Below, piece after piece: positions 1-64,000 of a stretch of DNA of 64,000 nt. This DNA comes from a bacterium (lineage in GTDB: Bacteria > Armatimonadota > Fimbriimonadia > Fimbriimonadales > Fimbriimonadaceae). Every line of letters starts with the position of its first letter. The stretch's first letter is position 1. The DNA lies in the NCBI GenBank assembly GCA_027485645.1, contig JAIXQR010000002.1, positions 186,001 through 250,000 on the forward strand, written 5' to 3'. The position numbers and the translations under genes were made by a program. The notes under the pieces were generated by a model. The model did no database searches, was not told the DNA's origin, and saw only the letters and a list, made by a program, of their open reading frames with translations.

Positions 1-315
1 GGAGAACGCTTTAGCCCGCCCGTTCCATTAATGACCTTCCCGATGAACGTCGGCGACGACTGGAAGTGGGACGGCGAAATGCACGCCCAGAACGAAACCC
101 GAAAGGCGCGCGGCAACATCACCAGTGAAGTCTCGAAAGCCGACGTCGGCGGCAGAAACATGCCCGCCGTCAAGGTCCAGGTCAAGCTCGAAATTCTCCC
201 CGAAAACGCCGGAGATCCCATCAAGCGCTCCCTTACGTTCTGGATGGTCGAAGGCCGAGGCGTTGTCCGCCGCGAGTTTGGCGATGAATCGGTAAGAGAA
301 CCCGCGCCGAGGTAA
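1..315 (+). CDS. C-terminal part of an unrecognised protein (partial)
   Basis: The reading frame is open from the first base of the window and ends at TAA 313-315, so the start lies upstream. About 104 residues are visible. They are polar with alternating beta-strand-like stretches and no transmembrane segment. The sequence around GDDWKWDGE and the later ratio of charged to hydrophobic residues suggest a soluble or exported beta-rich domain, but I recognise no family. The stop is only 3 bases before the start of rodA, so it is likely co-transcribed with rodA. An internal ATG at 31 exists, but nothing supports it as the true start. Confidence 0.6.
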   Translation, partial: GERFSPPVPLMTFPMNVGDDWKWDGEMHAQNETRKARGNITSEVSKADVGGRNMPAVKVQVKLEILPENAGDPIKRSLTFWMVEGRGVVRREFGDESVREPAPR

Positions 316-318
316 GCC

Positions 319-1467
319 ATGGCCGCCATTTCCAACTCCTTTTCCGGTGGACTCGATTCAAGAAAACAGGTCGCCAAGCTGGACTATGGCCTCATCTTCG
401 CGACTTTTGCCCTCGTTGTCCTCGGGCTCATGTCGATCTACAGCGAAGGGTTCGGCAAAGATGGTCTCAGCAACTTTCGCCGCCAACTGATCAACACCGT
501 CATCGGGTTCATCCCCATGGCGGCCATGTACTTTGTTCCCCTGCGCTTTCTCCTTCGCGCCGCCAGCGGCTTCTACGTGATCGTTCTAATGCTGCTTGCG
601 GGAACGCTCCTCATCGGAAAGGACATCAACGGTAGCCAACGCTGGATTGACATCGGGCCGCTTCAGTTCCAGCCCAGCGACCCCGCAAAGCTCCTAGCCG
701 TCATCACCCTCGCGGCGTTCTTCACGAACCGGCTGGACCGCATCAAAGAACCGTCCACGTTCTTTTGGGGACTCGCGCACGTTGCGCTCCCCATCGCGCT
801 CATCCTAAAGCAGCCTCACCTCGCCGCGGCCTTGTTGGTGCTCTTTACCGGCTTCGCGGTGTCCCTGGTCGCCGGAACACCCATCAAGTTCTTTGCCATC
901 GCCGTCGGCATCTTTACCGTCGTTGCCGCATCAGTTTTGTTGGTCCCCCCCGTTCGTGACCTCCTTCTTCGTGACTATCAGAAGGACCGCATCGAGGGCC
1001 TGATGTCCACAAACAAGGACAACAAGGACGCTAACTACCAAACCGACCGCGCAGAAATTGCCTTCGGCGTCGGTGGACTATACGGCACCGGGTTCCTTAA
1101 CGGAAAACAAAAGGAGCTCAAGTTCATCCCCGAACAGCGGAATGACTTTGTCTTCACCGTGCTCGGCGAGGAAACCGGCCTGCTCGGCTGCACCATCGTC
1201 CTGCTTGCCTACGCTTTCTTCTTCTACCGTGTGTTTATGATCATGCTCAAGGCGAGCGAGCCGTTCTATCAAATGATGGCGGCCGGAATCTTCGCTGTCC
1301 TTGGCTTCCACACCGTGGTGAACCTCGGCATGGTCCTGCAGCTACTCCCGGTCGCGGGGATGTGGCTCCCGTTCATGAGTAGCGGCGGCACGGCGATCTG
1401 GCTTTGCCTCGCCTGCGTGGGCCTTCTCCTAAACATCAAGCGCCACGAACGGCCCGTCCTGTTCTAA
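319..1467 (+). CDS. rodA: Rod-shape-determining SEDS glycosyltransferase RodA
   Basis: RodA is the SEDS-family peptidoglycan polymerase that works with a class B PBP in lateral wall growth. The 382-residue protein has about ten hydrophobic segments and family signatures: NGSQRWIDIGPLQFQPSDPAKL in the middle loop (conserved Gln-Pro-Ser-(D/E)-xx-K), the extracellular loop with FIPEQRNDFVFTVLGEETGL (about residues 270-290), and the C-terminal LPFMSSGGTA loop. These separate SEDS proteins from other polytopic proteins. RodA is preferred over FtsW because of the short N-terminus and the FIPEQRNDFVF form, though the assignment rests on motif reading only. It starts 3 bases after the preceding partial gene and ends convergently against the transporter gene, overlapping its stop by 4 bases. 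Confidence 0.93.
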   Translation: MAAISNSFSGGLDSRKQVAKLDYGLIFATFALVVLGLMSIYSEGFGKDGLSNFRRQLINTVIGFIPMAAMYFVPLRFLLRAASGFYVIVLMLLAGTLLIGKDINGSQRWIDIGPLQFQPSDPAKLLAVITLAAFFTNRLDRIKEPSTFFWGLAHVALPIALILKQPHLAAALLVLFTGFAVSLVAGTPIKFFAIAVGIFTVVAASVLLVPPVRDLLLRDYQKDRIEGLMSTNKDNKDANYQTDRAEIAFGVGGLYGTGFLNGKQKELKFIPEQRNDFVFTVLGEETGLLGCTIVLLAYAFFFYRVFMIMLKASEPFYQMMAAGIFAVLGFHTVVNLGMVLQLLPVAGMWLPFMSSGGTAIWLCLACVGLLLNIKRHERPVLF

Positions 1468-3098
1468 TCCACCGTCGCCGGCGGAATCCCGAGCGCCAGC
1501 AAAAGCATCTGCGTGATGATGATCTTGTAGATCGTCGCAATCGGAAACAGCACGGAGTAAGCCCCGGTAGCGAGGTCGTTCTTGGTCTGATCCACCGCAA
1601 AGCCCAAGCTCACCGGCTGCGTCTGCGCCCCGGCATAAACCCCAAAGAGCACGTTCAGCGGAATCTTGAGCGCGTAGTAGCCAAACAGCATCGTCACTGC
1701 TCCCGATCCTGCTGTGAGCCCGAGCCCGACCAAAAACACGTTCATTCCCTCGCCGTGCGAGAGCGTGTTAAAGAAGTCAAACCCGGCACGCGTTCCGATT
1801 CCCGCAGAAAACAGCAGCAACCCAAATTGCCGCAAGGTCAAATTTGCCGAGTAGGGAAGGCTCCAAACAATCTTTCCCGTTCGCCGCATTCGGCCCAAAA
1901 TCAGCGCCATAACCAGCGGACCGCCTGCAAAACCGAGCCGAAAATGGCTGCCTCCAGGCAAGGGAATTGGGATACTTCCAAGCAACAAACCTAACGCTAA
2001 CCCGAGGCAAAACGACAGCAAGTCAACTTCCGCGAGTGCCCGGTAAGAGTCGCCGAAGAACTTCGAAACCCCCTCCATGTCCTTCCGGCGCGCCAAAACT
2101 CGCACGCGGTCTCCCAACTCGAGGGTGGTGTTTCCGTTCGGGACAAAGTCGATGTCTCCCCGGCGGACCCGGGTGAGCAAGGCCTGTTGATTCAGCGGCA
2201 AATTCAGCTGCTTCAGCGTCCGCCCCGCAATGTCTGGCCGGCTCACGAAGATCCGCCGAACATCGAATTCACTCCGATCAAGCTCCAGCGCTTCGTCCGA
2301 CCGCTGCCCCAAAACCTGCTCGGCGTACTCAATATCGATCGCCGAACCAACAACCGTCACTAGATCCCCTTCTTGCAGCACCAAGCCGCCATTTGCGAGC
2401 TCCTCATGGTCGCCCCGCCGGACGCGGCCAAAAATCAGATCGTGCCCCGGTTCCGAGGCCAGATCTGCCACCGAACGCCCGAACGCCGCCGGGTTCGTGA
2501 CCACCACCGTGACCACGGATAGCTTCTGTTTCAGCTTCCGAAACGCCGGAATGGTCAGTGCTTCTTCCGCCAAATTCACCCGGAAAGCCGCGCGAGCGAT
2601 GATCATCACGAGCATCGGGCCAAACACGCCAACCGGGTAGGCAAGGGAATAGCCAACAACCGGCTCCGCAGTATTCCCACGCGCCTCGGTCACCGCGTCT
2701 ACCGCGCTCGCCAATCCGCTCGCGTTCGTAAACGCCCCGCCAAACATCCCGGCGGCTTGCGGTCCGGTGATCCCGTATTGGCGCGCGGCAAAGTAAGTCG
2801 CAATCCCCGCCAAAGTGAGTCCAGATAGCGCCGTCAGCACCCTTTTGCCGCTTTCCTTCGAAAGGATTTGCCCGAAAGACGAAGCCGACGACAGGCCGAT
2901 GGTGTAAACCAGCATGGATAGGCCGAGCAGATAAACGATATCGGGCAGGTGCAGCCGCTCATCGAGTGCGCCAATGGCTAGGCCTACAAACAGCACCGCC
3001 GCCGTCCCCAATCGTGCTCCCCCAATACGAATTTGGCCCAAAGGCAAGCCAACCGCCGCGACCACCACGAGGAGCAAAAGCGGCTGGGCGATCAGCAT
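1464..3098 (-). CDS. AspT/YidE-type putative transporter with two RCK_C domains
   Basis: This is a membrane transporter of the aspartate:alanine exchanger (AspT/YidE/YbjL) type. It has an N-terminal block of about five TM helices, two tandem TrkA-C (RCK_C)-like soluble domains in the middle (each ending in an LxxGDxVxVxG/A pattern: LQEGDLVTVVG and LELGDRVRVLA), and a C-terminal TM block with GxxAGAQTQPVSLGFA, the AspT repeat signature. Substrate cannot be read from sequence; other members move dicarboxylates or amino acids. The start at 3098 (MLIAQPLL) puts the first TM at the N-terminus as in homologues. A GTG at 3182 would add 28 residues and is not excluded, since neither start has a clear Shine-Dalgarno. 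It is divergent from ftsK and convergent with rodA. Confidence 0.82.
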   Translation of the reverse strand: MLIAQPLLLLVVVAAVGLPLGQIRIGGARLGTAAVLFVGLAIGALDERLHLPDIVYLLGLSMLVYTIGLSSASSFGQILSKESGKRVLTALSGLTLAGIATYFAARQYGITGPQAAGMFGGAFTNASGLASAVDAVTEARGNTAEPVVGYSLAYPVGVFGPMLVMIIARAAFRVNLAEEALTIPAFRKLKQKLSVVTVVVTNPAAFGRSVADLASEPGHDLIFGRVRRGDHEELANGGLVLQEGDLVTVVGSAIDIEYAEQVLGQRSDEALELDRSEFDVRRIFVSRPDIAGRTLKQLNLPLNQQALLTRVRRGDIDFVPNGNTTLELGDRVRVLARRKDMEGVSKFFGDSYRALAEVDLLSFCLGLALGLLLGSIPIPLPGGSHFRLGFAGGPLVMALILGRMRRTGKIVWSLPYSANLTLRQFGLLLFSAGIGTRAGFDFFNTLSHGEGMNVFLVGLGLTAGSGAVTMLFGYYALKIPLNVLFGVYAGAQTQPVSLGFAVDQTKNDLATGAYSVLFPIATIYKIIITQMLLLALGIPPATVD

Positions 3099-3213
3099 CG
3101 CGACAACGGAGTTTCCGAAATTACGCACCGAATCCGCACCGCTAGACCACAAACTCACGTTACAATCATGGAACGTTGCCACGGATCGGTGACGTGAAAG
3201 GTGTATTCAACGG

Positions 3214-5550
3214 ATGAAAGCAGGCAACAAAGCCCGCAAGCCGAATGCAAAAGCCGCGAAACCAGCGGCCGCGTCGCATCGAAAGCTTGATGTCATGGGT
3301 CTCAGCATGATCGCCCTCGGGTTGATCATTTGGGTCGCGCTCGCCACCGCCCAAGCTGGGCTGGTCGGCGATGCCTTGGGCAACGCTTTTCGAACTCTCT
3401 TCGGCCAAGGCGCTTGGGCCGCTCCGTTTGCCTTTGTCGCCGGAGGCGTCGGCCTGGTTCGTGGGACCGGCTGGACCTGGCAACGATTCGCCTGGGGTCT
3501 TTGCCTCATCCTCGTTGCCGCTCTCGCGGGACTGTCCTACCGACTCGGTGGCGATCCGTTCGACCCCGTCAGCATCACCTCTGGCGGCGGATACCTTGGC
3601 GCGGTCATCGTGTATGCCAGCGTCAGCATGATCGGCACGGCAACACCGGTCGGCATCGGTTTGCTTGGCCTCATCGGTCTTGTTTTGGTTGCCGACGCGC
3701 CCATTCGCGTCTGGATCGAACGGGGCAAACAGCAAGCGAAGCAAGTCCGCGAAATGCTGCCCGAAATGCCCAAGCGCGCGCCAAAGGTCACCAGCCCCGA
3801 AGACGAGCGGGCCCGGATGAAGCCGCTCTTTAAACACGCCGTCGAACCCGAGCCTGAGCCGGAACCCGCTCCGGTTGAGAAACCCGCAAGACGCGTCCCG
3901 CTCGAAGCGCCCAACCTCGAAGAAGAAGCCCCGGCCAAAGAACCAACCGTCCCGCGTCGCCGCGAACTCATCGGCCTCGGCGCGACCGTGCAAAAGAAGG
4001 TCGAAGAGGAGAAAGAGACGGTTGCTCTACCGACCGAAGTTCCCGTCCCCGCCGAAGGCTACACCCTCCCGCCGATCACCCTCCTCGCCGAAAACATCAT
4101 GCAACCGGCGCGCTCGCCGATTGAGATGCAGCAGAACATCGAGACCCTGGAAGGCACTCTCGAACAGTTCGGCATCGATGCAAGCGTCGTAGAAGTCGCC
4201 ACCGGCCCCACCGTCACGCGCTACGAGATCCAGCTTGGCCCCGGAGTCCGCGTCAACCGAATCACTGCCCTCGCCGACAACATCGCGATGGACTTGGCCG
4301 CATCCAGCATCCGCGTCGAAGCCCCCATCCCAGGCAAAGCCGCCATCGGAATCGAAATCCCCAACGCGACTCCGACCATGGTTACGCTAAGAGAGTTGTG
4401 CGAAACGAAAGAGTTCACCGGACATCCGAGTCGCCTCCTCGTCGCCCTGGGCAGAGACGTTAGCGGTAAGAATAAGTACGCAGACCTCACCAAAATGCCG
4501 CACTTGCTCATCGGCGGTGCCACCAACTCCGGAAAATCGATCGGCCTCGCCACCCTCATCACCAGCCTCCTCATGCGGAACACGCCGAAGGAAGTTCGGC
4601 TGGTCATGATCGATCCCAAGCGGGTCGAACTCACCCTCTTCGACCGCATTCCGCACCTCATGTGCCCGGTCATCAAAGATGTTAAAGAGGCCGCGGGCGT
4701 CCTTCGCGCCGTTTGGCGAGAAATGGATCGCCGCTACGACCTGTGTAGCGAAGCCGGCGTTCGAAACATCGAAGGCTGGAACAACCAAGCCAGCTTCAAC
4801 GAGAAGCTTCCGTACATCGTGGTCATCGTCGACGAGCTCGCCGACCTTATGATCCAGTGCGGCGCCGAAGTCGAAACCGTCATCGTCCGCCTCGCCCAGC
4901 TCGCCCGTGCCGTCGGAATCCACCTCGTCATCGCCACCCAGCGGCCATCCGTAGACGTCATCACCGGCCTCATCAAGGCAAACATCCCATCGCGCATCGC
5001 CTTCTCCGTCGCTAGCCAAATCGACTCGCGCACCATCATCGACTCGAAGGGGGCAGAAAACCTCATCGGCCGTGGCGACATGCTCTTCCAACCCGTCGAT
5101 GCCATGAAGCCGACCCGAATCCAAGGCTGCTTTGTCTCGGAGAAAGAGATCGACGCTGTCTGCCGCTTCTGGCGCGAGCAGCAGTCGCCGGACTACGTCC
5201 TCCAGCCCGTGGAAGCCAGCGGCGAAACGACCAAGCGATCTCGCGACGACGAAGAGCAAGAAGAAGAGATGGACGGCCTCTGGGAAGATGCCGTGCGCTG
5301 GGTGGTGGAGCGCGGCGAAGCCAGCACGTCGATGCTTCAGCGCAAGTTCAAAATCGGCTTCCAGCGCGCCTCGCGACTGCTCGACGTGATGGAAGAGCGC
5401 GGCATCGTCGGTCCCCGAGATGGACCCCGCCCGCGCGAAGTTCTGCTGAACGTCCTCGACGTCGATGCGATCTTTGGACAGGCACCGTTGTATGAAATCG
5501 GTGGCACCCTTGATGACGAGATTCCCCTTGAAGAAGAGGAAGAGCGTTAA
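3214..5550 (+). CDS. ftsK: DNA translocase FtsK/SpoIIIE
   Basis: FtsK is a septum-anchored ATP-driven DNA pump that clears and resolves chromosome termini at division. Order of parts: about four N-terminal TM helices (residues 25-165), an acidic/proline-rich linker with EPEPEPEPAP repeats (210-270), an alpha/beta domain, then the RecA-like motor with Walker A GGATNSGKS (about 433-442), Walker B IVVIVDELADLM (about 533-545) and the IATQRPSVDVITG signature. The C-terminus carries the winged-helix gamma domain (about 690-760; ASTSMLQRKFKIGFQRASRL) that reads KOPS-like sequences. At 778 residues it is a normal-length SpoIIIE-type member. No XerC/D or par genes are nearby. Confidence 0.96.
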   Translation: MKAGNKARKPNAKAAKPAAASHRKLDVMGLSMIALGLIIWVALATAQAGLVGDALGNAFRTLFGQGAWAAPFAFVAGGVGLVRGTGWTWQRFAWGLCLILVAALAGLSYRLGGDPFDPVSITSGGGYLGAVIVYASVSMIGTATPVGIGLLGLIGLVLVADAPIRVWIERGKQQAKQVREMLPEMPKRAPKVTSPEDERARMKPLFKHAVEPEPEPEPAPVEKPARRVPLEAPNLEEEAPAKEPTVPRRRELIGLGATVQKKVEEEKETVALPTEVPVPAEGYTLPPITLLAENIMQPARSPIEMQQNIETLEGTLEQFGIDASVVEVATGPTVTRYEIQLGPGVRVNRITALADNIAMDLAASSIRVEAPIPGKAAIGIEIPNATPTMVTLRELCETKEFTGHPSRLLVALGRDVSGKNKYADLTKMPHLLIGGATNSGKSIGLATLITSLLMRNTPKEVRLVMIDPKRVELTLFDRIPHLMCPVIKDVKEAAGVLRAVWREMDRRYDLCSEAGVRNIEGWNNQASFNEKLPYIVVIVDELADLMIQCGAEVETVIVRLAQLARAVGIHLVIATQRPSVDVITGLIKANIPSRIAFSVASQIDSRTIIDSKGAENLIGRGDMLFQPVDAMKPTRIQGCFVSEKEIDAVCRFWREQQSPDYVLQPVEASGETTKRSRDDEEQEEEMDGLWEDAVRWVVERGEASTSMLQRKFKIGFQRASRLLDVMEERGIVGPRDGPRPREVLLNVLDVDAIFGQAPLYEIGGTLDDEIPLEEEEER

Positions 5551-5583
5551 GGAATTCCCGTGTTATCCTAAAACCGAGTAGAT

Positions 5584-6750
5584 ATGATCACCGCTCTGGC
5601 TTGCATCCTCATGAACTCAACTCCTGCCCTCACCATCGAAGACCTTGCCAAGCAAGTTGACGAGAAGCGCCTGCGGGCGACGGTGGAAAAGCTGGCAAGC
5701 TGGCCAAACCGGAACACCAACAACCCCACCCTCACCGAAGCCGCTGAGTGGATCGCCAGCGAGTTTCGCAACATCCCGGGCATTGAGGTGGAGATCATGA
5801 AGTACGAGATCCAAACGGGTCAGCGCGTGCCAGAGACGAAAGAGGTCGTTCAAGTCATCGCGACCCTGCCCGGTACCGACCCGACCCTCAAAGCGCACCG
5901 AATCGCCATCGGCGGACACCTCGACACCATCAACATGGGGCCCGAGGGAATCTCCGGAAAGGCACCCGGTGCAAATGACGACGCGAGCGGAGTTGCCGCC
6001 GCCCTGGAGTGTGCCCGGATCCTCAGCCAGCAGAAGTTCAAGCGGACCCTCCATTTCATCGCCTTCTCGGGAGAAGAGCAGGGCCTCCTAGGCTCGACCG
6101 CCCTTGCCAAGCGCGCCAAAGCCGAAGCCTGGACCATTGACGCCGTGCTGAGCAATGACATGATTGCCAACAGCCAAAACAAGCGTGGCGATAAGGAAGC
6201 CAACGCCGTGCGCGTGTTTAGCGAAGAAACCGAAACTCACGAGGGCCGAGAACTCGCGCGAGTCATGGAGTTCCTCCAGCGCGAAAGCGGTTCGAAGCAC
6301 CGCATCAACCTCGTGTTCCGGCGCGATCGCTTCGGCCGCGGTGGCGACCACACGCCGTTCAACCGCGAAGGCTTCACCGCCATCCGCGTCGTCGAGCAGC
6401 ACGAGGAGTACAGCCACCAGCACACGGACCAGGACCTCCCCGAGTTCATGGACTGGCGCTACCACGGCGAAAACACCCGCCTGAACCTGCGAATGCTCGC
6501 CCACTTTGCCAACGCCGAGCCGGCCCCGACCCAGGTTCGGGTCGACCGACGCCAAGGCTACGAGAGCCGTGTAACCTGGAAAGGGAACGCTGGACAGGAG
6601 TATCGCGTCTACTGGCGACTGACCACGAGCCCAACTTGGCAAGGTGCAACCACCGTCAAGGGACTAGAAGCACTCCTGCCTAAGTATCACAAAGACGATT
6701 ACGTGTTTGCGGTAAGTGCCCTAGGCGGCATCCCCGTCGTCGCGGAATAA
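5584..6750 (+). CDS. M28-family zinc aminopeptidase, probably exported
   Basis: This is a secreted-type metallopeptidase. Metal ligands of the M28 family are visible: H112-x-D114 in GGHLDT, D132 in GANDDASG, the E164-E165 pair in SGEEQGLLGS, an Asp in LSNDMI and a His in GGDHTPFN. This gives the two-zinc catalytic centre that trims N-terminal residues from peptides. The N-terminus is short and hydrophobic, so export is plausible but the signal is weak. Residues after about 320 (PTQVRVDRRQGYESRVTW) look like a fibronectin type III or similar beta domain. A TATCCT box lies at 5564-5569 and there is no obvious Shine-Dalgarno before the ATG. Confidence 0.88.
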   Translation: MITALACILMNSTPALTIEDLAKQVDEKRLRATVEKLASWPNRNTNNPTLTEAAEWIASEFRNIPGIEVEIMKYEIQTGQRVPETKEVVQVIATLPGTDPTLKAHRIAIGGHLDTINMGPEGISGKAPGANDDASGVAAALECARILSQQKFKRTLHFIAFSGEEQGLLGSTALAKRAKAEAWTIDAVLSNDMIANSQNKRGDKEANAVRVFSEETETHEGRELARVMEFLQRESGSKHRINLVFRRDRFGRGGDHTPFNREGFTAIRVVEQHEEYSHQHTDQDLPEFMDWRYHGENTRLNLRMLAHFANAEPAPTQVRVDRRQGYESRVTWKGNAGQEYRVYWRLTTSPTWQGATTVKGLEALLPKYHKDDYVFAVSALGGIPVVAE

Positions 6751-6810
6751 GCAAGCCTCGATAGCGACATTCGGGACTTTTGCGCTCGTCGTAGCAATTT
6801 GTGTGGCACA

Positions 6811-6859
6811 CTGAACTTAAGAGCGGGAACTTCTCGCTCCCGTAATTTCTTTAGTTCAG
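6811..6859 (+). other. Nested stem-loop upstream of the 6912 gene
   Basis: CTGAACT (6811-6817) pairs with AGTTCAG (6853-6859). They enclose a smaller hairpin of CGGGA (6824-6828) and TCCCG (6838-6842). It lies between the M28 peptidase stop and the secreted-protein start. It could be a terminator for the first gene, an RNA element in the leader of the second, or chance; there is no clear U-tract after the outer stem. Confidence 0.35.
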
Positions 6860-6911
6860 GTGCTTTGCCAGGGAATTTCAGCGGTTAGAGAAAGCTCACC
6901 AGGAAATTCAC

Positions 6912-7742
6912 ATGATTCTTTCAATCGCGTCGCTCATCCTCGCTCCCGCTTTCGTTACCGGCCAAACCCAATCCTTTAGTGGTGTCTACCGAAGCGAATA
7001 CCCCGTTATGGCCACCGACGGCCAGGGACTCATTAAAGTCAAACTCACCCTCGCAAACAACGGCGTGGCCAAGTTAGGGCTTTTCCTCGAAGGCGTTTCG
7101 AAAGTCTCAGATGAGGATGTGCAGCAGTACGGCACCGTCCTAAAGGAACTGCTTCGAGACAATTCAGTTCAGCAAACCGGTACCTGGAAGATGGACCGAG
7201 GTCTTGCGCTGGCGAAGTTCACCACGTTTTATGCCGTCGGGAGAACCACAAGGGCGTCCACGATGATGGAGTTCCGAAAGCAAGGGGAAGACCTCAAGAC
7301 GTCTGACTACACGCGGGCATTCTATGGTCGAAAGTTCTCGATGTCGCTCGAACGGTCGCTCGGAGAAGTCGCGGATTCAGGTAAAGAAGCCGGATCAAAC
7401 ACCAATCCCCAATCTTATGGCAACGGGACGCTCAAGTTCGGCAACGGAGATCGAACGGAGATCAATGATGTGGACTTCCGAATGAACAAGAACAAATTCT
7501 TCAGCATTCGAATGTCCGGTGCGTCAACCGTGGAGATTAGCGGTAGCTATCTGAAGCGCTCGAACGACTATCAGCTCACCATTCGTGAACTGTGGGTGAA
7601 GGGCCGAAAAATGGCTGGCCGTGGAGCTGGGCTAGTCAAGATGAACGCCAACGGTAAGGTCGTCCAAAAATTCACCTTCTCGGTCCAAGTCAATGCCCCG
7701 ATCAAATCGGCCTCGATGGTATTCACACCGACCAATCGCTGA
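6912..7742 (+). CDS. Secreted protein of unknown function
   Basis: The 276-residue protein has a plausible signal peptide (MILSIASLILAPAFVTGQ, cleavage near residue 18). The mature part is rich in beta-strand-like and Tyr/Thr/Lys stretches. The opening after the signal (QSFSGVYRSEYPV) and the GTWKMDRGLALAKF region resemble small exported beta-barrel or lipocalin-like proteins, but I do not recognise a family and give no function. The start is supported by AGGAAATTCAC directly before ATG, one of the few clear Shine-Dalgarno sequences in this window. It stands alone, with flanking hairpins on both sides. Confidence 0.7.
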   Translation: MILSIASLILAPAFVTGQTQSFSGVYRSEYPVMATDGQGLIKVKLTLANNGVAKLGLFLEGVSKVSDEDVQQYGTVLKELLRDNSVQQTGTWKMDRGLALAKFTTFYAVGRTTRASTMMEFRKQGEDLKTSDYTRAFYGRKFSMSLERSLGEVADSGKEAGSNTNPQSYGNGTLKFGNGDRTEINDVDFRMNKNKFFSIRMSGASTVEISGSYLKRSNDYQLTIRELWVKGRKMAGRGAGLVKMNANGKVVQKFTFSVQVNAPIKSASMVFTPTNR

Positions 7743-7780
7743 ATTCGTCAGTCGGTGAAACTCTCGCAGGTTCTGCCGAT

Positions 7781-7801
7781 TACAATCGTTAAGCGATTGT
7801 A
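7781..7801 (+). terminator. Weak hairpin after the 6912 gene
   Basis: TACAATCG (7781-7788) pairs with CGATTGTA (7794-7801) around a 5-base loop, 39 bases after the stop of the secreted protein. No T-run follows, so it may be a weak or Rho-assisted end, or only an inverted repeat. Confidence 0.35.
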
Positions 7802-7967
7802 TTGATCGTTGGACTTCCCGTAAGAGTCTGGTTTAGGTGAGAAGTGCGGACACCCATGCTGTTGGATTACTCAGCATGCTTTTCAGTAAATTCCATCGAA
7901 ATCAACAGACACGAAATCTAACAACTGTGTAGCTTAAGCTTGCGCGTAGTGTCGGACAATAAAACGT

Positions 7968-7991
7968 CTGGCCGGGAATCCTCCCGGCCAG
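7968..7991 (-). terminator. Intrinsic terminator of the amidohydrolase operon
   Basis: CTGGCCGGGA (7968-7977) pairs perfectly with TCCCGGCCAG (7982-7991) around a 4-base loop. Read on the minus strand it is followed by ACGTTTTATTG, a U-rich tail. It lies just past the stop of the 8002-10653 gene. Confidence 0.85.
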
Positions 7992-8001
7992 TCCATGGTC
8001 C

Positions 8002-10653
8002 TTACTTCTTCAAGCGCGCAAGGTACTCATCGCGCAGCTCCGTGTGCTTGCTCTTCAGCGGCACCGGCTTTCCGTTGATGAACACGTATCGAATGTTCGA
8101 GGTCAGCTCAAAGGCATCGCCGTCGCTAATCACGATGTTCGCAATCTTGCCCGCCGAGAGCGAGCCGAGCTTGTCGCCGACGCCCAGAATATCCGCCGCA
8201 TCCTGAGTCAGCGCGCGCAGGTGTCGAGCCTTCGAGAGCCCGTATGCCACCGATTCCGCCGACCGGTGCGGAAGGTTCATGACCTCCGCGTACGTGTCGG
8301 ACATGAAGGCGAACTTGACGCCTGCTCGCTCCAGAAGGGCGGGCAGCGCATAAGGGGTCTCATATGGATCCCAGTCGCTCGTCGTGACGTTTGCCGTGAG
8401 CAAGGCTCGACCGGCCGGTTCGATGATGACCGGAATCTTCTCATCCGCCAACAACTTCGCTTCCTTCCAGGCATCTGGTGCAGCGACGAGGACGGCTTTC
8501 AGCTTGCGCTTCTTGATGAACGAAACGGCTTCGCGAATCGCGGTCGCGCTTCGAACGCGGATGAACACCGTCGCCTGCTGCCGGAACAGTGGCTGCATAG
8601 CCTCATACGCCGCGTCGGTTTCGGTGTGAGATCGTCCGTATTCGGCCGCCTTCTCGAAGTAGTCGTCCAACGCCTTCGCGCTACCGGTGAGCGGGGCAGA
8701 AGCGCCCTGGCCGCCCGCGGTCAGGTGGTCATCGCCGTCGTCATGAAACACCTCGGCTTCTTGCGTGCCGAAGTCGAATCCAAAGTTGCTTGGTCCGCCT
8801 CCGGGCCAGTTGATCGTCAGCGCCGCCTTTGCCGATAGGGTCATCTCTTCTCGAGATCCGCCCAGCAAGTTCAGCACCGAACCAAATCCGGCAATCGCTC
8901 CGCTAGAAGGAGCGGTGAATACCGTCGTAATGCCCTGAACACGCGCCACCGGAATGTGGACCGACTGCACGTTAACCGCCGTCGCCGCGATAAGGTCGGG
9001 CTGATAGTTGCCGAGCTCTCGCGCATCCGTCGCCTGACCAACCTGACCAAACTCGGTCAAGCCAATCTGCGTTCCCGCGTCGATGAACCCCGGATAGACG
9101 TGCATCCCGGCCGCGTTGACGACAACCGCACCGGCCGGCACCGCGAGCTTCTGCCCAACCGCCGCAATCTTCCCATTTCGAACCAGAACCGTACCGTTAG
9201 AGATCGTCGGGCCGGCGACGGTATGAACCGTGCCCCCAACGATTGCGTACAAGTTCGACTTCGCCGGAACCGGCGGATTCGGCACGTACTTGAACGCGTC
9301 CAGCTTGGTCTTGAACGTGCTCTTGGACTTCAGGTTGAAGGAATCCTTCTCTTGGAAGTACACCTCACCCTCAATGAGGGTGGTGTTCACGCGGGAGTAC
9401 ACGCTCAGCGGGTGGCCGTTCCAAATGACGAGGTCCGCATCCTTGCCCACGTCAATCGAACCCACGCGGTGGTCAATACCAAGTTCCTTGGCCGGGTTCA
9501 AAGTGATCAGCTTCAGTGCCTCTTCTTCCGAAAGCCCGCCGCATCGCATCGCCTTTGCCGCGTTGATGGCGATGGCCGTCGTTCCGCTCGTGCCGTCCGT
9601 GTGGAACGAGGTCAGAACGCCTGCCTTGTTCAGAACCGCCGCCGAGTAAGCCGAGATACCGTCGTAGATTTCCAGCTTCGAAGCGTAAGCATCAAAGACC
9701 GAGACGCCGATCCCCGCCGCCGCAAGCTCGGGCGCAATCTTGTAAGTCTCAACCGCGTGCTGAAGCGCGCCGATCTTGAAGCCAAACTCCTGGCTCAATC
9801 GCACCAGCATCAGGTGCTCGTCGGCCCGATACCCGTGGCACTGAATCCAAACCTTCCGGTCCAAAATGTCCGCCAGAGTCTGCAACCGAAGGTCCATGTC
9901 TGGTGCCACCTTCGTTTTGCCCGCGCGGAAATCTGCCCACTTCTTCTTGTAATCCTTCGCCGCCAAGAAGGCGCGTCGATACGTGGCCTCAACGCCCATT
10001 CGAGTTCGCGGGAATCGCGTTGGGTTCGTCCCACCCGACCGCGTTACGTTCTCGCCCAGCGCGAACTTGATCATTCGCGGCGCATCAGAAATCGTCGCAT
10101 CGTCCGGATTCGCGCCGTACTTGAACTTGATGACCAAGCTCTCGGCTCCGACCGGGTTCGCGCTGCCGTGCAGCAACATGCCCGTGGTTTCGCCCGAAGC
10201 AACCGCCTGCCAAACGTTCTTCAACTCGGGGTTGAGAACGTCAAGAATGCGTGCCTCGGCGACAATTGAGTCGCTGCCTTCGTTCGTAACATCGGCCCCT
10301 CGGTGAACGTGGGTGTCCACAATTCCTGGGCTGACGACTTTGCCGGTGGCATCGATGACGGTGATTCCGGCGGGCTGAGCGATGTTGCCAATCGCGACGA
10401 TCTTGCCCTTTCGAACCAAGATGTTGCCCTTCTCAATCGTTCCGTGGGAAGCGGTGAGAATCCGCGCGCCCTTGATAAAGACGTCGCCGTTGGTCTTGAG
10501 CCGTGGCTTTCGGTCTGCCGAAGTTTCGACGGGCCAAGACTTATCTGGCCCTTCTACCGGCGCCTTTGGTGCCGCCGGTGCGGTCTGTGCCGCCGCAGAA
10601 CCCGCGAGCACGATGCTCAGCGCGGTAGTTGCAAAAAACGATAGGTATTTCAT
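8002..10653 (-). CDS. Exported double amidohydrolase-fold protein (active N half, degenerate C half)
   Basis: The 883-residue protein has a signal peptide (residues 1-22, ending SAAAQT) and two tandem amidohydrolase/imidazolonepropionase-like modules. Module one (about 55-440) retains metal ligands: H115-x-H117 in VDTHVH, later His residues in IQCHGY and LQHAVE, and an Asp in FHTDGTSG. It is therefore probably a working metal-dependent hydrolase of cyclic amide or dipeptide-like bonds. Module two (about 465-870) keeps the fold signatures (VYPGFIDAG, LGSLSAGKIANIVI) but the HxH is replaced by GTQIG, so it is probably non-catalytic. Its ATG overlaps the stop of the upstream 434-residue gene by 4 bases, indicating translational coupling. 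Substrate is unknown. Confidence 0.85.
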   Translation of the reverse strand: MKYLSFFATTALSIVLAGSAAAQTAPAAPKAPVEGPDKSWPVETSADRKPRLKTNGDVFIKGARILTASHGTIEKGNILVRKGKIVAIGNIAQPAGITVIDATGKVVSPGIVDTHVHRGADVTNEGSDSIVAEARILDVLNPELKNVWQAVASGETTGMLLHGSANPVGAESLVIKFKYGANPDDATISDAPRMIKFALGENVTRSGGTNPTRFPRTRMGVEATYRRAFLAAKDYKKKWADFRAGKTKVAPDMDLRLQTLADILDRKVWIQCHGYRADEHLMLVRLSQEFGFKIGALQHAVETYKIAPELAAAGIGVSVFDAYASKLEIYDGISAYSAAVLNKAGVLTSFHTDGTSGTTAIAINAAKAMRCGGLSEEEALKLITLNPAKELGIDHRVGSIDVGKDADLVIWNGHPLSVYSRVNTTLIEGEVYFQEKDSFNLKSKSTFKTKLDAFKYVPNPPVPAKSNLYAIVGGTVHTVAGPTISNGTVLVRNGKIAAVGQKLAVPAGAVVVNAAGMHVYPGFIDAGTQIGLTEFGQVGQATDARELGNYQPDLIAATAVNVQSVHIPVARVQGITTVFTAPSSGAIAGFGSVLNLLGGSREEMTLSAKAALTINWPGGGPSNFGFDFGTQEAEVFHDDGDDHLTAGGQGASAPLTGSAKALDDYFEKAAEYGRSHTETDAAYEAMQPLFRQQATVFIRVRSATAIREAVSFIKKRKLKAVLVAAPDAWKEAKLLADEKIPVIIEPAGRALLTANVTTSDWDPYETPYALPALLERAGVKFAFMSDTYAEVMNLPHRSAESVAYGLSKARHLRALTQDAADILGVGDKLGSLSAGKIANIVISDGDAFELTSNIRYVFINGKPVPLKSKHTELRDEYLARLKK

Positions 10654-11954
10654 TTAGCTGGCTTTGCTCCAACGGCAATCTGCTTGCCTTCCACAATCAC
10701 GGAAACCACGGTCTTGCTCTCCACCGCAAAGTCTCCGTTCATCAAAACGAGGTTGGCGAGCTTTCCGGGCTCAATTGAGCCGACCTTGTCGCCGATCCCA
10801 AAAATCTCCGCCGCGCCCAGGGTCATCGAGCGCAGGGCCACCTCACGTGGCACGCCGTAGCTGATCGCCTTTCGCACGCCGCCCAGGTACCCCTTCATGC
10901 CAAGTCCGCCCCGGAATGCAATCGGAATCCCCGCCTGACTCAGCAGCTTCGCGTTAGCATTTCGCTCGTTCCAGGTCTTCCATCGGTCTTCAAGAACGGC
11001 TGCTGGAGTCGCATCGCGACCTTCGCCGACTTTCCGCGTTGGCTCATCCGTAAAGTCCAAATTGATGACGACCGGAACGCTGTGCTTCTTCAGCGTCGAA
11101 ATCATTCGGTAGGTATCAATTCCACCGTTAACGATAAATTTGTATCCAAATTCCTCCGCATATCGCGCCGCTCGCGCGATGTCCCGTGAGTTCGCAATGG
11201 TGTAGAGGGCCGGCACTTTGCCCGTGACCAAAGGCTTCAAACCCTCATAGCTCGGGTCCGCCTTAGATGGCGTTTTGGCCGCATAAGTCTTCGCGTCGTA
11301 CAGCGTCTGTCGCAGCAGCGCAAACACGCCAAACGGCGTTTGCGGATACGTGTAGCCCGGATCAGCTGCTGGTGCCTGTTGTCGTCCCTGACCGCCCGCC
11401 ATCTCGTCTCCGCCTCGGAATCCGCCGCTGGACCGGAAATTGATCTCCGTCGCGACTTCGCCCGAAAGCACCTTTGGCTCAGCTCCAAGGTTCACGATGC
11501 CCGCCATGCCGCTAATCGTTCCGTCGCCCGAGCTCAGCAGAAGGGAAGTCACGCCGTTTTCGTGCCGATCTCCGTATGGAGCCTTCAGGTCCAGGTGCAT
11601 CACCGCCTTAACGTCGGCTCGGTTGCCACGCCGGTTCTCCTTCCACATCGTCGCCGGGGCCGTATTGCGCGTGTCCGGCTGTTTCGTCCCGCTGGCCAGC
11701 GGGGTCGGAAGCTTCAGCCCAGAAGTCGAGTAGGCATCGATGAAGCCCGGATAAACCGTGAGGCCCGCGCCGTTAATCACCGTAGCGCCCGCGGGAACCT
11801 GGACGTCTGGACCAACAGCAACGATCTTATCGTCCTGAATGACGATGTTCCCGACCGGGATCACTTGGCCATTACCAACTTCGATCCGTGCCGACTGTAT
11901 GACGATGGGTGGCGCAACGGCCACGAGACTTGCGAAAAAGAGAAGCGGTGTCAT
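10650..11954 (-). CDS. Exported amidohydrolase-fold protein lacking the HxH metal motif
   Basis: The 434-residue protein has an N-terminal hydrophobic signal (residues 1-14) and an amidohydrolase fold: beta-sandwich start with VGNIVIQDDKIVAVG, VYPGFIDA at about 68-74, and the C-terminal VGSIEPGKLANLVLMNGD. The metal-binding HxH after FIDA is replaced by YSTSG (75-79), and no compensating histidine pair is obvious. It is thus a pseudo-enzyme or a structural partner of the next gene's product, to which it is coupled by a 4-base overlap. It is the first gene of the pair and faces the fhs gene divergently. Confidence 0.8.
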   Translation of the reverse strand: MTPLLFFASLVAVAPPIVIQSARIEVGNGQVIPVGNIVIQDDKIVAVGPDVQVPAGATVINGAGLTVYPGFIDAYSTSGLKLPTPLASGTKQPDTRNTAPATMWKENRRGNRADVKAVMHLDLKAPYGDRHENGVTSLLLSSGDGTISGMAGIVNLGAEPKVLSGEVATEINFRSSGGFRGGDEMAGGQGRQQAPAADPGYTYPQTPFGVFALLRQTLYDAKTYAAKTPSKADPSYEGLKPLVTGKVPALYTIANSRDIARAARYAEEFGYKFIVNGGIDTYRMISTLKKHSVPVVINLDFTDEPTRKVGEGRDATPAAVLEDRWKTWNERNANAKLLSQAGIPIAFRGGLGMKGYLGGVRKAISYGVPREVALRSMTLGAAEIFGIGDKVGSIEPGKLANLVLMNGDFAVESKTVVSVIVEGKQIAVGAKPAK

Positions 11955-12109
11955 GAATACGGCCGTGCCTCTCGATCTGAGAGTTCACGTTCGGTCCATA
12001 TTAGCGTGAAAACCCAAAATTGAAGCAAAGAAATGCTTCTCGCCCGCCAGCCCACTGCGTAGATCAAGCCCTTCCTCTCGGCAATTTGCCAGACTCTACG
12101 ACAAAGCTC

Positions 12110-13738
12110 ATGACCAACCTCGATATCGCCCAGAGTGCCGAACTTCGCCCGATTGCCGAAATCATCAAGAGTAGCGGCCTCGACACAAGCGATTACGAAC
12201 CGCTCGGTCATTACAAAGCAAAGCTGACCCAATCCGCCGTTTCTAGGCTTTCCCAAACCAAGCGCGGCAAGCTCATCCTCGTCACTGCCATCAACCCAAC
12301 CCCCGCCGGCGAAGGCAAAACCACCGTCACCATCGGCCTCGCCCAGGGCCTCGCGAAGATCGGCAAGGTCAGCATCCCCGCCACTCGCGAGCCCGCTCTC
12401 GGCCCGATCTTCGGCGTAAAAGGCGGAGCTTGCGGCGGAGGATATAGCCAAGTCCTCCCGATGGAGGACATTAACCTCTTCTTCACCGGCGATTTTCCTG
12501 CCATCACCGCCGCGCATAACCTCCTGAGCGCGATGCTCGATGCCCACCTGCAGCACGGTAACGAGCTCCAGATCGACACTCGCGCCGCCCTTTGGCCCCG
12601 GACCATCGACATGAACGACCGATCTCTCCGCGAGATCGTCGTCGGTCTCGGCTCCGGCAACGGCGTCGTCCGCGAAGACGGATTCGTCATCACCCCCGCA
12701 AGCGAGATCATGGCAATCCTCTGCCTTTCAACCTCGATCACCGACCTGAAGGAACGACTCGGAAACATCGTCGTCGGCCGGAACACCAAGCGCGCCCCCG
12801 TCTTCGCCCGCGACCTCCGTGCCAACGGCGTCATGGCCGCTCTCCTCGCGACCGCCCTTCGGCCCAACCTTGTGCAAACCATCGAAGGCGGACTTGCCCT
12901 CGTCCACGGCGGACCGTTCGGCAACATCGCCCACGGATGCTCTTCCATCGTCGGCACCCAATCCGCCCTCGGCCTGGCAGATTTCGTCGTTACCGAAGCA
13001 GGCTTCGGCGCTGATCTTGGAGCCGAGAAGTTCCTGAACATCGTATGCCCCCGCCTCGGCTACGGCCCGGATGCCATCGTCCTCGTCGCGACCGTCCGCG
13101 CTCTTCAACACCACGGCGGCGGCGACCTTAGTCTCGGCTACCAAAACCTCAAGCGCCACATCCGGCACCTCTCCCAATACGGCCCGCCCGTCGTCGTCGC
13201 CATCAACCAGCGCGCCGAAGACTCGCTGGACGATCATCAATTCTTGATCGACCAGTGCTCCGAGGACGGAATCAAAGCCGTAACGGCAAACCCCTGGAAC
13301 GGCGGCGGCGCTGGCTGCGAAGCCCTCGCCACCTACGTGTCAGAGATTGCCTCCACACCGTCCGAGTTCACCCCGATCTACCAGGCAACTCAACCCATCG
13401 AGGAGAAGCTGGGCAACATCGTTCAGAAGGTTTACGGCGGTATCGGAGTTGACCTCGCCGACAAGGCACAGAAAGACGCCACCTGGCTACAAAAGCACGG
13501 CTTCGCCGAGCTTCCTATTTGCGTGGCCAAAACCCAATACAGCGTCAGCGATGACCCAGCCCTCCTAAACGCGCCGGAAGGTTTCAACCTCCACGTGCGC
13601 GAGCTGCGACTCTCGGCGGGTGCCGGATTCATCGTCGCCGTCTGCGGAGACATCCTTCTCATGCCCGGCCTCGGCAAGGCCCCAAGCGCCTTCAACATCG
13701 ACATCGACGCCGATGGCAAAATCACCGGCCTGTTCTAG
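12110..13738 (+). CDS. fhs: Formate-tetrahydrofolate ligase
   Basis: This enzyme joins formate to tetrahydrofolate with ATP, giving 10-formyl-THF for one-carbon metabolism. Family motifs are clear: the ATP loop TPAGEGKTT (about residue 62 onward), REPALGPIFGVKGGACGGGYSQV, the LTGDF-equivalent FTGDFPAI, and GRVIRAEGG-equivalent VQTIEGGLALVHGGPFGNIAHGC. The chosen ATG (12110, MTNLDIAQS) gives 542 residues, close to the usual 555; the longer open frame from 12020 is unlikely. It is a single gene, divergent from the amidohydrolase pair, with no other folate genes nearby. Confidence 0.96.
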   Translation: MTNLDIAQSAELRPIAEIIKSSGLDTSDYEPLGHYKAKLTQSAVSRLSQTKRGKLILVTAINPTPAGEGKTTVTIGLAQGLAKIGKVSIPATREPALGPIFGVKGGACGGGYSQVLPMEDINLFFTGDFPAITAAHNLLSAMLDAHLQHGNELQIDTRAALWPRTIDMNDRSLREIVVGLGSGNGVVREDGFVITPASEIMAILCLSTSITDLKERLGNIVVGRNTKRAPVFARDLRANGVMAALLATALRPNLVQTIEGGLALVHGGPFGNIAHGCSSIVGTQSALGLADFVVTEAGFGADLGAEKFLNIVCPRLGYGPDAIVLVATVRALQHHGGGDLSLGYQNLKRHIRHLSQYGPPVVVAINQRAEDSLDDHQFLIDQCSEDGIKAVTANPWNGGGAGCEALATYVSEIASTPSEFTPIYQATQPIEEKLGNIVQKVYGGIGVDLADKAQKDATWLQKHGFAELPICVAKTQYSVSDDPALLNAPEGFNLHVRELRLSAGAGFIVAVCGDILLMPGLGKAPSAFNIDIDADGKITGLF

Positions 13739-13786
13739 TCTCGCTGAGCGATCTATAGCAAGTTTAGGTAACGTTCCGAACCAAAG

Positions 13787-16114
13787 ATGACTTTTGCCCT
13801 CGCTCTTCTTGCCGTCGCCGCCCAAACGAACCCGGCGACGGTGCCAGATATCGACCGCGCTCTCGGGATCGAGCGCGAGTACCGGGGCAAAGCCTTCCGA
13901 ACCCGGGTGACCCCAAACTGGCTACCCAACGGGGGCCTCTGGTACCGGCTCGAAACCGGTCCGACCAGCGTCGAATGGGTCGCCGTAGACCCGACCGGAA
14001 AAGTCTCGCGATTCAAAACCGAAGCCGACCTGCGCGCAAAACTCGGCGCATCCCTCGGCCCAGAAAAGCCTCTCCTCCTCACCGCCCAGCCCCAGCCCGC
14101 TGCCGCCGGTGAGCGAGTCGATTTCGAGTTCCTCAACCGCTCCGGAAAACCCGTCCAAATCTTCTGGGTCAACGACGACGAGCGCGTGCCTTACGCGAAA
14201 ATTGACCCTGCCAAATCCCACGTCCAAGGCACTTTCTCCGGTCACGTGTGGGAAGTCCGCTTCGCCGATGGCAAAACGATCGGCTACGTAACCGTGCCCG
14301 CCCTCGGCGGAAAAGTCCAAATCGAAGCCTCCGTCCGCGCCGAAGTCGCCCCGGCAAAACCCGAACGCACTCCCGCCCCGTGGAACTTCGCGATCAAGAA
14401 AAATGACCTCTGGGCAACCGACATCGCCACCGGTCAAGAGTTTCAGATCACCTTCGACGGCACCCCCAGCGATCACTATCGCACCACCGGCAACTACTGG
14501 TCCCCCGACCAGTCAAAGCTTGTGGTCTTCCGCACCCGCGCCGCCCAAGAGCGGAAAGTCAACATCGTTTCCTCCTCGCCAAAAGACCAGCTCCAGCCGA
14601 AGCTCATCACCCTCGATTACCTAAAGCCGGGGGACCAAATTGCCCTCCCACGCCCGGTGCTCATCGACGTCAAGACCCGCACCGCGAAGCTCCTCGATAA
14701 CGCGCTCTTTCCAAACCCCTGGAGCCTGCCACCTCTCGCAAACAGCGGCTGGGGCACCGGCGTCACGTGGAGCCCCGATTCCAGCCGGTTCTACTTCGCC
14801 TACAACGAGCGCGGACATCAACTCATGCGCGTGGTGTCCGTCGACTCCGAATCCGGCACGCCGACCACCCTCTTCGAGGACAAGACCAAAACCTTCATCC
14901 ACTATTCCGGTAAGTTTTGGTCTAAATACTTGCCGAAATCGAACGAAATCATCTGGATGAGCGAGCGTGACGGCTGGAACCACCTCTACGCTCATGACGC
15001 CAAAACCGGCGCGCTAACGCGCCAGCTCACCCGCGGCCCTTGGGTCGTCCGCAGCGTCGAATCCCACGACGAGGCCGCGAATACTCTCCTGCTCCGCGTC
15101 GCTGGCAGGACGCCGAATGAGGACCCGTACCACGACCACTACGTCGAGCTCAACCTCAACACAGGCGCGATTTTGCCGCTGACCACCGCCGACGGCACCC
15201 ATCGCCTCACCTTCTCGCCGGACAATCAAACCTATCTCGACACCTACTCCCGCGTCGACCTACCCCCCGTGACCGAGCTCCGACGTCGAAAAGACGGCAC
15301 CAAGATCGCCACCCTTGAAACCAGCGACATAACTGGACTTTTTGCCACCGGCTGGCGCGCCCCGCAGCGCTTCGTCGCCAAAGGTCGAGATGGCAAAACC
15401 GACATCTACGGCGTCCTGTGGCGACCCAAAAACTTCAAACCCGGCAAGAAATATCCCGTTATCGAGCAAATCTACGCTGGCCCGCAAGGCTTCTTTGTCC
15501 CCAAGCAATGGAGCGCCACCTTCGGCAACCCCCAGCAAATCGCCGAGCTTGGCTTCCTCGTTGTGCAAATCGACGGCATGGGCACCGATGGCCGCAGTAA
15601 AGCCTTCCACGACGTCGCCCACAAGAACCTGAAAGACGCCGGATTCCCCGACCGCATCGCCTGGATGAAAGCCCTCGCCAAGCAGGAACCGGCCATGGAC
15701 CTCACTCGCGTCGGCATCTATGGCGGCAGCGCCGGTGGGCAAAACGCCATGGCCGCCGTTCTGTGGCATGGCGATTTCTACAAAGCCGCCGTCGCCGACT
15801 GCGGCTGCCACGACAACCGCATGGACAAAGTCTGGTGGAACGAGCAGTGGATGGGCTACCCGGTCGATAAGTCCTATGAAGACAGTTCGAACGTCGTCAA
15901 CGCCGCCCGCCTGAAGGGCAAGCTCATGCTCACCGTCGGCGAGCTCGACACGAACGTCGACCCCGCCTCTACCATGCAGGTCGCCGATGCTCTCATCCGC
16001 GCCGGAAAAGACTTCGACCTCATCGTCTTCCCCGGCGGCGGCCACGGCGCAGGCGAATCGCCCTACGGAAAGCGGAAGCGGATGGAGTTCTTCATTCGCC
16101 ACCTGAATCCATAA
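13787..16114 (+). CDS. S9 family (dipeptidyl peptidase IV-like) serine peptidase
   Basis: The 775-residue protein has an N-terminal hydrophobic stretch (MTFALALLAVAAQT, likely signal), a beta-propeller region (about 150-520; repeated WSPDSSRF-type blades) and a C-terminal alpha/beta hydrolase. The catalytic triad is readable: Ser648 in GGSAGGQ, Asp721 in GELDTNVDP and His753 in GGGHGAG. The ASP-Trp/Tyr motifs (EQIYAGPQGFFV, VVQIDGMGTDGRSKAFHD) match the S9B (DPP-IV) subfamily, which clips X-Pro or X-Ala dipeptides from peptides outside the cytoplasm. It is followed 13 bases later by the Rof-like gene. Confidence 0.92.
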   Translation: MTFALALLAVAAQTNPATVPDIDRALGIEREYRGKAFRTRVTPNWLPNGGLWYRLETGPTSVEWVAVDPTGKVSRFKTEADLRAKLGASLGPEKPLLLTAQPQPAAAGERVDFEFLNRSGKPVQIFWVNDDERVPYAKIDPAKSHVQGTFSGHVWEVRFADGKTIGYVTVPALGGKVQIEASVRAEVAPAKPERTPAPWNFAIKKNDLWATDIATGQEFQITFDGTPSDHYRTTGNYWSPDQSKLVVFRTRAAQERKVNIVSSSPKDQLQPKLITLDYLKPGDQIALPRPVLIDVKTRTAKLLDNALFPNPWSLPPLANSGWGTGVTWSPDSSRFYFAYNERGHQLMRVVSVDSESGTPTTLFEDKTKTFIHYSGKFWSKYLPKSNEIIWMSERDGWNHLYAHDAKTGALTRQLTRGPWVVRSVESHDEAANTLLLRVAGRTPNEDPYHDHYVELNLNTGAILPLTTADGTHRLTFSPDNQTYLDTYSRVDLPPVTELRRRKDGTKIATLETSDITGLFATGWRAPQRFVAKGRDGKTDIYGVLWRPKNFKPGKKYPVIEQIYAGPQGFFVPKQWSATFGNPQQIAELGFLVVQIDGMGTDGRSKAFHDVAHKNLKDAGFPDRIAWMKALAKQEPAMDLTRVGIYGGSAGGQNAMAAVLWHGDFYKAAVADCGCHDNRMDKVWWNEQWMGYPVDKSYEDSSNVVNAARLKGKLMLTVGELDTNVDPASTMQVADALIRAGKDFDLIVFPGGGHGAGESPYGKRKRMEFFIRHLNP

Positions 16115-16127
16115 GAATCGAACAAAC

Positions 16128-16352
16128 GTGGACAAGTACCAACCGATCGATTGCGAACTACACGACAAACTCGAGGATGCTGCCGTCCGCCGTGTCCCGG
16201 TCCAAATCAAGCTCAACACCGGCATGATCACCGGCACCGTGCTTGACGTGAAAACTGTCGCGGACGAAGAGTTCCTCGTGCTCAAAGAGCAACCGGAGCC
16301 CATCCGCCTCGATCGCGTGATCGCGGTCACCGACCCCGCCGAACAGGAATAA
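16128..16352 (+). CDS. Rof-like Rho-binding antiterminator family protein
   Basis: The 74-residue protein begins MDKYQPIDCELHDKLEDA, which matches the Rof/YaeO start (YxPIxCxxYDxLExA). It continues with an Sm-like beta-strand pattern (VQIKLNTGMITGTVLDVKT, then EEFLVLKE and PIRLDRVIAV). Rof binds Rho and inhibits termination in Escherichia coli; the same role here is inference from sequence pattern only. It sits between the S9 peptidase and the FAH-family gene with gaps of 13 and 7 bases, so is probably in their transcript. Confidence 0.72.
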   Translation: MDKYQPIDCELHDKLEDAAVRRVPVQIKLNTGMITGTVLDVKTVADEEFLVLKEQPEPIRLDRVIAVTDPAEQE

Positions 16353-16359
16353 TCCACCC

Positions 16360-17289
16360 ATGAACCAAACCCGCCCCAGCCTCCGTTTTGCCCAAACCCC
16401 GAACGGCCTGGTGGTCGAGGCCGACGGCCTCTTCTGGCCCCTTGCCCTCCGAGAAAACATCTTTCAACTCACTCGAGCCGAGCTTTTCCAGATCCTCCTA
16501 AAAGCAACGACGGGAACGCCGCTCGATGAAGAACCAGAACTTCAAAACTTCGTCGACCCCACCCAAACCCCCATCCTCGGTGCTGGCGTTACCTTCTCGA
16601 ACTCGCACCGCGAGCGCCGAATGGAAGCCCTCCGCGTCGGTGCGCTCACGGAAGTAGAAGATGACGGTCGCCCGACCCCCTACGATGTCGTCTACGACCC
16701 CGCGAACCCGCCCGAAGTCTTTTTCAAGGCCATCCGAACCGGCCACCTCGCCGCACCAAACGAACTCTGGATCCGCCCCGACGGCGGGGAAGATGGCACC
16801 ATCGGCAACAGCGTCCCTGAACCCGAGCGCGTCCTGATCGTGAACCAACAAGGCGAGATCATCGCCGAAACCCTCGGCAGTGACACCACCGCTCGCCAGC
16901 TTGAGAGCCTAAGCCCGCTCTACCTTCCGGCCGCCAAAACCTATCCCGGCTGCACCACCCTCTGCCCCTGGCTCACCGTCTTCTCGCCCGAGATCCCGCA
17001 GCCCGAAATCATCATCCGCATGGAAATCCATCGGAACGGCGAGACCATGTACGCAGACGAATACGGCAGTAGCCAAATGAAGCGCACCCCAGAGAGCCTC
17101 GTCCGTCACGCCCGAACCCTCGCCGCCCAACCAAACGGCACGTTCGAAGCCGGATTCGCCCTCTTCACCGGCACCGGCATCATCCCGCCCATCCAGTTCG
17201 CCCTGGAACCTGGGGACCTCGTCACCATCTCCAGCCCCCAACTCGGAAGGCTAGAAGCCACCACCAAAGTCGTCCAATTCGGGTTCTAA
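16360..17289 (+). CDS. FAH-family protein, probable 2-keto-3-deoxy-pentonate dehydratase
   Basis: This is a fumarylacetoacetate hydrolase-fold protein of 309 residues. The fold's metal site appears as PEPERVLIV with the E-x-E arrangement, followed by GEIIAETLGSDTTAR, YLPAAKTYPGC and a GTGIIP-type C-terminal loop. Relatives with this layout (XylX/KdaD type) remove water from 2-keto-3-deoxy-xylonate or arabinonate to form alpha-ketoglutarate semialdehyde. The neighbouring YjhG/YagF-type sugar-acid dehydratase, 2 bases downstream, supports that role. A simple FAH hydrolase is the alternative. Confidence 0.78.
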   Translation: MNQTRPSLRFAQTPNGLVVEADGLFWPLALRENIFQLTRAELFQILLKATTGTPLDEEPELQNFVDPTQTPILGAGVTFSNSHRERRMEALRVGALTEVEDDGRPTPYDVVYDPANPPEVFFKAIRTGHLAAPNELWIRPDGGEDGTIGNSVPEPERVLIVNQQGEIIAETLGSDTTARQLESLSPLYLPAAKTYPGCTTLCPWLTVFSPEIPQPEIIIRMEIHRNGETMYADEYGSSQMKRTPESLVRHARTLAAQPNGTFEAGFALFTGTGIIPPIQFALEPGDLVTISSPQLGRLEATTKVVQFGF

Positions 17290-17291
17290 AC

Positions 17292-19253
17292 ATGCCAACC
17301 GAAGACCTGCTCAACCGGCACCTGTCGAACTCGCCGAGCCTTGAGTTCCCCCTCAAAAGCCCCGGCCCCGAGGGCACCCTTGGCTACACCGAAGACGACC
17401 TCTTAAACCGGCCCAGCGGCGACCTGTTCGGCATGTCCCAAAACGCCGGCATGAGCGGCTCCGGCGCAAACGCTACCGACCCGAACATGGTCATTCTCAG
17501 CACCCTCGGCGGCTGGCCAAACGCCGCCCTCGGTGCCCACACCGGCCACAACGAACTCTACAAACTCGTCGAAGTCGCCGCCCACGAATTCCGCCGCCTC
17601 GGCCAACTCCCCTTCGCCCTCCACACCAGCGACACCTGCGACGGCCGAACCCAAGGCACCATTTGGGCAAACATCAGCCTCGCCTCTCGCAATGTCATCT
17701 TCAAGAGCCTCGCCACCCAGCTCCGCGGAATCCCGTGCGCCGAAGGCGTGCTCGGCATCGCCACTTGCGATAAGGGCCTGCCCGCCATGACCATGCTCGT
17801 GGCTTCGCTCTGCCAATTCACCGGCAACCTCCCCGGAATCATCGTCCCCGGCGGCGTCACTCTCCCGCCCGAAGAAGGTGAAGACGCCGGCACCATCCAA
17901 AGCCTCGGCGCGCGCTTCGCGAAGGGCGTGGTGAACCTAGAGCAAGCCCAAGACCTCGGCTGCAAAGCCTGCGCGACCCCCGGCGGAGGCTGTCAGTTCT
18001 TCGGCACCGCCGCCACCGCCCAAGCCGTCGCCGAAGCGATGGGCCTCACCCTCACCCACGCCGCCCTCGCCCCATCCGGCTTCGAAATTTGGACCGACCT
18101 CGCCCGAGGTTCCGCCGAATCGCTGGTCACCATGCGCCAAACCAGCCTCGGCGTCAAGCAAATCCTCACCGACGCCGCCATCCGAAACGCGATGACCGTT
18201 CACGCCGCCATGGGCGGCTCCACCAACCTTCTCCTCCATATTCCCGCCATCGCCCACGCCGCTGGGCTCCGCCGTCCAACGCGCGAAGACTTCCACGAAA
18301 TCAACCTCAAGGTCCCGCGCATCGTCGATTGCCTCCCAACCGGAATCCACCCCACCGTCCGCGTTTTCATGGCGGGCGGCGTGCCCGAAGTCATGCTCCA
18401 CCTCGCCGAGCTAAACCTGCTCGACCTCGACGCCCTCACCGTCACCGGGCTCACCCTCGGCGAAAACCTCCAACTCTGGAAAAACAGCGACCGCCGCCGA
18501 ATCCTGCGCGAACGCCTGCTCGCCGAAGACGGCATCGACCCCGACGACGTGATCCTCTCTCCCGCCCGTGCCAGCGCCCTCGGCTTCGGCCCGACTGTCG
18601 CCTACCCGACCGGCAACATCGCTCCCGAAGGTAGCGTCGTCAAGGCGACCTCCATCCACCGGCGCCTCCTGGATGCCGACGGCATCTACCGAAAAACCGC
18701 CCCCTGCCGTACCTTCACCAACGAATCGAGCGCCATCCATGCCGTAAAAGAAGGCATCGTCCGGCCCGGTGAAGTCATCGTCATCATGTGCCGCGGCCCC
18801 CTCGGCGCCGGAATGCCGGAGACCTACGAAGTCACCGCCGCTCTCAAAGGCATCGCCGAACTCTCCGACTGCGCCCTCATCACCGACGCCCGCTTCTCCG
18901 GCGTCACCACCGGCCCCTGCTTCGGCCACGTCTCCCCCGAAGCCCTCGCCCCGAACTCCAACCTCGGCAAGCTCCGCGATGGCGACATGATCGAGATCTT
19001 CCTCGATACCAAACAACTCCAAGGCTCGCTCAACCTCGTTGGCGAAAACGGCGTCGCCGTCTCGGCCGAGCGCGGAGACCAAATTCTCGCTCAGCGGCAA
19101 AGGCGAGAAGACCTAGAAATCGACCCCCACCTCCCGGACTACATCCGCCAATGGGCCCTCATCCAACACCTCAGCGGCGGCCCTTGGGGCGGTTGCGTCG
19201 AGGACCTAACGACCCTGGAAGCCGCGCTTGGTCCCGCTATACTCCCCGCATGA
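17292..19253 (+). CDS. YjhG/YagF-type IlvD/Edd dehydratase (probable D-xylonate dehydratase)
   Basis: The 653-residue protein belongs to the dihydroxy-acid/6-phosphogluconate dehydratase superfamily. It starts with the YjhG/YagF hallmark LLNRPSGDLFGMSQNAGM. Iron-sulphur cysteine contexts are present: SDTCDGRTQG, ATCDKGLPAM and ACATPGGGCQFFGTA. Also seen are AAMGGSTNLLLH and the C-terminal ITDARFSGVTTGPCFGHVSPEA. E. coli YjhG and YagF dehydrate D-xylonate to 2-keto-3-deoxy-D-xylonate. Together with the preceding FAH-family gene this forms a likely two-step pentose-acid route. Its last bases overlap the next start (ATGA at 19250). Confidence 0.9.
   Translation: MPTEDLLNRHLSNSPSLEFPLKSPGPEGTLGYTEDDLLNRPSGDLFGMSQNAGMSGSGANATDPNMVILSTLGGWPNAALGAHTGHNELYKLVEVAAHEFRRLGQLPFALHTSDTCDGRTQGTIWANISLASRNVIFKSLATQLRGIPCAEGVLGIATCDKGLPAMTMLVASLCQFTGNLPGIIVPGGVTLPPEEGEDAGTIQSLGARFAKGVVNLEQAQDLGCKACATPGGGCQFFGTAATAQAVAEAMGLTLTHAALAPSGFEIWTDLARGSAESLVTMRQTSLGVKQILTDAAIRNAMTVHAAMGGSTNLLLHIPAIAHAAGLRRPTREDFHEINLKVPRIVDCLPTGIHPTVRVFMAGGVPEVMLHLAELNLLDLDALTVTGLTLGENLQLWKNSDRRRILRERLLAEDGIDPDDVILSPARASALGFGPTVAYPTGNIAPEGSVVKATSIHRRLLDADGIYRKTAPCRTFTNESSAIHAVKEGIVRPGEVIVIMCRGPLGAGMPETYEVTAALKGIAELSDCALITDARFSGVTTGPCFGHVSPEALAPNSNLGKLRDGDMIEIFLDTKQLQGSLNLVGENGVAVSAERGDQILAQRQRREDLEIDPHLPDYIRQWALIQHLSGGPWGGCVEDLTTLEAALGPAILPA
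19238..19243 (+). promoter_or_regulatory. -10 box TATACT, leaderless promoter for the 19250 gene
   Basis: TATACT is followed by 6 bases (CCCCGC) and then the ATG at 19250. No Shine-Dalgarno is present, and the box sits inside the end of the dehydratase gene. Transcription would begin at or next to the ATG. Confidence 0.6.
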
Positions 19254-19756
19254 CCGTCTGCACGTTCCTCGCCTTGACAGCCATCGCCACCCCGGTGGCT
19301 AAGGCGGATGACCTCACCACCATCGAAGGCACCATCGCCGCCGTTTACAACGTGATCTCCGGACCCGCGGGGCAGAAGCGGGATTGGGACAAAATGCGCT
19401 CCCTCTTTCAGCCCGAAGCCCGCATGATCGCCGTGGCCAAAACCCCGACTGGCGAAGTCCGCAAGCGCGCTATCACCGTCGAGGACTACATTAAGCAAAG
19501 CGGCCCGATCCTAGAAGAACGCGGCTTCTTCGAGAAAGAAGTCGCCCAAAAAACCGAGCAGTACGGCAACATCGCCCACGTCTTTAGCACCTACGAAGCG
19601 CGCACAAAGCTCAGCGACGACAAGCCGTTCATGCGCGGAATCAACAGCTTTCAACTTTGGAACGACGGCAAGCGGTGGTGGGTCGTTACCATCTATTGGC
19701 AAAGCGAAGACCCAACGACCGTGATCCCCGAAAAGTATCTCAAGACTGGCGGCTAA
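19250..19756 (+). CDS. Exported NTF2/SnoaL-like protein
   Basis: The 168-residue protein has a hydrophobic N-terminus (MTVCTFLALTAIATPVAKA) that reads as a signal peptide. The rest has the cone-shaped NTF2-like pattern: an early helix around TIEGTIAAVYNVIS, then DWDKMRSLFQPEARMIAV, a middle helix (ITVEDYIKQSG), and late strands with the typical RGINSFQLWNDGKRWWVVTIYWQ ending. Such proteins are often binding or lyase-like; no catalytic residues can be fixed. The start overlaps the dehydratase stop by 4 bases, while a -10 box just upstream allows separate transcription. A longer open frame from 18788 is a shadow of the dehydratase. Confidence 0.75.
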   Translation: MTVCTFLALTAIATPVAKADDLTTIEGTIAAVYNVISGPAGQKRDWDKMRSLFQPEARMIAVAKTPTGEVRKRAITVEDYIKQSGPILEERGFFEKEVAQKTEQYGNIAHVFSTYEARTKLSDDKPFMRGINSFQLWNDGKRWWVVTIYWQSEDPTTVIPEKYLKTGG

Positions 19757-20405
19757 CCATCTCGTTAATCCAAATCGGCGCAAACGGGGAAGTGCATCCT
19801 TTCGAAGTTGGGTAGTCGCGGTACACCCCCAGCTTTTCGCCGATCGCAATCGCGCGCTCGCGGTACTCGGGATGGTTGATTCCCGTCTCCGCGAGCGCGT
19901 AGTTCATCGTCCACTTCACCAACTCCGGAGCGGTCAGCATCTCCGCTTCAATCCGCGTGAGGATCGCGTCCAAATCAATCCCTTCCGGACTCTTCGCAAT
20001 CCGCTCCGCCGTGAGACTCCACCCAAACCGCGCCGCCATATCGTGGTTTTCTGTCATCCATTTCGCCCGAAAAGCCTCCTTCTGCGGATGCTGCTTAATC
20101 ACGTAGTTGCTCAACCAATCCGCTACCCAAGCATCCTTCACCGTCCGCACCAAATGCTCGACTTCATCTTCCGAGAGCTGCTTCGGCTTCATCAGCAATA
20201 TCGCCAGCAGCATCGCCTCATAATTCCCCGTCGCCCAAAGCTCCTTAGCCAGTTCGGGATTCAGCTTAATCTCCTTCGCCAACCCCCGAATATCCCCCAT
20301 CTTCACCCCAAACTGGTTCTCACTGACCCCGCGCTTGGCGTTCTGCTCTTTGAGCTTCGGGTCAGCGAGCGCTTCAAGTCGGGCGAGGATGGTGGCCGTG
20401 GTCAT
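19740..20405 (-). CDS. AlkD-like DNA alkylation repair protein
   Basis: The 221-residue helical-repeat protein matches the DNA alkylation repair enzyme family: VKMGDIRGLAKEI near residue 35, then KELWATGNYEAMLLAILLM and the D-x-W-x-x-x-D-W motif in VRTVKDAWVADWLSNYV. AlkD members remove alkylated purines using HEAT-like repeats that do not flip the base. The protein is slightly shorter than E. coli AlkB-type relatives of this fold. It overlaps the 19250 gene convergently by 17 bases and marks the last ordinary gene before the AT-richer island. TACAAT sits 7 bases before its ATG with no Shine-Dalgarno, so its mRNA is probably leaderless. Confidence 0.85.
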   Translation of the reverse strand: MTTATILARLEALADPKLKEQNAKRGVSENQFGVKMGDIRGLAKEIKLNPELAKELWATGNYEAMLLAILLMKPKQLSEDEVEHLVRTVKDAWVADWLSNYVIKQHPQKEAFRAKWMTENHDMAARFGWSLTAERIAKSPEGIDLDAILTRIEAEMLTAPELVKWTMNYALAETGINHPEYRERAIAIGEKLGVYRDYPTSKGCTSPFAPIWINEMVSRQS

Positions 20406-20412
20406 CGGTGAG

Positions 20413-20418
20413 ATTGTA
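20413..20418 (-). promoter_or_regulatory. -10 box TACAAT of the AlkD-like gene
   Basis: On the minus strand TACAAT is followed by 7 bases and the ATG at 20405. This is the leaderless spacing seen repeatedly in this window. Confidence 0.55.
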
Positions 20419-20970
20419 CATTTGAGTTGGCAGGCATAAGTAACTTCCGTTACTACTGCTATGTTGCAATAATTCTAAATTCTAGAATGTGGAATGGAAT
20501 CATGCAGCGTCCAAAAGACATCCTGCTGGCCCTAAAGCAATGTTCTCCCGTCAGTCGAAGAGCGCAGTATCGCAACCGCAAGTTCGGCCCACCCTTCAAC
20601 CCGCAAATCCTAGAACCGGAAGGTGTAGGCCCTTTTAAGCGAGCTTTCGAAGGAAGTTCTCGTGCCATCGATTGCGAACCGATCTTTATGACCGTGCCCA
20701 TCGCCGCTACCGAAGGCCCGCGCTTTATGAGTATCTCGCTCTCGTAGACGCCGTTCGGAGTGGATACGCACGAAAGCCACTCATTGCGAAGACAGAACTA
20801 AAAAGTCCAAAAAATGAGCTAGACCTCAACACAACCACGAGACGGTGGCCAAACTCAGTTCAGAACTTCGAACGGAGATGGCTTCAAGCATATTGCAGTA
20901 AAGGGCCGTAGCGTAAATCTCAAGAATGCGATGCTCATCGAAAGCAACGATGTTTTAGCTAAAATAGTTA
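20419..20970. other. AT-rich left edge of the island, no supported gene
   Basis: About 550 bases are visibly AT-richer than the core genes. Plus-strand open frames at 20427-20747 (106 codons) and 20672-20911 resemble no family I know, and I do not call them. It contains the 10-base palindrome ATTCTAGAAT (20479-20488). The 12-base palindrome TTTTAGCTAAAA (20953-20964) lies 7 bases past the stop of the large NTPase and could be a weak terminator. No duplicate of the tRNA-Ala 3' end was found by eye, so no attachment site is claimed. Confidence 0.5.
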
Positions 20971-23900
20971 TCATGCAGATGGCTTTGTAATCCTGTAATT
21001 TCCTTTAATGTCTCCCCCAACGACGTACCGGTAACACCCGTCAAACTCGGTGTAAGGGTATTGTGCGTTGTCCATAATGGTCTTTTCACCTTGAAACGTC
21101 CAGATTAAGTCAAGGCCTCTTTCAATAAGGAACGACTCTAAAAAGCTTCTCCTTACCTCAAGGCGAGGTCTTCCGCCGCCTACGAGTGTTGGGTCCTTTA
21201 CGACCAAGATGCCCTTTGCGTCCAGCCACTCGCCTTGACGCCCGCTCCAGCGCAAATTAGCCTCAGCGGCAAACCACGGCGCAGGTACGGCGACAGAGGT
21301 ACTTCCATCAAATGAGTTGTCACCCTCTGGAGTGAAGTAACTCCACCGAGTTGCCAGAACTGGATGCGGAAGTGCAGGTTTTGAACTTTTGCTCCAGTCC
21401 TCATAGCCCCATCCGCTATCAGGATCCAGAAGGTGCTTCCAAGCTGGGCTCCAATACAGCTCGCCGAAGAAGATGTCTCTCAGATCCCCTCCCACGGGCA
21501 TCCTTAAAGTGGAAAACCTGGCGGTATCAAGGAAACTGCAAACTGAGTCAACATGTTCAGTTCGAACGAAGTAACCGTGAATCCAGTAGCGTAATACCCG
21601 ATAATCGCTTCGGCTGCCGAGCTCCTCCTCTGGTCGCAACGGATCACTCCATTCAGGACTGCAATCAAGAGTGACCCAGTCGGCATTGCCGGTAAGGACA
21701 ATTCCTTTGACGCCTGGTAGATCGGATGTATTCTGAAGCCAGTCATCATCCATGTCATATGGTGAAAATGGGTCCGTGTCCAGTTCCAGTTCTTCTTCGT
21801 TTACTTGTGGCTTTCCGCAATGTATGAAGCTCGGGTCTACATCACGCGTACCGATCTGCCAGGGTCCGGTGTATGAGCATGCACTGTGACTCCAAGGGTT
21901 GAGGAAGTGATAGTTGTCGGCGGTCAAGGCCAAGAACTCGGTATATGCAATCCAGCGATATTTGTGAGCGATCAAGCCTATTGAGCGTTCATTATGTCTA
22001 TAGTTTAGCATGCGCAAGTAATGGCCATCATGATCTCCAAACTTCTCCTTTGTCCAGCCGAAATGCAGAGTACGAGACGTCACCCATGCCCGCAGACGTT
22101 CTTTTTCCATTTTCTCGCCGTTCGTCCAATCAACCTTTCCAAGAAGATATGGAATGACGAAGTTTCTTGCTTCCCGTCTTTCATCTGATGGTAGCAGGCT
22201 GCAGACTTGGTTTGTTAACTCCTTGATGAGCCCTTCAACTCGCACCTCTTGTGCTGTTTGCTCCCCTGTTGGGGGCGTCTTCAAAATCGATGGCAATTTC
22301 AAATATTGCACCTGTTCTAGCGCGAGTTTGGCACTCGTATAGGCATCTTTCACCCCGTCGGTAAGTCGGTCCTCGAACGCTTGTAAACGGCTCACCGGGT
22401 GCATAGGAATTGGTTTTGAAAGTCGTACGTTACTGAACATATCGACGCGTAACACATGTGCTCCATAATATTTCTCCATGATGTCGTCGCTGCCTTGGTC
22501 ATAGATGCCGGCTTCGACTCGATCCGCGTCGGACATTTCAGATCTAAACTGTGCCTTGTACACATAAGACTCGGCACTCGGAATGTGTTTAGGCCAGCGG
22601 CTGCCATATGGTGGGCGCACTGCAGCCAAATCTTCTTCAGACATGGCTACGGCAATTGTACGGGCACGTTCGACTATTCCGCGAGCGTAATCTCGCGTAA
22701 GTATGCTTACTGGAAAAGTCTTCTTGGTTATCTCAGCCCGTATATAGGATGCCCACGTTTTTAGCAGGTTGCAGTCTTCAAGGAGCATTGCCGCCCCATA
22801 GATCGCTGCATATAGCCTTTCCAATACGAACGGATCGTTGCAAGTTCTGAAGTCCAAAAGCAAGTTAAGAGCAATTTCGGGTCGAGCCACCAAAACGCAG
22901 ACAAGAGATTTTGTGGCTCTATCGCGAAGTACTCGATTTGTCGACGTACAAAACCACGTTAGCGTTAAGGCAAGGAGTCTGGCCGATTCGTCGTCCAGAA
23001 GTTGTGAATCTAGGTAGGACCGAGACCAGTAGGTAAGTAATTCCGTGGTTGTTCCTGATTCGTACGATCGGTTGAGAACTATTGTCCATATTCGGTCTCT
23101 CTCGGCCAGAGGAAGAGACAAGAGACAGCGATGCAAATACTCAGCGTTGTATGCGTGCCCACGCCTGGTCGCAATTACAAGGAGAACATTCAATAACTGC
23201 TCATTGGTGGTCCACTCTAAGGTGGTTAGATGCTTCCATGTTTCTTCCGTGAATGCCTCTGACCTACGCCAGACGCAGGAATGAAGAAATGCTTCTTCAA
23301 TTATCGTTTGATCGTAGCCTTTGATCCAGTCTAACGAGGAGAACAGCTCAAAAGGTAACTTCTCCGAGACCTGGATCATTGCTGCTTCAAGGAAGCCTTG
23401 TAACGAATACCGCATTGGGCCGCGTAGCCTCTCTCCTATTTTTCCGTTGGAGGCAAACATCTCTCGAACTTGCAGCGCATTTTTATCGGCTAGGATCGAA
23501 TGGGCCAATGCGTGATCACCGACTCGCTCATATGCAAACCTTATAACTTCGACCGGGTCTGTGTTTTTGGTGTAAATCATTTCCTTCGCCAGGATCCCTT
23601 CGCGAATCAGCTGATAAAGCAAGGCGTCAGAGCCTTCCATGCTCGGTGCGCACGCTGCGGATAGCGTTTCTGCTCTCGGGACATCGATCCAAGTCTCCGT
23701 TGTTTCCGCCATGGCGGCTGCGAGCTTTTCGAGAAATGGACGGATTAGGTGTGTACTAGGCCGTTCTTTGTGGGCTGGACCTTGCTTTAGCGAAGTTTCG
23801 ACAGCATCGAGAAGGAAAGAGAAGATCCGGGTGACCCCTTCATGACCCACCGGCACCTCGCTGATTCGGTTTCTTTTCAGGCCCTCACAAAAAAGCTTCA

Positions 23901-25434
23901 GGAACAGCGGGTTCGAGAACTCGCTGGTCGCAAGCGGAGCTCCTGCGAGCTTTATCGAATAATTTGAGAAAAATCTTGTGATAGCCTCAAAAATATGCTC
24001 TCCGAAGCCGGAATGAGCTACGGTTATTGCCTTGTCTTTCACCTGCGGCGGTACCACAACGGATTCATATGTGGATCTCACGCTTAGGGCGACGCAGAGG
24101 CGAGGATACGCGTGCACGGCCGTGAGCAAGCCAGCTAAGTGCTTGCGCCATAGTTCCCTGCCCGCACCTTCATTTAGGGCATCTATCAGAATCGTAGTGT
24201 GACCACCGGCTGCCTCTGCGGCCGCGTTTAGCGCGCCTAGCAGTTCCTCAGGTGTCCCTGAGAAGCGGAGTAGCTCAACGATTTGCGTAAGAGGTGGCCG
24301 ATCCGTGAACTTCTCCCCTAGGAACAGCACACTTGGCAAGCCACGACCGATCCGGCGCATGTTGACGTCCGCAAGCAGATGAGTCTTGCCGGTACCTGCC
24401 TGGCCCGTCACAAGTAGACACCTAGCATTTGCAACCGCCAGCTCACTGCCGTCAAGTCGGATCTGGAGCTGATTGATTGCTCTTGACAAATTGTGCAAAT
24501 CATGTTGTGCAGTCGCGAATGGATTCTTTGTGTAACCTTCTGGAAGGGGCTGTTTGTTCACTTCCAGGCTTTGGCGCAGCTGCCAGCACTGTTCCAGCAG
24601 CGTTTCCGCCATTCTCGTTAAGTGATCCTTTGCGATCGCCACTGGTTGTTCAAATTCAGTTGCAACCAGTTGTTCAACAAATGCCTGCGTGGTAGAAAGG
24701 AGTTCCGCCTTAGCAACGTTTGCCGTTTCGGGTACAGCAGCCTTCCGCAGCTGCTGGGCGGCACGGAGAACTGAACCTTGCAGTTTCCTGAAAACTGAGC
24801 TGAATCGTTGCGTTCTGCCCAAAGCCTCAAAAAAGTCGCTTATTGGCAATCCAATATGTAGTTCTGGTGTGTAACGTGGGCCAGCGTCGGCAATCGCCTC
24901 TTTTGCCCTTTGTTCAAACCAATCCTTACTTAGCAGTTCTTTGTTAAACCAAAAATAAAGGCGTCCGCGATGCTCTGCGTTGGTAAGCCTGTAGCCAATC
25001 TCATGGTCTCCCCATTTATCGAAGATAACGTCTCGACCAAGATCTGCTGCCCACCGCTTCCACTTTACGACGCGTTTGTTCCAACGGTCTGTCGCTGAGA
25101 TATCTAGCCCACGGGGATCGGCAAGATTGATCGGTACACAGATCGTAAGCCGTGTTAACTTTGGATGTGTCTGGAGCGCGCGCTTGACGCTTCTATCCAT
25201 TTGGCCAAGCTGGCTATCGCCGAGGATCTGGATGAACTTCGCTTGAAAGCCCCATTCGTCACCATTTGGAAACTGATGGTAGCCTTCGACTCCGCCATCA
25301 GGAGTGCCTAATCGGTGAAAGACGGAGCCCGCTGGAACGGCCTCTCGTGAAGCGAGTTGACAACAAAGTTCCTCAAAGGCTGCATGCTGTGTCCCGTTGT
25401 GTGGGCGCAACTCACTCCAATCGAATGTCTGCAT
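20971..25434 (-). CDS. Large nuclease-STAND NTPase, probable Avs-like antiphage protein
   Basis: From the ATG at 25434 this is a 1487-residue protein. Residues about 15-75 hold a PD-(D/E)XK-like site (Glu22 in FEELCCQ, Asp46 in DGGVEG, then E60-WGFQAK with Gln64/Lys66), so the N-terminus is probably a DNA-cutting effector. A P-loop NTPase follows: Walker A GQAGTGKTHL (about 344-353) and Walker B TILIDALNEG (about 414-423), typical of STAND ATPases. The remaining ~1000 residues are helical then mixed and carry the patterns HKYRWIAYTEFLA and GPWQIGTRDVDPS, which I associate with Avs-type sensors (from memory, not tested). Avs proteins detect phage proteins, oligomerise and degrade DNA. A start at 25497 (MEPCTRN) has a better upstream GGAAGGGG and would add 21 residues. 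The gene is visibly AT-richer than its neighbours. Confidence 0.75.
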   Translation of the reverse strand: MQTFDWSELRPHNGTQHAAFEELCCQLASREAVPAGSVFHRLGTPDGGVEGYHQFPNGDEWGFQAKFIQILGDSQLGQMDRSVKRALQTHPKLTRLTICVPINLADPRGLDISATDRWNKRVVKWKRWAADLGRDVIFDKWGDHEIGYRLTNAEHRGRLYFWFNKELLSKDWFEQRAKEAIADAGPRYTPELHIGLPISDFFEALGRTQRFSSVFRKLQGSVLRAAQQLRKAAVPETANVAKAELLSTTQAFVEQLVATEFEQPVAIAKDHLTRMAETLLEQCWQLRQSLEVNKQPLPEGYTKNPFATAQHDLHNLSRAINQLQIRLDGSELAVANARCLLVTGQAGTGKTHLLADVNMRRIGRGLPSVLFLGEKFTDRPPLTQIVELLRFSGTPEELLGALNAAAEAAGGHTTILIDALNEGAGRELWRKHLAGLLTAVHAYPRLCVALSVRSTYESVVVPPQVKDKAITVAHSGFGEHIFEAITRFFSNYSIKLAGAPLATSEFSNPLFLKLFCEGLKRNRISEVPVGHEGVTRIFSFLLDAVETSLKQGPAHKERPSTHLIRPFLEKLAAAMAETTETWIDVPRAETLSAACAPSMEGSDALLYQLIREGILAKEMIYTKNTDPVEVIRFAYERVGDHALAHSILADKNALQVREMFASNGKIGERLRGPMRYSLQGFLEAAMIQVSEKLPFELFSSLDWIKGYDQTIIEEAFLHSCVWRRSEAFTEETWKHLTTLEWTTNEQLLNVLLVIATRRGHAYNAEYLHRCLLSLPLAERDRIWTIVLNRSYESGTTTELLTYWSRSYLDSQLLDDESARLLALTLTWFCTSTNRVLRDRATKSLVCVLVARPEIALNLLLDFRTCNDPFVLERLYAAIYGAAMLLEDCNLLKTWASYIRAEITKKTFPVSILTRDYARGIVERARTIAVAMSEEDLAAVRPPYGSRWPKHIPSAESYVYKAQFRSEMSDADRVEAGIYDQGSDDIMEKYYGAHVLRVDMFSNVRLSKPIPMHPVSRLQAFEDRLTDGVKDAYTSAKLALEQVQYLKLPSILKTPPTGEQTAQEVRVEGLIKELTNQVCSLLPSDERREARNFVIPYLLGKVDWTNGEKMEKERLRAWVTSRTLHFGWTKEKFGDHDGHYLRMLNYRHNERSIGLIAHKYRWIAYTEFLALTADNYHFLNPWSHSACSYTGPWQIGTRDVDPSFIHCGKPQVNEEELELDTDPFSPYDMDDDWLQNTSDLPGVKGIVLTGNADWVTLDCSPEWSDPLRPEEELGSRSDYRVLRYWIHGYFVRTEHVDSVCSFLDTARFSTLRMPVGGDLRDIFFGELYWSPAWKHLLDPDSGWGYEDWSKSSKPALPHPVLATRWSYFTPEGDNSFDGSTSVAVPAPWFAAEANLRWSGRQGEWLDAKGILVVKDPTLVGGGRPRLEVRRSFLESFLIERGLDLIWTFQGEKTIMDNAQYPYTEFDGCYRYVVGGDIKGNYRITKPSA

Positions 25435-25649
25435 TTCCTGCAGCAGTAGGATACTGTGAATTGGCACAGCGGCCAAATTTCTGGTGCACGGTTCCATGCT
25501 GGCGTGTCCCCTTCCGCTGATGATGGAGCGGGCAATTATCGATAGCTTTGCTCCTGAAACGACATGCGGGAGTTCCCTTGACCATTGCTCAAGCCTTCGG
25601 CCCCGTTTGCTTTTCCCTCTTCCTGCCCCGCGTTTTGAAGCGTTTATCG

Positions 25650-26435
25650 CTACGAATTCACATCCGTCCTGATTTCCACGATCGGACCTTTTGGTTGTAG
25701 TGTTTCCTTCGTGCACTCCAAGTGCAGATACTGAAAACCAAGCTCAGAACCGTAAGGCAGCCACTCCAGCTTATAGTTGCCGGTCAGGCTAATTGGAGCA
25801 TGCCTCTCTACGGTCTCCGGGTAGATCTTGCCCCAGCAGAGTGAACCTTTGACTTCACGGCCTTCGTAGAGGCGGAACGCGTCTTTGTTGTACGCATTGG
25901 CTTTTGGCCGGTCGTTCCACAGCGGCTGATTTGCGAGAAGAATTACATTCCCAACCACTGGTGCTTCACAGTTCTCCACAAATGTTTCGATCCGCTTCAA
26001 ATCTTTCAAGAAGTCGTAGCCGAGGTTGTCTTCTGCACCCTGACCTCGCAGCTCAAAAACTTCATTGCCTACAGCTGTCTGAAGCGCCTTCGTCTGGTAC
26101 TTGAGTTCGATCGGATACTGGACGCCTTCGTACTCTGCCCAGATATCGATATACATCGACTTGGTGCCCGCATGTGCTGGGAAGCGCCTTTCCATCCGCA
26201 CTTGAGCCGTTGGGTAATGCCTCTGCAACTCCCAAGCCAAGGCAAACTGGAAGTCGGCTTCGGAGTGAAAAATGGGCCGGATCTCCGCCAACTTGTGCAA
26301 CACGCTCGATATATCCAGTCCCCTCCACATGTCCCAAAAGCGTAGCATCCCGATGCATTCGGTGTGGTGTCGGACACAAGGCAGCCTTTCCGTTTCCCGA
26401 CTCCGCGCTATGGCGGTGGTTCCTTTCTCCGACAA
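25650..26435 (-). CDS. PD-(D/E)XK-like nuclease-fold protein, island partner
   Basis: The 261-codon frame starts with TTG at 26435. An internal ATG at 26348 (MLRFWDMWRGL) is an equally plausible start and would give 232 residues. A nuclease-like core is readable in the long numbering: Glu59 in FHSEADFQFALAWEL, Asp97 in YIDIWAEY and E110-L-K112 in YPIELKYQT. That is the E...D...ExK order of the PD-(D/E)XK fold. The C-terminal half (YDFLKDLKRIETFVE, VVGNVILLANQPLWND) matches the style of DUF-type nuclease relatives but I cannot name the family. It lies upstream of and in the same direction as the large NTPase with a 215-base gap, so they may form one operon. Confidence 0.68.
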   Translation of the reverse strand: MSEKGTTAIARSRETERLPCVRHHTECIGMLRFWDMWRGLDISSVLHKLAEIRPIFHSEADFQFALAWELQRHYPTAQVRMERRFPAHAGTKSMYIDIWAEYEGVQYPIELKYQTKALQTAVGNEVFELRGQGAEDNLGYDFLKDLKRIETFVENCEAPVVGNVILLANQPLWNDRPKANAYNKDAFRLYEGREVKGSLCWGKIYPETVERHAPISLTGNYKLEWLPYGSELGFQYLHLECTKETLQPKGPIVEIRTDVNS

Positions 26436-26785
26436 CCATTGAATGAGCCTTCGCGAATCAGGGTCGCCCTAAATTCCCAAAATCTCAGGTTGACTTTTGC
26501 CCTCCTCCGCGCCTGTACACTGTGAGCCGCGCGAGTCGAAAACGGAAATTTATGTTTCTCCCCCAACGCGGGAAGTGTAAAAAATAAATTTTTGGCCCCC
26601 AAAAGCCAACCCGCACCCAGCGAGAAAACCAGCCACCCAAGGCAATGCAGAGCCACGCAAGGCCACCCAAAGCGCCCCCGATTGAACCTAAAACGGGCTG
26701 TAATTAATTAATCTGCCTAGGGGGGAACGTTAATTAAATCGGTCCCAAGCGGCCGCCGCAACGTCCAGGGCGGACGGAAGGGAAG
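26436..26785. other. Island right edge, noncoding, next to tRNA-Ala
   Basis: About 350 bases without a supported gene. A sigma-70-like pair on the plus strand (TTGACT at 26490-26495 and TGTACA at 26514-26519, 18-base gap) drives no visible gene. Further on there are two TTAATTAA-like tracts around 26702-26735 and a short G-run. Open frames here (26408-26656 on the minus strand) look spurious in composition. Confidence 0.5.
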
Positions 26786-26861
26786 TGGTGGAGATAAGGG
26801 GATTCGAACCCCTGACCCCTTCCATGCCATGGAAGTGCTCTACCAACTGAGCTATATCCCC
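26786..26861 (-). tRNA. tRNA-Ala (anticodon GGC)
   Basis: Read on the minus strand it folds as a full cloverleaf: acceptor GGGGATA pairs with TATCTCC, giving the G3:U70 wobble that identifies alanine tRNAs. The D arm GCTC-AGTTGGTA-GAGC, anticodon stem CTTCC/GGAAG with loop ATGGCAT (anticodon GGC), and T arm AGGGG-TTCGAAT-CCCCT follow. The discriminator A is followed by an encoded CCA. It decodes GCC (and GCU by wobble). Confidence 0.97.
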
Positions 26862-26901
26862 ACTTGCGGGAGCAATAGTAAACCCCAAAAGCCGGGCGGA
26901 A

Positions 26902-27918
26902 TCAAGCGTCGAAGGTGAACACGACTTTGCCCGCCTGGCCCATCTGGAGCAGCTCCATCGCCTTTTCGAACTCCGTAAAGTGCATCTGGTGCGTCACCAC
27001 CGGGTCCAAATGAAGCCGGCCGCTCGCAAAAAGCTCCGCCATCTGATCCCAAGTCTCCCAAAGCTTCCGCCCGACAATCCCCTGAAGCTGGAGCCCCTTG
27101 AAGATCACGTCGTTAATCGGAAGCTCCTGCGTCGCCTGCCGATAGACGCCAAGCAGGCTAATCCGCCCCCCCGGCCGGGTCTGTTCAATCGCAAGTCGTA
27201 GGGAAGCCGGATGCCCCGACATCTCCAGCGTCGCATCCGCCGTGCCAATCTCGGCGGCGAGCCCAACCGCGTCGGGAGCATAAACCGCATCAATGCCCAA
27301 AGTCTCCGCCAACTGCCGCCGATAGGCACTCGGCTCGATCCCGACCACCCGCGCCGCCCCCAGCGCCCGGCAAACCGCCACGGCAAAAAGCCCAATCGGC
27401 CCTAAGCCGGTAATCAAAATCGTCTGCCCCGCCACCGGCCCCGCCATCGCCGTATGCACCGCGTTGCCAAAAGCATCTTGGAAGCAAGCCAAATGCGGCG
27501 GAACCGAAGGACTCGTGAGCCGAGCATTCCACCAAGGCATCACGGCAAAGTCGGCAAAACCGCCGTCAATATCGACGCCCAGAATCTTCGTCTCCGGCGC
27601 GACATGCCCCAGCCCGGCGGTCATCCAAGGGCTATCCAACGGCACCACATGCGACTCGCTCGAAACAAAGTCGCCCACCTTCCGGTCGGTCACTTCCGAC
27701 CCAACTTCAATAATCGTCCCGCAAAATTCGTGGCCAATAATCCGCGGCGGCACAATCCGCCCCGCCGACCAAGCATCCCACTCATAAATATGAAGGTCCG
27801 TCCCACAAACCGAGGCCGCCTTCAATTGGAGCTTCACATCCAGCGGCCCCACCGAGGGCACATCAACCTCATGAATCTCAATCCCGGGGGCCGGGCGCGC
27901 TTTAACAATCGCCTTCAC
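26902..27918 (-). CDS. Zinc-dependent medium-chain dehydrogenase, Tdh-like, lacking structural-zinc cysteines
   Basis: From the GTG at 27918 the protein has 338 residues and aligns by eye to L-threonine 3-dehydrogenase numbering: catalytic-zinc ligands C38 (VCGTDLH), H63 and E64 (GHEFCG), H90, and the Rossmann motif GLGPIGLFAV near residue 170. Tdh oxidises L-threonine to 2-amino-3-ketobutyrate with NAD. The segment 84-110, which in Tdh holds the four cysteines of the structural zinc, contains no cysteine. The protein may fold without that zinc or act on another alcohol. A longer open frame from 28038 would overlap the dprA-like gene and is unlikely. Confidence 0.82.
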   Translation of the reverse strand: MKAIVKARPAPGIEIHEVDVPSVGPLDVKLQLKAASVCGTDLHIYEWDAWSAGRIVPPRIIGHEFCGTIIEVGSEVTDRKVGDFVSSESHVVPLDSPWMTAGLGHVAPETKILGVDIDGGFADFAVMPWWNARLTSPSVPPHLACFQDAFGNAVHTAMAGPVAGQTILITGLGPIGLFAVAVCRALGAARVVGIEPSAYRRQLAETLGIDAVYAPDAVGLAAEIGTADATLEMSGHPASLRLAIEQTRPGGRISLLGVYRQATQELPINDVIFKGLQLQGIVGRKLWETWDQMAELFASGRLHLDPVVTHQMHFTEFEKAMELLQMGQAGKVVFTFDA

Positions 27919-27961
27919 TGTTCGCAGATGGTACCGAGGTCCGGCCCGTTTCACCCCAAAC

Positions 27962-28912
27962 CTAACCCACCGAAGCCAAACGAACCTCCTCCGCCTCAAA
28001 CAAGTGCCGCATCGCCACCTCACTCTGCACCCACCCAACCGCCTCCGCCACCCCCCGCAACGGCACTGCCCGCGCCGACATCAACCCCTTCGCCCCCGGA
28101 AATACGGAAGCCGGAAAATCTGCACCTGCAAAAACGGCACCGCCATCACCGCAAAGCCCTTCCCCAACAAACTCACCCGTATAAACGCCAACCGGCGTCT
28201 CCCCCGCCCGAAGCGCCCCCACCGCCCCATGCCAAGCCCCACCGCTGCCCAGCTCGCAATGACCAACAATCGCCCGAGCCCCAAAAGTAAAGATCAAAGC
28301 ATTCCGCTCCATCGCGTTCATCGTCCCAAACGGCTCTGACGGCGCAACCACGCTAAAGCAGGCATGGTCTGCGCGCGCAAAATTCAGTCCAAACGGCAAA
28401 ACCGAAACCGGCGCTTGACTCGCCCCCTCCGCCGCCACATCGCACCCCTCTGCCCCGCCCGAAACAACATGCCAAGCCAATCCCGGCTCACTGGTCTCCA
28501 ACTGCCGAACAGCCAAGGAAACAAAATCGAGGCATTGCTTAGGAGGCTGACGAGACCCCACCACCGCCAGAGGCCGCGTACCAGCAGGCGGCAATTGGGA
28601 TAGGTTCTTGGCCCAAACCGCCGGCGGGCAAAACTTCGACTGCCGCCACCGCGCCGGAAACAACGGGTTTGCTGGTGATAACGCTCGTCGATCCTCAATG
28701 AGGTCCCAGGCCGCATCAAGGTGCCCCGGCACTTCCAGCACCGCCGCCGCTTCGCGATAGCCATGCTCTCGCAACAATCCTGGCATTTCGGCGAAAGTCG
28801 GCACGGTTCGCCAAAACAAATGCGCAATATTTCTCCAACCGCGCCAAGGCAAAACCCCGAACCCACGTAGGTACAAACCCACCAAAGCCACGTCAATCTC
28901 CCGCGACATCAT
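27962..28912 (-). CDS. Divergent DprA/Smf-like DNA-processing protein
   Basis: The 316-residue protein has the DprA Rossmann-like core: FPARWRQSKFCPP (about 85-97), the nucleotide-loop signature AVVGSRQP (117-124), VVSGGAEGCDVAA (149-161, compare SGLARGID) and VLPFGL. Later AMERNALIFTFGARAIV corresponds to the RNR/RNI region and GSGGAWHGAVGALRAGETPVGVY to the SGSLxTA/AxxxGRxVFAVPG region. DprA loads RecA on single-stranded DNA in natural transformation. Several key positions differ, so function may have shifted. A 22-base palindrome covers its start region. The ATG is 5 bases after a TATAGT box. Confidence 0.72.
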   Translation of the reverse strand: MMSREIDVALVGLYLRGFGVLPWRGWRNIAHLFWRTVPTFAEMPGLLREHGYREAAAVLEVPGHLDAAWDLIEDRRALSPANPLFPARWRQSKFCPPAVWAKNLSQLPPAGTRPLAVVGSRQPPKQCLDFVSLAVRQLETSEPGLAWHVVSGGAEGCDVAAEGASQAPVSVLPFGLNFARADHACFSVVAPSEPFGTMNAMERNALIFTFGARAIVGHCELGSGGAWHGAVGALRAGETPVGVYTGEFVGEGLCGDGGAVFAGADFPASVFPGAKGLMSARAVPLRGVAEAVGWVQSEVAMRHLFEAEEVRLASVG

Positions 28913-28932
28913 TGAGTACTATAGTACTCAAT
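28911..28932. promoter_or_regulatory. 22-bp perfect palindrome in the divergent dprA-like/GH38 promoter
   Basis: ATTGAGTACT-AT-AGTACTCAAT reads identically on both strands. Its centre supplies TATAGT on each strand. On the minus strand the box ends 5 bases before the dprA-like ATG. It is an operator-like site for a homodimeric regulator, or a symmetric promoter. Confidence 0.7.
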
Positions 28933-28969
28933 CACCCAAAGCATCTTCGCGCCCGCAAGTGTAGAATCG

Positions 28970-28975
28970 TAACTT
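28970..28975 (+). promoter_or_regulatory. -10 box TAACTT of the GH38 gene
   Basis: TAACTT is followed by 6 bases (CCGCCG) and then the ATG at 28982, with no Shine-Dalgarno. TAGAAT at 28962-28967 is an alternative that would give an 8-base leader. Confidence 0.5.
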
Positions 28976-28981
28976 CCGCCG

Positions 28982-31900
28982 ATGCTCAAACACCCCGATC
29001 TGACCTTCCGCCGAGCAAAGGCGTTCCTCTGGCAAACCCTTCGGCCTGCCGAATTTGGAGATCGGACTCCCCTCAAAATTGAGTTCAACGAGCGAGATTG
29101 CGCCAACCAAGCCGAGGCGGAACTCGGCCCCTGGCAAACCGTCGAACCCGGCTATGCCTACGGCCCCGCCTATCGAACCGTCTGGTTCCGCCTCTCCGGA
29201 GTGGTCCCCGAGTCACTAGCCGGAAAGCCTCTCGTCGTCTTTGCCGAAATCGGTGGCGAACGCACTGTCTGGAAAGATAACTCGCCCTGGTGCGGCGTAG
29301 ACGTCGAGCACAGCGACTTCGGCTGGCTCAGCGGCGCTGCGCTTGCGGGCCGAGAAGTGCCGGCCGCCGGCGGGGAATCCGTCTCGTACACGATTCAGGT
29401 CTACACGCGCAACTCCGAAACGGTCGTTCACGGCCACGAAAAGCCCCGATCGGCCACCACCGAAAAGGTCGAGTTTGCCGCCATCGCCGCCGTCGACTAC
29501 GCCATTCGAGACCTCATCTACGATTTTGAGTTCACCCTTGGGCTCACCGAAAGCATCCAAGGCGATGACCCGGCCTATCACACCCTCTTACGGGGCCTCA
29601 ACGACGTCTGCAACACCTTCTCGGCCAAGAACCGGGAATCCATCAGCCGTTGCCGAAAACTCATCCGGGACGCCCTCGGAAGCCTTAACGGGGAACTCAA
29701 GCACACGATCACTCCGGTTGGTCACGCGCACCTAGATACCGCTTGGCTCTGGCCGTTGCACATCACCCGGAAGAAGATGGCGCACACGACCGCCACCCAA
29801 CTCGGCCTCATCGACCGCTATCCCGAATACGTCTTTGTCCACTCCCAGGCAAGCCAGTACGAGTGGCTCGAGACCGACTATCCGGTGCTGTTTGAGAAGG
29901 TCAAAGGAGCCATTGCAAAAGGCCAGTGGGAACCGGTCGGCTCCATGTGGGTCGAGGCAGACTGCAATCTCACCGGTGCCGAATCCCTTGTCCGACAGTT
30001 TCTCTACGGCAAGCGCTACTTCCGCGAAAAGCTCGGCTACGAAACTTTAGATATGTGGCTGCCCGATGTCTTCGGCTACTCAGCCGCGTTGCCGCAGATC
30101 CTGTCCAAGTTCAACATTCGCTACTTCCTCACCCAAAAGATCTCTTGGAACCAGTTCAATAAGTTCCCCCACCACACGTTCTGGTGGCAGGGAATCGATG
30201 GCACGCGCGTTTGGTCTCACTTTCCACCCGCCGATACCTACAACGCGAGCGCCGAGCCGAAAGAGGTTCTGTACTCGGTCAAGAACTTCAAGGATCACGC
30301 CCGAAGCGATCAGTCCTTGTACGTCTATGGCTTCGGAGATGGCGGCGGCGGTCCCACGGAGAAGCACATCGAGTTCCTGCGCCGCGGCCGAATGGCCCCG
30401 CACTATCCCGAAGTTGCCCTCGGCAAGCGCGCGATCGATTTCTTCCGCGAAGCAAAGTCGAAGTCAAAGGACTTGCAGACCTGGGTCGGCGAACTCTATC
30501 TAGAACTGCACCGGGGCACCTACACCAGCCAGGCCGCGAACAAGCGAAAGAACCGGCAGTGCGAGTTTCTCCTGCGAGATGCCGAATGGCTCGCGAGCTT
30601 TACTCCGGGCTATCCGCAAAGCTATCCGAAGGCCGAACTTGAGCAGGCTTGGAAGCTCGTGCTGCTCAACCAGTTTCACGACATCATTCCCGGCTCTTCG
30701 GTGAAGGAAGTCTATGAAGACAGCGACATCGACTACGCGAAGGTGATCGAGATGGGCGAGCGGGTCGTCTCGGACAGCCTCACACGCATCGGTCGCGCGT
30801 ATGACACCACCTCACTGCAACGTCCGGTGGCGATTTTCCAGAATGCTTCTCTCGTAACCCAGGGTGAAATTCCTTGGTCCGAACCTAGCGTCCCGAACTC
30901 CTTGATCACCGCCGATGAGACAGTTCCTGTCCAGATTGTCGAAGGGCTTGGAGATCGCAAATTGGTCTTCCCGGTCCCGCAAGGCGCCCTGGGAACGGTG
31001 GTCGTTGGGGATCTGTCCGATGCCCTACCTCCACAATCCCCCGCCGCAAAGCCACGTCTTAAGGCGAGCATTCGGCGAATTGAAAATGGGGAACTCAGCG
31101 TTCGCTTCGATCAAAACGGAAACATTACGAGCATTCAGAGCCTCGAGGACGGCTCTGAGTTCATCGAGCCCGGCAAGCTCGCAAACGTCTTCCAACTTTT
31201 CGAAGACAAGCCCCTTTTCTGGAGCGCGTGGGACATTGACGCGTATGCGTACGAAACGCAGATCGATTTGCTGCGAAGCGATAGCATCGAAGTCGTGGAG
31301 CGCGGCCCGGTTCGCGCCGCGATCGAGGTAGTTCGTACCTTTGGCCAGAGCACGATCCGGCAGCGCATCTCCCTCGGCCCAACTCCGGGGATTCGATTTG
31401 ATACCGAAATCGACTGGCAGGAGACCGACAAGCTCCTCAAGGTTGCCTTCCCGGCGAACGTTAACGCCTCCCGCGCCACGTACGAAATTCAGTTCGGAAA
31501 CGTCGAGCGCCCGACCCATTACAACACGTCGTGGGACATGGCTAAGTTCGAAGTCTGCGCCCAAAAGTGGGTCGATCTCAGCGAAGGCGAGTGCGGCCTC
31601 GCCTTGCTCAATGACGGAAAGTACGGTCACGACGTCCACGGCAACGTGATTCGGCTCAGTCTGCTTCGTGCGCCGAAAGCGCCAGACCCCACTTGCGACA
31701 TGGGCGTGCATCACTTCACCTACGTTCTGATGCCGCACTTTGGGCCCTACAACATCGGCGGGGTGGTGCCGGCCGCGTATGCGCTGAACGCTCCAATGCG
31801 CCACGCGATGTTGGACCAGCACGTTGGTGAAAACGGCATGCTCCCGACCTTTGTGTCGGTCGAGAACCGGAACATCGTGATCGAGTCGGTCAAGAAAGCG

Positions 31901-32104
31901 GAGGACAGTTCGGACCTCATCGTTCGCTTGTACGAGTGTCACAACACCCGTGGACGAGCTGAGCTCAGTTGTGCTCGAAAAGTGCTCGGAGCCGCAATGT
32001 GCGACCTCGAGGAGAATGAGCTTGTCGAGTTGGACGTGAACGACAACTTGATCTCGTTCGACTTCAAACCGTTCGAAATCATCACCTTGAGACTCCGCGT
32101 CTAG
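28982..32104 (+). CDS. GH38 alpha-mannosidase
   Basis: A 1040-residue glycoside hydrolase family 38 enzyme that releases alpha-linked mannose from glycans, by a retaining mechanism with a zinc ion. The zinc/substrate motif is HAHLDTAWLW (about 247-256). The catalytic nucleophile is the Asp in WLPDVFGYS (about 362). The remaining zinc ligands lie in NQFHDIIPGSSV. A beta-sandwich C-terminal half (about 700-1040) is normal for the family. No signal peptide is visible, so it is probably cytoplasmic, like other large GH38 enzymes that act on imported oligosaccharides. Confidence 0.95.
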   Translation: MLKHPDLTFRRAKAFLWQTLRPAEFGDRTPLKIEFNERDCANQAEAELGPWQTVEPGYAYGPAYRTVWFRLSGVVPESLAGKPLVVFAEIGGERTVWKDNSPWCGVDVEHSDFGWLSGAALAGREVPAAGGESVSYTIQVYTRNSETVVHGHEKPRSATTEKVEFAAIAAVDYAIRDLIYDFEFTLGLTESIQGDDPAYHTLLRGLNDVCNTFSAKNRESISRCRKLIRDALGSLNGELKHTITPVGHAHLDTAWLWPLHITRKKMAHTTATQLGLIDRYPEYVFVHSQASQYEWLETDYPVLFEKVKGAIAKGQWEPVGSMWVEADCNLTGAESLVRQFLYGKRYFREKLGYETLDMWLPDVFGYSAALPQILSKFNIRYFLTQKISWNQFNKFPHHTFWWQGIDGTRVWSHFPPADTYNASAEPKEVLYSVKNFKDHARSDQSLYVYGFGDGGGGPTEKHIEFLRRGRMAPHYPEVALGKRAIDFFREAKSKSKDLQTWVGELYLELHRGTYTSQAANKRKNRQCEFLLRDAEWLASFTPGYPQSYPKAELEQAWKLVLLNQFHDIIPGSSVKEVYEDSDIDYAKVIEMGERVVSDSLTRIGRAYDTTSLQRPVAIFQNASLVTQGEIPWSEPSVPNSLITADETVPVQIVEGLGDRKLVFPVPQGALGTVVVGDLSDALPPQSPAAKPRLKASIRRIENGELSVRFDQNGNITSIQSLEDGSEFIEPGKLANVFQLFEDKPLFWSAWDIDAYAYETQIDLLRSDSIEVVERGPVRAAIEVVRTFGQSTIRQRISLGPTPGIRFDTEIDWQETDKLLKVAFPANVNASRATYEIQFGNVERPTHYNTSWDMAKFEVCAQKWVDLSEGECGLALLNDGKYGHDVHGNVIRLSLLRAPKAPDPTCDMGVHHFTYVLMPHFGPYNIGGVVPAAYALNAPMRHAMLDQHVGENGMLPTFVSVENRNIVIESVKKAEDSSDLIVRLYECHNTRGRAELSCARKVLGAAMCDLEENELVELDVNDNLISFDFKPFEIITLRLRV

Positions 32105-32122
32105 TAGTCAAGCCCATCGCTC

Positions 32123-33994
32123 ATGCCCAATTCCCAAAACAGCTCAGATCCAAAAACAAAGGGAATTCCGGTTTCGACCGTGGGAGTGTCCGATGCTTTG
32201 TCGCAAGAAAAGCATCGGGTGGCCCAGCGGCTCGCGCCGTACATCGTGTTTCTCGGCACGCTCGCGCTCACGCTCAGTCTCTGGACCTACGCAGCGAGAA
32301 CGGCGAGCAATCGTGATGCCGAGCGGTTCGACTCCGAAGCATTCCGAAATCGATTCCAGATCGAATCGAAGATGCGTGACCAAGCGATCATTCTGCAAGG
32401 CATCGGGGCAATCTTCACCAACTTTCGGTTTCCGACCTTGCGCGAATTCGATGCCGTAGTCAGCGCCTCGTTGGACAAGTCCGTGCAGAACGGTGCCACT
32501 GGCGCAGGCTTTGCGCCGTGGGTGACTTCGGAGAATTCTGAAGCCTGGAACGCTCAGGGCCGCCTCATCAACGGACCCACGTGGAAGATCTTTCCGCCGA
32601 CCAAAGAACTGGTGCAACTGCCGTTGCTGTACGCCTCGCCTCGCACGGACCGAACCAAGTACGCCATTGGATTTGACTCATACTCATCGGCCGAACGCAG
32701 AGAAGTCATCCTTACGGCGGTTGAGACGGGCAACATCTCGGCGACTGGCGTTTTGACCCTGGTGAGCGACCAGAACAAACCGAGGCCATCGGTCGTGATG
32801 TTCCTACCGGTCTACGACCGGATCCCTGGACCGAAAAACGTTGCCGAGCGAAAAAAGCGGGTGATCGGTCTGGCCTACAGCCCGATCCGCCTCGATGACT
32901 TTTTTGCCGATGTTGAACTTCGGGTTCTCACCCGGTCGGTGGCGATGGAAGCCTACGACAGCGACGGGCAACTCATCTACCGGAGCCCGAAGTTTCGGCC
33001 GGGTGCCCGGTTCACCAGCAAACAGGTCATCCTCGTCGGCAATCGCAAATGGCAGGCAACCTTTGCCTCCACGACGGAGTTTGAGCAGGACTTGAGCGGC
33101 CGGTACGTGCCGCTCGTGCCGTTTCTCGGGGTGCTGATTTCGGGGCTGCTCTTCAGCTTGTCGCTGGCCCAACGCAATTCCAAAGATAAAGCCCTCGAGC
33201 AAGCGGCGCTTCTCGAAAAGGAAGTCATTGATCGCACCCGCGCCGAGCAAGAGGTTCGGCGACTTAACGAGGGTCTAGAGTCCCTGGTTCGCGAGCGAAC
33301 CCAAGAGCTTGAGTCTGCAAACGCCGAACTGCAATCGTTCGTCTACTCGGTCTCGCACGACCTCCGAACGCCACTTCGCACGGTGGATGGCTTCAGTCAC
33401 GCCCTCGTGGCCGACTACGGTCACACCATGAACGAGGAGGCGCTGGACTACGTCGGCCGAGTTAGGCGCGCCGCAAAGCGCATGGATGAGCTGATCACGG
33501 CACTGTTGAGCTTGAGCCGGATTACGCGAGCCGAGTTGATACGGCGGGAAATGAACATCAGCCATGTGGCGGAAGAACTGGCAGCGGAATACCGGCGCGT
33601 TTCGGCGTGGGAAATCGAATTCGAAATTCAGCCCGGGATGACCGCCTACGCCGACGAGAGGCTGATGACCGCCGTGCTCGACAATTTGATCGGCAACGCG
33701 GTGAAGTTCTCCAAAAATGAGCCGGCTCCACAGGTTCAAGTCGGCATGAGTAACGGAAACTTTTTCGTGCGGGACAATGGCGTCGGCTTTGACCCGACTC
33801 ACGCCGGAAAGCTGTTCAAGCCGTTCGAGAGATTGCACTCGGCAAACGAGTTTCCAGGCACCGGAATCGGTCTCGCAACCGTGCTCAGAATCATTTCTCG
33901 GCACGGCGGCGAAATGTGGGCGGAGTCAGAACCCGGCAACGGCGCGACGTTCTTCTTCCACTTGCCGGACCCCGCAGGTACCCTCTCTCCTTGA
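32123..33994 (+). CDS. CHASE-domain sensor histidine kinase
   Basis: The 623-residue protein has TM1 (about 35-53), an extracytoplasmic CHASE domain (about 65-320; GAGFAPWVT, then LYASPRTD, AIGFDSYSSAERR, VVMFLPVYDR), TM2 (about 330-350), and a coiled-coil linker. Next comes HisKA with the phospho-acceptor His about residue 412 in VSHDLRTPLRT. The HATPase core has N box DNLIGNAVKF, G1 DNGVGF and G2 GTGIGLATV. The ligand is unknown. No response regulator gene lies beside it. It ends overlapping the gltX start by 1 base. Confidence 0.93.
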   Translation: MPNSQNSSDPKTKGIPVSTVGVSDALSQEKHRVAQRLAPYIVFLGTLALTLSLWTYAARTASNRDAERFDSEAFRNRFQIESKMRDQAIILQGIGAIFTNFRFPTLREFDAVVSASLDKSVQNGATGAGFAPWVTSENSEAWNAQGRLINGPTWKIFPPTKELVQLPLLYASPRTDRTKYAIGFDSYSSAERREVILTAVETGNISATGVLTLVSDQNKPRPSVVMFLPVYDRIPGPKNVAERKKRVIGLAYSPIRLDDFFADVELRVLTRSVAMEAYDSDGQLIYRSPKFRPGARFTSKQVILVGNRKWQATFASTTEFEQDLSGRYVPLVPFLGVLISGLLFSLSLAQRNSKDKALEQAALLEKEVIDRTRAEQEVRRLNEGLESLVRERTQELESANAELQSFVYSVSHDLRTPLRTVDGFSHALVADYGHTMNEEALDYVGRVRRAAKRMDELITALLSLSRITRAELIRREMNISHVAEELAAEYRRVSAWEIEFEIQPGMTAYADERLMTAVLDNLIGNAVKFSKNEPAPQVQVGMSNGNFFVRDNGVGFDPTHAGKLFKPFERLHSANEFPGTGIGLATVLRIISRHGGEMWAESEPGNGATFFFHLPDPAGTLSP

Positions 33995-35535
33995 TGCCGG
34001 TCCGCGTTCGCTTTGCGCCCAGTCCAACCGGGCTCCTTCACGTAGGTGCCCTCCGAGATGCGCTCTTCAAGTTCTTGCTCGCTAAACACGAGGGAGGCGA
34101 GAACATTCTTCGCATCGAAGACACTGACCGAAGTCGCTACAACCCGGAGAGCGAAGAAGAGTTCATTACGACCCTCAAGTGGGTTGGTATCACTTTTGAC
34201 GAAGGTCCCCACCTCGGTGGTCCGCATGCGCCATACCGCCAGAGCGAGCGAAAGGAAGCCGGGATCTACGCGGAGCTCATCACCGTTCTGCTCGACAAGG
34301 GAGCGGCCTACAAAGCCTTCGATACGCCACAGGAGCTTGATGAAATGCGCGAGTTCCAGCAGCTCAACAAGCTGGCCGTTGGCTACTACGGCGGCAACTG
34401 GCGCGATGCGTCCGCCGAAGCCGTCGCGGCGGCCGAGGCCGAAGGTCGACCCTTTGTCATCCGTCAGCGAATTCCGCGCGGCGAGAAGATCGTGATCGAA
34501 GACCTCATCCGTGGTCGCATCGAGTGGGAAAGCGACACGATCGACGACCCGGTCCTCATCAAGGCCGACGGAATGCCGACCTACCACTTTGCTAGCATGG
34601 TCGATGATCACTTCATGGAGATCACCCACATCATGCGTGGGGAAGAGTGGATCAGCTCCGCACCCAAGCACGCGGCTCTGTTCGATGCCTTTGGCTGGCC
34701 AAGACCCATTTTTGTCCATTGTCCGGTAATCGTCGGCAAGGACGGCAAGAAGCTATCAAAGCGCCACGGCGCCACTCGTGTGCTTGATTATGCGGCGGAA
34801 GGGTATCTGCCCGTCGCATTGAAGAACTTTATTGCCCTCATTGGCTGGAGTCCGGGTGACGACACCGAAGCGATGACCGAAGAGGAACTCATCTCAAAGT
34901 TCCGGTTGTCGGGCTTGCAGCCGTCCCCAGGCCGGTTTGATCTCGACAAACTTCGCTGGCTCAACGGCCACCACATTCGTCAGATGTCGCCAAACGCCGT
35001 TCTGGACGAGCTCCTGGCGTACATCTCCCATCCGTTCACTCGGACGTATTGGGAGAACTTCGTCGATGAGGAGCCAATCCCGAACAAGCCGCCAAAGGAT
35101 GGCAAGGCCATTCTGGCCCGGCTTGATCGCATTGTGGAGTGGGCGGAGAAGGATCGCGAATACGTCCTTGCCGCGCTGGCGCTAGAAATTGAGCGTGTGC
35201 TCACGTTGGCCGACTTTGGCGAAGCCGTGGAGTTCTTCCTGGTTGATGCACCCACGATTGATCCTAAGGCGGCGGAAAAGTGGCTGACCCAGCCCCACGC
35301 GGCGGACTTGTTTGCCTTCATCGCGGCAAACCCGGCCAGCGGAACGTTCGAGGAAGCGACTGCGCACTATGACGCGCTCCTGCGCAAGTATGCGGAGGAC
35401 AACGGGTTCGAAAAGCTCGGCCCGATCGTGCATCCAACTCGCGTCAAGCTCACCGGCAAAACGACCGGACCGGGCCTGTTTGAGTTGATGGCCGTTCTAG
35501 GTCCTGACCGCCTCCGGGAGCGGCTCCTCGCCTGA
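33994..35535 (+). CDS. gltX: Glutamyl-tRNA synthetase
   Basis: This class I synthetase charges tRNA-Glu with glutamate. Beginning MPVRVRFAPSPTGLLHVG (HIGH-equivalent HVGA), it has the KMSKS-equivalent KLSKRHG (about residue 250). The C-terminal helical anticodon-binding half spans about 320-513. The start at 33994 (513 residues) is preferred over the longer frame at 33916, which lies wholly within the kinase gene. hisD follows 4 bases after its stop. Confidence 0.95.
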   Translation: MPVRVRFAPSPTGLLHVGALRDALFKFLLAKHEGGENILRIEDTDRSRYNPESEEEFITTLKWVGITFDEGPHLGGPHAPYRQSERKEAGIYAELITVLLDKGAAYKAFDTPQELDEMREFQQLNKLAVGYYGGNWRDASAEAVAAAEAEGRPFVIRQRIPRGEKIVIEDLIRGRIEWESDTIDDPVLIKADGMPTYHFASMVDDHFMEITHIMRGEEWISSAPKHAALFDAFGWPRPIFVHCPVIVGKDGKKLSKRHGATRVLDYAAEGYLPVALKNFIALIGWSPGDDTEAMTEEELISKFRLSGLQPSPGRFDLDKLRWLNGHHIRQMSPNAVLDELLAYISHPFTRTYWENFVDEEPIPNKPPKDGKAILARLDRIVEWAEKDREYVLAALALEIERVLTLADFGEAVEFFLVDAPTIDPKAAEKWLTQPHAADLFAFIAANPASGTFEEATAHYDALLRKYAEDNGFEKLGPIVHPTRVKLTGKTTGPGLFELMAVLGPDRLRERLLA

Positions 35536-35539
35536 TTCC

Positions 35540-36925
35540 ATGCTCATCCGGATTGTTGACGCAAACGTTCTAGATCCATTTGCCGCGTTGCAAGCGGCAA
35601 CCGTCCAACGGGATGAACAGGCGGAGGCTGTCGTTTCCGCCATCATCACCGACGTTCGGGATCGTGGCGACGCGGCACTTTTGGACAACGCCCGGAAGTT
35701 CGACTCACCGTATGTGATCGAACTAGAGGTTCCAACCGCCGACATCACCGATGCAAGCTTAGAGCCACGCTTTGAGTCGGCCATTGCCACCGCCGCCGCT
35801 CAGATCAACATGTTCCACACCGCCCAAATGTTGGTGCTGACCAGCGGTCTGGCGCGGATTGACGCTCGGGGGCCGATTGAGCAGGTTTGGCCCGGCGGCG
35901 TGCCGCCAAAGTGGTCATGGGATACTGGACGCGCCGGTGCAGATTTCGAACCGAATCTTCAGACTTTCGCTGCCGGAACCCGTGGGCAGCGCATTCTGCC
36001 GCTTGACCGGGTCGGTGTTTACGTTCCAGGTGGAAACGCGAACTACCCAAGCTCGGTCCTCATGAATGCCATCCCAGCACGAGTCGCGGGAGTGCGCGAG
36101 GTCGTGGTTTGCTCGCCGGCGGGAGATTCCGGCCGACACACCGACGCCGTTTGTTTTGCGCTGAAAGAAGCCAACGTTGATCGCGCCTTCCGCATTGGCG
36201 GAGCGGCCGCCGTAGCCGCGATGGCCTTCGGCACGGAGACCGTGCCAAGGGTCGACAAAATTGTCGGACCCGGAAACCGTTGGGTTAACGAAGCCAAACG
36301 CCAGGTTTGGGGCAAGGTCGGACTAGACGGCTACGCCGGACCAAGCGAAGTGTGCGTGGTAGTCGACGAGTCGGCCAACGACCGGTTTGCGGCCGCCGAT
36401 CTCCTCACCCAAGTTGAGCACGCACCGGACAACGTCGCCTATCTGATTGCCACAACGCTAGAAAAGTTGGAAGCGGTTCTTGCGGAAGTGGAACGGCAGC
36501 TCATCGGCGCCCCGCGCGAAGCCACCATGCGGGCCGCGCTCGCCAACAATTCGATCGCCATTGTCGCGTTGGACCTCTTTGAAGCCGTTGAGTTGGTGAA
36601 CGTGATTGCGCCGGAGCACCTCACGCTCAGCGTCGAGGATCCCCATCGCTGGCTAGAGAAGGTTCAAAATGCTGGATGCGTATTGCTAGGAGATTGGACT
36701 CCAGAGAGTGCCGGCGACTACTGCATCGGGCCCTCGCATACGTTGCCGACATCCGGCGCAGCGCGCTGGCAAAGTCCGGTCAACGTGTTGGAGTTTCTCA
36801 AGGTGCAAAGTGTCTCAAACCTTTCCAGAGAAGCGCTGGAGTTTTGGGCGCCGATCATCGAGGCGTTTGGCGAGATGGAAGGGTTTCCCGCCCACGCGCG
36901 GGGCGCTTCAATTCGGTTCGAATAG
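35540..36925 (+). CDS. hisD: Histidinol dehydrogenase
   Basis: This NAD-dependent, zinc-containing enzyme performs the last two steps of histidine synthesis, L-histidinol to L-histidine. Family signatures are present: YVPGGNANYPSSVLMNAIPARVAGV, KIVGPGNRWVNEAKR, AGPSEVCVVVDESA, LTQVEHAPDNVA (zinc-binding Glu/His) and GPSHTLPTSGAARW. Length 461 is slightly above the usual 430. It follows gltX closely, with no other his genes in the window. Confidence 0.95.
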   Translation: MLIRIVDANVLDPFAALQAATVQRDEQAEAVVSAIITDVRDRGDAALLDNARKFDSPYVIELEVPTADITDASLEPRFESAIATAAAQINMFHTAQMLVLTSGLARIDARGPIEQVWPGGVPPKWSWDTGRAGADFEPNLQTFAAGTRGQRILPLDRVGVYVPGGNANYPSSVLMNAIPARVAGVREVVVCSPAGDSGRHTDAVCFALKEANVDRAFRIGGAAAVAAMAFGTETVPRVDKIVGPGNRWVNEAKRQVWGKVGLDGYAGPSEVCVVVDESANDRFAAADLLTQVEHAPDNVAYLIATTLEKLEAVLAEVERQLIGAPREATMRAALANNSIAIVALDLFEAVELVNVIAPEHLTLSVEDPHRWLEKVQNAGCVLLGDWTPESAGDYCIGPSHTLPTSGAARWQSPVNVLEFLKVQSVSNLSREALEFWAPIIEAFGEMEGFPAHARGASIRFE

Positions 36926-36940
36926 GTACCCTGTTGCGTC

Positions 36941-37828
36941 ATGAGCCGGACCGTTGGGTTTGTCGGACTAGGCACGATGGGGGGACCGATGGCGGGCCAT
37001 CTTCAGAGCGCTGGCTTCCGTTTGGTCGTTTGGAACCGTAGTGCGGAAAAGTGCCAGCCACTGCGAGATGCCGGGGCCATGGTAGCGGACTCCTTGGCTT
37101 CACTTGCCGAACAATGCGACGTCATTGCGATGTGCGTTAACCGCACCGAAGATGTTCGAGAGTGCCTCGCCCAGATCGTTCCCAACGCAAAGCCGAACGC
37201 GCTAATCATCGATCACAGCACGATCTCGCCCGCCGAAACCCCCGCCATTGGCGCGGAGCTGGCTGCTGCCGGACTCCGGTTTGTCGATGCGCCGGTTACG
37301 GGTGGGTCAATGGGTGCTCAGAAGGGAACTCTCACCGTTTTCCTTGGTGGTGAGCCGGCGGACACGGCGGAGGCCGAAACCATCATCGCGCCTTACTCGA
37401 AGCGCGTGGCCCGAGTCGGCGGCGTTGGCTCGGGACAGATGATGAAAATGGCGAACCAGATTGCGGTCGGTGGAGCGTTGATGGCGCTATGCGAATGCCT
37501 TGCCTTCGCGCATAAAGCCGGTCTAGATATCGCCCAAGCCCGGGAGATGATCAATACCGGGGCTGGTGGCAGTTGGGCTTTCGAAAACTATGGGCCGATG
37601 ATTCTGAAAAACGACTGGACGCCTGGGTTCAGCATCAAGAATCAGCGAAAGGATTTTGCCTACTGCTTCGAAGCAGCAGAAGTGCTCGGGGCACAGTTGC
37701 CCGGAACAACGGTCGTTGATCAATTGCTCGGGACTCTCGCTGCGAAGGGCCACAACGAACTCACCACGGCCAAGCTTTATGATCTCTTGGCTGGAACCGA
37801 ATCATCGGAGGCGAGTCCAGCCGAGTGA
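36941..37828 (+). CDS. Beta-hydroxyacid dehydrogenase family oxidoreductase
   Basis: The 295-residue protein has an N-terminal Rossmann fold (VGFVGLGTMGGPMAGHL) and the family substrate loop (LIDHSTISPAETPAIG, then RFVDAPVTGGSMGAQKGTL), with the catalytic Lys in GQMMKMANQI. The group includes 3-hydroxyisobutyrate and tartronate semialdehyde reductases; which one cannot be read here. Its stop overlaps the GTG start of the following ABC ATPase, so the two are translationally coupled. Confidence 0.88.
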   Translation: MSRTVGFVGLGTMGGPMAGHLQSAGFRLVVWNRSAEKCQPLRDAGAMVADSLASLAEQCDVIAMCVNRTEDVRECLAQIVPNAKPNALIIDHSTISPAETPAIGAELAAAGLRFVDAPVTGGSMGAQKGTLTVFLGGEPADTAEAETIIAPYSKRVARVGGVGSGQMMKMANQIAVGGALMALCECLAFAHKAGLDIAQAREMINTGAGGSWAFENYGPMILKNDWTPGFSIKNQRKDFAYCFEAAEVLGAQLPGTTVVDQLLGTLAAKGHNELTTAKLYDLLAGTESSEASPAE

Positions 37829-39330
37829 GCCACGCGGTCGAAATGCGCGGCATTAGCAAGCAATTCGGCCGCGTTCAGGCGCTCGACAACGTCGGACTAA
37901 GCGTCACATCGGGCTCGATCCACGGAGTCGTGGGAGAGAATGGAGCGGGCAAATCGACGCTCATGAAGGTTCTGTACGGCGCCTACCAAGCCGATTCGGG
38001 CGAGGTCAAGGTGAACGGCAAAGCCGTCAACATTCGATCCTCAAAGGAAGCGATTGCCCTCGGGATCGGAATGGTCAGCCAACACTACGGCATCGTTCCC
38101 GAGCTCAGCATGCTCGATAACCTGATCCTCGGTGCGGAGCCAGCGATGGTGCTCGATAAGTCCGCGATTCGCGAGCGCGCGGGAAAGATTGCTGCCAGCA
38201 TCGGCCTCAACTACGGAAACGACATCTGGGATCGGGATGCTTCGGCGATCAGCGCATCGGAAGCGCAGCGCCTTGAAATCCTAAAGCTCCTCTGGCGCGA
38301 AGCTCGGATTATGATTCTCGACGAACCGACCGCCATGTTGTCGCCGAAAGATGGCGAAGCGCTTTTCGGCAGTCTGCGCGCCTTAACAAAAGAAGGAGCA
38401 ACCGTTCTGTTGGTCACTCACCGGCTTCCGGAGATCATGGAGTACTGCGACCGCGTGACCGTACTTCGAGGCGGAAAGTGGATTGCGGATGTTCCAGTGA
38501 GCGAAACCAATCCCGAGCAGCTATCGGAACTGATCGTGGGTCGCACGGTGAGCGTTTCGGTCCGGCCCGAGCCGATTCCGGCCGCCGCTCCAGCCTTAGA
38601 GGTCCGGAACTTGTCGGTCGCGCGCGATCGCGGGACTGATGCCGTTCAGAACGCGTCGTTCGCCCTCGCGCCGGGCGAGCTCGTCGGCATCGCCGGCGTA
38701 GACGGTAGCGGCCAAGCGGATCTGTTCCGCGCTTTGCTCGGGGTGACGCCAACTCGCGAGGGTGAAGTTCTGTGGCAGGGCCAGCCGATCACTTCCCGAT
38801 CCACCTCCGCGCGGATTGAGCTCGGTTGGCGCATCTTGCCCGAAGATCGACTCAGCGAGGCGATTGTTTCTGACTGGTCACTGATCGATAACAGCACGCT
38901 CGGATTGCACCGGTTGCCGGAGTTTGCCGATGGCGGCAAGATTCGGAATCAAGAACGCGCAGCTTTTGCCCAGAAAGCCGCCGAGAAATTTGGCACCAAG
39001 CACGGTGGCCTAGATGCGGCCATCGGCGGCCTTTCAGGCGGAAACCAGCAACGATTCGTTGCGGCAAGAATGACGGAATCAGGCCCGAAGTTCTTCATGG
39101 CCTTTCAACCGTCCCGAGGGCTTGATATCGCCGCGACGGAAGACCTTTACAAGGCGATGCAAGAACGATGCCGTGAAGGCGCGTCGGGGCTGGTTGTTTC
39201 CTTTGACCTTGACGAGTTGATGTCGCACTGCCACCGTGTCCTGGTGATGTTCTCCGGAAAAGTGATCGTGCCCCCCGTGGACGCCGATCGCGACCTTCTC
39301 GGGCGGCTCATGGTCGGAGGCGAGGCTTGA
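37825..39330 (+). CDS. Nucleoside-type ABC importer ATP-binding protein (two ABC domains)
   Basis: A 501-residue duplicated ATPase. The first half has Walker A GENGAGKST and a LSxxx-Q style signature SASEAQRLEIL with LDEPTAML. The second half lacks a clear Walker A (GVDGSGQADLF) but keeps LSGGNQQRFVAAR. This asymmetry is typical of sugar/nucleoside importers. With its two permeases it resembles the YufO/NupO and RbsA-like class. The GTG start overlaps the previous stop by 4 bases, and the next gene begins with TTG at 39327, overlapping again. Confidence 0.88.
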   Translation: MSHAVEMRGISKQFGRVQALDNVGLSVTSGSIHGVVGENGAGKSTLMKVLYGAYQADSGEVKVNGKAVNIRSSKEAIALGIGMVSQHYGIVPELSMLDNLILGAEPAMVLDKSAIRERAGKIAASIGLNYGNDIWDRDASAISASEAQRLEILKLLWREARIMILDEPTAMLSPKDGEALFGSLRALTKEGATVLLVTHRLPEIMEYCDRVTVLRGGKWIADVPVSETNPEQLSELIVGRTVSVSVRPEPIPAAAPALEVRNLSVARDRGTDAVQNASFALAPGELVGIAGVDGSGQADLFRALLGVTPTREGEVLWQGQPITSRSTSARIELGWRILPEDRLSEAIVSDWSLIDNSTLGLHRLPEFADGGKIRNQERAAFAQKAAEKFGTKHGGLDAAIGGLSGGNQQRFVAARMTESGPKFFMAFQPSRGLDIAATEDLYKAMQERCREGASGLVVSFDLDELMSHCHRVLVMFSGKVIVPPVDADRDLLGRLMVGGEA

Positions 39331-40316
39331 AGCAGATCGCTTTGATCGTTGCCTGCGTGGTGGCGTTCATCGGCATGTTGATGCTGGGAGGCATTTCGCC
39401 CATCGAAGCTGCTCAGACACTGATTTCGGGAAGCTTGGGCTCGCCGCGCGCGATCTCGGGCAGCCTAAAAGAGACGACGCCCTTGCTCCTGGCAGGTCTG
39501 GGGGTGTTCTTTGCCCTCCGAGCCGGACTGTTCAACATTGGGATAGAGGGCCAGTTCCTGCTTGGCGGCTTCGCCAGCGCATTGGTTGCGCTCGCGGTGC
39601 CCGGGCCGGTTGGGCTGTTGCTCGCCATGGTTGCCGGGGTGGTCGCGGGCGCGCTCTGGGCGTTGCCAGCAGGATGGATTCGCGCGTACCGCAACGGGCA
39701 CGAAGTCATCACGACGATCATGCTGAACAGCGTCGCCATCGCGCTGACCGACTTTCTCGTCGCTGGACCCGTTCGAGCGGCGAACCAAACCGGGGCAACC
39801 ACCGCGACGATCCCAACTTCGGGCCGATTGCCGGCCTTGCTGAATTCACCGCCTTGGAATGTCAGTTCCGGACTGTTGCTTGGGCTGCTGTTGTGCGCGG
39901 CGATGGCATGGTGGATGAAGCGTCGGGTCGCCGGTTACGAGTTACAGGCGGTGGGCGCAAACGCTTCGGCAGCAGAGTTTGCGGGCATCAACGTCGCCAA
40001 AGTTCGGATGAATGCGATGCTGGTCTCCGGCGGAATTGGCGGTCTTGGTGGCGCCATTCAGACGCTAGCCTTCGAAGGTCGGTTTTATCAGGGCTTCAGC
40101 CCGGGCTACGGATTCGACTCCCTTGGGGTGGCCCTCCTTGCTGGCAGCAACGCCTTACTGGTGGTGCCGATGAGCTTGCTCTTCGGCGTACTTTCAAAGG
40201 GCGGCACGTCGCTCCTCATCCTCGGTGTCCCGAAGGGACTCACGAATCTGGTTGCGGGTTTGGTGATCCTCATTTCGGCAACGATCCGGTACCGGAAGGC
40301 GGCCAGCGATGCTTAA
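39327..40316 (+). CDS. Nucleoside-type ABC importer permease 1
   Basis: A 329-residue protein with about nine hydrophobic segments and the signatures of BmpA-linked nucleoside/purine permeases: RAGLFNIGIEGQFLLGGF in TM2-3 and GINVAKVRMNAMLVSGGIGGLGG. TTG is used as start and overlaps the ATPase stop by 4 bases. It pairs with permease 2. Confidence 0.88.
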   Translation: MKQIALIVACVVAFIGMLMLGGISPIEAAQTLISGSLGSPRAISGSLKETTPLLLAGLGVFFALRAGLFNIGIEGQFLLGGFASALVALAVPGPVGLLLAMVAGVVAGALWALPAGWIRAYRNGHEVITTIMLNSVAIALTDFLVAGPVRAANQTGATTATIPTSGRLPALLNSPPWNVSSGLLLGLLLCAAMAWWMKRRVAGYELQAVGANASAAEFAGINVAKVRMNAMLVSGGIGGLGGAIQTLAFEGRFYQGFSPGYGFDSLGVALLAGSNALLVVPMSLLFGVLSKGGTSLLILGVPKGLTNLVAGLVILISATIRYRKAASDA

Positions 40317-41148
40317 TACCGTTCTTTTGACCCTGAGCATGGCCACCCCGCTAGTTCTGGCGGCAATGGCTGGCTACTGCAGCGAGCGTTCAGGGGTCAT
40401 CAATATTGGTCTCGAAGGCAAGATGCTGATGGCGGCTTGCGTGAGCGCGCTAGTGAGCGTTTCGCATGGACCGGTGCTCGGCGTACTTGCCGGGATCCTT
40501 GCTGCCGTGGTGATGAGCCTGGTTCATTGGCTCGCGACGCAGCGATTCGGCATCGATCACGTCATTAGCGGGATGTCTCTCAATGCGATCAGCGCGGGCG
40601 CCACGAACTTCATGTTCACCCGGTTCTCCGACCCAGATCGGTCGGGACGGATCGGAACGCTTCCACCACTTTTCTACCAAGCCTGCGCTGTCATCGCGCC
40701 GGTGGCCCTGATTTTGTACGTCGGCAAAACGCGCGGTGGGCTTTGGCTTGTCGCCTCCGGTAGTGATCCCGAAAAGGCTCGGCTCGCCGGTTTACAGCCT
40801 GATCGGATTCGGCTGTTTGCCCTGGTGGCTACCGGGCTGTTCTGTGGACTCGCGGGGGCGTACCTTGTGGCCGATACAGGCGTCTTTACCGATAACATGA
40901 CGGCAGGTCGCGGCTACATTGCTCTTGCCGCTTTGATTCTTGGTGGGTGGCGCGTCGGGCAAACCGCTCTGGCGTGCTTGGCCTTTGGGTTCTTGAGCTC
41001 CCTGAACTTGCTGTTTCAGGGAACGCAACTGGGCGGGTTTAACTTGCCATCTGAGTTCTGGACGTCCCTGCCATACCTTGCGACCGTCATTGCCTTGGCT
41101 GGTTTCTTGGGCAAGCAGCGCACCCCGGCCGGTTTAGGAAAAACATGA
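40309..41148 (+). CDS. Nucleoside-type ABC importer permease 2
   Basis: A 279-residue polytopic permease (about eight segments) with SGVINIGLEGKMLM, a close echo of permease 1 motif GLFNIGIEGQFL. Both belong to the branched-chain/nucleoside permease class. It overlaps permease 1 by 8 bases and the following gene by 4. No substrate-binding (BmpA-type) lipoprotein gene is in the window. Confidence 0.87.
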   Translation: MLNTVLLTLSMATPLVLAAMAGYCSERSGVINIGLEGKMLMAACVSALVSVSHGPVLGVLAGILAAVVMSLVHWLATQRFGIDHVISGMSLNAISAGATNFMFTRFSDPDRSGRIGTLPPLFYQACAVIAPVALILYVGKTRGGLWLVASGSDPEKARLAGLQPDRIRLFALVATGLFCGLAGAYLVADTGVFTDNMTAGRGYIALAALILGGWRVGQTALACLAFGFLSSLNLLFQGTQLGGFNLPSEFWTSLPYLATVIALAGFLGKQRTPAGLGKT

Positions 41149-42365
41149 TCGCTGACTATCGAGCAGATTTTGATCTCATGCAAGCCGCCCTGGCGCGGTT
41201 GGGCAGCCGCTCTATTCGAATCGTGGCCACCCGAAAAGTCGGGTCGGTCGCTAACTCGGTGGAGTACCGACTTGTGCAATCGGGCCCGAACCTTCAACTC
41301 CGGGTCATCACGCCTCGGACCATTGAGCTTGACCGAACGGATTACACCTACACCCTAAACGGGACCAAGCTCACCGGAATGGACTTGCTGAATGGCGAGT
41401 TCATTCGGCGCACCGCCCCGTCCTCCGGGACGCCGATCGTTCGGCTTGCGAAAGTGCTGAACGCGATGGATGAAAGCGTTCGGTTGGTAGCCAATCCGGC
41501 CGATGCAAAGGACCTTGCGGTTCGCCTCAAGAAGGAGTCGGGCTGGAAGAACCAGATTGTCGGTGCGTCCTCACGATGGACGCGTGGAACCGAGAAGCAG
41601 GGGATCGTGCTTGAGCAACGGAAAGCCGACGGTCTGCCGACTCTTGTCCGATTCCGATCTGCGGCCGAAGAGATTCAGTGGCAGTACACGTACGGCGCGT
41701 CGGCTTCTGTCCCGGCTCCGGCAACCGGCGGCTACTTGAGCGTTGATTCATTCATCGCACGCCCGGCTCTGCCGCGTTTTCCGGACATGGCGACCGAGAA
41801 TGCCGTGCGGGCTTTTTTAACCGCGCAGAAGAAGTTTCAGCGGGGCGCAATCGTGGCCTCTAATGGCAAGACGGTCTGGCTCAACGGGGGAAGCCTGGGC
41901 GAAGATTCGGGCAAGGCGAAGTGGCGCTTCGATGGGAAGGACCTCGTCGCTACAAACGGGACTTTTTGGTACCGTGGCCGGGCTAGACGCCGTGAGGTTG
42001 GCCGGATTCTTGGTGAGCTTCTTCCGACAGGAATTAGCACCTACTGCCGTGATCTCTTGGGCGGTCGCGCTCCTTACCGATACGACCTCAGCGGGGATAT
42101 GCAAGGGCGCCTCGTCGGCGAACTCACGCTTGGCGGCCGAAAGGTAAATATCTTCGAATTCAACAATGCCCAGCGCCGCTTCCTGTTTCAGATCGACGCG
42201 GGCACAAAGCTCGTGCGGCAGTTGGAATCGGAAGTGAAGGACCGGCAGGGAAGGACGATTAGCCGAAACAAGGTCGCCTTCCAGTATCGAGCCGGTACCA
42301 AGGCCATACCCACCATTTCGCTTCCGGTGAAAGCGAAATGGCGAGCGTTGCCGAAGCTCGATTAG
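41145..42365 (+). CDS. Unrecognised protein coupled to the importer operon
   Basis: The 406-residue protein has no signal peptide or TM segment. It contains two beta-rich halves; the second (about 200-406) starts around SVDSFIARPALPRFPDMAT and has patterns such as YDLSGDMQGRLVGELTLGG and NVFEF-like strands that resemble outer-membrane lipoprotein carrier (LolA-type) folds, a loose resemblance only. The ATG overlaps the permease stop by 4 bases, so it is expressed with the ABC genes. Its stop overlaps the S41 gene's stop convergently by 4 bases. Confidence 0.6.
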   Translation: MIADYRADFDLMQAALARLGSRSIRIVATRKVGSVANSVEYRLVQSGPNLQLRVITPRTIELDRTDYTYTLNGTKLTGMDLLNGEFIRRTAPSSGTPIVRLAKVLNAMDESVRLVANPADAKDLAVRLKKESGWKNQIVGASSRWTRGTEKQGIVLEQRKADGLPTLVRFRSAAEEIQWQYTYGASASVPAPATGGYLSVDSFIARPALPRFPDMATENAVRAFLTAQKKFQRGAIVASNGKTVWLNGGSLGEDSGKAKWRFDGKDLVATNGTFWYRGRARRREVGRILGELLPTGISTYCRDLLGGRAPYRYDLSGDMQGRLVGELTLGGRKVNIFEFNNAQRRFLFQIDAGTKLVRQLESEVKDRQGRTISRNKVAFQYRAGTKAIPTISLPVKAKWRALPKLD

Positions 42366-43618
42366 AGCTTGTCGATTTGCGCGATGCGCTGGAAGACTTC
42401 CTGCGCTTTTGCCACGGCCGTATCGGGCGTGTTTGGAATCAAGAACGCAGGCTGGTTGACTTCGATGTCCGGCGTGACGCCTTTGCCTTCGAGCCGGAGC
42501 CCCTTGATCGTGACGTAATCGCTCAGTGGGTACTGGAGCGTAAAGCCACTCGTCAACGGCGCGATGATTGAGACCAGAACCGCGCCGGCGCTCTTGCGGC
42601 CGATGATGGTTGCGCCACCGACTTCGCGGAGGGCAGCCGCCGCCATTTCGGAGGCTGATCCAGAGGAGCCGTTCACGAGCACGACCAGGTTCCCAACGAA
42701 GCGAGGCACGTCTGACTTTGGCGTTACTTTGACCTTTCGCTTGGCAAAGTTAGCGATATCGGCAAGATCCGTACCGGGCTTTCCGGTCTTTTCTTTGTAG
42801 TCTTCCACCACTCGGCGGGAGATGAAGGTGCCGATTTCGACATCTTTGGCAAGGAAGCAGGACAGCAAGTGCTGCAGGTTGTAGACGGCTCCTCCGCCGT
42901 TGCCGCGGAGGTCAAGAATGAAATTGCGCTTGCCGATGCCTTTTCGAACCAAAGTTTCCACGCGGTCGGCGTTGTAGGTGAGGTCGAACGTATGCACCGT
43001 CAGCATCGCGGTATCAGGGTCTACCAGGGTGAACTCTTCTGGCTTTACCGTTGAGTACTTTTTGCGGACCAGGGACAGGTCTTCGATCTTCCCGGACGCC
43101 TTTTGAACTTTGATCTCGACGGTGCTGCCTTCTTCGCCGGCGATGGATTGAACGCCAGCGGAAATGGCTTTGCCGTTGACCTCAAGAATGCGATCTCCGG
43201 GGTTCAGCCCCACCTTCGCTGCGGGCGATCCCGCGTAAACGTAGGTGATCATCATGGCGCCGTTATCTGGCGCTACGCCGATTCCAATTCCCGTGTTCTT
43301 GGCTTCCCGGCGCACGTTCGTGGCTTTCGGTGTGTTGAGCACGATATGGCTGGCACCGAACTTTCGCAGCGCGCTGTTAACCGCCCGGGTGAAGGTCTCG
43401 TCGTCACTTGCTGTCTCGAGGCGAGACCGTTCTGCTTCCAAGAATTCCGGCCACTTGGAGAAGTCAATGCCCGGCACAAAAGCGTTTTGGGTGAGCGCGT
43501 CGGTAATTCGCGCGAGAACCGCTTGCTTCAACTCCGGGTTCTTTTCGATAACTTGAGCCGGTGCAAGAGCCGTGATTGCCGCGAGGACAGGAACAACGAA
43601 TAGCTTCAAAAGCCGCAT
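42362..43618 (-). CDS. Exported S41 peptidase with PDZ domain (C-terminal processing type)
   Basis: The 418-residue protein starts with a signal peptide (MRLLKLFVVPVLAAITALAPA). A PDZ domain spans about 110-200 (GIGIGVAPDNGAMMITYVYAGSPAAKVGLNPGDRILEVNG). The catalytic serine lies in the GSSGSASEMAAAALR loop and the lysine in IIGRKSAGAVL. It cleaves unfolded proteins, likely in the periplasm. The ATG at 43618 is chosen over a longer frame because the signal peptide begins there. Confidence 0.92.
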   Translation of the reverse strand: MRLLKLFVVPVLAAITALAPAQVIEKNPELKQAVLARITDALTQNAFVPGIDFSKWPEFLEAERSRLETASDDETFTRAVNSALRKFGASHIVLNTPKATNVRREAKNTGIGIGVAPDNGAMMITYVYAGSPAAKVGLNPGDRILEVNGKAISAGVQSIAGEEGSTVEIKVQKASGKIEDLSLVRKKYSTVKPEEFTLVDPDTAMLTVHTFDLTYNADRVETLVRKGIGKRNFILDLRGNGGGAVYNLQHLLSCFLAKDVEIGTFISRRVVEDYKEKTGKPGTDLADIANFAKRKVKVTPKSDVPRFVGNLVVLVNGSSGSASEMAAAALREVGGATIIGRKSAGAVLVSIIAPLTSGFTLQYPLSDYVTIKGLRLEGKGVTPDIEVNQPAFLIPNTPDTAVAKAQEVFQRIAQIDKL

Positions 43619-43689
43619 GAGTATCTTCAGCTTACGCTCAATTCGCGCCGAGAGATTCCGGTGCGGGTTCGAATCCGCAATTTCGACGA

Positions 43690-43980
43690 CTATTCCTCGT
43701 AAACTTCGACCCGAATGCCGATCTCGGAAATGATTGCCGAGACGGTTTCGCACTCTTCTTTGCCGCCGTGGTGAACCATCGACTTACCCAGGTGATGCAC
43801 TTCCCAGGTTTCCATTTCGGCTTCGTCTACCGTACAGCCGGTCGCGACGAGGAGGATGTGGATCACCTCTTCTTCGGTGTTCGTGTCGTTGTCATATACG
43901 GCGACTACCCACCTTTCCGAGCGAAGGCTGTCACCGAGCTCAGGACGTTCGATCGTGCTTGGCGCCGTATTCAAGATCAT
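43690..43980 (-). CDS. ClpS-like protein 1
   Basis: The 96-residue protein matches the ClpS fold: VAVYDNDTNTEEEVIHILLVATGCTVDEAE, then WEVHHLGKSMVHHGGKEECETV. E. coli ClpS feeds N-degron proteins to ClpA using N34, D35, D36 and H66. Here the pocket reads D-N-D (YDNDT) and keeps the His (EVHHLGK). Its ATG overlaps the stop of the second paralogue by 4 bases, so the two are translated together. ClpA and ClpP are not in the window. Confidence 0.8.
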   Translation of the reverse strand: MILNTAPSTIERPELGDSLRSERWVVAVYDNDTNTEEEVIHILLVATGCTVDEAEMETWEVHHLGKSMVHHGGKEECETVSAIISEIGIRVEVYEE

Positions 43981-44264
43981 TCGGGCCACTCCTTGGTGAC
44001 TTCGGTTTTGACTCCAATGGTCGAAATGATCGCGGCTACGGTCTCGCATTCCTCGTGGGTGGAGAAGTGAACGCTGGCTTTGCCGTAGGTGTGGGCTTCC
44101 CATGTTTCAATGTAGGCTTCCGTTACATCGCAACCGGTGGCTTCCATCAGGATGTCGATCACTTCGTCCATCGAGTTGGTGGCGTTGTTGAAAATGACGA
44201 CCATCCACCGGCCTTGGTTGCCATACTGCTCGCTAAAGATGGGTTCGAGAAGGGGCTGGCTCAT
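43977..44264 (-). CDS. ClpS-like protein 2
   Basis: A 95-residue paralogue of the neighbouring ClpS-like protein, sharing about half of its residues by eye: VVIFNNATNSMDEVIDILMEATGCDVTEAY, then WEAHTYGKASVHFSTHEECETV. The N-degron pocket position reads N-N-A instead of N-D-D, so one acidic ligand is lost; the His is kept. The ATG overlaps the stop of the YfhO-like gene by 4 bases. Confidence 0.8.
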   Translation of the reverse strand: MSQPLLEPIFSEQYGNQGRWMVVIFNNATNSMDEVIDILMEATGCDVTEAYIETWEAHTYGKASVHFSTHEECETVAAIISTIGVKTEVTKEWPE

Positions 44265-46483
44265 TCGGGTTTCGCTCCCGGGCTTCTCCAGAAGAAAATA
44301 ACGAAGAACAAAAGCGGGAAAAGATCGTTAAAACTAACTTCAATTCCTAATCCCTTTGGACGAATATACACCTCAGGAGTGTTTGGCTCTAGGTCGTACT
44401 CTAGCCAACGCGTGTCCTTCCTAGGCTCGCCGAGGTTACTGGTCCATTGCCCGATATTGCGGAACCGAACCGTCAGCTTTCCGCCTGGCGGGGCAACGAT
44501 CCGGATACCAGAAGGTGAAAGCTCGGCAATCTCGACCGGCTTGCCATCGACGTCGACCAGGCCCGGCCCCGATAGCTGATACACGAAGTACCCATCTCTC
44601 TGAACTGGATCGGAGGTCAACGAGGCAACCGGATTCCGACTCCACACCTCGGTCACTCCAGCGTCGGCCGCCTTCTTCGGGTCGAAGCTGTCCTTGATGA
44701 ACATCATGTTCCCGTTCGCCGGCGGAGGCGAATCTTGGCCGTTGATGTCGTTCAACATCGCGACGGTGTCCCGGTGTAGGAGGGAGTCATATCCACCCAG
44801 TTCCGGTTGCCGAAGCATCGTCGCCGTGTTGGGCGGCAAAACCGCCGGAGCGGCCGTGAGCAAGTCCCAATCGTTATTGACCACCGCGATGCGAGTTTTC
44901 GCCGGTTCCGCCTTTGCTTCCAGTGGCTTACCGAACATGATCGGATTGAAGGAAAGAATCCACGCGATGCCAAAGACGGTCACGAGGCCGAGCGCCCCGT
45001 GAGTCTTCTTCTTTTCATCTGGCATCTGGAGGAATACGAAACAACCGACGACTAGCAAAATCCCTATCAGCGCCGTCGTTGCGCCGGAGATAAATCCTGC
45101 CGCCGCCAATTGGCTGATCACTTCTGCGGGGACGGTGGATGGCGTGAAAGTGCCGTTTAGAACGGGCACCAACAAAATGGACAGAAGCACGACGCCAAGC
45201 CCGATCCAGCTTTTCTTCGTGAAATTTTGAACCGTGTTTGATGCTCCAAGTCCGGCCAAGAGACTTGCACCAAGAACAAAAAGCACAATCACACGCCCCG
45301 GCGAGCCAGTGGCGGACCAACCCGGAACGTTGAAGTAGAGCACAGCATTTAGCGGGGAGCCAAACGCGATAAGCGACGCTCCAACGCACAAGGCCGCCGC
45401 AAACCAAGTGCGCTTCGCTCGCCAATTTGCAAGGAAAAGGAAGGCGAGGATCAGCGGTCCAAGGGTGAGCGCGCCTTCAGCATAGTTCGCCCCACGCACG
45501 GCGATCGCCGGCCAATATTCGGAAACCTTTATCCCCGGCGCGGCCTCGGGCCCCGCGACTCTAGGGTTGCCCAGCATGGTCGGCGACGAAAGCGCAGTGA
45601 GATGAAATGGTTTAAGCGAGGACGAAACATACGCTTCGTACCCTTCCGCAGTCGGGATGCCCCGTCGATGTGAGAATTGCGAGTAGTCGAGCACCGTCCG
45701 AATTTGCGGTCCGGCAACCACATTGCCGATGAGGACGGCCGCTAAAATCATTACTGTACGCATTCCGAGTGTGCTAGGCGACTGACCAAACAAACTCGCA
45801 ACGATGGCAAGCCCGATCGCTCCCAAGCCGTAAGCGGCAAACTGCAAATGCCCAGCGAGAAGGACCAGCGCAATCGGGGCGGCGAGTCGAAGAACCGCCG
45901 CCATTTCAAACCGATCTTTCGGAAGACTTAACGCAGCCGCGATGCCCCAGGGGATCCAGCAAACGGTCGTGATGACGCTGGGGAGCGCCGTCCACGCAAG
46001 CATGAACGCGCTTGTGCCAAAGCCAACTGCCGACACGGTCTGCCCGAACTCATTCGCCCCGAGCGCCTTCGCGGCCTTCGCCGTACCCAGGGCGGCCAGC
46101 GACAAATGAAGCCACGCCAAAAGCACGATGGCGAGTCCCGTCGGAATCTTCAGGATTCCAACGAGAATGTGAAACGGATAGAGCCCGCCGGACTGAGAGT
46201 TCGCCAAGAGCGGGGTGCCGCCAAGCTCGTACGGATTCCAAACCGGAACCTCAAACCGCCCCCAACTTTGGAAGACCAGATCGCGCCAGACATAGAACTG
46301 AAGGACGCTATCGGCCTGCAGCACATCCCACGGCACGGACGGCTTTTCGCCGTTCCAAGGCGCCATTTGCCGAATCTGGTCAAAGGCTCCGATGGTGTTC
46401 CCGCTGAAAAGGGCAGGGGCGATGGGAATGAATCCGAGCAAAATGCACAGGATGAGATTCCAGTGCTTGCGGATCGGAGGCAT
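44261..46483 (-). CDS. YfhO-like polytopic membrane protein
   Basis: A 740-residue protein with about a dozen TM segments in the first 530 residues, followed by a beta-rich extracytoplasmic domain and a final TM. The N-terminal loop motif FDQIRQMAPWNG followed by DSVLQFYVWRDLVFQSWGRFEVPVWNPYELGGTPL resembles YfhO/PMT-like lipid-linked sugar transferases. The catalytic acid pair cannot be fixed. In other bacteria YfhO glycosylates lipoteichoic acids; the substrate here is unknown. It is the second gene of the run from the TPR gene to the ClpS-like pair. Confidence 0.82.
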   Translation of the reverse strand: MPPIRKHWNLILCILLGFIPIAPALFSGNTIGAFDQIRQMAPWNGEKPSVPWDVLQADSVLQFYVWRDLVFQSWGRFEVPVWNPYELGGTPLLANSQSGGLYPFHILVGILKIPTGLAIVLLAWLHLSLAALGTAKAAKALGANEFGQTVSAVGFGTSAFMLAWTALPSVITTVCWIPWGIAAALSLPKDRFEMAAVLRLAAPIALVLLAGHLQFAAYGLGAIGLAIVASLFGQSPSTLGMRTVMILAAVLIGNVVAGPQIRTVLDYSQFSHRRGIPTAEGYEAYVSSSLKPFHLTALSSPTMLGNPRVAGPEAAPGIKVSEYWPAIAVRGANYAEGALTLGPLILAFLFLANWRAKRTWFAAALCVGASLIAFGSPLNAVLYFNVPGWSATGSPGRVIVLFVLGASLLAGLGASNTVQNFTKKSWIGLGVVLLSILLVPVLNGTFTPSTVPAEVISQLAAAGFISGATTALIGILLVVGCFVFLQMPDEKKKTHGALGLVTVFGIAWILSFNPIMFGKPLEAKAEPAKTRIAVVNNDWDLLTAAPAVLPPNTATMLRQPELGGYDSLLHRDTVAMLNDINGQDSPPPANGNMMFIKDSFDPKKAADAGVTEVWSRNPVASLTSDPVQRDGYFVYQLSGPGLVDVDGKPVEIAELSPSGIRIVAPPGGKLTVRFRNIGQWTSNLGEPRKDTRWLEYDLEPNTPEVYIRPKGLGIEVSFNDLFPLLFFVIFFWRSPGAKPE

Positions 46484-46498
46484 GGCGTTAAGTTGTGG

Positions 46499-46861
46499 CT
46501 AGAAGTAAGCCAGTTGTTGACGCGCCTTTTCGTGGCTTGGGTTCACGGCAAGAATGAGCCGAAAATTGTGGGCGGCCTCATCGTTCATGCCCAACATCAT
46601 CTGGGTCATCGCGAGGTCGTAGCGAACATCCTGGTCGGAGGGATCCTGCGTGCTGAGCGTCTGGAGCGTCTCTAGGCTTCCGTCAAAATCGCCTTCAAAG
46701 CCTTGAATCAGGCCCATTTGGTGCCGAGCTCGAATGTGACCCGGCTCTTGGTTCAAAACGCTTTCGAGATAGAGACGAGCTTCTCCATATCTCCCGGCGC
46801 AACGTGCATCAAACCCCTTCTGGTAGAGCGCTTCGATTTGGTTTTGATCCGCCATTGCCAA
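46499..46861 (-). CDS. Small TPR-repeat protein
   Basis: A 120-residue protein with three to four tetratricopeptide-like helical pairs (ALYQKGFDARCAGRYGEARLYLESVL; GSLETLQTL; EAAHNFRLILAVNPSHEKARQQL). It is probably a protein-interaction scaffold. TTG at 46861 is taken as start because TATACT lies 6 bases before it; ATG at 46855 is an alternative. It is followed 15 bases later by the YfhO-like gene. Confidence 0.8.
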   Translation of the reverse strand: MAMADQNQIEALYQKGFDARCAGRYGEARLYLESVLNQEPGHIRARHQMGLIQGFEGDFDGSLETLQTLSTQDPSDQDVRYDLAMTQMMLGMNDEAAHNFRLILAVNPSHEKARQQLAYF

Positions 46862-46867
46862 GATAGA

Positions 46868-46873
46868 AGTATA
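46868..46873 (-). promoter_or_regulatory. -10 box TATACT of the TPR gene
   Basis: On the minus strand TATACT is followed by 6 bases and the TTG start at 46861, without a Shine-Dalgarno. Confidence 0.55.
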
Positions 46874-46895
46874 TCACCCGCAGGCGATAATGTCT

Positions 46896-46925
46896 GTTCC
46901 CCGACGAGGATCATTGTCGGGGAAC
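46896..46925 (-). terminator. Hairpin after ftsH
   Basis: GTTCCCCGAC (46896-46905) pairs perfectly with GTCGGGGAAC (46916-46925) with a 10-base loop. It lies between the ftsH stop (46943) and the TPR promoter. The U-tract after it on the minus strand is poor. Confidence 0.6.
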
Positions 46926-46942
46926 GACTACCAGTTTTTTGG

Positions 46943-48907
46943 CTAGGCTGGGCCTGGCTCCAGGCGAGGCGGGCTCACCTGGGCACGCTTCTCGTCCTGC
47001 TCTGATGGGTTAGACGGGCTTTCCATCTCGGTTTGATCGGAAGGAGCCGAAACTTCTTCCATCGGCGCCAAAGTCTCGCCGGCCAATACGGCCAGGAACT
47101 CTTCTCGGTTCAGGGTTTCTCGCTCCATAAGGGCAGCAACCACCGCAACCATCTTGTCCCGGTTGCTGGTGATTAGCTCGGTGGCGCGCTGGTGGCATGC
47201 GTCAACGATGCTGCGAACCTCTTCATCGATCTGTCGCGCGATGTCTTCGGAGTAGTTTCGGTCCTCGTTATAGTCTCGACCCAGGAACGGATTGTTGCTG
47301 TGGCGACCGATCGCGAGGGTTCCGAGCTTGTCGCTCATTCCGAACTCGCAAACCATCGCCCGGGCGATTCGCGTGACGCGAGCAAGGTCGTTGCTTGCGC
47401 CGGTCCATCGCTCACCGTAGATCACTTCTTCGGCAACGAGTCCGCCAAGAAGCATCGCGATGTCGTCCAGCAACTCAGACTTGCTCTGGGTGTACTTTTC
47501 GACTTCTGGTAGCGACCAAGTGGTGCCGAGCGTTCGTCCGCGAGGAAGAATCGTGACCTTGTGGATCGGATCGGTGTGCTCAAGAAGCTCACCGATGATC
47601 GCGTGTCCCGCTTCGTGGTAGGCCGTGACCTCGCGCTCCTTGTCTGCTTGTCGGCGGCTACCGAGGGCGGTACCAACCATAACGCGGTCGAGCGCTTCTT
47701 CGATCTCTCGCTTGCCGATCTTGGTCTTGTTGTTTCGCGCGGCGATGAGCGCCGCTTCGTTTAGCGTGTTCGCCAAATCCGCACCGGAGAAGCCGGGAGT
47801 TCTTCGAGCGACGGTTTCCATGCTCACGTCGGTTTCGATTGGCTTGCCCTTGGCGTGGATCTTGAGGATCGCTTCGCGACCCTTCGCATCTGGGGCATCG
47901 ACGACAACTTGTCGGTCGAATCGGCCGGGTCGAAGCAACGCCGGGTCAAGAACGTCCGGTCGGTTCGTGGCGGCGATCATGATGACGCCGGAGTTCGGGT
48001 CGAATCCGTCCATTTCAACCAAAAGCTGGTTGAGGGTCTGCTCGCGTTCGTCGTGACCACCACCGAGACCAGCGCCTCGTTGGCGACCTACGGCGTCGAT
48101 TTCATCGACGAAGATCAGCGATGGGCGGTGAGCTTTGGCCGTTTCAAAGAGATCTCGAACTCGTGCTGCACCGACACCGACGAACATTTCGACGAAGTCA
48201 GAACCGCTGATGTGGAAGAACGGAACGCCAGCTTCGCCCGCAATGGCTCTAGCCAAGTACGTCTTACCAACGCCGGGAGGGCCCGTCAAAAGGATTCCCT
48301 TTGGAATCTTCGCGCCGAGGGCGGCATATTTGCGGGTGTTCTTCAGGAAGTCAACGATCTCGAACAGTTCAGCCTTGGCTTCTTCAATTCCGGCAACGTC
48401 GTCGAAGGTGATCTTCGGTCCGCTCTCGCCAACGCGTCGAGCCTTGCTCTTGCCGAAGCTCATGGCCTGGTTGCCGCCCATTTGGGCCGGACGCAGAACC
48501 AGGAAGTACAGAAGCGCGAAGAACAGGATCGGAATGCCGATGAAGGTCAGCGCGTTCATGATGCCGGTGATCGGCGGCGCGTCTTCAAACTTGATATCAG
48601 CGGTGCTCTTCCTGTCTTCGATCTCGCGAAGGATTGCCGCGCCGGTTGGAGTCTGTTGTTCCGGTACGCGGACGGTGTAACGACCTGCGTTTCCAGCAAG
48701 GTCGCCGCTGATGGTGTTTTGTTGCCAGCGAATCGTCTTGATTTGGTCGCTTTCGAGCTCTTTGTAAAACGAGGTGATGGTGAGTTCTTTTGGCGGGGTT
48801 GCACCGAACCGGAAGGTGCTCGATGACATGAACGTGTTCATCAGAACCACGATCGCCACGATGAAAATGACCACTGCTAGGATGGTACGTGCGGGTTGTT
48901 TCGTCAA
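46943..48907 (-). CDS. ftsH: ATP-dependent zinc metalloprotease FtsH
   Basis: This membrane-bound AAA protease is 654 residues. TM1 lies in [17 protein letters not shown], an FtsH extracytoplasmic segment follows, then TM2 (about 110-135). The AAA domain has Walker [11 protein letters not shown] and Walker B LIFVDEID, and the second region of homology follows. Zinc is bound by HEAGHA and the later Glu/Asp. The TTG start at 48907 is preceded by GGAG six bases upstream, a good Shine-Dalgarno. It degrades unfolded or short-lived membrane and regulatory proteins. tilS lies upstream on the same strand. Confidence 0.97.
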
Positions 48908-48990
48908 ATGCGCTCCGAGTGGACGTGAAGTCCTTTGTTGTTACGCTACGTTAAGTCGTAACTGCCTGTTCCTAAATTATGCCTTGCGGG

Positions 48991-50391
48991 TCATCGAACG
49001 GGCCCAAAAGCCATTCGAACTCCGCGCTTGGTGGCTGGTGAGAGCCGCAGCCGCTGATCGTAGCAAACTCCCGGAGCCCAAATTGGCCCGATCAGATCGC
49101 ATACGATTGGCAACCGTTGTCGAATGGCAGAGCTAAGCTTGGCCTCGCTCATAAGATCCGCAAGCATTCGACGTCCGGCGAACCCGCTGGGTTGCATTTG
49201 GTCTCCCGATTGTGCGTTGCGGAAGTACAGGCTTCCCTTAATCTCGTCAGCGGAGAAGTCGGCCACCAGTGCGTTCCGGGCTGCAATTTCGCCGGTCGGT
49301 TCAATTGGCTCGGCGGTGATCATCCAGCCGAGTTCGTCACTCGCCGTTTCTCCAGGGAAGGTCAGCGGATAGCGAAATGGCGCAACGACCGTGAGATCCC
49401 GAACGCGAAACATTTCGTCGTTCCAATCCGCCGCAGCCGTTCCGCCTTCGGCTGTAATCGAACCAGGCTCACGCAAGAGCTGTTCTGCGATTGCATGTGT
49501 TTGCTCGAAATCCAATTTGCCTCCCACCGCTCGGATGGCTAAGCGAATCGCGCGCTTCAAAAGCACAGGAGGCAAGTGCGCCAACTTCGCCGCGCCGAAA
49601 CTTGCTTCGAACGGAGAACCGATAAATCCTAGGGCATGATCCGGCTGTAATTCCGCCTGTTCTAGGGCTGCGGCAGCCATGCCGTTCAAGAACCGATCTT
49701 CCTCGCCGATCAATCCTGCTGTCCGGGCAATGCTGGCGGAATAGTCGGGATTGAGTTCTGCCAACTCCGGCGCAATGTTCAACCGAATGCGGCTTCGCCG
49801 ATTGTTGACGTCGACATTGGCGGGGTCATCGTGGAACCACAATCCTTCGCTTTCACAGTAGGCCCGGGTTTCCTTCCGCGTGAACGGAAGCAGTGGCCGA
49901 ACGATGTTCTCTCGAGCCTCGGGGATCCCGCTGAGGCCGGTCATTCCCGTCCCGCGGGCCAGGTTGAAAATCACCGTTTCCACTAAGTCGCTTTGCGTGT
50001 GACCTGTCGCAATCAGTTGACACTCGGATTGCATCGAGGCATTTCGAAAGAACGCATATCTCGCATTTCGCCCGGCTTCCTCCAGGCTCAGTTTCAGCTC
50101 GCGGCTCATCAAGGGCACGTCTGCTCGCCCCGCGATGAATGGGATGTTGAGTTCTTGGGCGAACGCTTGGCAGAGCCCAAGCTCCTTGTCCGCGGAAGCT
50201 CTCATCCCGTGGTGTAAATGTGCCGCTACCACGTCATATTCGAGCCGACAAAGCAAATGAAGCAAGCAAGTGCTGTCCGCACCTCCGCTATAAGCCACCA
50301 GAATTCGAGGACCACGTGAACCGGAAATACCGAAGTCGGAATCACGAAGTAACCCGGTCGAATCGAGGTGATTTTTGAAGCGATCCAGCAC
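48991..50391 (-). CDS. tilS: tRNA(Ile)-lysidine synthase
   Basis: TilS adds lysine to the wobble C of tRNA-Ile(CAU), changing AUG reading to AUA. The N-terminal PP-loop ATPase motif is YSGGADSTCLLHLL. HLHHGMR, ARNARYAFF-like and TGHTQSDLVETVIFNLARG motifs follow, with a TilS C-terminal domain after about residue 330. The GTG start at 50391 is 7 bases after TACCCT, so the mRNA is probably leaderless. It is divergent from mgtE. Confidence 0.95.
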   Translation of the reverse strand: MLDRFKNHLDSTGLLRDSDFGISGSRGPRILVAYSGGADSTCLLHLLCRLEYDVVAAHLHHGMRASADKELGLCQAFAQELNIPFIAGRADVPLMSRELKLSLEEAGRNARYAFFRNASMQSECQLIATGHTQSDLVETVIFNLARGTGMTGLSGIPEARENIVRPLLPFTRKETRAYCESEGLWFHDDPANVDVNNRRSRIRLNIAPELAELNPDYSASIARTAGLIGEEDRFLNGMAAAALEQAELQPDHALGFIGSPFEASFGAAKLAHLPPVLLKRAIRLAIRAVGGKLDFEQTHAIAEQLLREPGSITAEGGTAAADWNDEMFRVRDLTVVAPFRYPLTFPGETASDELGWMITAEPIEPTGEIAARNALVADFSADEIKGSLYFRNAQSGDQMQPSGFAGRRMLADLMSEAKLSSAIRQRLPIVCDLIGPIWAPGVCYDQRLRLSPATKRGVRMAFGPVR

Positions 50392-50398
50392 AAAGTGA

Positions 50399-50404
50399 AG
50401 GGTA
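50399..50404 (-). promoter_or_regulatory. -10 box TACCCT of tilS
   Basis: On the minus strand TACCCT is followed by 7 bases and the GTG start, fitting the same TAnnnT-N(5-7)-start rule as other genes here. Confidence 0.5.
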
Positions 50405-50483
50405 CTCTCAACCTACCAAGCGCAATGGAACTACCCGAACGCTAACCCCGCCGTGATCTCGCGGCCAAATTATCAGGACCGCT

Positions 50484-51884
50484 ATGAGAACCGACGTCGT
50501 TGCGCTAATTGAGCGAGTGGAATTCCTTCTGGAGACGGAAGGGGTCACCACGCTGATTGAGGAGCTAGAAGACCTTCACGCGGAGGATATCGCTCAAATT
50601 CTGGAGCGACTCGAAGAGTCTTCCCGCGTCGCCATCCTGGAAGCGCTCGAACCCGAGCTCGCCTCTTACGTTCTCATCGAGCTTCCCACCGAGATCGCGC
50701 GTGGCATTGTCAATCTCCTTCCAGACACGACGGTTGCGAACTACCTCGACATCCTTCCGATGGATGACGCGATCGACATTCGCGAGCACCTGGATCACGA
50801 CCGGTTTGAAGCGCTCCTAAATGTCATCCCGCGCGAAGACGCGGACGAGATTCGACGCCTTCTCAGCTACCCGGTCGATTCCGCCGGTCAGTTGATGACC
50901 GAAGACTTCGTCGAAGTCGGCCCCAGCGCAACGATGGAAGACGTGCTGAGCGTCATCCGCGAAGCCAGTGCCGAATACGAAACGGTCAACTACATTTACG
51001 TTCTGTCAGAGGACCGCCACCTCCTCGGCGTCTTAACCCTCCGCCGCGTACTTCGATCTCAACCCACCGCCATCTCGCGGGACGTAATGAACGAAGACCC
51101 AATCACGGTTCCGGTTGAAATGCCGGAGGAAGAGGTCGCCCGCGTTATCGCCCGTTACGGCTTCTCGGCCGTGCCAGTTCTAGATTCGCGCGGACGCATG
51201 GTTGGAATCGTCACCGCCGACGACGCTCAGGAAGTTCTGGAAGAAGCGGAAACGGAAGACGTCTTGGCGATGGGTGGTGTCTTTGGTGACGCCGAGTCCT
51301 ACTTCTCGCTCAGCACCGCCCAGCTGGTCAAGCGCCGACTGCCGTGGCTCATGTTCCTCTTTCTGGCGGAGTTCTTCACCGGTACGGTCTTGCGGCACTA
51401 CACCTTGGAAGCCGCCGAGGCTGGCCAGCGAATCCTCGCTCAGCTGATGCTGTTTGTTCCGCTACTGATTGGCGCGGGAGGAAATGCGGGATCGCAGGTC
51501 ACGACGACAATCACCCGCGCTTTGGCGTTGGGTGAGGTGAGTGCGAAGGACTGGTTCATGGTCGTTCGTCGCGAGTTGGTGGTGGCGATGGTGATTGGAA
51601 TCACCCTTGGAGTGCTTGGCTTCCTGCGGGCATTCTTGCCGGTCATCGGTTGGTCTCAGCCGATTTCGCTCAGCATCATCGTAGGAATCGCCTTGCCGGT
51701 CATCATCGTCTGGGCGGCCGCGGTGGGGAGCTTGCTCCCGATTGGAGCCAAGGCGATCAAGCAAGATCCGGCGGTCATGAGTGCTCCGTTCATCAGCACG
51801 TTCGTGGACGCTACCGGGCTCATCATCTACTTCGAAATCGCAATTCTGATCTTGCGGATGTACGGCCTCCAGCTTTCCGGTTAG
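50484..51884 (+). CDS. mgtE: Magnesium transporter MgtE
   Basis: The 466-residue channel is ordered as MgtE N domain (about 30-140, helical superhelix), two CBS domains (about 145-275), a plug helix, and five TM helices. Characteristic TM sequence PLLIGAGGNAGSQVTTTITRALALGEV is present. The ATG at 50484 is preceded by AGGA with 6-base spacing. It takes up Mg2+ and is gated by cytosolic Mg2+ bound by the N/CBS region. No M-box riboswitch is evident in the 92-base leader gap. Confidence 0.95.
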   Translation: MRTDVVALIERVEFLLETEGVTTLIEELEDLHAEDIAQILERLEESSRVAILEALEPELASYVLIELPTEIARGIVNLLPDTTVANYLDILPMDDAIDIREHLDHDRFEALLNVIPREDADEIRRLLSYPVDSAGQLMTEDFVEVGPSATMEDVLSVIREASAEYETVNYIYVLSEDRHLLGVLTLRRVLRSQPTAISRDVMNEDPITVPVEMPEEEVARVIARYGFSAVPVLDSRGRMVGIVTADDAQEVLEEAETEDVLAMGGVFGDAESYFSLSTAQLVKRRLPWLMFLFLAEFFTGTVLRHYTLEAAEAGQRILAQLMLFVPLLIGAGGNAGSQVTTTITRALALGEVSAKDWFMVVRRELVVAMVIGITLGVLGFLRAFLPVIGWSQPISLSIIVGIALPVIIVWAAAVGSLLPIGAKAIKQDPAVMSAPFISTFVDATGLIIYFEIAILILRMYGLQLSG

Positions 51885-52450
51885 CGCCAAACGGACGTCG
51901 GGTTCGGGCTTGCGTAATGGCTGTTGTCATAAAAGGTCACGCCGAGAGATTTCGCCCACCGGATCCCGAGATTGCGAATGTTGTCGGCGGCGAGTCCTAG
52001 CGGCTGCCCAGGCCCAATAGCTCGAGTCTCCTGATGCAAGATCATCGACGGCTCCATTCCTTGCTTCCAGTGCAACAGCAAGTGATAGGTGACCCGCCGA
52101 CCGCTGGGCTCCGAAATCAGTTGCACCGCGTCGAGATTCGATAGTGATCCGCTCGTGCTCTTCGGAAAGAATCCGGGGCCCTGCCGTCGCTTGTAGGCCC
52201 GCTCGCGAAGGTCGAACATCACACGGTGAAGCGACAATCCCGCTAGAACAGCAGCGAGGATGAGCATCATTCCGACAAAGAACCACCAGCCCGACCAGAA
52301 TCCCGGCAGAAAGCCGAAAAAGGCGTTCGCGGTAAAGATGATCCCGGCCGCCGTTACCGCCCGCACCAGCAGGAGGTAGGGCCAAGGAGGCAGAAATGCG
52401 AGCCTCTTATCTTCGCCTTGGTACCGACCGATGAGCGGGGTTTCGAGCAC
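51881..52450 (-). CDS. Small membrane protein of unknown function
   Basis: From the GTG at 52450 (LETPLIGRYQGEDKR) the protein is 189 residues. It has two hydrophobic segments near the N-terminus (about 25-50 and 55-80), then a basic stretch (RERAYKRRQG) and a soluble C-terminal half. I do not recognise a family. The longer minus-strand frame to 52717 lies inside the nucleoside hydrolase gene and is rejected. It ends convergently over the mgtE stop by 4 bases. Confidence 0.65.
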   Translation of the reverse strand: MLETPLIGRYQGEDKRLAFLPPWPYLLLVRAVTAAGIIFTANAFFGFLPGFWSGWWFFVGMMLILAAVLAGLSLHRVMFDLRERAYKRRQGPGFFPKSTSGSLSNLDAVQLISEPSGRRVTYHLLLHWKQGMEPSMILHQETRAIGPGQPLGLAADNIRNLGIRWAKSLGVTFYDNSHYASPNPTSVWR

Positions 52451-52477
52451 TCCCCCATTGTGCCAAACTGCGGCCAA

Positions 52478-53347
52478 ATGGGCAAACACTTGGTCCTTTT
52501 GGACACGGACCCAGGCAGCGATATCGACGACGCCCTTGCGATGGCGTACCTTGCCAAGAGCCCGGAGGTTGATCTGCTCGGCGTGACCACGGTCAGTGGC
52601 GACACGCAGAAGCGCGCGGCAATCGCACGACATGTTTTGGCTCATTACGGCGCGCCCGATGTCCCGGTGTTCGCCGGAGCAAGCGAGGTGCTGGCCTATG
52701 GCCCCGGTCAGCCGCACGTGCCCCAGCTCGATGCCATTGCCGATCAGATTCGTCCCGAGACTTTTCCCACCGATGCCGTTCTGTTTCTGCGCGACACCAT
52801 TCGGTCTCGGCCCGGCGAAGTGACCCTCATCACCATTGGGCCGTTCACCAACATCGCGCTACTCCTTGCACTTGATCCGGAGATTCCATCGTTGGTGAAG
52901 GAGATCATCACTATGGGCGGATATTTCCAAAGCCCGAAGTACAGCGAGTGGAACTGCCGCGTTGACCCGGCGGCGACTATTCGGGTTGCGAAGTCGGCCC
53001 AAAAGCAAACCTGGTTTGGCCTCGATGTGACCCTGCAATGCCAGCAGACCCGGACCGAGTTTGAGCAAGCATGGTCCGGCCCGGTTCGAGACATGGCGCA
53101 GGTTTGGTTCGATAAAGGGAACCCAACCACGGTGACTTACCATGACCCATTGGCTTGCGTCGCAATGGTTCATCGCGATTTGTGCACCTACGAACGGGGA
53201 GAGATTGAGGTTTCGGTAACTAACCTGGATGTCAACATCATGGGCCAGACGCAATGGACCCCAAGGGCCGATGGACGGCACCAGATCGCGACAGGGGTAG
53301 ATTCAAGCCGATTCTTCCAGGAGTTCTTCGATGTCGTTAACCGCTGA
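52478..53347 (+). CDS. Inosine-uridine-type nucleoside hydrolase
   Basis: The 289-residue protein begins MGKHLVLLDTDPGSDIDDAL, the calcium-binding DTDPGxDxDD motif of nucleoside hydrolases. They split ribonucleosides to base and ribose. Further motifs are GVTTVSGDTQKRA and the H-containing EWNCRVDPAATIRV. The ATG at 52478 is chosen because the catalytic motif starts at once; the frame from 52418 would add 20 codons. It overlaps the M24 gene by 17 bases. A functional link to the nucleoside-type ABC importer 12 kb away is inferred. Confidence 0.9.
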   Translation: MGKHLVLLDTDPGSDIDDALAMAYLAKSPEVDLLGVTTVSGDTQKRAAIARHVLAHYGAPDVPVFAGASEVLAYGPGQPHVPQLDAIADQIRPETFPTDAVLFLRDTIRSRPGEVTLITIGPFTNIALLLALDPEIPSLVKEIITMGGYFQSPKYSEWNCRVDPAATIRVAKSAQKQTWFGLDVTLQCQQTRTEFEQAWSGPVRDMAQVWFDKGNPTTVTYHDPLACVAMVHRDLCTYERGEIEVSVTNLDVNIMGQTQWTPRADGRHQIATGVDSSRFFQEFFDVVNR

Positions 53348-54515
53348 AAAACTTGCCCAAGCCACCGAGTTATTGAATGAAGCCGACTTTGATGTTTGGA
53401 TCACCTTCGTCCGTGAAACCTCGGCAGGCTCCGATCCGGTTTTGCCGCTGATTTTGGATGGCAGTCTCACTTGGATCAGCGCGCTTATCGTGACGAAGTC
53501 GATGAAAATCGCAGTGGTCGGCAACTACGATGCGGATGCCTTTGTTGCCTCAGGAGAGTGGGACCTGGTGGTGCCGTACGTTCAAGGCATCCGAGAACCG
53601 CTCCTGGAAGTGCTCGAAGCGCACGTGCCACCAAGCGGCCGAATCGGAATCAACTATTCGACCAGCGATGACAAGGCGGACGGAATCACCCATGGCATGC
53701 ATCAGGTGTTGTCGTCGTACCTAGCCGGGACCCAATTTGAGAACTCCTTGGTCTCCGCCGAAAAGCTCGTCCAGGCTTTGCGCGGAGTGAAATCTGCGAC
53801 CGAAGTCTCTCGAATGCGAGAGGCGATTGCGGAAACGGTGGTGATCTTCAACCAAGTGCCAAGTTGGGTGAAGATCGGCAGTTCCGAGCGTGAGCTTTCC
53901 GATCGGGTTCAGGCTTGGATGGAAGACCGAAAGTACGGGTACGCCTGGTCGAAGAGCGGTAACCCGATTGTCAACTTTGGACCCGATTCGATGGTCGGGC
54001 ACGGGGTTCCATCGCCAAACATCAAGCTGGCAGAAGGGCAGGTTTTGCACATCGATCTTGGCTTGATTGTCAACGACTACGCGAGTGATCTTCAGCGCTG
54101 CTGGTACATCGGTGCGGAAGTTCCGGAGGACGTATCTCACGCCCTGGCCGCGGTGAATGCGGCGATCTCTGCCGCCGCCGCCGAGTTACGGCCGGGAGTC
54201 CGCGGCGTCGACGTGGATGATGCAGCTCGTGCTTCGATCACGGCGAGTGGCTACGACGTTTATCAACATGCGGTCGGACACCAGGTTGGCCGAGTCGCGC
54301 ATGACGGTGGCGGCATCTTGGGGCCGTCTTGGGAGCGGTACGGAACCACGCCGTTCGAACCCGTGCGCGCAGGGCAGGTGTACACCCTAGAGCTCGGCGT
54401 CAACCCGCCAGGACGCGGCTACATAGGGATCGAAGAAATGGTGCTCGTTACGGACGACGGAATCGAGTGGCTCTCGGAACGGCAACTATCGATGCCGGCA
54501 ATTCAGCCAGAGTAA
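53331..54515 (+). CDS. M24-family metallopeptidase (Xaa-Pro peptidase-like)
   Basis: A 394-residue pita-bread-fold protein. The N-terminal creatinase-like domain covers 1-160, and the C-terminal catalytic domain carries the dinuclear-metal ligands: Asp in HIDLGL, Asp in YASDLQRCW, His in GHQVGR, and two Glu in LELGVN and IGIEEMVLV. Xaa-Pro aminopeptidases and prolidases share this layout. It overlaps the nucleoside hydrolase by 17 bases in a different frame, so co-expression is likely. Confidence 0.88.
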   Translation: MSLTAEKLAQATELLNEADFDVWITFVRETSAGSDPVLPLILDGSLTWISALIVTKSMKIAVVGNYDADAFVASGEWDLVVPYVQGIREPLLEVLEAHVPPSGRIGINYSTSDDKADGITHGMHQVLSSYLAGTQFENSLVSAEKLVQALRGVKSATEVSRMREAIAETVVIFNQVPSWVKIGSSERELSDRVQAWMEDRKYGYAWSKSGNPIVNFGPDSMVGHGVPSPNIKLAEGQVLHIDLGLIVNDYASDLQRCWYIGAEVPEDVSHALAAVNAAISAAAAELRPGVRGVDVDDAARASITASGYDVYQHAVGHQVGRVAHDGGGILGPSWERYGTTPFEPVRAGQVYTLELGVNPPGRGYIGIEEMVLVTDDGIEWLSERQLSMPAIQPE

Positions 54516-54547
54516 CGGCAATCTATCCGAAGCTGAGTTATCGAGAC

Positions 54548-54580
54548 TTGTCCCAATTTACTTACCCTTTGTCCCATTTT
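54548..54580 (+). promoter_or_regulatory. Direct repeats TTGTCCCA with 21-bp phasing
   Basis: TTGTCCCAATTT (54548-54559) and TTGTCCCATTTT (54569-54580) are repeats spaced 21 bases apart, close to two helical turns, and end about 28 bases before TATAAT. This is the geometry of an activator site. Confidence 0.55.
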
Positions 54581-54607
54581 TGGGTAGTAAAAAATCTTAA
54601 ATCTACA

Positions 54608-54613
54608 TATAAT
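54608..54613 (+). promoter_or_regulatory. -10 box TATAAT of the 54620 gene
   Basis: A consensus TATAAT is followed by 6 bases and GTG, so the transcript would be leaderless. No good -35 is seen; the upstream direct repeats may replace it. Confidence 0.65.
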
Positions 54614-54619
54614 CGGGTC

Positions 54620-54901
54620 GTGAGAACTGCGGCCGATACGCTTTGGGTACGACTGCTTGAACTCGCGATGCTCTTGATTCTCGCGATCGCGATCATTGAT
54701 GTCTGGACAGATTGCGTGGATGCGGTTCTCGCTCTGTCCTCGATGGTGGTGTTTCTCACTCTGCTCGGGTTCGCAATTCGGCCGCGCAACTTGACCGATT
54801 TGCGATTAGAACCAGCCGAGGCGATTTGCACGGAAACAATCGCGATGGAATCGTTTGGATGCGGGCATGATTCGCCGCTCGTGCGGATTGCCCATTTCTG
54901 A
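54620..54901 (+). CDS. Small two-TM membrane protein, unknown
   Basis: From the GTG 54620 the protein has 93 residues: a first hydrophobic segment (LLELAMLLILAIAIIDVW), then ALSSMVVFLTLLGFAI, and a short Cys-containing tail (EAICTETI, FGCGHDS). No family is recognised. The start is chosen because of the consensus -10 box exactly 6 bases upstream; the longer frame from 54329 is a shadow of the M24 gene. It ends just before the MerR promoter. Confidence 0.6.
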   Translation: MRTAADTLWVRLLELAMLLILAIAIIDVWTDCVDAVLALSSMVVFLTLLGFAIRPRNLTDLRLEPAEAICTETIAMESFGCGHDSPLVRIAHF

Positions 54902-54924
54902 TTCGAAAATTCTTCGCTGGGCCC

Positions 54925-54956
54925 TTGACTTGGAGCGCACTCCAAGTTTGTAAAGT
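54925..54956 (+). promoter_or_regulatory. MerR-type promoter-operator
   Basis: The -35 box TTGACT (54925-54930) and -10 box TAAAGT (54951-54956) have a long 20-base spacer, which MerR proteins untwist when active. Between them lies the perfect inverted repeat ACTTGGAG-CGCA-CTCCAAGT (54928-54947). The GTG start follows 7 bases after the -10 box. Confidence 0.9.
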
Positions 54957-54963
54957 ACGAAGA

Positions 54964-55389
54964 GTGACTTGCGAAGAGTTTTCGATCAAGGAAGCGGCAC
55001 AGCTAACCGGGGTATCTGCCGATACGCTGCGCTACTACGAAAAAGCCGGATTGCTTGATGGCATCTCTCGAAACGTCGGTGGTCACCGACGCTTTACTTC
55101 GACTGACCTTAATGGCCTGCGCTTTGTCGTGAAGCTCCGCTTAACCGGAATGCCGATTCGAGAAGTTCGACAGTACGTCGAGCTTGTGCGACAAGGCGAT
55201 CACACGATGGACCACCGCCGCAGCATGCTCCAAAGCCATGGCGATCGAATCCGACAACAAATGTCCGAGCTATCGCGCTGCCTTGAAGTTGTGGAAGTGA
55301 AGCTAGAGATGTACGATCTCGGCCTCCGACCTACCGATGAGCACGATTGCACGAAAAGGCTCGCAAGTCTTTTAGAAGGAACGAAATGA
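54964..55389 (+). CDS. MerR-family transcriptional regulator
   Basis: A 141-residue DNA-binding protein starting with the MerR winged helix-turn-helix (FSIKEAAQLTGVSADTLRYYEKAGLL), a second basic part (RRFTSTDLNGLRFV) and a coiled-coil dimer helix (REVRQYVELV). No conserved metal-site cysteines are visible. The GTG at 54964 is chosen because the promoter overlaps any upstream start. Its stop overlaps the aldo/keto reductase start (ATGA), so the pair is autoregulated through the dyad, as in NmlR/AdhR-type systems for reactive electrophiles. Signal is unknown. Confidence 0.93.
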   Translation: MTCEEFSIKEAAQLTGVSADTLRYYEKAGLLDGISRNVGGHRRFTSTDLNGLRFVVKLRLTGMPIREVRQYVELVRQGDHTMDHRRSMLQSHGDRIRQQMSELSRCLEVVEVKLEMYDLGLRPTDEHDCTKRLASLLEGTK

Positions 55390-56384
55390 AACAACGAAAA
55401 ATTGGAAATGACTTAGTCGGCGAACTTGGCCTGGGCTGCATGGGGATGTCCTGTGCCTACGGAACTCCTGACGAAGCTGAATCTCTGAAAACGCTCCATC
55501 GTGCGCTCGAACTGGGTGTCAATCACTGGGACACCGCTGACATGTATGGCCCGCTAGCAAATGAAGAGCTTCTGGCCAAGGCACTGGTCGGCAAGCGCGA
55601 TCAGGTGTTTTTAGCCACGAAGTACGGCAACGTTTATGACCGAACAATGACCAGCCACCAAGACCAGGTTGCGGCCAATGCACCCTGGATCGTTGATGGC
55701 ACTCCCGCCTATGCCCGCAAGTCCCTCGAAGGCTCGCTCAAGCGACTTGGGGTGGATCATGTGGACCTTTACTATGTCCACCGGATCGATAACGCGATTC
55801 CGATCGAGGAGACCATCGGCGGAATGGCGGAGTTTGTGAAGGAAGGGAAGGTTCGGTACATCGGCATTTCGGAAGCGGTGGAATCGACGATCCATAAGGC
55901 GCACGCCGCGCATCCGATTGCTGCCGTGCAGAACGAGTTATCGCTATGGACTCGCGACTTCTTGGCTTCGGAAGTCCCGGCTTGTGACGAACTTGGCATT
56001 GCCTTTGTGGCCTACTCGCCGCTTGGTCGAGGCTTCTTAACCGGTAGTTTTGCGACCGCAGACGACATTCCGGAAGGTGACTGGCGACGCTTGAACCCCC
56101 GCTTTATCGGTGAGAACTTTGCGATCAACTTTGGCATCGTTGAGCGCGTTCGCGAGATCGCGAAGCGGCTCGAAGTGACCGCCGGACAAGTGGCGCTGGC
56201 TTGGGTTCTTGCGCAATCGGAGAACATCGTCAGCATCCCCGGAACCAAGCGAGTGGCTTACCTAGAAGAAAACGCCGCGGCGTCGGATGTGGTTCTGTCT
56301 CAGGAGGATCTGGCGAGCTTGGCCGAGTTCACGCCGGTCGGAAACCGCTACCCAGACGCCTTTATGGAGTTCTCGGCCCGCTAG
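55386..56384 (+). CDS. Aldo/keto reductase
   Basis: A 332-residue NADPH-dependent reductase of the AKR superfamily with the catalytic tetrad visible: Asp and Tyr in WDTADMYG, Lys in LATKYG, and His in DLYYVHR. C-terminal motifs YSPLGRGFLTG and VSIPGTKR bind the nucleotide. It is the regulated target of the MerR gene, to which it is coupled by a 4-base overlap, and probably detoxifies aldehydes or ketones. Confidence 0.93.
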   Translation: MKQRKIGNDLVGELGLGCMGMSCAYGTPDEAESLKTLHRALELGVNHWDTADMYGPLANEELLAKALVGKRDQVFLATKYGNVYDRTMTSHQDQVAANAPWIVDGTPAYARKSLEGSLKRLGVDHVDLYYVHRIDNAIPIEETIGGMAEFVKEGKVRYIGISEAVESTIHKAHAAHPIAAVQNELSLWTRDFLASEVPACDELGIAFVAYSPLGRGFLTGSFATADDIPEGDWRRLNPRFIGENFAINFGIVERVREIAKRLEVTAGQVALAWVLAQSENIVSIPGTKRVAYLEENAAASDVVLSQEDLASLAEFTPVGNRYPDAFMEFSAR

Positions 56385-56392
56385 GCCCGCTT

Positions 56393-56419
56393 CTGGGTAC
56401 CGGAGGTTCCGGTACCCAG
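56393..56419 (+). terminator. 12-bp stem hairpin after the aldo/keto reductase
   Basis: CTGGGTACCGGA (56393-56404) pairs perfectly with TCCGGTACCCAG (56408-56419) around GGT. It sits 9 bases after the stop. There is no T-run, so it may act as a Rho-aided or RNA-stabilising end. Confidence 0.55.
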
Positions 56420-56528
56420 ACAGCACGTCAGGTCGGCAAACAAATCGCGCGGGAATGATCTACCCGCACGGTCTGACTTTTCTCCGTCTTTCCCCAAACC
56501 CTGGCGCTCGAAGCTCGACAATCAAAGC

Positions 56529-58964
56529 GTGAACAGTTCTGAGCGTTCTGAATTGCGCTTTGATGAGATTGAGCGGCAGCTAGCATCCGTGTCCCGGCGT
56601 ATGGATTCGCTTGAGCGGCTTGTGACGGGCCAAACGGCGGTGGCTCCCGCTCGCGAGACTCCTCCGCCCACCCCTCCGGCCCCTCGACCGGAGCCGGTAA
56701 GCCCACAACCGGCGATGCCGAAGACGGAAACCGTCCGCGAGCCAGCCGAAGCCGTGGCGCCATCAGCTTGGAATGTGCCGCCACCGGTCATCGCGGCGCC
56801 ACGGGCCAATCCGCCCGCGGCACCCGCTCCGAAAGAGGACGTTGAGTACAACATCGGCGCGAAGGTGCTGCCTTGGGCGGGCGCTCTCACGCTGATTCTC
56901 GCGCTTGGATTCTTCATCGCGATCGGAATCGAGCGCGGCTGGCTCACTCCCGCGGTGCAGTTTGGACTCGCTTTGCTCATCAGCGCGGTGTTTATGCTCG
57001 TGGGCTATCGCCATCGGGAAGAGCGAGAGGACTTTGGTCAGTTGCTCATGGGTTTGGGCTCGTGCGGCGTTTACTTGTCCTTCGCCGGGGCACACGTGTT
57101 CCACAAGCTATTTGTCGGCGAAATTCTGGTCGCGGCTTACTTCGTGTGGAGCCTGGTGAACCTTGGTTACAGCCTGATTATCGGCTCAAGAGCATTTCAT
57201 GCCATCGGCTTTGTTGGGGGATTGCTGGCGTCCATCTTGCCGCTCCAAAACGGGAACGCCACGGCCGCAGCGTTGCTTCATTTCTCCATCGTGATCCCTT
57301 CCATGCTGGCCGCCGTGCGCGTGAAGTGGAACAGCTTTGTCACCTTTGGCTGGTTCCTGACCTCGTTCACGCTCTTGCTCGCCTATTTCCATTCAGATCG
57401 TTCACCCATTTGGATTGGGCTCGTTTGTCTGAACACGATCGTCGCGTGTCTTGCCAACCTGTTCACGTTTGAAAAGACGGAGTTCGATGTCCGCGGAGTT
57501 TTTCCTGCCGTCGCGCTTTCCCTCACGGGATTCTTCATCGTCTTTGCGAAAGCCACCGTTCATTACGGCATCGTCGAACTGGTCTTGGCCGCCGTTGCCG
57601 TTGCCATCGCTTGGACTTTCCGTGAAAAGAAGGGAGCAGACATGCTTGCCATCGGCGGCGCAATCCTCGCGCTCTGTTTTGCGCCGAGCAGTTTGCCGGA
57701 GATGCAACCGGTGTTCGTTTACGCGGGAATCGCAACCGCTTTGGCGGTCGGCTCGGCATGGCAGTACCGAAGCATCGCCCTCAAGTTTGCCGCCGCAGAA
57801 CTGCTGTTTGCGTACGGCACTTTGCTAGTCCAGAGTCAATATGCGATTTCCTGGCAAATCCACGCTTGGGCGCTGGGAGCTTTGGTCATCGCGACGAGTG
57901 TCGTCGGTTGGTTCACTGCAAAGGATAGCGAGTACTCCGAAGGCACCATCCTTGCCACCCTTGGCCTGCTCTTCTTCACCGCATCTCGTTGGGTGATGTT
58001 GCCGTTTGATGACTTCACGGATACATTGCCAACCCTAGTCCTGGCATGGCCCTGGTTCGCCGTTGTGGTGTCGCTGATCCTCGGCAAGCGATCGGTGACT
58101 TCGATGGTGGTGAGCGTTGCCCTGTGGGTGCTGGCCGGGGTGATGTACATCGGCCTAAGCACGGTCAGCGTGCCGACCGATCTTCGCTACGGAATCCTTG
58201 GCAGCATCCTGGTCGGGGCAGCGGTTTTGTGCGCGGTGACCCTTCAGCGGTTCTCTGACGAAAAGCCTGGTGGTGACCGGGATATGACCCTGAACTTGTT
58301 CGGACTTGCGAGCTCGGCAATCTTGACCCAGCTGTTCAACTTGATCCTCACGAGCCACTACCGAGTCACTCCAGCCGAAGCCTTCGTGTTCTCGCTGGCC
58401 GCGGTGTCCTTCATCGGCTCAACCATTTTGGTGATCACGAAGAAACAAGTTGGCGCGCTGCTCGCCAACGTGTTTTCGGCGGCCAGCCTGATCATGTTCA
58501 CGGTCACGACGAACATCAACTGGACCCCAGGCGCGATTGGATTTCTGATGGGGATGATCGTCGCTTCGAGCTGGCTGACGAGCGCCTGGATGCGGAAAAC
58601 GGGGCAGCAGGGTTCCTCTCTGTTCGTCTACATCGGGGTGACGGTGGTTTGGTTCCTTCTGGAGAACCTTTCGAGAGCGTGGCTGCTGGGGCTGAACCCC
58701 GAGTGGATGACGGTTGGATTCCGGGTGCTCTTCGCGGTGATCCTGTTGGTCATCGGCTTCCGCGCCGACGACCGAACCTTGCGATTGAGCAGTATGTCGG
58801 TACTCGGCGTGACGACCGCGGGCGTGCTGTTCCGCGTGATCTGGGAAGCGCAGGATCCGATCATTCGTGTCCTGATGCTGGTGGCGCTGGGACTCGCGAT
58901 GTTGGGCGGCGGCTATGCCTACATTCGCTCGCAGAAAGGGAAGAGCGAGCCGGCGGCGAGTTAA
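56529..58964 (+). CDS. DUF2339 polytopic membrane protein
   Basis: The 811-residue protein begins with a coiled-coil (RFDEIERQLASVSRRMDSLERLV), a proline-rich linker, and then about 25 hydrophobic segments. The first membrane signature is YNIGAKVLPWAGALTLILALGFF, the DUF2339 hallmark. Function is unknown; such proteins may be large envelope permease-like proteins. GTG at 56529 is the start. The gene ends at a terminator shared convergently with the large surface protein. Confidence 0.85.
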   Translation: MNSSERSELRFDEIERQLASVSRRMDSLERLVTGQTAVAPARETPPPTPPAPRPEPVSPQPAMPKTETVREPAEAVAPSAWNVPPPVIAAPRANPPAAPAPKEDVEYNIGAKVLPWAGALTLILALGFFIAIGIERGWLTPAVQFGLALLISAVFMLVGYRHREEREDFGQLLMGLGSCGVYLSFAGAHVFHKLFVGEILVAAYFVWSLVNLGYSLIIGSRAFHAIGFVGGLLASILPLQNGNATAAALLHFSIVIPSMLAAVRVKWNSFVTFGWFLTSFTLLLAYFHSDRSPIWIGLVCLNTIVACLANLFTFEKTEFDVRGVFPAVALSLTGFFIVFAKATVHYGIVELVLAAVAVAIAWTFREKKGADMLAIGGAILALCFAPSSLPEMQPVFVYAGIATALAVGSAWQYRSIALKFAAAELLFAYGTLLVQSQYAISWQIHAWALGALVIATSVVGWFTAKDSEYSEGTILATLGLLFFTASRWVMLPFDDFTDTLPTLVLAWPWFAVVVSLILGKRSVTSMVVSVALWVLAGVMYIGLSTVSVPTDLRYGILGSILVGAAVLCAVTLQRFSDEKPGGDRDMTLNLFGLASSAILTQLFNLILTSHYRVTPAEAFVFSLAAVSFIGSTILVITKKQVGALLANVFSAASLIMFTVTTNINWTPGAIGFLMGMIVASSWLTSAWMRKTGQQGSSLFVYIGVTVVWFLLENLSRAWLLGLNPEWMTVGFRVLFAVILLVIGFRADDRTLRLSSMSVLGVTTAGVLFRVIWEAQDPIIRVLMLVALGLAMLGGGYAYIRSQKGKSEPAAS

Positions 58965-58976
58965 AGTCAGAAACAA

Positions 58977-59012
58977 AATCGCCCCTCCTCCAAGATTGGT
59001 GGAGGGGCGATT
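58977..59012. terminator. Bidirectional-shaped terminator between convergent genes
   Basis: AATCGCCCCTCC (58977-58988) pairs with GGAGGGGCGATT (59001-59012), with a nested CCAA/TTGG stem in the loop. On the minus strand it is followed by TTTTGTTTCT, a good U-tail. The plus-strand tail is poor. Confidence 0.85.
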
Positions 59013-59022
59013 GCAATTGTGC

Positions 59023-61944
59023 TTAGTTAACGGTGAGCTTGACGCCCTTCACACCGTGACCTGGAAGGTTGGCGTAAATGTTCGTCGAACCGCGGACTCC
59101 GGCGGTCGTAGTGACCGTGACGGTAGCCGAGGTTGAGCCAGCTGGGATCGTTACGGTCGCAGGGAGTCCTGCGATCGACGCGGTCTGGCTCGAGAGCGTG
59201 ACCAGCATGTCGCCTGCCGCAGGAGCGTTCACGGTGACGGTAAACGTCGTCGTGTCGCCACTGGTAACCGTCGTGCTAGCGAGAGCAACGTTGGTGATGT
59301 GTCGGTGAACAACATCGATCGTTGCAGTCTTGGTAACCGATCCCAAAGTCGCTCTGATCACGCCTGCGGTGACCGGAAGCGCGCCGCCAGTGATCCTGAA
59401 CTGAGCCGAGGTGGCTCCTTCTGGAATCGTTACGGTTGCTGGGATGGTGAGTCGAGTCGTGCTCGAGCTGAGGCTTACGACCGAACCACCCGCTGGTGCC
59501 GCGTCGGAAACCGTGACCGTTCCGACGGTTGAGGTCGAAGCGAGGATGGTCGTGTTCTGGATGGTGAAGTTAGCCAGGTAGTAAGGGAGAACCGAGATGG
59601 TCGCCGATTTCTCGTTGAAGCTCGGGGTGCCCGTCACCTTGGCAAGAGTTGCCGTCGCGACGTTTTGGCCAACGACAGGGAAGGTTGCTCGAGTCTGGCC
59701 GGCAGGCACGAGAACGGTTGCTGGGCACGACAGTGCCGCTGGAGCGTTGTTGGCGAGGCTAACGAGAATGCCACCCGTTGGGGCAGCCGCCTGCAGAACG
59801 ACGGTTCCGGTAGCCGACTGGCCAACCGCGACCACCGATGAATCGAAGCTCATTGCGCCAACGCGTGGAAGTCGAACGTCGAGAGTTGTGGAGGCTGCGG
59901 CGTAACCGGTTCCGGTTGCGGAGACGGTTGCGAGGGTGTCGGCGAGCGTTACGCTCGTCGTAGCGACGAAGGTTGCGGTGGTGTTACCGGCAAGCACGGT
60001 CACGCTGGCAGGAACCTGCAGCGCGGCGGAGTTGCTTGAAAGAGCGATCACGGTGTCAACCGCTGGGGCTGCACCGAGAGTCACGGTTCCGGTCGAGGAT
60101 CGTCCACCGATGACGCCGGCGGTCGGGAACGAGAGGCTCATGGTTTCGGTGAGCTGGAAGGCATAAGCCGCTCCGGCGTTCGAAACTGCGGAAGGATCGT
60201 TGCCACTGGCTCCGACGATTGCGTTGACTCCCGAGATGGAAACCGAAGTTCCAAAGGAGTCCGCAGCGGCGGAATCTGAGCCGGTGAACTTGACTTCCTG
60301 GCTCCACGCACCAGCACCATTCCGAAGGAAGACGTAAGCGGCACCGCTCGCAACGGAATTAACCGTCGCACCAGGAGAACCGATGATTGCTCGGTTACCC
60401 GAAATCGAAACCGAGCTGCCAAAAAAGCCACTAATGGAGGTGTCTAGGGGAATGATCACTGCTTCCTGAGCCCAGACCGTTCCGGAGCGAGTAAACGCGA
60501 AAACCATACCGGTATCTGTGAAGACCGTTTGATTCCTAAGTGGTGCACCAACCAGAGCGCGGTCACCCGAGAGCGACACGGAAGAACCGAACTGGTCATC
60601 GCTTCCGGTAACGGAGGGAACAAGAATGGCCTGCTCACTCCAAGTTCCGTTGGCTGCGCGCAGCCAAACGTAAGCGCCGCCGACGTTGGTGTTGCCCTTA
60701 AGGCTGGCACCCGCAATGACGGAGTCGCCGGAGAGGGAGACCGAAATACCAAGGCCGTCCGCAACCGATCGGTCGCTCGCGTTCAGAATCGCTTCCTGGC
60801 TCCAGGTGCCGTTCAATGCTCGCGTGTAGATGTAGACCTGGCCGGCGTTGTTGACGTTGCCGCCCTTTGCGCCTGGTGATCCAACTGCGATGCGGTCGCC
60901 GGTCGTGGAGACCGATCTACCCATACCGTTATTCGACGCGCCGTCGGAAGCAAGAAGCTTGGCTTCCTGGGCCCAGGTCGTTCCCGTCCGGGTGAAGACG
61001 TAGGCTGCGCCAGCACCATTTGCGCTAGCATCCTGACCGGTCGCGCCGATGACGGCACGTGCACCGGAGATGGAAACGCTCGTTCCGAAGAAGTCGTTGC
61101 TGACCTTATCGGTTGCGATGAGCTTGGCTTCCTGGCTCCAGAGTCCGTTGGCCGCCCGGAGAAACACGTATGCTGCACCGGAGTCGAGGGTGCCGCCAGC
61201 ATCGTTCGTTGGGGCGCCGACAATCGCGCGGGTGCCATCGGTCGATACCGAAGTACCGAAAGCATCCGTTGTGGTTGCATCGTTGGCCGTCAGCTTGGCT
61301 TCTTGGACCCAGGTTGGGTCGATGGTGACGGGGTAGGTTGCCTTGGCGTCGTCTACCACGAGGTAGATGCTAGTTCCAGAGACTTTCATGCGAGCATCGA
61401 GCGTTTTGCCCGCTGCATCCCAAACCTTAAGTCCGGAGTAAGTGAAGGATCTGTCTTTACCTGATACTTCGACCTGATTATCCGAAACTTGTCGAAGGCT
61501 TCCTGGGGTAGTTACCGCAAGCTTTAGCCAGAGGTCGCCCGCACCGGACTTCTTGTTGACCTGCATCCAGTGGTGGAGGCCTGCTCGTTCGTTGACGAAC
61601 CACTCGGAAAGGTTGTCGCGATTGAAGGTCAGCTTCGGCCAGCCGTTGACATCGGCAGAAACTTTGGAAGTTGCCTTCCCGGCAAGGTTTGAGACGTTTC
61701 CGTTGCCAAAGGCAGTGACGGCGGCGGAGATTTCGTTCAAGTGCAATCGCGCAGAGCTGGAGACCTTGAAGTCAAATTGTCCAGGCTGCATTGCCGAGAA
61801 ACCGGTGTTCGTTTTGTCAAAGCTTCGGAGTGACCGAGCGATGACTTCATTCAGATTGTTGCGGTAAGTTTCCCCGCTTTGTGATACCACCGGGCTCGGA
61901 GAGCCAAACAGTATCATGCTTGTAACAAGGTTAGCAAGAAGCAT
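59023..61944 (-). CDS. Large exported FG-GAP propeller and Ig-like repeat protein
   Basis: A 973-residue secreted protein: signal peptide (MLLANLVTSMILFG...VVSQSG), a beta-rich N-terminal domain (about 25-220; KVWDAAGKTLDARM, VVDDAKATYPVTIDP), seven FG-GAP blades (about 225-590). Each blade carries an xFGxSVSxxGxxAxxGAx motif: DAFGTSVST, DFFGTSVSI, NGMGRSVST, DGLGISVSL, DQFGSSVSL, GFFGSSVSI, DSFGTSVSI. Four Ig-like repeats of about 88 residues follow (after 610), each with a GTVxLxxxxPxG style core. It should fold as a seven-bladed integrin-like propeller plus a stalk. TACTTT sits 7 bases before the ATG; no Shine-Dalgarno. The role is probably surface adhesion; partner unknown. Confidence 0.85.
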   Translation of the reverse strand: MLLANLVTSMILFGSPSPVVSQSGETYRNNLNEVIARSLRSFDKTNTGFSAMQPGQFDFKVSSSARLHLNEISAAVTAFGNGNVSNLAGKATSKVSADVNGWPKLTFNRDNLSEWFVNERAGLHHWMQVNKKSGAGDLWLKLAVTTPGSLRQVSDNQVEVSGKDRSFTYSGLKVWDAAGKTLDARMKVSGTSIYLVVDDAKATYPVTIDPTWVQEAKLTANDATTTDAFGTSVSTDGTRAIVGAPTNDAGGTLDSGAAYVFLRAANGLWSQEAKLIATDKVSNDFFGTSVSISGARAVIGATGQDASANGAGAAYVFTRTGTTWAQEAKLLASDGASNNGMGRSVSTTGDRIAVGSPGAKGGNVNNAGQVYIYTRALNGTWSQEAILNASDRSVADGLGISVSLSGDSVIAGASLKGNTNVGGAYVWLRAANGTWSEQAILVPSVTGSDDQFGSSVSLSGDRALVGAPLRNQTVFTDTGMVFAFTRSGTVWAQEAVIIPLDTSISGFFGSSVSISGNRAIIGSPGATVNSVASGAAYVFLRNGAGAWSQEVKFTGSDSAAADSFGTSVSISGVNAIVGASGNDPSAVSNAGAAYAFQLTETMSLSFPTAGVIGGRSSTGTVTLGAAPAVDTVIALSSNSAALQVPASVTVLAGNTTATFVATTSVTLADTLATVSATGTGYAAASTTLDVRLPRVGAMSFDSSVVAVGQSATGTVVLQAAAPTGGILVSLANNAPAALSCPATVLVPAGQTRATFPVVGQNVATATLAKVTGTPSFNEKSATISVLPYYLANFTIQNTTILASTSTVGTVTVSDAAPAGGSVVSLSSSTTRLTIPATVTIPEGATSAQFRITGGALPVTAGVIRATLGSVTKTATIDVVHRHITNVALASTTVTSGDTTTFTVTVNAPAAGDMLVTLSSQTASIAGLPATVTIPAGSTSATVTVTTTAGVRGSTNIYANLPGHGVKGVKLTVN

Positions 61945-61951
61945 CGCTGCT

Positions 61952-61957
61952 AAAGTA
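61952..61957 (-). promoter_or_regulatory. -10 box TACTTT of the FG-GAP gene
   Basis: On the minus strand TACTTT is followed by 7 bases and the ATG at 61944, fitting the leaderless pattern. Confidence 0.5.
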
Positions 61958-62351
61958 CCTGGCTATTTTCAAAATTGCTGAGAAGCTAAAGTGTTAAGAT
62001 TACGCTAAGAAGCGGGCTTGCCATCTTTGGCCGTCAATTCACGATTTTGAACCCTGAAAGCATAAAATTTGATCAAAAGCAAGTAACGTTGCCATATTTG
62101 ATCGCCTTTTTTGTGTGACTCGCTTATGTGATATGTTTGGAAAACTAGTATTTGTGCTGAACGTGATGTATTCGTTGAACTCTGCAAAGATAGCTATCCA
62201 ATAGGGCTTTGCCGAAGACGAATGAGTGTGGCTTTTTGATTTGAGTTTTATAGGTGAATTCTAAAAAGGTGATCGATGTATTTCGAAAATTAAGTTGTGA
62301 GATCTTGTAAACTCGATCCTTGAGAATTTTTAAGCGATACATAAATGAGAA

Positions 62352-62383
62352 AGAGCTCCCAGACCGGTGGTCTTGGGAGCTCT
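62352..62383 (-). terminator. Terminator of the DEAD-box helicase gene
   Basis: AGAGCTCCCA (62352-62361) pairs with TGGGAGCTCT (62374-62383), with a nested GACC/GGTC stem (62362-62372). On the minus strand a tail of TTCTCATTTATG follows, moderately U-rich. It lies 35 bases past the helicase stop. Confidence 0.75.
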
Positions 62384-62417
62384 AATGTACGCCGACTAGG
62401 TGGCTATTTTGTAACGA

Positions 62418-64000
62418 TTACTCAGCTGGAGGGCGAGCGAGCTGGACCTTGACTTTCTTGTTGCGCAGCTTCGTGTTCCGAAGCGCCTGCACCACTCGCT
62501 CGCCTTCGGCGAGCGGGACTTCGACAAACGCGGTGCGGTCGAGAACGTCGATGACGCCAATCGCCTTCGAAGCGATTCCCGCTTCGTTGACAATCGCGCC
62601 AACAATGTCGCCCGGGCGGAGACCATCTTGTCGGCCGAGGCCGATGAAGATTCGGGTCATGCCCATTTCTGGCTGCTCGAAATCGGCATCTAACTCCTCA
62701 GCCGCGGCCGGAGTCGAGTGCTGGTTCTGCCAGAGCAAGTGAAGCGCGGCAGCGGCGATCTGTGCGGGATCGAAGTCCTCGGCCAAGTCATCAACCGTCG
62801 CGAGGTGGGCCTCGAACTGTCCGGCGGCAATCGCTTCGCGAAGGGTGTCCTTAAACTGATCGCGTCGTCGAGCAGCAATATCCGCGGCGGTTGGAATACG
62901 CGCCGGTTTGATCTTTGCGCCGGTAACCCTTTCGATGGCTTCGAGCTGACGTCGCTGTTTGCCTTCGATGAGCGTGATCGCGTCGCCGGTTCGTCCCGCT
63001 CGGCCGGTTCGACCGATTCGGTGGATGTAAGCCTCAACGTCGAACGGAATGTCGTAGTTGATGACGTGGGTGACGGTTTCGATGTCCAGTCCACGCGCCG
63101 CAACGTCCGTCGCAACGAGCAAGTCGGCCGCGCCATCGCGGAATCGTCGCATGACCCGATCTCGCTCCTGCTGGCTCATGTCGCCGTGCAGGGCTTCTGC
63201 GTTGTATCCGCGAAGTCGGAGGTTGTCCGAAAGGTCGTTGGTTTCCTGACGAGTTCGGCAGAAGACGATGGTCGGCCCAGGGCTCTCCATGTCGAGCACT
63301 CGGCCTAAGGCTTCGAGCTTCTTGCCCTTCGGCACTTCGTAGTACGTCTGGTTTGTCGTTTCGACCGTTCGTCGCTTGCTCTCGATGCTAACGTGCTTCG
63401 GATTCTTAAGATAAGTCTTGGTCAGCGCGGCAATCTTCGGCGGCATGGTGGCGGAGAAGAAGGCCAACTGTCGCTCTTCGGGCAACTGCGCCAGAATCGC
63501 TTCCATGTCCTCGGCAAAACCAAGGGCCATCATTTCATCGGCTTCGTCGAGAACGCAGAACTTCACCGTGCCGAGATTGAGCGAGCCGCGACGAATATGG
63601 TCTAAAACGCGACCTGGCGTTCCGACCACGACATGCGCGCCGGACTTCAGGGCTCGGAACTGTCGGTCGATGGGCTGTCCGCCGTAAACCGGCACCACGC
63701 GGATTCCGGTGTGCTTGGCCAGATCCCAGATTCCGCCGGCAACCTGCACCGCAAGCTCTCGCGTCGGTGCGAGAATCAGGGCTTGGGTGTCGTTGGTGGA
63801 AGGGTCAACGCGCTGAATGATCGGAAGCGCAAAAGCGGCGGTCTTTCCGGTTCCGGTTTGCGCTTGGCCAATGAGGTCGCCGCCTTCGAGCAGGACCGGA
63901 ATGGCGCGGGCCTGGATCGGGGTCGGGCATTCATAGCCCATCTCGACGATGGCTTTGACGATCGAATCTTTTAGACCGAGTTCGGCGAACGTTGGAAGAT
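62418..64000 (-). CDS. DEAD-box RNA helicase, CsdA/DeaD-like (N-terminus cut by window end)
   Basis: The frame runs past the right edge of the window; the last bases on this strand encode ...FAELGLKDSIVKAIVEMGYECPTPIQ, so the Q motif is at about the window end and the true start lies outside. At least 527 residues are visible. Motifs: GQAQTGTGKT, PTRELAVQV, LDEADEMM, SATMPP, the helicase core DVAARGLDI and HRIGRTGRAGR. A DbpA-type RNA-binding domain ends the protein (TRIFIGLGRQDGLRPGDIVGAIV). It unwinds structured RNA, likely in ribosome assembly or cold growth. Confidence 0.95.
   Translation of the reverse strand, partial: LPTFAELGLKDSIVKAIVEMGYECPTPIQARAIPVLLEGGDLIGQAQTGTGKTAAFALPIIQRVDPSTNDTQALILAPTRELAVQVAGGIWDLAKHTGIRVVPVYGGQPIDRQFRALKSGAHVVVGTPGRVLDHIRRGSLNLGTVKFCVLDEADEMMALGFAEDMEAILAQLPEERQLAFFSATMPPKIAALTKTYLKNPKHVSIESKRRTVETTNQTYYEVPKGKKLEALGRVLDMESPGPTIVFCRTRQETNDLSDNLRLRGYNAEALHGDMSQQERDRVMRRFRDGAADLLVATDVAARGLDIETVTHVINYDIPFDVEAYIHRIGRTGRAGRTGDAITLIEGKQRRQLEAIERVTGAKIKPARIPTAADIAARRRDQFKDTLREAIAAGQFEAHLATVDDLAEDFDPAQIAAAALHLLWQNQHSTPAAAEELDADFEQPEMGMTRIFIGLGRQDGLRPGDIVGAIVNEAGIASKAIGVIDVLDRTAFVEVPLAEGERVVQALRNTKLRNKKVKVQLARPPAE

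Follow-up and report, generated by a model that had tools for sequence, protein, structure and literature searches.

A tandem pair of ClpS-fold genes with diverged and covarying pocket residues in Armatimonadota

The ClpS-A and ClpS-B genes and their neighbours

Two overlapping genes on the reverse strand of the 64,000-nucleotide stretch of Armatimonadota DNA that we analysed (hereafter the window) encode small proteins of the ClpS family: ClpS-A (43977..44264, 95 aa) and, immediately downstream, ClpS-B (43690..43980, 96 aa). ClpS proteins are small adaptors that recognise substrates by their first residue and deliver them to a protease. Against the Pfam ClpS family (PF02617, cut-off 23 bits), A scores 44.5 bits and B 41.3 bits, and no other match to this family was found in the genome, an assembly of 3.19 Mb (7 contigs, completeness 98.4%). 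The NCBIfam ClpS equivalog models (PRK00033 and PRK13019) gave best scores of 23.2 and 24.2 bits, which leaves both proteins far below the cut-off of 86. The AlphaFold2 models have confident cores (mean pLDDT of 85.6 for A and 84.2 for B) and match the ClpS structures of the PDB: Foldseek returned 38 matches at E≤0.001 for each model, every one from a ClpS entry, if one counts two chains of 4o2x, whose PDB title says only ‘a malarial protein’ and which is named elsewhere as a ClpS fusion. The original prediction of two ClpS-fold proteins overlapping by four bases is thus confirmed by the position of the open reading frames and by the agreement of Pfam, AlphaFold2 and Foldseek, both predicted structures having aligned to ClpS. 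Chance open reading frames are ruled out by the profile scores, the models and the recurrence of the genes in relatives.

The overlap itself consists of the sequence ATGA (43977-43980), and an in-frame GTG at 43989 is an alternative start for the B gene of the window that would lengthen the overlap with A to 13 bases. With starts chosen by a heuristic, an overlap of 1-16 bases is found in 42 of 58 pairs; 13 bases is the commonest value (21/58) and four bases occur in 4/58, so the four-base overlap is one among several arrangements of the pair.

The pair lies within a row of genes on the same strand (42362-48907), partly conserved in relatives, which begins with FtsH and continues with a TPR protein, a YfhO-like protein, ClpS-A, ClpS-B and an S41 peptidase. 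The first gene encodes a 654-aa FtsH membrane AAA+ protease (46943..48907; TIGR01241 with 801 bits against a cut-off of 600), which is the sole M41 match of its genome, and is followed by a Pfam TPR protein of 120 aa with an uncertain start (46499..46861). The gene directly upstream of A, with which it shares another 4-base overlap, encodes a YfhO-like membrane protein of 740 aa (44261..46483). This protein has no Pfam match above cut-off, and matches to PF09586 (YfhO) below the cut-off were found in 6 of the 10 proteins of the YfhO-like set, that of the window included. Downstream of B lies an S41 peptidase with a PDZ domain (42362..43618; PF03572, 103 bits), the start of which was placed by eye at a signal-peptide-like Met. 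Of the 57 other pair loci, several of which end early at contig ends, 43 have a YfhO-like match upstream in the same orientation, 25 a match to the TPR protein and 25 a match to FtsH; the S41 peptidase follows downstream, again in the same orientation, in 19.

Spread and ancestry of the tandem

Our profile search for ClpS covered 101 genomes, those of the window's order in Armatimonadota being divided into five sampled families (f1-f5). In three of them (f1, f3 and f5) the tandem, with A before B, is conserved: a hand check of the table found both genes adjacent on one contig in all 60 genomes with two Pfam ClpS matches; in one of the 60 (G076) a copy is broken by stops. Two f5 genomes beyond these 60 (G072 and G074) have a neighbouring second copy that was found solely with a custom HMM. 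Five of the 61 f1 genomes have one ClpS match and three have none, f2 genomes have at most one, and the only f4 genome lacks a match. Among named genomes, a scan gave 93 relatives of B, from which 80 loci were kept: 58 with two ClpS open reading frames, one with three and 21 with one. These 80 loci carry titles that are mostly Armatimonadetes, Fimbriimonad- or Chthonomonad-, but record titles are an unsafe guide, because several pair loci are named Chthonomonas although the contig falls in f1. Two further records that carry these genes, titled Methanoregulaceae archaeon (L150) and Actinomycetota bacterium (L152), are probably mislabelled metagenome bins.

Elsewhere in the phylum, genomes of other families can have a B-type gene and, at a separate locus, a gene of a canonical-like type, which we call U (mostly Asn-Asp-Asp at positions 34-36, E. 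coli numbering). The gene order of the window was looked for at 64 non-pair loci (30 B-type, 28 U-type, 3 A-type and 3 single-copy, some of them fetched twice) and was seen only at two single-copy f1 loci, L093 and L094; the exceptions elsewhere were an FtsH match at one U locus and, at one B locus, a weak match to TPR from the opposite strand. In two genomes (L190, 3836-4267, and L192, 66-515) a further kind of ClpS, with Asp-Asp-Asp, Tyr40 and Asp66, occurs in addition to a U-type copy and resembles the pattern of Leptospira ClpS1.

Proteins labelled A by their position form one clade, comprising 57 distinct rows and the single-copy L093, with a support of 0.86, and with 91/84 in a tree of 65 rows chosen from 192, with pairs drawn at random. 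All B proteins also group together in the best 65-row tree (94/86), which means that A and B may have diverged before the tandem arose. A topology that unites the A and B proteins from pair loci in one clade was not rejected (p-AU 0.355), so that a local duplication as the origin of the tandem is likewise not rejected by these sequences.

Pocket residues and their linked changes

In Caulobacter ClpS, the reported contacts to the substrate's alpha-amino group are Asn47, Asp49 and His79, which correspond by an offset of 13 to E. coli positions 34, 36 and 66 (E. coli numbering is used throughout), and the specificity pocket has been mapped to positions 32, 33, 34, 35, 38, 40, 43, 62, 65, 66 and 99 (PMC12493166). 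Aligned to these, the A protein of the window has N34, N35, A36, M40, T62 and H66, with V84, and the B protein has D34, N35, D36, E40 and H66. The triplets N-N-A in A and D-N-D in B, as against N34-D35-D36 in E. coli, are those originally predicted, and the three alpha-amino ligand positions (34/36/66) read N/A/H in A and D/D/H in B.

Among 58 A proteins (identical rows kept), Asn34 is found in 52, Asn35 in 51, Asp or Glu at 36 in 52, Ala36 in 4 and His66 in 49, and 44 of the 58 keep Asn34, Asp/Glu36 and His66 together. The 58 B proteins, counted in the same manner, have Asn35 in all 58, Asn34 in 36, Asp34 in 22, Asp/Glu36 in 54, Asp66 in 44 and His66 in 14. Asn35 is therefore a trait of the family, beyond what the original prediction had expected. 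Compared with the nearest relative (L048), the window has exchanged Asp36 for Ala in A and Val40 for Glu in B, differences taken from an alignment in which a sequencing error is possible; Ala36 is rare (4/58) and, by this comparison, a recent change. Most B proteins swap position 34 or 66 to Asp. Judging from these alignments, the telling changes in B sit at 66 and 40, which had not been foreseen. The number of acids at 34, 36 and 66 is two in 85 of 101 B proteins and one in 45 of 58 A proteins, the window having two in B and none in A. Each copy also has a signature of its own, with Ala65 in 56/58 A against Ile or Val in 58/58 B, and Ala71 in 56/58 A against Ser or Cys in 58/58 B. None of the 58 A and none of the 58 B proteins has Lys84.

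Two features outside the pocket were also observed. Cys53 and Cys81 are invariant (58/58 A and 58/58 B), and may be close to each other in the fold. The N-terminal extensions contain the motif [LIVMF]-x(0,2)-P-[ED] in 34/57 A and 40/58 B, against 4.8 and 10.0 in shuffled sequences, the motif having been framed on the same sequences.

The changes in B are not independent of each other. When identical rows were removed, 150 rows of B-type proteins were reduced to 101 distinct ones, in which the combinations at 34/66 are Asn/Asp in 54, Asp/His in 28, Asp/Asp in 14 and Asn/His in 5. Tyr40 occurs with Asp66 in 56 of 56 cases and Glu36 with Asp66 in 26 of 26, while Asp34 is mostly accompanied by His66. 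By APC-corrected mutual information, the column pair 40-66 ranks 2, 34-66 ranks 21, 36-66 ranks 57 and 62-66 ranks 64 of 2701, the top-ranked pair being 31-98, which is not a pocket pair. The best four partners of position 66 (40, 34, 36 and 62) are all pocket columns, for which the chance is 2.3e-4 given ten pocket columns among 70 candidates, position 36 having been included as one of the alpha-amino ligands and the test having been framed once the ranking was known. Covariation in A is weaker: 40-62 ranks 2 and 34-66 ranks 8, and position 66 has mixed partners (34, 62, 95 and 90).

Shared ancestry was taken into account by counting independent pairs, expressed as medians of 300 draws. The tree was built with FastTree after columns 34, 36, 40 and 66 had been removed, and pairs were drawn over all of its branches; a stricter version, restricted to well-supported branches, yielded one usable pair, and the all-branch count, which is weaker, was therefore used. 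Tyr40 and Asp66 went the same way in 14 of 18 pairs, the opposite way in 0 and without difference in 4 (p about 1e-4), and Asp34 and His66 went the same way in 10 of 22, the opposite way in 0 and without difference in 12 (p about 0.002). When the pairs for Asp34/His66 were counted from position 66, the corresponding figures were 10, 1 and 7 of 18, with a median p of 0.012 and a largest p of 0.11. Since positions 34, 36, 40 and 66 covary in B, its pocket has not simply decayed, and we set simple pocket decay aside. The linked changes suggest instead that the two copies read different protein ends.

Unfoldase, N-degron writer and the proposed roles of the pair

Two proteins with a Clp_N domain are present in the genome of the window: ClpB (1383 bits against a cut-off of 1232) and a protein of 832 aa that falls below the ClpA and ClpB cut-offs. 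The latter we take to be ClpC-like from its size and N-terminal sequence, a label drawn from general knowledge because no ClpC model was among the matches listed. The search for ClpA that the original prediction called for found none above cut-off in this genome, the best match having 814 bits against a cut-off of 993, and a hand count likewise gave none over the cut-off in the 43 pair-bearing genomes within the 61 searched. The only one of the 61 with such a match is G061, a genome of the window's order, in which it lies 30 bases behind a canonical ClpS match (L220, G061:C36). Delivery to ClpA was set aside, as ClpA over the cut-off is absent. Lys84 is a contact of E. coli ClpS to ClpA, and it is replaced in Leptospira ClpS1 as it is in A and B, which is reported still to bind ClpA with a Kd of 0.44 µM (PMC12493166).

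The genome also encodes Aat (G000:C1:429665-430141, E 3.7e-63, no internal stop), and no match to ATE/Bpt was found in it. Aat is an L/F-tRNA-protein transferase that writes Leu/Phe N-degrons, and its presence excludes a genome without an N-degron writer. Across 291 genomes of the phylum, ClpS is found in 161 and Aat in 132; a hand count, uncorrected for kinship and assembly gaps, gives both in 124, ClpS alone in 37, Aat alone in 8 and neither in 122. Aat accompanies 73 of the 81 genomes of f1, f3 and f5 with at least two Pfam ClpS matches and was undetected in 8 (counted by hand, kinship uncorrected), and the pockets of pair genomes without Aat look no different in an alignment inspected by eye.

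On balance, we consider it probable, if by no great measure, that A and B are two specialised N-degron adaptors for ClpC, with A near-canonical and B having an acidic, switched pocket. The two proteins would probably be made from one transcript, and each would use its ClpS fold to grip a substrate at the exposed N-terminal residue and then pass it to the organism's own ClpC-type unfoldase, Aat supplying Leu/Phe N-degrons. A would read the classical bulky hydrophobic residues, the canonical alpha-amino ligands being kept in most of its relatives. B-type pockets have one acid more, an Asp at position 34 or 66 that is linked to the gatekeeper at 40, and would read another or a wider set of residues, or bind with another strength. 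We infer this division of labour, and the residues read by each copy, from the sequences. Of the two outcomes originally envisaged for the altered pockets, the reading of different N-terminal residues appears favoured, because the B pockets covary, Aat accompanies the pair and A keeps its ligands in 44/58, and a departure from N-degron recognition towards another partner appears the less favoured alternative. Counting against two specialised adaptors are the loss in the window of Asp36, the match to a known alpha-amino ligand, the weaker covariation of A, the 8 of 81 genomes without detected Aat and the scores far below the NCBIfam cut-offs. Since the A protein of the window has no acid at 34, 36 or 66, binding in this species may be weak or changed.

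A more specific proposal, which we regard as speculative and rather unlikely, is that A reads the Leu/Phe written by Aat, that B reads non-classical N-termini (e.g., basic or beta-branched), and that both feed ClpC and are co-made with FtsH. If true, co-production with FtsH would set the turnover of soluble and membrane proteins together, and the linked residues of B, whose second acid moves between 34 and 66 in step with position 40, the gatekeeper, would form a natural switch of specificity that has flipped many times in one phylum.

Alternatively, A could be the N-degron adaptor, and the chief role of B could be regulatory, namely to occupy ClpC and to block or retune the degradation of other substrates. 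Precedents are available: ClpS2 of Synechococcus is reported to block alpha-casein degradation by ClpCP3/R (PMC6274998), both ClpS proteins of Leptospira are reported to inhibit ClpA ATPase and the degradation of SsrA substrates (PMC12493166), and Leptospira ClpS1 has in common with 56/101 B-type proteins the residues Tyr40 and Asp66. Nevertheless, the residues of the B-type pocket change in concert, something that would be superfluous in a pure regulator, and E. coli ClpS is described as coupling inhibition with delivery (PMC12493166), so that a regulatory B, which we think unlikely, would differ from a specialised adaptor in emphasis only.

The neighbouring genes raise another possibility, namely that the pair left general N-degron delivery and works with FtsH, the TPR protein and the YfhO-like protein in the turnover of membrane proteins. 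The order FtsH-TPR-YfhO-ClpS-A-ClpS-B is conserved (at 25, 25 and 43 of 57 loci for the three neighbours, respectively), FtsH is the genome's only M41 match, and the window's A has Ala36. However, these neighbours are absent or moved at many pair loci, this order did not turn up at the B-type and U-type loci from the rest of the phylum, covariation and Aat co-occurrence favour N-degrons, and an operon is not necessarily a shared complex, all of which makes this explanation quite improbable. A and B could also form an obligate heterodimer, a single adaptor with two pockets, as might be expected from their fixed order, their frequent overlap and the single clade of position-labelled A; with B-type genes lacking an adjoining A in other families, and with single-copy loci in f1 (L093, L094 and L095), we find this more doubtful still. 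The least credible explanation is that the copies are redundant with near-neutral drift of the pockets, since for all the variation of the triplets between orthologues and the loss of Asp36 in the window's A, each copy holds its own signature at 65 and 71 and the pocket columns of B covary.

If A and B are indeed two specialised N-degron adaptors, Armatimonadota would likely have an L/F N-degron system in which ClpC takes the place of ClpA. What is known so far about changes of N-terminal specificity in ClpS-type recognins comes from a small number of paralogues and mutants, and a large natural set of pairs in which 34, 36, 40 and 66 switch jointly and repeatedly would reveal the residues that set specificity; paired adaptors could, in addition, yield binders for N-terminal amino acids. 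In a limited full-text search, we found no literature on ClpS in Armatimonadetes, on histidine in ClpS as an N-degron adaptor of ClpC, or on ClpS and phenylalanyl N-degrons across phyla, and no description of the conserved tandem, the FtsH/YfhO gene order or the linked pocket states in the literature searched.

The ClpAP adaptor of E. coli and Caulobacter shares its fold with A and B, and A mostly retains its Asn34, Asp36 and His66, but Asp35 is replaced here by Asn35, Lys84 is lost and the window's own genome has no ClpA over the cut-off. ClpS2 of Agrobacterium tumefaciens (4yjm), a solved ClpS paralogue of stricter specificity, has the same fold as well, with 16-18% identity in the Foldseek alignments. 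In Leptospira interrogans, ClpS1 (LIC11356) is reported to have His66 changed to Asp, the gatekeeper Met40 to Tyr and Lys84 to Val (PMC12493166). It is like many B-type proteins in having Tyr40 with Asp66 (56/101 B-type), and unlike the B of the window, which has Glu40 and His66; moreover, the gene for ClpS1 is described as solitary and that for ClpS2 as adjoining clpA (PMC12493166), whereas A and B are in tandem. Placement of ClpS, or of a ClpS-L7/L12 domain, in other operons has also been reported (PMC1779556, PMC12419801). The tandem and the FtsH/YfhO neighbours are unmentioned in the passages drawn on here from the reports on cyanobacterial ClpS1 and ClpS2 (PMC7966870, PMC6274998), a system that we set beside ours by its description. 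The likeness lies in the two ClpS paralogues, which here would serve a ClpC-like unfoldase: in Synechococcus elongatus, two ClpS paralogues that act on one ClpC are reported to bind different N-terminal residues (PMC7966870, PMC6274998). Two ClpS proteins on one ClpC are thus already known from cyanobacteria, and the Armatimonadota pair would be a variant of this arrangement.
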